Position numbers and translations under genes: made by a program
The notes under the pieces: generated by a model
Seen by the model: the letters and a program-made list of their open reading frames with translations, nothing else
Databases searched by the model: none
What the model was told of the DNA's origin: nothing
Virus record (IMG/VR): IMGVR_UViG_3300006925_000191
Coordinates: 1-21,281 of that record
Source of the DNA: a virus
Reading direction: 5' to 3' (one strand)
Length of the DNA stretch: 21,281 nt
Part shown: positions 1-21,281 of the stretch, one piece after another
Layout of the letters: every line of letters starts with the position of its first letter
Position numbering within the stretch: the stretch's first letter is position 1

Positions 1-39
1 ATTGAAGGCAAAGAATATAAACTGACGGAGGTGAAGTGA
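1..39 (+). CDS. C-terminal end of an unidentified protein (partial)
   Basis: Frame 1 is open from the window edge to a TGA at 37-39 and encodes only 12 residues ending in LTEVK. Its stop overlaps the next start as TGATG. That is the junction style used throughout this arm, so it is probably the tail of a real gene. Nothing can be said about its function. Confidence 0.45.
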   Translation: MEGKEYKLTEVK

Positions 40-263
40 TGAAACTATCTAACGCCCCTTTTAATTTAAACTCTAAGGCACATCTCAAAGTTCGGTACAT
101 TTTTGAGCGCAACGATACCGAACTAGAGAACGCTGTTTTAGATTTAGTTTGCGGTGAAAAAAAACGCTTTTATCCGCAGGAATGGGAGGCAGTTATAGAG
201 CATATAACTTCTTCTGACTTAACTATAGGACAATACATTAAACCATATGTACAAGGAGCATAG
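39..263 (+). CDS. Small hypothetical phage protein, 74 aa
   Basis: This is a small soluble-looking protein with no recognised family, signal peptide or membrane segment. The ATG at 39 is chosen over an in-frame GTG at 36 because a strong GGAGG at 27-31 sits 7 bases upstream of it. That ATG also overlaps the preceding stop (TGATG). The mid-protein is rich in charged residues, with a KKR cluster followed by an FYPQEW stretch. It lies in a run of small genes ahead of the replication block, a position where podoviruses often keep short early genes that act on the host. That role is inferred from position only. Confidence 0.65.
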   Translation: MKLSNAPFNLNSKAHLKVRYIFERNDTELENAVLDLVCGEKKRFYPQEWEAVIEHITSSDLTIGQYIKPYVQGA

Positions 264-265
264 CT

Positions 266-490
266 ATGGAGTTACCAACTGAAGAAGAGTTTACTGTCAT
301 CTGCTCAGAACATCTCTGGACTTTCACGATGGAGTCAGACTTAAATAAAGCTATGAAGGGCTTAAAGAATTATCACTACATGAAAAAGGTTATCAAGGAA
401 GGAGGCTCCAAGTATAAAAAAATACACAGGAAAGCATTTGAAAACTTCATTGATAGAACAAAAGAAATAGGTGCAGGCTATGTTAAATAA
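266..490 (+). CDS. Small hypothetical phage protein, 74 aa
   Basis: The product is a 74-residue protein with an acidic N-terminus (ELPTEEEF) and a lysine-rich middle and C-terminus. No domain is recognised. The ATG at 266 follows the previous stop by two bases, with AAGGAG at 253-258 at good spacing, so the start is well supported. The gene overlaps the next one by 11 bases. It is probably co-transcribed with its neighbours, and its function is unknown. Confidence 0.65.
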   Translation: MELPTEEEFTVICSEHLWTFTMESDLNKAMKGLKNYHYMKKVIKEGGSKYKKIHRKAFENFIDRTKEIGAGYVK

Positions 491-671
491 AAGCCCTGAA
501 GACTTAATGGTTTTAGAGTCTATAATAACTCAAGTAATATCTCAAATACAGGTGGATATATACGAAGGGGAGCTTGAACCACTGTTTGAAATGCTATCGT
601 TTGTTGACCTAAATATTTTAAAAGGTTACTTAAGTGAAGCAGAATTTCAGGAAAAGTTAAGATGGAATTAA
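480..671 (+). CDS. Small hypothetical phage protein, 63 aa
   Basis: This is a leucine- and glutamate-rich protein that looks mostly helical, with patterned hydrophobics (VLESIITQVISQIQVDI). No family is recognised. A GTG at 471 is in frame, but the ATG at 480 is preferred and still overlaps the previous gene by 11 bases. The ribosome-binding site is weak (AGG at 470s), which fits coupling to the upstream gene. It is the last gene before the AT-rich regulatory stretch at about 672-804. Confidence 0.6.
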   Translation: MLNKSPEDLMVLESIITQVISQIQVDIYEGELEPLFEMLSFVDLNILKGYLSEAEFQEKLRWN

Positions 672-697
672 ATAAAACAAAAAGGATAACTAAATGA

Positions 698-735
698 CTT
701 ATAAGTTAGTAAGTTCTTACGAACTAACTTATAAG
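698..735. repeat. 13-bp perfect inverted repeat (operator or RNA hairpin)
   Basis: The arms CTTATAAGTTAGT (698-710) and ACTAACTTATAAG (723-735) are exact reverse complements around a 12-base centre. The centre could form a second register (GTAAG, TT, CTTAC at 709-720). The repeat lies just downstream of the predicted start (about 739) of the leftward promoter at 746-774. It could be the 5' stem-loop of a leftward RNA or a protein-binding operator. No U-tract follows directly on either strand, so it is a poor intrinsic terminator. Confidence 0.75.
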
Positions 736-745
736 ACATTAAGTT

Positions 746-774
746 ATTATACCACAAACAACGACGACTGTCAA
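746..774 (-). promoter_or_regulatory. Perfect sigma70 promoter on the minus strand
   Basis: Read on the minus strand, TTGACA (774-769) is separated by exactly 17 bases from TATAAT (751-746). A TG one base upstream of the -10 box makes it an extended -10. Transcription would start near 739 and run leftward, antisense to the small genes at 39-671. The 12 bases TTGTGGTATAAT are identical to the -10 region of the rightward promoter at 2020-2048, which argues against chance. No leftward gene is visible in 1-739, so the product may be a non-coding or antisense RNA. Confidence 0.7.
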
Positions 775-804
775 GTAAATTTAAACAAAAAAGGTAATAA
801 AATT

Positions 805-1062
805 ATGGAAACTTTATTCAACTTAATCGCAAAATCAACACACTCATTAGCTTTTAGCGGCAAGAAAAACGGTACAGTATTTGGAAAGTCTTTCATTGTA
901 AGAAAACGAACAAGCAAGAACCGCTTCGAGGTTAGCAAAGGAGAGTGCTTCAATATCTTTCATTGCTACAAGTGGGCTTTTTATGTTCAACACAAACAGT
1001 CTCGAAGCATTAGCTTCAAGAACATCAAAGATATTAATGGCGTTGAAGGAGTACAATCATAA
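805..1062 (+). CDS. Small basic hypothetical protein, 85 aa
   Basis: The frame stays open upstream to an ATG at 694, which has a good AAAGGA (681-686). The longer reading would translate the inverted repeat and the antisense promoter into a low-complexity Y/T/N-rich leader. I therefore prefer the ATG at 805, with AAGG near 790-794, but the 122-residue form starting at 694 is possible. The protein is rich in lysine, arginine and serine (KKNGTVFGKSFIVRKRTSK) and has two cysteines near its middle. No family is recognised. Its stop overlaps the DUF932 start as TAATG, so the two are probably translated together. Confidence 0.55.
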   Translation: METLFNLIAKSTHSLAFSGKKNGTVFGKSFIVRKRTSKNRFEVSKGECFNIFHCYKWAFYVQHKQSRSISFKNIKDINGVEGVQS

Positions 1063-2012
1063 TGACTATCATGCAAATGTTCCCAAACAACTCAGCACTT
1101 CAAGCCATCCGAGAGGGTGGCTACGGCTCAGCAGATTTTGATATAGCTACAGCACCATTAGTTTATGAGGCTAGAACAGACGAGTGCGATGAAATAACAG
1201 AGCGTATGTATAGTACCAAATCTGTAATCTACCGCACCGATACTGGTGAAGAGTTAGGAGTTCATGGTCATGGCTATAAGCCAGTGGCTCCCAAGAAGAT
1301 GATAGATGTTACCCGCAATATTATTGAGCGTTCAGGGCTTAGCGTTGATGGCATCGAAGAGATTATCAGAACTTCTCACGATGGCTCAAGAACTTTTGTG
1401 CAATACAAGTTACCTGCTCATACTTATAATACTCCAGATGGTGACACTGCATCCCTTGGTCTGCTTGCAGTGTCAAGCTTTGACGGGACTTGGCCGTTTA
1501 TGATTAGTGCTGCAGCTATACAATGTGCTTGTACAAACCTACAAGTTTTTATCGGCGGTGAGGTTGCAGTATTTAAAGCTAAACATACTCGCAACTTAAA
1601 CATTGAGGTAGGTGCAAGCGTTGTAACTAAAGCTCTAGATGTTTTCGAGAATCAACGTGACTTGTGGGGTAAGTGGAGCAATGAAAAACTAACAGACTTT
1701 GATGCTTTCTTAAGTATTGTACAGGCTTTAAAAGCTGACTCAGCCCAAAAGATTATTGACGATACTTACTGGAAAACAGGTGAAGAAATAATCCGCCTTA
1801 TGCCGAGGTCTAACCCATCACTTGAATATATCTTCAGTGCTTGGCACAAGTACAAGACACGCTTAGGTTCTAATCGTTGGGCTTTGTTTAATGCCATGAC
1901 TGACTGGTCTACTCATGCAACAGCACAGCGTAAGGATGCTGTAATCAATATAGCTTCAACACAGAACACTAGACAAGCACTTGTTCAGCAACACTTTTCA
2001 AAAGCAGCATAA
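1062..2012 (+). CDS. DUF932-family phage protein, 316 aa
   Basis: The protein belongs, by motif recognition, to the DUF932 (phage/plasmid-like TIGR03299) family found in many phages and plasmids. Its biochemical role is not established. Hallmarks seen are SSFDGTW (about 138-144), a cysteine-containing CACTNLQVF (155-163), KHTRN (174-178) and the C-terminal RWALFNAMTDWSTH (272-285). The length is normal for the family. The start at 1062 overlaps the previous stop (TAATG) and has GAAGGAG at 1045-1051. Later in-frame ATGs at 1071 and 1077 are less well placed. It sits just ahead of the replication block and is separated from it by a promoter, so it probably belongs to an earlier transcript. A DNA-transaction role is guessed from context only. 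Confidence 0.85.
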   Translation: MTIMQMFPNNSALQAIREGGYGSADFDIATAPLVYEARTDECDEITERMYSTKSVIYRTDTGEELGVHGHGYKPVAPKKMIDVTRNIIERSGLSVDGIEEIIRTSHDGSRTFVQYKLPAHTYNTPDGDTASLGLLAVSSFDGTWPFMISAAAIQCACTNLQVFIGGEVAVFKAKHTRNLNIEVGASVVTKALDVFENQRDLWGKWSNEKLTDFDAFLSIVQALKADSAQKIIDDTYWKTGEEIIRLMPRSNPSLEYIFSAWHKYKTRLGSNRWALFNAMTDWSTHATAQRKDAVINIASTQNTRQALVQQHFSKAA

Positions 2013-2019
2013 TAAAAAC

Positions 2020-2048
2020 TTTACTTTTACAACAACTTGTGGTATAAT
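2020..2048 (+). promoter_or_regulatory. Sigma70-type promoter ahead of the replication genes
   Basis: The -35 box TTTACT (2020-2025, 4 of 6 consensus) lies 17 bases from a perfect TATAAT (2043-2048) with an extended -10 TG. It sits in the 74-base gap before the ssDNA-binding protein gene. A small dyad (GTGG 2039-2042 with CCAC 2050-2053) brackets the -10 box and could be an operator or chance. The sequence TTGTGGTATAAT is shared with the minus-strand promoter at 746-774. Confidence 0.7.
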
Positions 2049-2086
2049 GCCACTTCATTTTAACACCAACCAATAGGATAAATACT

Positions 2087-2512
2087 ATGCCAATATTATC
2101 AGGAACAGCTTACTGGGCAAGCGTAACAACCCCCAACACCACTTATGACCCAGTGTACACAGTAAACTTAGTGGTCGATGAAGACACTGCACAGAACTTT
2201 CGCTCCGAAGGTTTCACAGTGAAGGACATGGACGAAGGCCCTGCAATAGTGCTTAAGCGTAAAGTCCACGGCCCTAACGGGATGATTCGCCAAGCGCCTA
2301 AGCTTGTAGATGCTCAGAAGAATCCAATCGACGAGCGTGTAGGTAACGGCTCTTCAGTTAAGGTTCAGTACAAGGAGTGGGAATCTGTATACAAAGGAAA
2401 GACTTTCAAAGGTCTAGACTTTCAAGCTATGCAGGTTTTAGATTTAGTATCTGTCGGTTCCGTTGACGGTTCCGAGTTCGATGTAGAAGACGAAATGGAG
2501 GAAGCTATCTAA
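2087..2512 (+). CDS. Single-stranded DNA-binding protein, 141 aa
   Basis: This is likely the phage ssDNA-binding protein, functionally equivalent to T7 gp2.5. It would coat single strands at the fork and in recombination. The order of motifs resembles the phage single-strand-binding family: an N-terminal SGTAYWASV, a strand-rich core with YTVNLVVDEDT (about 24-34), a conserved ERVGNGSSVKV (83-93), and an acidic tail (128-141) ending DEMEEAI. Acidic tails in these proteins contact polymerase and helicase. An AGGATAA Shine-Dalgarno precedes the ATG, which is the first gene after the promoter at 2020-2048. The next gene starts immediately after its stop. The assignment is by pattern and position, not by a search. 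Confidence 0.75.
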   Translation: MPILSGTAYWASVTTPNTTYDPVYTVNLVVDEDTAQNFRSEGFTVKDMDEGPAIVLKRKVHGPNGMIRQAPKLVDAQKNPIDERVGNGSSVKVQYKEWESVYKGKTFKGLDFQAMQVLDLVSVGSVDGSEFDVEDEMEEAI

Positions 2513-2743
2513 ATGAAAACATATAGGCGAGACGGTATCTCTTATGATGTCAGCTTGCTTGACGAAGAAGCCCAAGGATTATTCGGGCTTCTTCAACAGG
2601 CAATGATAAAAGTAAGAGGAGCAAGCGATGAGGTTCAGTTGTTCCAAGCTGGCGCTCAACACATTAAAGTTTTATTTGAAGATAAGCTTACGGATGAAGC
2701 TATCACCGAAGAAGAGGATATGGAAGTTGCAATCGAAGGCTAA
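2513..2743 (+). CDS. Small acidic phage protein, 76 aa
   Basis: This small, largely helical protein has an N-terminal YRRDGISYDVSLLDEEAQ segment and a strongly acidic end (TEEEDMEVAIEG). The pattern is reminiscent of small phage proteins of the DUF6447 kind, which I suggest only weakly. The ATG directly abuts the preceding stop, with GGAGGAA at about 2497-2503 inside the end of the ssDNA-binding protein gene. Its place between the single-strand-binding protein and the primase-helicase suggests an accessory replication role, which is inference. Confidence 0.65.
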   Translation: MKTYRRDGISYDVSLLDEEAQGLFGLLQQAMIKVRGASDEVQLFQAGAQHIKVLFEDKLTDEAITEEEDMEVAIEG

Positions 2744-2758
2744 TAACGAGGTGACAAA

Positions 2759-4420
2759 ATGTCGTTTGTTAAATTTCATCTGCCCTGCAATTCTTGTGGG
2801 GGCAGTGACCCAGTAAGCCAGAACGCTGATGGGTCTGCGTATTGCTTTAGCTGCAATACTTTTTTTAAAGACTACAGCACACCGGAAGTGCAACAACAAG
2901 ATACCGTAACGGACTTTACAAGGTATCAACCCAATGGAACAGGTAGCGGAAACAGCTACAACGCCTTAACCGATAGAGGTATTAGCATTGATACAGCCAA
3001 AAAGTATGGCGTTAAATCTACTACACTTAACGGAAAGGTGACGAGCCACCACTATCCTTACTTCAACAAAGGCGAGGAAGTAGCTACAAAAGTTAGAAAG
3101 CTTAACAAGCAGTTTGCTTGGAAAGGTAACTCAAAAGAAACAGGGCTGTTTGGAGAACAGTTGTTCAAAGCAGGCGGTAAGTTTATTACATTAGTAGAAG
3201 GAGAGTGTGACGCTATGGCGGCATACGAACTGCTCGGAAGTAAGTGGCCTGTAGTATCAATCAAATCGGGAGCGCAAGGAGGCGCTCGTGATGTCAAGAA
3301 TAGCTTAGAGTTTTTAGAGTCTTTCGACACAGTTGTAATATGTCTTGACTCAGACCCTGTTGGCAAGGAAGGGGCTAAGGCAATCGCCAAGCTGCTCACG
3401 CCAAACAAAGCTAAGATAATGACATTGCCCGAAGGGTTCAAAGACCCTAACGATATGCTCAAAGAGCGCAAGCATTCCACGTTTGTTAATTGTTTTTGGG
3501 ATGCAAAAGTCTACACCCCCTCTGGGATTATGAATCTATCCAACCAGTTAGACGAATACAAGCGTTTACGTACAGAAAAGCTTCCGTCAATCCCTTATCC
3601 TTGGAAGGGCTTAAACACTAAGCTAGAGGGCATGAGGGCCGGAGAGTTAATAACACTGACTGGCGGTACTGGCCTTGGTAAATCTTCTGTGACCAGAGAA
3701 CTAGAACACTGGCTCATCAACCACACTAAAGATAACGTAGGTATTGTAGCTCTTGAAGAGAACTGGAGCCGTACTGCCGAAGGTATCATGGCTGTTGAAG
3801 CCAACGCTAAGCTTCACCTAGACAGCGTTAAGAACAAGGTCGGAGACGACAGGCTCGAACAATACTACCGCAAGGTTTTCATGGGAGAAAACGAGGGTCG
3901 TGTTTGGATTCATGCTCACCTTGGTGTCAACAACCTAGAAGATATATTCAGCAAGCTGCGCTACTTGATTGTAGGCTTAGACTGTAAGTGGGTTGTTGTT
4001 GACCACCTTCACATGCTAGTGCTTCAAGCCTTGGAGGGTGACGAGAGAAAAGCTATTGACGGTATCATGCATAGGCTTCGCTCTCTAGTTGAAGAGACAG
4101 GTGCAGGTATGATTCTAGTCTCACACCTTCGTAGAGTTGACGGCAATCGTGGACATGAGAATGGTATCGAAACAGGACTATCACATCTTCGAGGCTCTCA
4201 GAGTATCGCCCAGTTGTCAGATTGTGTTATATCTTTAGAGCGCAACCAACAATCAGACGACGAGATAGAGGCATCCACTACCAAGGTTCGAGTGCTTAAG
4301 TCTAGGTATACTGGAGATGTTGGCGTAGCCTGCAGCCTTCTATATGATGCCGACACTGGAAGACTAGAAGAAGTTAATGACGGTGATAACTATGATGCCT
4401 TTGACGGAGACGAGCTATGA
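2759..4420 (+). CDS. T7 gp4-like DNA primase-helicase, 553 aa
   Basis: The protein is a bifunctional replication enzyme that unwinds the fork and primes the lagging strand. The N-terminal zinc-binding domain has Cys10, Cys13, Cys29 and Cys32. The TOPRIM primase core shows VEGECDAM (Glu148) and LDSDP (Asp197, Asp199). The RecA-type helicase shows Walker A GGTGLGKSS (302-310), Walker B VVVDH (412-416), the SHLRR switch (His456) and an arginine-finger segment SRYTGDVG (515-522) matching the T7 arrangement. The tail is acidic (DGDNYDAFDGDEL), as in T7, where it binds the polymerase. Length is close to T7 gp4 (566). GAGGTG at 2748-2753 supports the start. It overlaps the polymerase gene as ATGA. 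Confidence 0.97.
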   Translation: MSFVKFHLPCNSCGGSDPVSQNADGSAYCFSCNTFFKDYSTPEVQQQDTVTDFTRYQPNGTGSGNSYNALTDRGISIDTAKKYGVKSTTLNGKVTSHHYPYFNKGEEVATKVRKLNKQFAWKGNSKETGLFGEQLFKAGGKFITLVEGECDAMAAYELLGSKWPVVSIKSGAQGGARDVKNSLEFLESFDTVVICLDSDPVGKEGAKAIAKLLTPNKAKIMTLPEGFKDPNDMLKERKHSTFVNCFWDAKVYTPSGIMNLSNQLDEYKRLRTEKLPSIPYPWKGLNTKLEGMRAGELITLTGGTGLGKSSVTRELEHWLINHTKDNVGIVALEENWSRTAEGIMAVEANAKLHLDSVKNKVGDDRLEQYYRKVFMGENEGRVWIHAHLGVNNLEDIFSKLRYLIVGLDCKWVVVDHLHMLVLQALEGDERKAIDGIMHRLRSLVEETGAGMILVSHLRRVDGNRGHENGIETGLSHLRGSQSIAQLSDCVISLERNQQSDDEIEASTTKVRVLKSRYTGDVGVACSLLYDADTGRLEEVNDGDNYDAFDGDEL

Positions 4421-6180
4421 GTAACCTAGTGTTTGACATTGAGGCAGACGGTCTTGACCCCACTAAGATATTCTGCATTGTTGCTCAAGATGTAGACACG
4501 ATGGAAGTGTTTAAGTTTGACAACACTCAACTCGAAAAAGGCTATGGTCTCTTACGAGCTGCAGATAAACTAATCGGTCATAACATTATTGGTTATGACC
4601 TTCCGGCCATCAAAGACATTACCGGACTTGACCTAAGCAACAAGAAGATTGTAGATACACTGGTACTTTCTAGATTGTTTAAACCTACCCGTGAGGGTGG
4701 TCACGGCTTAGAGTCTTGGGGCTACCGCCTCAAGTTCAACAAGGGTGACTACGGTGCTAACCAAGATGCTTGGGATGCGTACTGCCCTGAGATGCTAGAG
4801 TATTGTAAGCGTGATGTAGAACTGAACACTAAAGTATATCAGCAGTTGCGTGTCGAGAGCCGAGGCTTCACACCTACCGCAGTAAAGCTTGAGCATTCAG
4901 TTGCTAAGATTATAGACGAGCAGCGCCGCAACGGTTTTGAGTTAGACATGCGTAAAGCTATGTTGCTTGTTGCAATGTTCCAAGAGAAGCTAGATGCTAC
5001 AGAATCTGAAGTGCATGAAACATTCAAGCCTAAAGTTATTGTAGATATTCTTAAGCCAAAGTATACCAAAAGCGGAAAGCTTGCTAAGGTTGCTGACGGC
5101 CCAGATGGTAAGGGTGTTAGACTTACTGACGAAGAGTATGACATCATGGTTCAAACCAACAAGCCTCTCAAGCGTGAGACCCACATAGAGTTTAACTTGG
5201 GTTCTCGTAAGCAGATAGGTGAGTATCTTGTTGAGGCCGGATGGACACCTAAGAACTTTACACCTACTGGTCAGCCAATTGTTGACGAAGGTACACTGTC
5301 TAAGGTTAAGAATATACCTGAAGCTGCACTGATTGCTACGTACCTAATGCTTCAAAAGCGTTTAGCACAAGTAAACAGTTGGATAAAAGCAGCCGACCCC
5401 GACAACAGGGTGCGTGGATATGTTAATCCTAACGGGGCAGTGACGGGCCGCATGACACATAGCCACCCCAACATGGCCCAAATACCTAGTAGCACCTCTC
5501 CCTACGGAAAAGAATGTAGGTCTTGTTGGACTGTTAAAGAAGACAACAGGCTTGTGGGTATTGATGCTTCGGGCTTAGAACTTAGAATGCTTGCACACTA
5601 TATGAACGATAAGGAGTATACAAATGAAATCCTCACTGGAGACATTCACTCAGCTAACCAAAGACTTGCAGGTCTTGAATCAAGAAGTCAGGCGAAGACT
5701 TTCATCTATGCCCTCCTATACGGAGCAGGAGATGCAAAGCTTGGGGCAGTGGCTAAGCAGGGCAAAGCAAGAGGCAGAGAGTTGCGAAACAAGTTTCTTG
5801 ATAGTCTCCCATCATTTAGGTCTCTTGTCGGAAGGGTACAAAGAGAAAGTAAAAAAGGATTCCTCAAGGGGTTAGATGGTCGTAAGCTTTCTATACGCTC
5901 TGAACATGCAGCCCTTAACACATTGCTGCAATCTGCAGGCGCTATAGTTATGAAGGAAGCCCTCGTAATTCTTGACGGTTACTTGAAAGAACATGGGATT
6001 GATGCTAAGTTTGTAGCTAATGTTCACGATGAGTGGCAGATTGAATGTGGAGTATCTGATGCAGTAGACGTAGGAAAACTAGGAGTTGAGGCTATCGTAC
6101 AAGCAGGCCAAAACTTAAACCTTAACTGTCCCTTGGACGGTGATTATAAAGTAGGGGAGGCTTGGCATGAAACCCACTAA
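4417..6180 (+). CDS. T7-like family A DNA polymerase, 587 aa
   Basis: This is the replicative polymerase with a 3'-5' proofreading domain. Exonuclease motifs are DIEADGL (Asp7, Glu9), GHNIIGYD (55-61) and YCKRD (129-133). Polymerase motif A is IDASGLELR (Asp383). Motif B is RSQAKTFIYALLYGAG (423-438), with Tyr431 at the place of E. coli Phe762. Motif C is VHDEW (His537, Asp538). The T7 enzyme is 704 residues. From memory of its sequence, most of the deficit lies before the FN motif at 259-260, where T7 carries its thioredoxin-binding insertion, so thioredoxin clamping is doubtful here. The start overlaps the helicase stop (ATGA). The Tyr variant is usually linked with fast lytic replication. 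Confidence 0.97.
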   Translation: MSNLVFDIEADGLDPTKIFCIVAQDVDTMEVFKFDNTQLEKGYGLLRAADKLIGHNIIGYDLPAIKDITGLDLSNKKIVDTLVLSRLFKPTREGGHGLESWGYRLKFNKGDYGANQDAWDAYCPEMLEYCKRDVELNTKVYQQLRVESRGFTPTAVKLEHSVAKIIDEQRRNGFELDMRKAMLLVAMFQEKLDATESEVHETFKPKVIVDILKPKYTKSGKLAKVADGPDGKGVRLTDEEYDIMVQTNKPLKRETHIEFNLGSRKQIGEYLVEAGWTPKNFTPTGQPIVDEGTLSKVKNIPEAALIATYLMLQKRLAQVNSWIKAADPDNRVRGYVNPNGAVTGRMTHSHPNMAQIPSSTSPYGKECRSCWTVKEDNRLVGIDASGLELRMLAHYMNDKEYTNEILTGDIHSANQRLAGLESRSQAKTFIYALLYGAGDAKLGAVAKQGKARGRELRNKFLDSLPSFRSLVGRVQRESKKGFLKGLDGRKLSIRSEHAALNTLLQSAGAIVMKEALVILDGYLKEHGIDAKFVANVHDEWQIECGVSDAVDVGKLGVEAIVQAGQNLNLNCPLDGDYKVGEAWHETH

Positions 6181-6355
6181 AAAATGTAATCGTTGCGAAA
6201 GTGAATTAGTAGCTGAAGAAAACTGGACTATGGGCAATGTTCGCAAAAAGAATTATATATGTAAGGCGTGTGATAATTCTAAGAGAAAATTGAACCTAAA
6301 GAAATCCAAAGAAAAAACTAAATCAGAAGAGGTCAAACAAGATGAAGCCGTGTAA
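6167..6355 (+). CDS. Small zinc-ribbon protein, 62 aa
   Basis: Two CxxC knuckles (Cys7/Cys10 and Cys32/Cys35) frame a short strand-rich segment with NWTMGNV, followed by a lysine-rich tail (from about 39). This is a typical phage zinc ribbon likely to bind nucleic acid or a protein partner. It overlaps the polymerase end by 14 bases and the next gene by 14 bases. GGGGAGG at 6154-6160 lies 6 bases before the ATG. Function is unknown. Its position suggests a replication accessory. Confidence 0.8.
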   Translation: MKPTKKCNRCESELVAEENWTMGNVRKKNYICKACDNSKRKLNLKKSKEKTKSEEVKQDEAV

Positions 6356-6767
6356 AGAAGATAGAAAAAAATTCGACTTAGATTTAGCATACGGTGAAGT
6401 GCGTGAAGACAAAATTGCTGATATGCTTACAGGAAAAAAGATAGAGGTTAAGTCAGAGCGTGACCTTTGGCAGAAGACAGGAAACATTTGCATTGAGTAC
6501 AAGTCTTACGGTAAGCCGTCAGGTATTGACGCTACTGAGTCTGACTACTGGTTTCATAACTTATGTATTGGTGATGATGAATACTGTACACTGGTTTTCA
6601 ATACCGCCACACTTAAGAAGATTGTTAAGCGCCTAGATAGTTTTAAAACTGTATCGGGTGGTGACAACAGGGCAAGCCAGATGTATTTGTTAAATCTTCA
6701 GAAGCTATTTTCTTCTGATGTAATCAAAGCATTTAAGGAGCTAGAAGATGAACCAGAAGCAGCTTAA
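6342..6767 (+). CDS. Putative PD-(D/E)XK-fold nuclease, 141 aa
   Basis: The protein probably has a restriction-endonuclease-like fold. An N-terminal helix carries Glu19/Glu22, followed by a lysine-glycine turn and the strand motif KIEVKSER (Glu35, Lys37), the ExK pair of the catalytic core. A second strand, GNICIEYKSYGKPSGI (47-62), is typical of a phage-encoded subfamily. The usual separate aspartate of the motif is not obvious. It may act as a resolvase or nicking enzyme in DNA processing, but substrate cannot be told. It overlaps both neighbours (14 and 20 bases), and the translation signal lies within the zinc-ribbon gene. The C-terminus is acidic. Confidence 0.6.
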   Translation: MKPCKEDRKKFDLDLAYGEVREDKIADMLTGKKIEVKSERDLWQKTGNICIEYKSYGKPSGIDATESDYWFHNLCIGDDEYCTLVFNTATLKKIVKRLDSFKTVSGGDNRASQMYLLNLQKLFSSDVIKAFKELEDEPEAA

Positions 6768-7611
6768 TACTTTAGTACCCGACATCTATGAACTTCTTGA
6801 GAACCTTTCAAATGGTGAGCCTCTTCCAATAACGGAGGAGGCGCTTGATAAAACAATGGCATCTATGAAAGAAGCTATACTTCATTGGGCAACACCTAGA
6901 CCCAGAGACACTGACTTCACTGTCCGTATGTCTAACGTAGGCAAACCATCTAGACAAATGTGGTTTGAGAAGCGTGACCCTAATGGACGAGGTAGCGTTG
7001 ACGGAGCAACACAAATTAAGTTTCTATACGGCCATGTGTTAGAAGAGATTGTATTAATGCTTGTACGTATGGCAGGACACAATGTAAGCGACGAACAGAA
7101 AGAGGTTGTAGTTGACGGCATTGTAGGACACATGGACTGTAAGATTAACGGGCAAGTAGTTGACGTTAAGTCTGCATCTAAGTTTGCATTCAACAAGTTT
7201 AGAAACGGAACACTTGGTTCTGACGACCCCTTCGGTTATCTCGGACAGCTTGCAGGCTATGAGAAAGCAGAAGGTACAAATGATGGTGGCTTTCTTGTTA
7301 TCAATAAAGAAAGCGGTGAGTTGTGTATGTATGTTCCGGACGACTTAGATAAGCCTAACATTGAAACAAAAATACACACGCTATTGGATGAATTAAAACT
7401 TGACACGCCCCCTGAACTATGTTATAATCCCATACCTGATGGCAAGAAGGGAAACATGCAATTGCCAAAGGGATGTTCGTGGTGTAAATATAAGCACGAA
7501 TGTCACAAGGATGCCAATGATGGCAAAGGTCTTAGGACTTTCCAATACTCTAATGGGTATAGATACTTTACCCACATAGAGTCTGAACCTCAAGTGGATG
7601 AGATATTATGA
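6748..7611 (+). CDS. RecB/Cas4-like PD-(D/E)XK exonuclease, 287 aa
   Basis: This is a probable 5'-3' exonuclease that would degrade host DNA or process phage DNA ends. Motifs in order are a helix with GHVLEE (Glu99/Glu100), GHMD (Asp130), VVDVKS (Asp139, Lys141) and GQLAGY (Gln167). A C-terminal cysteine set follows: Cys225, Cys243, Cys246 and Cys252 in CSWCKYKHEC. Cas4/AddB-type relatives hold an Fe-S cluster with one cysteine from the N-terminal part. Here the usual place reads GKPSRQMW with serine, so Cys225 may supply the fourth ligand. AAGGAG at 6735-6740 supports the start. A perfect promoter lies within its 3' part at 7400-7428. Confidence 0.85.
   Translation: MNQKQLNTLVPDIYELLENLSNGEPLPITEEALDKTMASMKEAILHWATPRPRDTDFTVRMSNVGKPSRQMWFEKRDPNGRGSVDGATQIKFLYGHVLEEIVLMLVRMAGHNVSDEQKEVVVDGIVGHMDCKINGQVVDVKSASKFAFNKFRNGTLGSDDPFGYLGQLAGYEKAEGTNDGGFLVINKESGELCMYVPDDLDKPNIETKIHTLLDELKLDTPPELCYNPIPDGKKGNMQLPKGCSWCKYKHECHKDANDGKGLRTFQYSNGYRYFTHIESEPQVDEIL
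7400..7428 (+). promoter_or_regulatory. Perfect sigma70 promoter inside the exonuclease gene
   Basis: TTGACA (7400-7405) and TATAAT (7423-7428) are separated by exactly 17 bases on the plus strand. They lie within codons for the exonuclease segment LDTPPELCYN. Transcription from about position 7435 would cover the last 60 codons of this gene and then the downstream set from 7608 through nrdJ. It could raise expression of the endonuclease and nucleotide genes independently of the replication block. Confidence 0.7.
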
Positions 7612-7895
7612 ATCAGAGAATGGCGAAACGTATAAGAAAACACGCAGAGTCTTTACAGGTTATTTGGCTTAAGAGTCTCCTCAATCCAGAGGAGGCTGCT
7701 AAGATTACTAAAGATAACTTTAAAAAGATGCTGCCCGAACAAACACACATCTGGTCAAAGGGAACAATATTTACTAGCTTCTATACATTGAAGTGGCTCT
7801 CAATAAAAATAAAACAACTCATTAAAATCTTTCCGCACAAGAATATTGAAGATATAACGCATGAAGATATTCAATGGAAGATGGAGCAACGATGA
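7608..7895 (+). CDS. Small basic hypothetical protein, 95 aa
   Basis: This is a lysine- and arginine-rich protein with an N-terminal helix (KRIRKHAESLQVIWLKSLLNPEEA) that looks familiar from small proteins of marine T7-like phages, but no function is known. The middle has aromatic and hydrophobic residues (IFTSFYTLKWLSIKIKQLI), and the end is acidic-basic mixed. Its ATG overlaps the exonuclease stop (ATGA) and its own stop overlaps the endonuclease start. It is the first gene fully downstream of the internal promoter at 7400-7428. A nucleic-acid-binding role is possible given its charge. Confidence 0.65.
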   Translation: MNQRMAKRIRKHAESLQVIWLKSLLNPEEAAKITKDNFKKMLPEQTHIWSKGTIFTSFYTLKWLSIKIKQLIKIFPHKNIEDITHEDIQWKMEQR

Positions 7896-8368
7896 AAAAA
7901 ATACGCAAAGGCTATAGGAAGGCCAGAGTAAAGCGGCCAGTTGAGAAGGGAGTCGTTAAAGGATATGACTCTAACTGGGAGTATCAGTTACATACTGGTA
8001 TATTAGATGGGTGGGAACACCACGTTGATAAAGTTGAGTATACTATTTCTCACAAGTATGAGCCAGACTTTGTAAAGCTTATAGACGGTAAGAAGATATT
8101 GCTAGAAGCTAAGGGCAGGTTCTGGGACAGCGCAGAATACTCAAAGTATGTTTGGATTGCAAAGGTTCTGCCCGAAGATGTTGAACTAGTGTTTCTGTTT
8201 GCCAACCCCAACGCCCCTATGCCTGCAGCCAAAGTCCGTAAAGATGGAACACGAAGGTCTCACGGCGAGTGGGCCTCGTCACATGACTTTAGATGGTATA
8301 GCGAAGACAGTATTCCGGACAGTTGGATAAACATTAAAAACAAAGAGGACTTTAAAAATGAGCATTAA
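7892..8368 (+). CDS. T7 gp3-like endonuclease I (Holliday junction resolvase), 158 aa
   Basis: The enzyme cleaves branched DNA and, in T7, also breaks down host DNA and resolves replication intermediates before packaging. The catalytic set matches T7 endonuclease I (Glu20, Asp55, Glu65, Lys67): Glu30 in SNWEYQ, Asp59 in YEPDF, and Glu72 and Lys74 in LLEAKGRFWDS. Further family residues include VFLFANPN and a C-terminal HGEWASSH. Length is near the T7 protein (149). An in-frame ATG at 7874 exists. The one at 7892 is preferred because it has GGAG at 7883-7886 and overlaps the previous stop as ATGA. It overlaps the next gene by 11 bases. Confidence 0.92.
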   Translation: MKKIRKGYRKARVKRPVEKGVVKGYDSNWEYQLHTGILDGWEHHVDKVEYTISHKYEPDFVKLIDGKKILLEAKGRFWDSAEYSKYVWIAKVLPEDVELVFLFANPNAPMPAAKVRKDGTRRSHGEWASSHDFRWYSEDSIPDSWINIKNKEDFKNEH

Positions 8369-8981
8369 TGATGCAACACCCGAAGAATGGGACAGGGTTA
8401 GCCGTACAGGAGAACCTACGTTTGAAGAATACATGAAGCGTTTAAATTCTAAATATGTTTATGACAGCACCGAAGCGTATAAGCCTGATGCCAATACATT
8501 ATATCACGCATCAGAATTTGCCGACTGTTGGAACAGGCTAAGAAAGGAGCATCCTGCATTAGAGCCTGCTTCCTGTAATCCTTCTCTAGATAGAGCGATG
8601 TTAGAAGCCCATAGGCAATACTGGTCAATAGAAACAGAAGTAGAACCTACGTTTAAGCTTCCTGAAGATGCCGAAGAAAGAAAAGCTATTCCTGTTTATA
8701 CAGGCTTTATAGATTATTTCCCTCGTGCTATTGCCGCTGTTTCTCATCTGTCTTTAGTTGGTGGAATACAACACGGACAAACAGCAGAGACGCTACATTG
8801 GAATAGAAATAAATCTGGGGACGAGTTAGATGCTATGATGCGGCACGTTATTGATAAGGACTGGGTGCAGGTAGCTTGGAGAGCGATGGCTAACTTAGAG
8901 AAAAAACTAGAGGTCGAAGCCGAAGCTGAAGAGTCTCATAGGGCTTCTACTTTCGGGGCTTATAAAGAAGAGAAAAACTAA
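8358..8981 (+). CDS. dATP/dGTP diphosphohydrolase-like protein (DUF5664 type), 207 aa
   Basis: The C-terminal half (about 112-185) matches the phage dATP/dGTP pyrophosphohydrolase family (DUF5664, MazG-like all-alpha fold). It shows GFIDYFPRA (116-124), SLVGGIQHG (132-140), LHWNRNKSGDELDAMMRH (146-163) and a trailing VAWRAMANLEKKLE. Such enzymes convert purine dNTPs to dNMP and pyrophosphate. The N-terminal 110 residues are not recognised and include a SEFADCWNR segment. It lies between the endonuclease and the ribonucleotide reductase, consistent with dNTP-pool control. Relatives accompany 2-aminoadenine synthesis in some phages, but no PurZ is present here. The tail is rich in Glu and Ala. 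GAGGA at 8345-8349 supports the start. Confidence 0.75.
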   Translation: MSINDATPEEWDRVSRTGEPTFEEYMKRLNSKYVYDSTEAYKPDANTLYHASEFADCWNRLRKEHPALEPASCNPSLDRAMLEAHRQYWSIETEVEPTFKLPEDAEERKAIPVYTGFIDYFPRAIAAVSHLSLVGGIQHGQTAETLHWNRNKSGDELDAMMRHVIDKDWVQVAWRAMANLEKKLEVEAEAEESHRASTFGAYKEEKN

Positions 8982-9142
8982 TGCGCTGCTACTACTGTAA
9001 TGGATATCTTGTCTGGGGAGGTGATGTAGACATCTCCCACGAAGACGAGACGTTTCACACAGAGACAAATTTAACTTGCTCTGAGTGTGGCGGTTTCCAT
9101 GTAATCTATTGCCCCAAGGAGGGAAAAAATAATGACAGTTAA
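8981..9142 (+). CDS. Short zinc-ribbon protein, 53 aa
   Basis: This gene is easily missed for its length. It encodes two CxxC knuckles: Cys3/Cys6 in MRCYYCNG and Cys33/Cys36 in LTCSECGGFH. The spacer contains GGDVDISHEDE, and Cys44 follows near the end. That is a complete zinc-ribbon layout. The ATG overlaps the stop of the diphosphohydrolase gene (TAATG), a weak GAAGAG lies 8 bases upstream, and its end overlaps the next gene by 11 bases. It fills a gap that would otherwise be the only sizeable hole in this operon. Function is unknown; nucleic-acid or partner binding is possible. Confidence 0.75.
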   Translation: MRCYYCNGYLVWGGDVDISHEDETFHTETNLTCSECGGFHVIYCPKEGKNNDS

Positions 9143-9329
9143 TTATATGAATTTATTGTGGAGCTTTGAATTTAGAAACGGCTTCGGTTTCGATATAGAA
9201 GCAGCAGATAGTCGTGCAGTTTGGACTACTAACGGAGAAGGAGATATAAAAGCTATGCAGTTTGATGGTATAGTTATCTGTCTTCCCTTCTGTATTTTCT
9301 GCGTAGGAAATCTTCTACAGGAAGATTAA
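9132..9329 (+). CDS. Small hypothetical protein, 65 aa
   Basis: The protein has a strand-rich N-terminal half (WSFEFRNGFGFDIEAADSRAV) and a hydrophobic end (FDGIVICLPFCIFCVGNLL, about 44-62) containing three cysteines. That end could be a buried strand pair or a short membrane-associated segment. A strong AAGGAGGG (9116-9123) lies 8 bases before the ATG, within the end of the zinc-ribbon gene. It directly precedes nrdJ. No family is recognised, and a link to the reductase is only positional. Confidence 0.65.
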   Translation: MTVNYMNLLWSFEFRNGFGFDIEAADSRAVWTTNGEGDIKAMQFDGIVICLPFCIFCVGNLLQED

Positions 9330-9363
9330 CATAATTTAAAAACTAACAAAAGGAATAGCAGTA

Positions 9364-11247
9364 ATGGACAAGTACCAACAGTTTATACACAAGAGCCGCT
9401 ACGCTAGGTGGCTGAAAGACGAAGGACGCAGAGAAACGTGGGAAGAAACTGTTCAGCGATATGTTGACTTCTGGTTAAACAGGAAGCAGATAGACAAGAA
9501 AACAGCCGAAAGATTGTATGATGGAATAGTAACACAAAAAGTTATGCCCTCCATGCGGTGCATGATGACAGCGGGAGAGGCTTTAGATAAAGACAACGTA
9601 GCAGGATTCAACTGCAGCTACCTAGCTATTGATTCTCCGAGAGCCTTTGACGAGTTAATGTATGTACTGATGTGTGGAACTGGAGTAGGCTTTAGCGTAG
9701 AAAGAAACTTCATAAATAAGCTGCCCATCATTGCTGAGACCTTTCATCCAACCGACACTACAATAGTTGTAGGGGATAGTAAGATTGGGTGGGCTTCAGC
9801 ATTTAGAGAGTTAATTGCAATGCTGTATGCCGGAAAGATTCCTAAGTGGGATACCAGTAAAGTGCGTCCCTCTGGAGAAAGACTAAAGACATTCGGCGGT
9901 AGAGCCTCTGGCCCTCAACCACTTGAAGACTTGTTTCGTTTTTGCGTAGAAGTTTTTCAGAAAGCTGCAGGACGTAAGCTAACATCTATTGAGTGCCACG
10001 ATGTAGTGTGTAAGATTGCTGACATTGTAGTTGTAGGAGGCGTTAGGCGTTCAGCCCTTATAAGTCTATCAAACTTATCCGACATTAGAATGGCTAAGGC
10101 TAAGGTAGGAGCTTGGTGGGAAGCTGATGGACATCGAAGGCTTGCCAACAACAGCGTAGCTTATACAGAGAAGCCTGACTTTGAATCCTTTTTAAATGAA
10201 ATGAAGACTTTGTATGAAAGCCGAGCAGGTGAAAGAGGACTATTTAGTCGTGTAGCTGCACAAAACATAGCGGCACGTAATGGCAGGAGAGACTCTGAGC
10301 AAGACTTCGGGACTAACCCGTGCAGTGAAATCATATTACGCAGTAATCAATTCTGCAATTTATCGGAAGTGGTTGTACGCTCTGATGATACAGAAGAAAC
10401 ACTTAAAGAAAAAGTAGAGTTAGCTTCTATCATAGGAACTCTTCAAGCTACTTTAACTGACTTTAGATACTTACGAAATATATGGCAAAAGAATACAGCC
10501 GAAGAAGCTTTACTAGGCTTAAGCATGACTGGAATCATGGACAACACTTTACTATCGGGACAGGGAGACCAAGATGAACTGGAAACAACTCTATCAAACT
10601 TACGGAATCATGCTATTAAAGTTAATCAAAGATGGGCTAAGAAGCTTGGCATTGAGCAGTCTGCAGCTATTACGTGCGTTAAACCTTCTGGTACTGTTTC
10701 CCAGCTCGTTGATTCTGCTAGTGGCATTCACCCTCGTTTTTCTAAGCATTACATTCGTAGAGTACGCTCAGACAAAAAAGACCCACTTGCAGTCTTTATG
10801 GAAGTAGCAGGGTTTCCGGTAGAGCAAGATGTTATGTCAGAGTCTTCTGTTGTTTATAGCTTTCCGGTAAAGGCTCCAGAGTCCAGTGTAGTTGTAAAAG
10901 ATATTGGAGCTATGGAGCAGCTAAGGTTGTGGAAGACCTACCAGAACCACTGGTGTGAACACAAGCCAAGCATCACTGTATATTATAAAGACAGCGAGTT
11001 CTTACAGGTAGCGCAGTGGATATGGGAAAACTTTGATATATGTAGCGGCATTAGTTTGCTTCCGGTAAGTGACCACGTTTATCAGCAGGCTCCCTACGAG
11101 GATATTGACGAGGCTAAGTATACAGAGCTTTTGAGCAGCATGCCTAAGAACGTGAACTGGAATGACTTGGTTTACTTTGAGCAAGAAGATAACACAACAG
11201 GCTCACAAGAACTAGCGTGTGTCGGCAACGCTTGTGAAATAACATAG
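9364..11247 (+). CDS. nrdJ: Class II (adenosylcobalamin-dependent) ribonucleotide reductase, 627 aa
   Basis: The enzyme reduces ribonucleotides to deoxyribonucleotides with a cobalamin-generated thiyl radical, supplying dNTPs without oxygen or a second subunit. Residues match the monomeric Lactobacillus enzyme. Cys84 (FNCSY) and Cys331 (CNL) form the redox pair. Cys320 in NPCSEI is the thiyl site, with Asn318 and Glu322. Cys619 and Cys624 (CVGNAC) form the C-terminal shuttle. The 408/419 and 731/736 spacings of the model enzyme are kept. KPSGTVSQLVDSASG (440-454) is the substrate-phosphate region. It is shorter than the 739-residue model. AAAGGA near 9349-9354 serves the ATG. No cobalamin riboswitch fits in the 34-base gap upstream. 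Confidence 0.95.
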   Translation: MDKYQQFIHKSRYARWLKDEGRRETWEETVQRYVDFWLNRKQIDKKTAERLYDGIVTQKVMPSMRCMMTAGEALDKDNVAGFNCSYLAIDSPRAFDELMYVLMCGTGVGFSVERNFINKLPIIAETFHPTDTTIVVGDSKIGWASAFRELIAMLYAGKIPKWDTSKVRPSGERLKTFGGRASGPQPLEDLFRFCVEVFQKAAGRKLTSIECHDVVCKIADIVVVGGVRRSALISLSNLSDIRMAKAKVGAWWEADGHRRLANNSVAYTEKPDFESFLNEMKTLYESRAGERGLFSRVAAQNIAARNGRRDSEQDFGTNPCSEIILRSNQFCNLSEVVVRSDDTEETLKEKVELASIIGTLQATLTDFRYLRNIWQKNTAEEALLGLSMTGIMDNTLLSGQGDQDELETTLSNLRNHAIKVNQRWAKKLGIEQSAAITCVKPSGTVSQLVDSASGIHPRFSKHYIRRVRSDKKDPLAVFMEVAGFPVEQDVMSESSVVYSFPVKAPESSVVVKDIGAMEQLRLWKTYQNHWCEHKPSITVYYKDSEFLQVAQWIWENFDICSGISLLPVSDHVYQQAPYEDIDEAKYTELLSSMPKNVNWNDLVYFEQEDNTTGSQELACVGNACEIT

Positions 11248-11259
11248 GAGAGAATAGAA

Positions 11260-11481
11260 GTGAAAGCAAAGGAAGCTAACATACTATCATTTAAAATAAT
11301 TGTCAATCATTCGGGGGCCATCCTAACGGAACTAGGTGGTCTCCCCGAAGACCGATTACATGAAGTGTTTAAAGGTGATGAACTTAAGTTAGTGCGTAAG
11401 ATTATTAGAGACGCTAAACCTAAGTTAGAACAGATGCACGATTACCTAGAGCGTGAACTTACTGCTTACGCTACCACTTAG
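11260..11481 (+). CDS. Small hypothetical protein, 73 aa, GTG start
   Basis: This is a small soluble protein that appears largely helical in its second half (DELKLVRKIIRDAKPKLEQM). No family is recognised. It starts with GTG at 11260 behind a clear AGGAGAG at 11246-11252, 12 bases after nrdJ, so it is probably on the same transcript. It is the last gene of the right-reading arm. Its final 11 bases overlap the end of the oppositely oriented gene ending at 11471. A GC-rich imperfect hairpin at about 11312-11345 lies within it without a T-tract. Confidence 0.65.
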   Translation: MKAKEANILSFKIIVNHSGAILTELGGLPEDRLHEVFKGDELKLVRKIIRDAKPKLEQMHDYLERELTAYATT

Positions 11482-11761
11482 ATTTATTAGCCCAATATGC
11501 TGCAGACATTTTGCCCTTAGCAATATTCTTAGCATGTCGGGCTTTAAAACTAGCACGTTTCTTCTTCATCTTTTCTGACTCTCCGGCTTTGGGTTTGCCT
11601 GCTGTCTTCGCTCCCTGCTCCCCGTATCGGATTGTCTTAATCTTATCGCCTTCTTTAGCCACTACAATGTGGCTTTTCTTTGGGTGGTTGGGTGTGCGCT
11701 TTGGCTTATTGAATCCGCTTACACCTGCTCTTGCTAAACGTGGGTCTTTTTTCTTGCTCAT
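11471..11761 (-). CDS. Lysine-rich basic phage protein, 96 aa
   Basis: The protein has about 23 Lys and 6 Arg against 6 acidic residues by my count. Distinct stretches are DPRLARAGVSGFNKPKRTP near the start, KSHIVVAKEG (29-38), and a C-terminal SFKARHAKNIAKGKMSAAYW that looks conserved among phage proteins I have seen, though I cannot name the family with certainty. Such charge suggests DNA binding, possibly with packaged or newly injected DNA. It is the last gene of the left-reading arm, overlaps its upstream neighbour as ATGA, and converges with the right-reading arm with an 11-base overlap. Confidence 0.75.
   Translation of the reverse strand: MSKKKDPRLARAGVSGFNKPKRTPNHPKKSHIVVAKEGDKIKTIRYGEQGAKTAGKPKAGESEKMKKKRASFKARHAKNIAKGKMSAAYWANKSKW
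11657..11681 (+). terminator. Possible intrinsic terminator for rightward transcripts
   Basis: AGCCAC (11657-11662) and GTGGCT (11669-11674) form a 6-bp stem with a 6-base loop, followed on the plus strand by TTTTCTTT. It lies about 180 bases past the convergent gene ends, inside codons for the conserved KSHIVVAKE motif of the opposite gene. The stem is short and codon-constrained, so the call is weak. Confidence 0.3.
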
Positions 11762-12012
11762 TTTCTATAGCTCCTAGTTTTCTTTGCAATCTTCTTGGGC
11801 TGAGAACTGTGCTGCTTTCCCTTTTTAGTGTCAGCTCTTTTCTTTTTAGACGTAGCTGCATACTCTTTCTTAGTTAAAGCCTGCCTAGCCTTCTTGGGCA
11901 GATAACGCTCTCCAGTTGCTTTCTTTCCTTGGGTACTAGGTTTACCTGACTTGGTTCCCCACTCTTCTTTAGTCCATTTCTTCAGGGACTTCTGTGATTT
12001 TTTAAGTGGCAT
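11758..12012 (-). CDS. Lysine-rich basic protein, C-terminal half of a DUF5872-type protein, 84 aa
   Basis: About 25 Lys and 5 Arg against 5 acidic residues make it extremely basic. It carries SLKKWTKEEWGTKSGKPS (9-26) and RYLPKKARQALTKKEYAATSK (36-56), a module I recall from bacterial and viral proteins where it follows a WSARKAQ module in one chain. Here that first module is the separate upstream gene at 12012-12194. The start overlaps that gene's stop as TAATG, with GGAGG just upstream in the late transcript. Its function is not known. DNA or virion association is inferred from charge and late position. Confidence 0.8.
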   Translation of the reverse strand: MPLKKSQKSLKKWTKEEWGTKSGKPSTQGKKATGERYLPKKARQALTKKEYAATSKKKRADTKKGKQHSSQPKKIAKKTRSYRK

Positions 12013-12194
12013 TACTTGTATCCTCCACCTTTTGCTTTATATTCTTTTGCAAGCATCTGAGCCTTTCGTGCGCTCCACTGTCCTGCTTTACCACCTTTAG
12101 AGCCTGCTTTAATTTTATTGAATAGGTTCTTACGCATAGTAGGTTTAGTATAGTTACCTGCTTTATTTACTGTCGATTTCTTTTTAGCTGGCAT
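12012..12194 (-). CDS. Lysine-rich basic protein, N-terminal half of a DUF5872-type protein, 60 aa
   Basis: The protein has about 15 Lys and 2 Arg with a single acidic residue. Its C-terminal half reads KAGSKGGKAGQWSARKAQ and then LAKEYKAKGGGYK, which I recognise as the first module of DUF5872-type proteins. The N-terminal 25 residues are a basic, low-complexity extension. It overlaps the holin stop and the next start by single bases (TAATG on both sides), which suggests the three small genes and the holin are translated together. The role is unknown and probably linked to the following gene. Confidence 0.8.
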   Translation of the reverse strand: MPAKKKSTVNKAGNYTKPTMRKNLFNKIKAGSKGGKAGQWSARKAQMLAKEYKAKGGGYK

Positions 12195-12592
12195 TAGCTG
12201 TTCCTCGCTACTGATTTTGTTTTCTCCACAGTCCGCATTGTTCCAAGACCTAACATGCCTAAAAGCACTGGCATCATTTCGGCTAAAGCTATCAGGGGAA
12301 TTGACACTTCAGATTCCGCCAAGGCTAGTGCAAAGTTAGCCATAGGAATAAGGATGAAATTCCCAAACATGGCTATTACACATGTCCAGCCGACTGCGGG
12401 TCTCCAGCCAGAAACAAACATATTCCTGTGTGCAGCTTCCACCTTGTTGACTTCAAGCTGTGCTTTAGCAAGCTCTTGAGCATGTGACTCTGCCATCGTA
12501 GCTATGCGGTGAGCCAGTAGATTCTTCTGGTCTTTGTTCTCTATGAACTTATCCAAGAGGGTTGTTACTGGATGAATCAAAGCTTCTAACAT
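12194..12592 (-). CDS. Holin of the 3-TM (Holin_3TMs) type, 132 aa
   Basis: The protein would permeabilise the inner membrane at the end of infection so that the endolysin reaches the cell wall. It has an N-terminal helical region with charged heptads (about 20-56), then the family motif SGWRPAVGW (61-69), and two clear hydrophobic segments (about 66-92 and 97-118). A short basic tail follows. A third, N-terminal segment (about 1-17) is only amphipathic. AGGAG precedes the ATG, inside the end of the endolysin gene one base away. Pairing with an M15 peptidase supports a lysis role. Confidence 0.85.
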   Translation of the reverse strand: MLEALIHPVTTLLDKFIENKDQKNLLAHRIATMAESHAQELAKAQLEVNKVEAAHRNMFVSGWRPAVGWTCVIAMFGNFILIPMANFALALAESEVSIPLIALAEMMPVLLGMLGLGTMRTVEKTKSVARNS

Positions 12593-12593
12593 A

Positions 12594-12959
12594 TTACTTT
12601 CTCCTGTAGCACCACATTACAGGAGCTTTGTCAACTCCAAGAATCCTACTATCCACATGGATGAATGAAGCAGCAACTCCAATGCCTGTAAATCCGGCTT
12701 TAATGGCTTCCTCCACAATCTTAAATCTTTCATTTCCGTTACGCGCTCTAATGTCTGCTGCAATACCTTGGGCATGTGTTCCTGCTTTCTCCTTACGTTT
12801 TTCAATGGAATGCTCTGGACTTCTGTAGCCACTCCTGATAATAAAGGGAAAGCCACACGCTTCCCGCAGTTCGTCAAGTTTGTGTATAAAGTCCCTTGAC
12901 ATTTCGTTTTCGCCTGTTTCTTGGCAGTTGAAGTCTTCTATTTTAAAATACTTAAACAT
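12594..12959 (-). CDS. Endolysin, peptidase M15 family, 121 aa
   Basis: The protein is a zinc L,D- or D,D-peptidase that would cut peptidoglycan stem peptides. Family features in order are the entry sequence YFKIEDFNCQETG, the motif SGYRSPEH (43-50), the zinc ligands His62 and Asp69 in THAQGIAAD, and His101 in FIHVDSR. No signal peptide is seen, so export would depend on the holin. The frame extends to a TTG at 12989. The ATG at 12959 is preferred, with GGGA at suitable spacing, and it overlaps the end of the giant gene by 8 bases. It is short for the family but includes all ligands. Confidence 0.9.
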   Translation of the reverse strand: MFKYFKIEDFNCQETGENEMSRDFIHKLDELREACGFPFIIRSGYRSPEHSIEKRKEKAGTHAQGIAADIRARNGNERFKIVEEAIKAGFTGIGVAASFIHVDSRILGVDKAPVMWCYRRK

Positions 12960-15900
12960 TTGTATTTCCCATATCTTCAAGCTTAGCAATATCTTGCGAA
13001 TCTAGTTTCCCTAAATTAATTTTTACTTCGGCTCCCTCGCCTTGAGCGCTTCCAAACTCTCTAGCAATGTTTCGTATTTGAGCATAGGGGCTTAGACCTG
13101 CACTCTTAATGCCTTTAATTAATCCTAAGACACTAAATTCACCATCAGAATCGTTAAAGTTATATTTATCAGTTACAATAGTATTTCCTTTTTCGTCTTG
13201 GCTTATCTTGGCTTGGCCCAAAGTTGTCTTTAAAGAATAGCTAGGGTCAGCTATTTTACCAAAGAAATCAAAGGCACTTCCACCGCCTCCGACATCAGCA
13301 TACTGTGACTCTTTATCGCCTTGAGTACCATAATCAACGTACTCAATTCTGTCTTTACCGCTAGACTGTGCCCGCTGAACAACTTTTCTAAGTTCTTCTC
13401 TTTCAGCTTTAGTTAAAGAGTTTTCATTTATGTCGCTGCCCGTTCCAAAAATATCACCCAAGAATGCTCTCATGTTTAAAGGTATAATCGTAGAGCTTTG
13501 CTTGCGCTTATTCTTTTTCAAAGCCTCTACAGTTTTATTTTTTCCAGTAGTCTTAGATTCAGTTTCTGGTTTTTTTATTTGCTCAACCACTTCAACTGGC
13601 TCAGCCTTTTCAATCATCTCAGCTTTTTTGGAAATGTCTGAATCAGTTCCAGCATCAAACTTCAAGCTCTGTCCAACATAAATTTTATTAATATCTTTAA
13701 TGTTATTAAGCTTAGCTATTTCAGAAATAGTCATTCCTTCTCTTTGAGCAATCTCAGAAAGTGTATCTCCAGCCTCTACCACATAACCGCCTTCAGCAAA
13801 CATCTTTAATCCTTTGAGAATATCTGCCCTCATCTTTTCAGTCATTTCAAGAGTTGGAAGTTGTACAGTCTTATCGTTTTGCTTGTACTCGACCATCTTA
13901 ACATCTACACCGTACTTTTCAGCAAAGTCTCGCTTCCAAATCTTTTGTAGAGTGCCATCATAGAAGTCCATGTACTTCTTACCGCCTTGCTTAAAGGTCA
14001 TAGGCTGGTTTAATGTAAAGTTTCCACGGCCGTCAGGATTTTCAGCAAGTAGCTTTTCTGTATTTTCTTTTCCGATAATTTTAGGAAGTTTTTCAACGCC
14101 TTCTTCATAAGAATCAAACTGAATTAAAAAATCTTCCATTCCTTCATCTTCATTTCTAACACCCTGTACTGACCAACCCTTATCTATATCTTTTAAAGAA
14201 CCAAATTCTGTCTTATAAAATATAACCTCGTTAATATCACCTATTTTATTATTTCTTTCAGCCTGCAAACGCCCAGTAGTTAAAGCAACTTGGTCGTAGC
14301 CTTCTTCCGCTGCTACTTTCATAGCCTGACGAAGGCCGACAGCTCCCCACTGCTTGTCCTTTTTAAGTGGAAGGTCTGGAACAAAAGAAAAATCAAAGAA
14401 TTCGCTATCGTTTTGAAGGTCTGCTAAAAGTTTATTTATTAATTCATCTTTCTGTTCTTCAGAAATATCGGAGTTAATTATTTCCTGCCTACGGTTTTCC
14501 ACCTCTTTTTTCTTTAAAGCTTTTGCGTTTGCTTCTTTTACTGTTAAATAACCTTGACCGTTTTTACCTGTAGCAGTTTGATGGGCATCTGATTGTATTT
14601 CATCAACTAATAAAGTCTTACTGTATGCATCGTCAGTTTGTTCAATATCGGCCAAACGCACATGAGCTATTTGGTTTTTGCTTTCAGGATGGTGAATCAT
14701 GTTTACATAATCGAAATCAACCTTTTTGAACTTATCTGGAATTGAGATTACAAGCTCACGATAGTTTTGAGTGTCTCTGCCTTCAAACGACGAATAAACT
14801 AAGTGTGCTGGTTGGGTTGCAAAGTCACCTTCAATTTTTCTTAAAAACTCTTCTTTTTTAGGATTAAACCAATTCTCAAACTCGTCAGGATTCTCAATTA
14901 TATCATCCATCATATCTACATCGTGCGGATAATTCTCTTCTGCCCAAACCCAAAACTTATCCTCTACGCTTAGCTCATCGTCCACAAGTGTAGGCATATC
15001 GTCTACTGCTTCTATTGCGTCAGGTCTACTACGACCTACCTGAACCTCAAAGTCAAAGTCATTGTCTTCAAAAAACTGCTGGACTTCTTCTTTAGTTACA
15101 AGTTTGTTATTTCCAAAGCGTTCTTTAGCGCCTGTCCACTCTAACTCATCTGGAGTTACATTTTTCATTTCGTTTAAGAATGATTGACCAGCACGAGGCT
15201 TACTGCCCTGAAGTTGTTGGGCAGCTTTTTCTGCTTCGCTAAAGAGTCCAGAAGCTTTCTTAGGTGCAAAAGCTTTAACTGCTTGTGTAGCTCCACGTAC
15301 AACGCTACCCAGCGCAAAGCCGTGGCGTGGGTCTTTCTTGTCAAAGGCTTTTGAAGAAGTCAGCTTAAACTGCTCAGGCTCAAATAAAATATAAGAATAA
15401 ACATCTTCGCCTACGTAGCTAGGTTCAGCAGTGTTACGGTACTGGATAGAATCAAAGCCTAGCTTGTTTACGAGGTCTTTAAACTTCATGTTAAACTCAG
15501 CACGTTGCAAATCCATCTCAACTTTTTCAAGTGGAGTTGAATAAGGTCTAGAGTCCATGCCAATGTACTTCACAAAATCAAAAGACTCGTCTTCTAAAAC
15601 ATCAATGATGTCAATATCGCTTGCAGTTATTTTAGCGCCCTGAGCCTTTGCAGCTTTAAGCAATACTCCTACAGACTCTACGTCTTGGATAATATGCTCT
15701 GCTCTCCAGCTAGGCATGTCTTCATCTACAATCAAAGGCTTTCTTACATCAATGTATCCTTTTTGGATTGTATACGGACGTATTTTTTTGTCGGTATCTT
15801 TTAGCTGAGTAGTTACATAATCAAAAAACTTGTCGTAAGCATCCGACTTAGGATTAGCAGGGTTGCCAGTAAACTGCTTTATCAAGCGCATTGCTGCATC

Positions 15901-18900
15901 TAGGTCGTTCCCTGTAAACTCTAAAGCCATATCTCTAATCATAACTTTATCTGCTGCGCCTCTAGAGCCTGTATGAGTACTTATCTCACGAGCAAACGGG
16001 AATGAGATGTTATAGTCTGCATTCTGGTAGCTTGAAACAACACGATATACTGGCTCTTTCTTTTCAGAGTTTTGCACATACTTTTCTTGCGCTTCTTGAC
16101 GGGCTTCAGGAGAAAGAAGTTTAGTTTCTTCTGGGCCAGCGTCAATGCGTGGAGTTTTAAATCTTGAAAAGTCTACGCCGCCTTTAGCTGCTACTTTAAC
16201 CATAGCGTTTCGGGCCAGCTCAAAAGCTCCCCTGTCACTAAGCATTGGGAAAGTATTTTTTATTTCTGTTTTAAAGTAGTCGTGCATAAAGTCTAAAGAG
16301 TCTTCATCAAACTTATTTACAGAAGCCTTTTTAATTTCTTCTGGAGACAGTTCAATGCGAGCCTTATCGTAGAAAGCTTTGATGTTTTTAATTTCATTGC
16401 TTACCAAAGCCTTGACTACTACACCGCTTCTGTTGTCGTCCTCTAAGTCCTCAATGTTTCTAAGAGCAATAATGTGGTCATCACCTAAGTTATCATCTTC
16501 TTGAATTTCGTGTAGCTTTTCTTTAGCTTCTTTAACATTTCTAACTTCTAAAGCTTCTTGAAACTTAGGGTTGCTATCTATCTGCTGTAAAGTTTTATAT
16601 TTACTTTTAAGCTCATTTACAATATGGGCTTCAGTCAAATCAAACAGGTCGTATTCCGGCGTTGTGATTATTCCTTCATCTCTTGCAATAAGTAAATTAG
16701 AATCTAAACGCTGTGCAGCTTTTTCAACTACAGCGGGGTCAACAAGACCTTCAGTAACTTCTGAGATTTTAGCTGCTGTTGATTCAGCCATGAATGGAGC
16801 TTCAGGCACATCGACTTGTTTTCTAACAAGGCTTGTAAATGCTTTAGCCGCTACCTGACCACCTATGGCGTATCCTATGGGACTTGGCTTTTTATCAAAC
16901 TTAGGAATCATTCCACCAAACACATCTTTTTGTGTTCTTTTTAAACTTCTTCTGTAGTGTCTAACATAGTCTGCGCCTAATACCTGCTTACCAAAATAGG
17001 TTCCAGAAACTAATGGAACTTTATTGCCCATTGTAGGTATAATGCCTTGCTGAATCATACTTAACATATCTGAGGCTGCTGGGCCAAACGGCAGTGTAGC
17101 ATAAGCCAGATTGCTGTTAGCGTACTTAGCAGCAGTCTGAGCACGTTTTAAGCTGTCAAGCAAAAGACCATTACCGCCCCAACGTGCGATAGCTTCTTTG
17201 GTAATTTCAAACTCAGTTTTGTCTCTTTCATTTGCACCGCCTGTACGGGCATAGTTTGACCACCTAGCCATTCCTGTCATAATAGCACCAGCAGCTAACA
17301 GCTTAGGCGCATTACGCTTAGGGTTCTTTATCATGGCTTTAGTAGCGCCTTTTAATACAGTGTTTGAAAATGCAGCAGGATAGCTAAGAAGTTGGAACAT
17401 TACCGCAGTCTTAGGGTTTGAAAACAACAGCGGCTTAATGCCTGACATTGCAGTAGGCTGTAAAACTACAGAGTTTGTGTAACGTGCAGCGCCTCCCAAG
17501 AAATCAGTTTTGTAAAACTCGTCACTTGTCTTTGCTCCACCTCTGTGCCAGTTAACAGCTTTCTTCCAGTCGATGCCCAGCTCAGCTAGTTCTCCAGCTA
17601 ATGTTTCGCCATCTGAATCTAACGCCTTGTTTGCATAGCGTGTAGATAGCTTATTAATGTTTTCGTTAATTAAGTTTTTACCGCTTGCAAAGGAAACATT
17701 CTGAACAAACTTAGTCCACTGGTCAAGAAGCGTAATACGGAAAAACTTATTGCTTGCTTTCTGCATTCCTTCACTTACTAGCTCATCACCCGCCAACCTG
17801 TCACCTACCTGTGCAAGCGCTTGGTCTACGTGAATGCTAAAGTTACGCATTTCAGACAAAGCTTCTTTTGCAGTCAAGCCGTTTTCAGACATTAGCTTTG
17901 ACTGCATGTCTTTAGTAATGGTTTTGTGTGAAGTTTGTATAGCTTCTTTAAAGCCTTTTGCAGAGTTCACTGCACCAGCCTTACCAAGATTAATAAACAC
18001 TTCCGTCAAACTTGACAGAGTTGCTAAGCCTAGCAAAGCAACACGGTTTGTAAAGCTATAAGCGTCTACGGCTGTTTGAGCAGTTTTACCATACCGTTCC
18101 ATGCCTTCGCCTGTAGCAGTGCGGTATAGTTTTTCTAGCTGGCGTTCAATCTTAGGCGTAAAGTTTTCGCCGCTATTAGTCATTTCTTCGCGTATACGAT
18201 TAATGTAAAAGCCTTTGAACTGCTCAAAGTTGTTTACGCCTAATACACGATGCTTAGCTACAGACTTACCAGCCTGATAGGTATAAGCATGTAATGCACC
18301 CAGAACATCAGAGTTTAAAAACTCTTCAAAGTCTGCGTCATTTCCAATGGTATCAATCTTTCGTTTAGCTGAAAAGAAGTAACCGCTTGAAGTTCCTTGG
18401 TCTACTTGGTTCTTAACATCAAGCATGTTGTTGACAGTTCGCCGAGCTTCTGCTTTGCTCATGCCAGCCTTCTGCACAAACAAGTCTAAAAGCTTGTTAG
18501 GGTTAGCTTCAATAGCACTACGGCTCCACATACGAGGAACATAGTTATCTACCAGCTTATCAATAACGCCGATGTCGTTTAGCTGCACACCCATTTCTTG
18601 ATAAAGCTTCTTAGTTTCTGTAGCCGCCTTGTTTATTGCAGAGTTGGTTAAGTCATCAAACTGCTTGTGTACAATGGGGGTTTCGCTTCTCAAGCTTTTG
18701 CTAAGTGCATCATTGATGTCTGTAGCAAGCTTAGTGTCTATTTCGCTCAAAGACAGTGTATCTACAATAGCTCGGAATCTTTCATTATACTTTCCGGTAA
18801 CTTCGCGTTGTACTTCAGACAGGTCTTTTTCTACAACCTTGTCTTGAGTTTTATATTTAATTCCAAACTCGTGGCTTAGTTTCTTTTGTAGCTGTGCCGC

Positions 18901-20109
18901 AGTTCCAGAGAACTTTGTAATAGGCGAAAGCACACCAGCGCCCTTGCCCAAGAAGTTTCCTGTAAGGTCTGAAGCAACTGTGTATAAACCCTGACGGATT
19001 CTACTTGCTTGACCTTTAGCAGTTTCTTCAGAATCTGCCGCAGCCCTAATAATAGCAAGAATTTCTTTGCGTGTTTTTTCACCACCACCCAAGTCTTCAG
19101 CAAACTGAGAAGCTGCTCTGCTGAGTGCATCATCTTCTCCGTCTACAACTTTAGCTATAGAACCTTCTGGGCCAGTCATACGCAAAGCTTCGTCTACAAG
19201 TGTACCACCAGACGCAGGAATAAAATCTCCTTCTAAAGCTTCTTCAAACACTTGGTCAGCATCTTTGAGTGCTACTTCTCTAGGTGGTCGAGTGCCGTCT
19301 CTAAAATATTTGTTAGCTATTTTTGAGCCTGCTGCATATAGACCAACACCAAAACCTGCACCCAAAGCTGTACCAAAAGCAGTTTCACCTAAGCTGTATT
19401 TGTCTTGTATATCCGCAGAGATGTTTAACTCTTGTGCTACGTGAGAGCCTGCCGCACCGTAAGTTGCACCAATCAACGCTGAAGCCTTGTAAGGGTTTTT
19501 AGTTTGTGCAGCAGCGGTGGCTCGTACAGCATTCATCAAAGTTTGGGTAGCTGCTTGTTGTGCAGTTTTACGTGCAGCTACACCAGCTACAGCAGTAGTA
19601 CCGCCCGTAGCAGTACCAGACAAAATAGCACCTACAGTTGCTAAGCCTTCAGGAGTAAATATAACGTCAGCGGTGTAGTCTCCGATAGCAGATAATGTTT
19701 CACCTAAACCAGAAAGCTCAGCCTTGTCCCAGCGAGACTTCATAACTCTGAATGCTTGCTTAACGTCTTCAGGGGCATCGTCTAATGCACTAGCTAAAGC
19801 AAGCGGAGCGCCTAAGCGCATAGTCAAATCACGCATGTATTCAGCAGGGTCAGTGTCTTGGCCAGTTCCTGCTTGGTCAATAATATAGCTACCTAGCCCT
19901 TGTTCTTCGGCTAAGTAATCAGTAAGCTTTTCAAAGCTTGACAGGACTACCTCATCGTTTTCCCAGTCAGTGACTGAGTAACCTTCAGGAGTGCCTAAGC
20001 TTTCTAGGTTATAGTTTGCTCTTTCGCTGCCTCGACCTTCAGTATAGTTCTGCCAGTCGGAGCCATCCATAGCTGCGGGACTTACACCTTCGTATTGTTT
20101 GTATTCCAT
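12952..20109 (-). CDS. Giant polyvalent virion/ejection protein with ADP-ribosyltransferase-like and LysM domains, 2385 aa
   Basis: The N-terminal half resembles large internal virion proteins of marine podoviruses, with Gly/Ala-rich hydrophobic segments (about 153-180, 207-225, 240-262), NYVPRMWSR (522-530), LLDQWTKFVQNVSF (794-807) and a hydrophobic stretch near 895-945. Residues 1353-1600 match the polyvalent ADP-ribosyltransferase type: YRVVS, FPFAREISTHTGS (1370-1382), LGFDSIQYRN (1550-1559), SYILFEPEQFK and DPRHGF. Residues 1620-1690 carry a polyvalent-associated motif (DELEWTG). Residues 1762-2105 hold a second domain with VDEIQSDAHQ (1835-1844) and TTGRLQAER (1944-1952). LysM is at 2108-2151. 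It probably enters the cell with DNA, as such proteins are thought to do. AAAGG precedes the ATG. Confidence 0.85.
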   Translation of the reverse strand: MEYKQYEGVSPAAMDGSDWQNYTEGRGSERANYNLESLGTPEGYSVTDWENDEVVLSSFEKLTDYLAEEQGLGSYIIDQAGTGQDTDPAEYMRDLTMRLGAPLALASALDDAPEDVKQAFRVMKSRWDKAELSGLGETLSAIGDYTADVIFTPEGLATVGAILSGTATGGTTAVAGVAARKTAQQAATQTLMNAVRATAAAQTKNPYKASALIGATYGAAGSHVAQELNISADIQDKYSLGETAFGTALGAGFGVGLYAAGSKIANKYFRDGTRPPREVALKDADQVFEEALEGDFIPASGGTLVDEALRMTGPEGSIAKVVDGEDDALSRAASQFAEDLGGGEKTRKEILAIIRAAADSEETAKGQASRIRQGLYTVASDLTGNFLGKGAGVLSPITKFSGTAAQLQKKLSHEFGIKYKTQDKVVEKDLSEVQREVTGKYNERFRAIVDTLSLSEIDTKLATDINDALSKSLRSETPIVHKQFDDLTNSAINKAATETKKLYQEMGVQLNDIGVIDKLVDNYVPRMWSRSAIEANPNKLLDLFVQKAGMSKAEARRTVNNMLDVKNQVDQGTSSGYFFSAKRKIDTIGNDADFEEFLNSDVLGALHAYTYQAGKSVAKHRVLGVNNFEQFKGFYINRIREEMTNSGENFTPKIERQLEKLYRTATGEGMERYGKTAQTAVDAYSFTNRVALLGLATLSSLTEVFINLGKAGAVNSAKGFKEAIQTSHKTITKDMQSKLMSENGLTAKEALSEMRNFSIHVDQALAQVGDRLAGDELVSEGMQKASNKFFRITLLDQWTKFVQNVSFASGKNLINENINKLSTRYANKALDSDGETLAGELAELGIDWKKAVNWHRGGAKTSDEFYKTDFLGGAARYTNSVVLQPTAMSGIKPLLFSNPKTAVMFQLLSYPAAFSNTVLKGATKAMIKNPKRNAPKLLAAGAIMTGMARWSNYARTGGANERDKTEFEITKEAIARWGGNGLLLDSLKRAQTAAKYANSNLAYATLPFGPAASDMLSMIQQGIIPTMGNKVPLVSGTYFGKQVLGADYVRHYRRSLKRTQKDVFGGMIPKFDKKPSPIGYAIGGQVAAKAFTSLVRKQVDVPEAPFMAESTAAKISEVTEGLVDPAVVEKAAQRLDSNLLIARDEGIITTPEYDLFDLTEAHIVNELKSKYKTLQQIDSNPKFQEALEVRNVKEAKEKLHEIQEDDNLGDDHIIALRNIEDLEDDNRSGVVVKALVSNEIKNIKAFYDKARIELSPEEIKKASVNKFDEDSLDFMHDYFKTEIKNTFPMLSDRGAFELARNAMVKVAAKGGVDFSRFKTPRIDAGPEETKLLSPEARQEAQEKYVQNSEKKEPVYRVVSSYQNADYNISFPFAREISTHTGSRGAADKVMIRDMALEFTGNDLDAAMRLIKQFTGNPANPKSDAYDKFFDYVTTQLKDTDKKIRPYTIQKGYIDVRKPLIVDEDMPSWRAEHIIQDVESVGVLLKAAKAQGAKITASDIDIIDVLEDESFDFVKYIGMDSRPYSTPLEKVEMDLQRAEFNMKFKDLVNKLGFDSIQYRNTAEPSYVGEDVYSYILFEPEQFKLTSSKAFDKKDPRHGFALGSVVRGATQAVKAFAPKKASGLFSEAEKAAQQLQGSKPRAGQSFLNEMKNVTPDELEWTGAKERFGNNKLVTKEEVQQFFEDNDFDFEVQVGRSRPDAIEAVDDMPTLVDDELSVEDKFWVWAEENYPHDVDMMDDIIENPDEFENWFNPKKEEFLRKIEGDFATQPAHLVYSSFEGRDTQNYRELVISIPDKFKKVDFDYVNMIHHPESKNQIAHVRLADIEQTDDAYSKTLLVDEIQSDAHQTATGKNGQGYLTVKEANAKALKKKEVENRRQEIINSDISEEQKDELINKLLADLQNDSEFFDFSFVPDLPLKKDKQWGAVGLRQAMKVAAEEGYDQVALTTGRLQAERNNKIGDINEVIFYKTEFGSLKDIDKGWSVQGVRNEDEGMEDFLIQFDSYEEGVEKLPKIIGKENTEKLLAENPDGRGNFTLNQPMTFKQGGKKYMDFYDGTLQKIWKRDFAEKYGVDVKMVEYKQNDKTVQLPTLEMTEKMRADILKGLKMFAEGGYVVEAGDTLSEIAQREGMTISEIAKLNNIKDINKIYVGQSLKFDAGTDSDISKKAEMIEKAEPVEVVEQIKKPETESKTTGKNKTVEALKKNKRKQSSTIIPLNMRAFLGDIFGTGSDINENSLTKAEREELRKVVQRAQSSGKDRIEYVDYGTQGDKESQYADVGGGGSAFDFFGKIADPSYSLKTTLGQAKISQDEKGNTIVTDKYNFNDSDGEFSVLGLIKGIKSAGLSPYAQIRNIAREFGSAQGEGAEVKINLGKLDSQDIAKLEDMGNTNV

Positions 20110-20124
20110 TAATGCTTACCTTTA

Positions 20125-21281
20125 CTAGAGATAGGTTTTTGTGTATGCGTTTTTTAAAGCTACTACATTGGCTTTTGCTTCTGCTAATCGTTTTTTAAGA
20201 GTTGGTTCCATCCCTCCATAGTTTGTCACTTGAGGGTCAGCTAGTCTTATTTCTATTTCTTCCATTTTTTCTACTGCGCTTTCAATTGCTGCATAATCTT
20301 TATGCTGGGGTGAAGTCCACTGAATTTGCTGGCCTCTGCGAGTTTTTGCTGGGCCTACAGGAGCTTCAAGTTCTTCTAAAGATGTAACGCCCTGAGCAGT
20401 CTTAGCCGCTGCTCCTGTTTGTGTAGTTTGAGGAGCGTTAGAGCCGGATAACTCAGCTCTATACTCATTCAACTTAGCATCTACATCCTGTAACATTTGT
20501 GCTTTGCCACCATAGTCTCTAGGGTTTAAACCAAGCTCAGAGGCTACCTTAACAACCTCCATAGTTTTTTCTGCTCTTGCCCTAGAAGATGTACTAGCCA
20601 TAGTAGGGTTTTTAAAAAAAGACATGTTTGCAAATCTGTCCTCTATGCTTGAACGAACGTCATCTCTTTGGCCGTGATAGTGGTCATAAAGTGCAACGCC
20701 GTTAGAAACAATTCTACTAATACCTGTATTTTGAGTAACTAAGTCTGCTGATATTTGGTCAATTTTAAACATAGTTTCAAAGGGGTTTTGAATCCCTGAA
20801 ACTGGCATTTCTTTAGGGTTTGAGCTACGCATGTTGTCTAGTATTAAAGCTAGTTGAACTTTTCTTCCGTCGTTAGCAGTTCCCCAGCCAGTTCTCTGGT
20901 CAGCCGCTGCAATGCCGCCTTGAGTAACATAAGCGGCTATCATATCTTTCTGTTTATCCGCTGCTGCAATGTAATCAGCATCAGTTTCGTAAAAGCTTCT
21001 GTCTTCAAGATTGTTTTTAATATGCGAATCTATAATATTACTATCAACAGCTTTTAAATTTTGTATAGCGTTTTGTCCTGCTTGTATGTTTTTATTTTGT
21101 TGCTGCAATGAAGCCGCAGTGCTGAACTCTAAAGTGTCTTGTAGTTTTTGCACTGAAGAAAGACTATACCTAGAGCCATCAAGATTTATAAGAAACCTTT
21201 CTACACTTCCGTCTCTTCGGCCTTGCATGGCCTGTCGGACTTTTGTTTCAGTTTCCATTCCAGCAGAGTTGGTGCCTTTTA
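20125..21281 (-). CDS. Probable virion or internal core protein, 5' end outside the window
   Basis: The reading frame stays open to the window edge. An ATG at 21258 exists but lacks a Shine-Dalgarno at useful distance, so the gene is taken as truncated at its N-terminus (at least 384 residues visible). The sequence is helical and rich in Gln, Asn, Ala and Lys, with a QQQNKNIQAGQNAIQNLKA segment and a C-terminal coiled-coil-like region (EKMEEIEIRL and after). No catalytic motif is seen. It ends 15 bases before the giant gene starts. By analogy with T7 gp15 before gp16 it may be a second ejection-complex protein, which is inference. Confidence 0.6.
   Translation of the reverse strand, partial: KGTNSAGMETETKVRQAMQGRRDGSVERFLINLDGSRYSLSSVQKLQDTLEFSTAASLQQQNKNIQAGQNAIQNLKAVDSNIIDSHIKNNLEDRSFYETDADYIAAADKQKDMIAAYVTQGGIAAADQRTGWGTANDGRKVQLALILDNMRSSNPKEMPVSGIQNPFETMFKIDQISADLVTQNTGISRIVSNGVALYDHYHGQRDDVRSSIEDRFANMSFFKNPTMASTSSRARAEKTMEVVKVASELGLNPRDYGGKAQMLQDVDAKLNEYRAELSGSNAPQTTQTGAAAKTAQGVTSLEELEAPVGPAKTRRGQQIQWTSPQHKDYAAIESAVEKMEEIEIRLADPQVTNYGGMEPTLKKRLAEAKANVVALKNAYTKTYL

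What the first reader, a model, noticed from the sequence alone, without database searches (positions are those of the whole stretch)
698..774. Perfect sigma70 promoter pointing against the early genes, with a 13-bp inverted repeat at its start
TTGACA-17-TATAAT on the minus strand has every consensus base and an extended -10. The predicted start (about 739) is 4 bases before the 13-bp inverted repeat. The RNA would therefore begin with a strong stem-loop and run antisense to the small genes at 39-671. This could be an antisense regulator, a stabilised small RNA, or a repressor-controlled switch with the repeat as operator. No leftward reading frame explains it.
Basis: partly seen in the sequence, partly recalled or inferred. 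Interest (0 to 1): 0.65.

Follow-up and report, generated by a model that had tools for sequence, protein, structure and literature searches.

The report
Conserved antisense promoter with RNA-start hairpin
In a marine virus of bacteria, a near-perfect promoter points backwards from the DNA-copying genes and would make an RNA that starts with a tight hairpin; the promoter is kept across related viruses, and the hairpin belongs to a large, apparently unreported family that sits just in front of many phage genes.

Summary
The minus-strand TTGACA-17-TATAAT with extended -10 (746-774) is exact and not chance: about 0.001 such sites are expected per window. The inverted repeat (698-735) extends to 25-nt arms (686-747).

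Promoter and hairpin are kept in all relatives with the METLF gene and readable DNA upstream, including one whose hairpin arms are wholly different. The 694-804 reading frame is not kept. In 21 of 23 more distant, hairpin-less relatives a leftward sigma70-like promoter still sits upstream of DUF932; 0 of 415 control windows have one.

The hairpin is one copy of a larger family: at least 145 non-redundant copies in uncultured phages. It has strongly covarying stems and a conserved apex GU-RA-GU-UCUU-AC-GA-AC, and lies a median 39 nt upstream of start codons on the coding strand. It is absent from Rfam and was not found in cultured phages or bacterial genomes.

Best reading: a pO/oop-like antisense promoter at the left border of the replication genes, making a hairpin-capped non-coding RNA that opposes or silences the early mRNA. 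Its hairpin doubles as a copy of a phage-wide 5'-UTR element. No transcription data exist; the mechanism is inferred.

The parts
746..774 (-). Leftward sigma70-type promoter: -35 TTGACA 774-769, spacer 17, TG at 754-753, -10 TATAAT 751-746
   Evidence: Exact match; kept as TTGAC[AT]/TTAACA-17(18)-TA[TC]AAT with TG in all METLF relatives with readable upstream DNA
739..740 (-). Predicted start of the leftward RNA (6-7 nt after the -10)
   Evidence: Inferred from promoter spacing; the same offset puts the start 0-4 nt from the hairpin base in 15/15 representatives
686..747 (.). Hairpin: arms 686-710 and 723-747 (92% complementary; inner 13 bp 698-710/723-735 perfect)
709..724 (+). Conserved apical motif GTAAGTTCTTACGAAC, folded on the coding strand as GU-AA-GU-UCUU-AC-GA-AC
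   Evidence: Loop invariant when left free in the search; family alignments and pair counts; covariance-model hit 55.4 bits at 697-736 +
36..671 (+). Three small early genes (36-263, 266-490, 471-671) that the leftward RNA would run against
   Evidence: ORF list
805..1062 (+). METLF gene (85 aa, unknown function), first gene right of the promoter; linked to the hairpin plus leftward promoter in relatives
   Evidence: no Pfam match
1062..2012 (+). DUF932 protein gene; the leftward promoter is kept upstream of it even in relatives without METLF or hairpin
   Evidence: PF06067 E=1.6e-17; 21/23 relatives
2087..6180 (+). Replication module: Gp2.5-like ssDNA-binding protein, primase-helicase, DNA polymerase A

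Best explanation
The feature is a conserved leftward host-sigma70 promoter at the left border of the METLF-DUF932-replication operon. It makes a non-coding RNA that begins at the base of a hairpin and runs antisense into the early small-gene mRNA. By analogy with lambda pO/oop it most likely dampens rightward early transcription entering the replication genes, by RNA polymerase collision and/or by antisense pairing, with the 5' hairpin stabilising the RNA or acting as its pairing site. In this lineage the hairpin is also a copy of a phage-wide 5'-UTR hairpin element, so the leftward RNA carries the exact complement of the apex found in front of other early genes and could pair with them in trans. 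Shown: promoter, hairpin, their conservation, the antisense geometry and the hairpin family. Inferred: that the RNA is made, that it regulates, and how.
For: 12/12 promoter with extended -10, about 0.001 expected. Promoter plus hairpin kept in all METLF relatives with readable upstream DNA while the spacer sequence changes; L249 has unrelated arms yet a 12/12 promoter. L222 and L113 (62% METLF) keep the promoter and a different hairpin at the RNA start. 21/23 METLF-less relatives keep a leftward promoter scoring at least 10.5, against 2.8% of shuffles and 0/415 upstream windows of other genes. The RNA start is 0-4 nt from the hairpin base in 15/15 representatives, covering three unrelated hairpin sequences. 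Of 78 non-redundant hairpin copies only the METLF ones carry a strong (score 12 or more) opposing promoter. No conserved leftward reading frame.
Against: No transcript evidence. No consistent terminator for a short RNA: a T-run follows the hairpin in some lineages only. In L222, L113 and the hairpin-less relatives the leftward RNA lacks the motif, so pairing with the other hairpin copies cannot be the general function. The motif family folds on the coding strand, so at this locus the hairpin may serve the rightward mRNA. A DNA-level operator is not excluded.
Confidence: 0.5

Rival explanations
1. Sense-strand 5'-UTR element: the hairpin works in the rightward mRNA as a site for a phage or host RNA-binding protein or RNase, as in the rest of the family, and the leftward promoter is a separate device that happens to overlap it.
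For: 145 non-redundant hairpins; 121/145 have a start codon with SD within 130 nt downstream (median 39 nt) against 19/145 on the other strand; isolated G.U 18 against A.C 3 and A.G/G.A 20 against T.C/C.T 8, so the coding strand is the folded one; covariation 0.718 against 0.160 and 0.614 against 0.171 in shuffles.
Against: At this locus most relatives have a rightward promoter between hairpin and METLF, so the hairpin would be outside that mRNA; the leftward promoter and hairpin are positioned together in three sequence-unrelated forms. About 22 of 145 family copies have TTGACA 26-50 nt upstream of the apex (about 3 expected), which would start transcription inside the hairpin.
Confidence: 0.25
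2. DNA-level switch: the palindrome is an operator or extruding cruciform overlapping the promoter start, bound by a phage repressor or responding to supercoiling.
For: Palindrome abuts the -10; relatives without the hairpin have a short palindrome (ACCTTTTAAGGT type) after the -10; stem changes are almost always Watson-Crick to Watson-Crick with few G.U; on the template strand the apex can be read as C(GTA[A])G, a GNA-type loop like N4 promoters (PMC4496689).
Against: Arm sequence is not conserved, only complementarity, which a dimeric repressor would not require; G.U exceeds A.C on the coding strand six-fold; no T7/N4-type RNA polymerase found with PF00940, although that search had no ringing control.
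Confidence: 0.15
3. Replication signal: the leftward promoter supplies an RNA primer or transcriptional activation for an origin at the border of the replication genes.
For: Position beside DUF932, SSB, primase-helicase and PolA in the whole clade; AT-rich.
Against: GC skew only follows gene orientation and does not mark this site; lambda oop RNA was itself found dispensable as a primer (PMC3985674); iterons not tested.
Confidence: 0.07
4. Coincidence or coding: the site is a chance consensus match or the 694-804 frame is a real peptide.
For: The frame is open and continuous with METLF in the window.
Against: Chance about 0.001; frame shifted or stopped in most relatives and absent in L249.
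Confidence: 0.03

Closest known systems
Lambda pO promoter / oop RNA (PMC3985674)
   Same: Leftward host promoter at the edge of the replication genes, opposing the main rightward early transcription; short non-coding RNA antisense to the upstream gene; proposed to act by RNA polymerase interference and antisense pairing.
   Different: No sequence or gene homology to lambda; here the hairpin is at the 5' end, not a terminator at the 3' end; no consistent terminator; transcript not demonstrated.
Cluster K mycobacteriophage SAS/ESAS repeats (PMC3203893)
   Same: Multi-copy conserved elements with inverted repeats just upstream of start codons of a subset of genes, co-oriented with the genes; function unknown.
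   Different: ESAS conserves arm sequence with a variable spacer, here arms vary and the apex is invariant; the 13-bp SAS is absent from the window.
N4 virion RNA polymerase early promoters (PMC4496689)
   Same: Hairpin with partly variable stem and fixed loop upstream of early genes; template-strand loop of GNA type.
   Different: N4 stem is 5-7 bp with a 3-nt loop; here the stem is 12-20 bp with a bulged or tandem-mismatch apex; no T7-like polymerase found; host-type promoter boxes are present.
T7 RNase III sites and phage RNA-binding hairpins such as lambda boxB (own knowledge)
   Same: Repeated hairpins between phage genes in polycistronic early mRNA.
   Different: RNase III sites do not keep a fixed apical sequence; no N-like protein or boxA identified; not tested further.

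Membership tests
Sigma70 (extended -10) promoter | TTGACA, 16-18 nt, TATAAT, TGn before the -10 | tested here: met
   12/12 with TGG; conserved
Sigma70 (extended -10) promoter | Active transcription start | not testable with these tools
   no RNA data
Lambda pO/oop type antisense promoter | Leftward promoter between early genes and replication genes, opposing rightward transcription | tested here: met
   geometry in window; all METLF relatives with readable upstream DNA and 21/23 more distant ones
Lambda pO/oop type antisense promoter | Short transcript ended by an intrinsic terminator | tested here: inconclusive
   T-run after the hairpin in some lineages only; no canonical terminator found on the minus strand left of the promoter
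Lambda pO/oop type antisense promoter | Homology to lambdoid replication region (cII, O, P) | tested here: not met
   T7-like primase-helicase and PolA module instead
Known Rfam RNA family | Match above gathering score | tested here: not met
   none in the window or in three loci of the family
Intrinsic terminator | G+C-rich stem followed directly by a T run | tested here: not met
   stem nearly all A-T; T run absent in several lineages
Cluster K SAS/ESAS | 13-bp GGGATAGGAGCCC near start codons | tested here: not met
   0 matches at up to 2 mismatches in the window
N4-type hairpin promoter | Cognate virion RNA polymerase encoded | tested here: inconclusive
   PF00940: 0/28 records, but the control genomes also gave nothing

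The most novel reading that the evidence does not exclude
A new phage RNA regulon: early genes of many uncultured phages share one structured 5'-UTR hairpin read by an unknown factor, and in the METLF clade a dedicated antisense promoter makes a hairpin RNA complementary to that apex, able to control all copies in trans.
Probability: 0.2. Interest if true: 0.85.

Novelty: new variant of a known kind. Interest (0 to 1): 0.68.

Why it matters
A consensus host promoter pointing against the early genes, kept over a large phage clade, marks a control point between early and replication transcription in phages that encode no detected RNA polymerase. The hairpin family it belongs to has strong covariation, a fixed apex, several copies per genome and a 5'-UTR position, and seems unreported. 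It would give a direct handle on how abundant, mostly uncultured marine phages regulate their genes.

Tried and rejected
(1) Intrinsic terminator: no consistent T-run and an A-T stem. (2) Conserved peptide MTYKLVSS (694-804) or leaderless leftward peptide MSYKLVRK (ATG at 739): frame or start codon lost in relatives. (3) Attachment site or host-derived sequence: a hairpin pattern gave no genome contigs match, and the 7 genome matches to the 18-mer have stems of 5 bp or less, about the chance number. (4) T7-like RNA polymerase promoter: no PF00940 match, though the control was silent. (5) Purely trans-antisense function through the shared apex: L222 and L113 keep promoter and hairpin without the apex. 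(6) GC skew for an origin: uninformative. (7) Search for a partner protein by co-occurrence: shared genes are the replication and packaging modules, no clear RNA-binding candidate. (8) Early bulge parse of the apex (GURA bulge, GUUC/GAAC, UUAC loop) replaced by the tandem-mismatch parse from folding; both remain possible because the inner positions hardly vary. (9) Early count with few sequences suggested no G.U preference; the larger set shows G.U over A.C on the coding strand. (10) A literature search for the core sequence found no phage paper.

Full report
WHAT WAS CHECKED. The minus strand holds TTGACA (774-769), 17 nt, TATAAT (751-746), with TGG before the -10. In sequences simulated with the window's dinucleotide content, 12/12 sites with 16-18 spacing occur 0.015 times per window and with an extended -10 0.0013 times. 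A second 12/12 site at +7400 lies in codons of the 6748-7611 gene; it is kept in some relatives and lost in others as the codons allow. The 13-bp inverted repeat (698-710, 723-735) is perfect and unique in the window; it extends to 25-nt arms at 92% and folds at -23 to -24 kcal/mol, z about -7, on either strand.

WHERE IT SITS. The window is a 21,281-base IMG/VR virus record. Small + strand genes (36-671) lie left of the promoter. To the right come the METLF gene (805-1062), DUF932 (1062-2012), a Gp2.5-like ssDNA-binding protein, a T7-like primase-helicase, PolA and a ribonucleotide reductase; long minus-strand ORFs, including the 2,385-aa virion/lysis-type protein, converge from the other side. 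The nearest cultured polymerases are those of Pelagibacter phages HTVC103P, 104P and 115P at about 48%. HTVC103P and HTVC115P have the same converging layout and lack the hairpin.

CONSERVATION OF PROMOTER AND HAIRPIN. Of 31 loci encoding METLF, two start too close to the gene to show the site (L239, L253). All the others show a hairpin with an extended promoter TTGAC[AT] or TTAACA, 17 or 18 nt, TA[TC]AAT, while the spacer changes freely; some of these loci are near-duplicates. L249 (81% METLF) has entirely different arms (AATTTAATAA/TTATTAAATT) and still TTGACA-17-TATAAT with TGG (read by eye and then by script). The translated frame starting at 694 is shifted or stopped in most relatives and absent in L249. 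(In one search the in-frame flag for the window itself is off by one, because 804 was used for the start codon, which is at 805; the frame is open through METLF in the window and in L003.) Two more distant METLF homologues (62%; L222 and L113) keep TTGACT-17-TACAAT with TG and a different hairpin of about 15 bp that lacks the shared apex. In 15 of 15 representatives the predicted RNA start is 0-4 nt from the hairpin base.

DEEPER CONSERVATION OF THE PROMOTER. In 23 distinct DUF932 relatives without METLF or hairpin, 21 have a minus-strand promoter scoring at least 10.5 in the 200 nt upstream of DUF932, mostly TTGACA-16-TATAAT or TAAAAT; shuffles reach this in 2.8%, and 0 of 415 windows upstream of other genes in the same loci do. 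A rightward promoter of that strength is present in 13 of 23. More distant hairpin phages (G007, G008, G012) lack the leftward promoter at DUF932. So the leftward promoter is a clade-wide feature that does not depend on the hairpin.

THE HAIRPIN FAMILY. Searching with the loop left free returned the same loop every time. Matches with long flanking stems separate clearly from stemless ones; the seven genome contigs matches are of the stemless, chance kind. The catalogue holds 204 hairpins in 105 loci, 145 non-redundant. In two ungapped alignments all 12 outer pairs change on both sides; the covariation score is 0.718 against 0.160 in shuffles (A1) and 0.614 against 0.171 (A2). The best common fold is outer stem, GU(A)/(U)AC, tandem mismatch RA/GA, GU/AC, loop (A)UCUU. 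Most changes at the inner pair positions keep pairing by G.U: UUGC 9 and UUAT 1, with one UUUC that breaks the pair. Because the inner positions hardly vary, the inner fold is a proposal. Isolated mismatches favour G.U over A.C 18 to 3, and A.G/G.A over T.C/C.T 20 to 8, so the coding strand is the folded one (contexts are distinct but not all phylogenetically independent). 121 of 145 have a start codon with an SD-like sequence within 130 nt, median 39 nt, against 19 of 145 on the other strand. A covariance model finds all copies of a genome on one strand, several per genome, and none in hairpin-less relatives or the three cultured phages tested (low-scoring antisense echoes appear). Rfam has no match, cultured phages show no match to either core by BLAST, and no phage paper with the core sequence was found.

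HOW THE TWO FIT. Among 78 non-redundant copies, only those in front of METLF carry a strong promoter (score 12 or more) on the opposite strand. Many other copies have TTGACA on the sense strand 26-50 nt upstream of the apex: about 22 in 145, about 3 expected. A normal start from it would fall at the apex, leaving the left arm out of that RNA. This is unexplained and speaks for either read-through mRNAs carrying the hairpin or a DNA-level role.

MECHANISM. I favour a pO/oop-like device: a leftward promoter at the border of the replication module whose transcription collides with, or whose RNA pairs with, rightward early mRNA. The RNA-start hairpin would stabilise the RNA or nucleate pairing. 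Lambda pO is documented to reduce rightward transcription past it and to give an antisense RNA to cII (PMC3985674). In this lineage the RNA also contains the complement of the family apex, so action in trans on other hairpin mRNAs is possible, but L222, L113 and the hairpin-less relatives show it cannot be the general function. Nothing here shows that the RNA is made.

VERDICT. The larger discovery is the apparently unreported hairpin family.

Noticed in passing
window 7400-7428 (+): A second perfect TTGACA-17-TATAAT with TG lies inside a protein gene; it seems to follow from the codons for LDTPPELCYNP and is only partly kept in relatives.
   Followed up: yes
window 2020-2053 (+): Extended promoter TTTACT-17-TATAAT upstream of the ssDNA-binding protein gene, with a small hairpin GTGGTATAATGCCAC over its -10; a similar TGTGGTATAATGCCAC sequence is seen in a relative (L253).
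   Followed up: no
L030, L033, L037, L054, L058 and others, just left of DUF932: Short palindromes such as ACCTTTTAAGGT, ACTTTAAAGT or CCTTTTAAAGG directly follow the -10 of the leftward promoter in hairpin-less relatives; possible operators.
   Followed up: partly
L007 15497, L009 13248, L073 8621, L077 6265; L009 13653, L113 6066, L116 2430, L194 12427 (positions as printed): Two further hairpin groups with shared loops (TCACAAGTGACTT with about 25-bp stems; GAAGCTCTATGGAGCTT with 14-20 bp stems).
   Followed up: no
family-wide, e.g. L144, L151, L157, L257, L297: TTGACA on the sense strand 26-50 nt upstream of the hairpin apex in about 22 of 145 copies, implying a start inside the hairpin.
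   Followed up: partly
L004 3437-4057: 207-aa protein (HCKAVQEYSQR) whose gene very often follows a hairpin copy; by eye it resembles helix-hairpin-helix DNA glycosylases, but Pfam gives no match.
   Followed up: no
window 11471-12194 (-): Run of small very basic minus-strand proteins with PHROG matches of unknown function; related proteins are shared by all hairpin phages compared.
   Followed up: no
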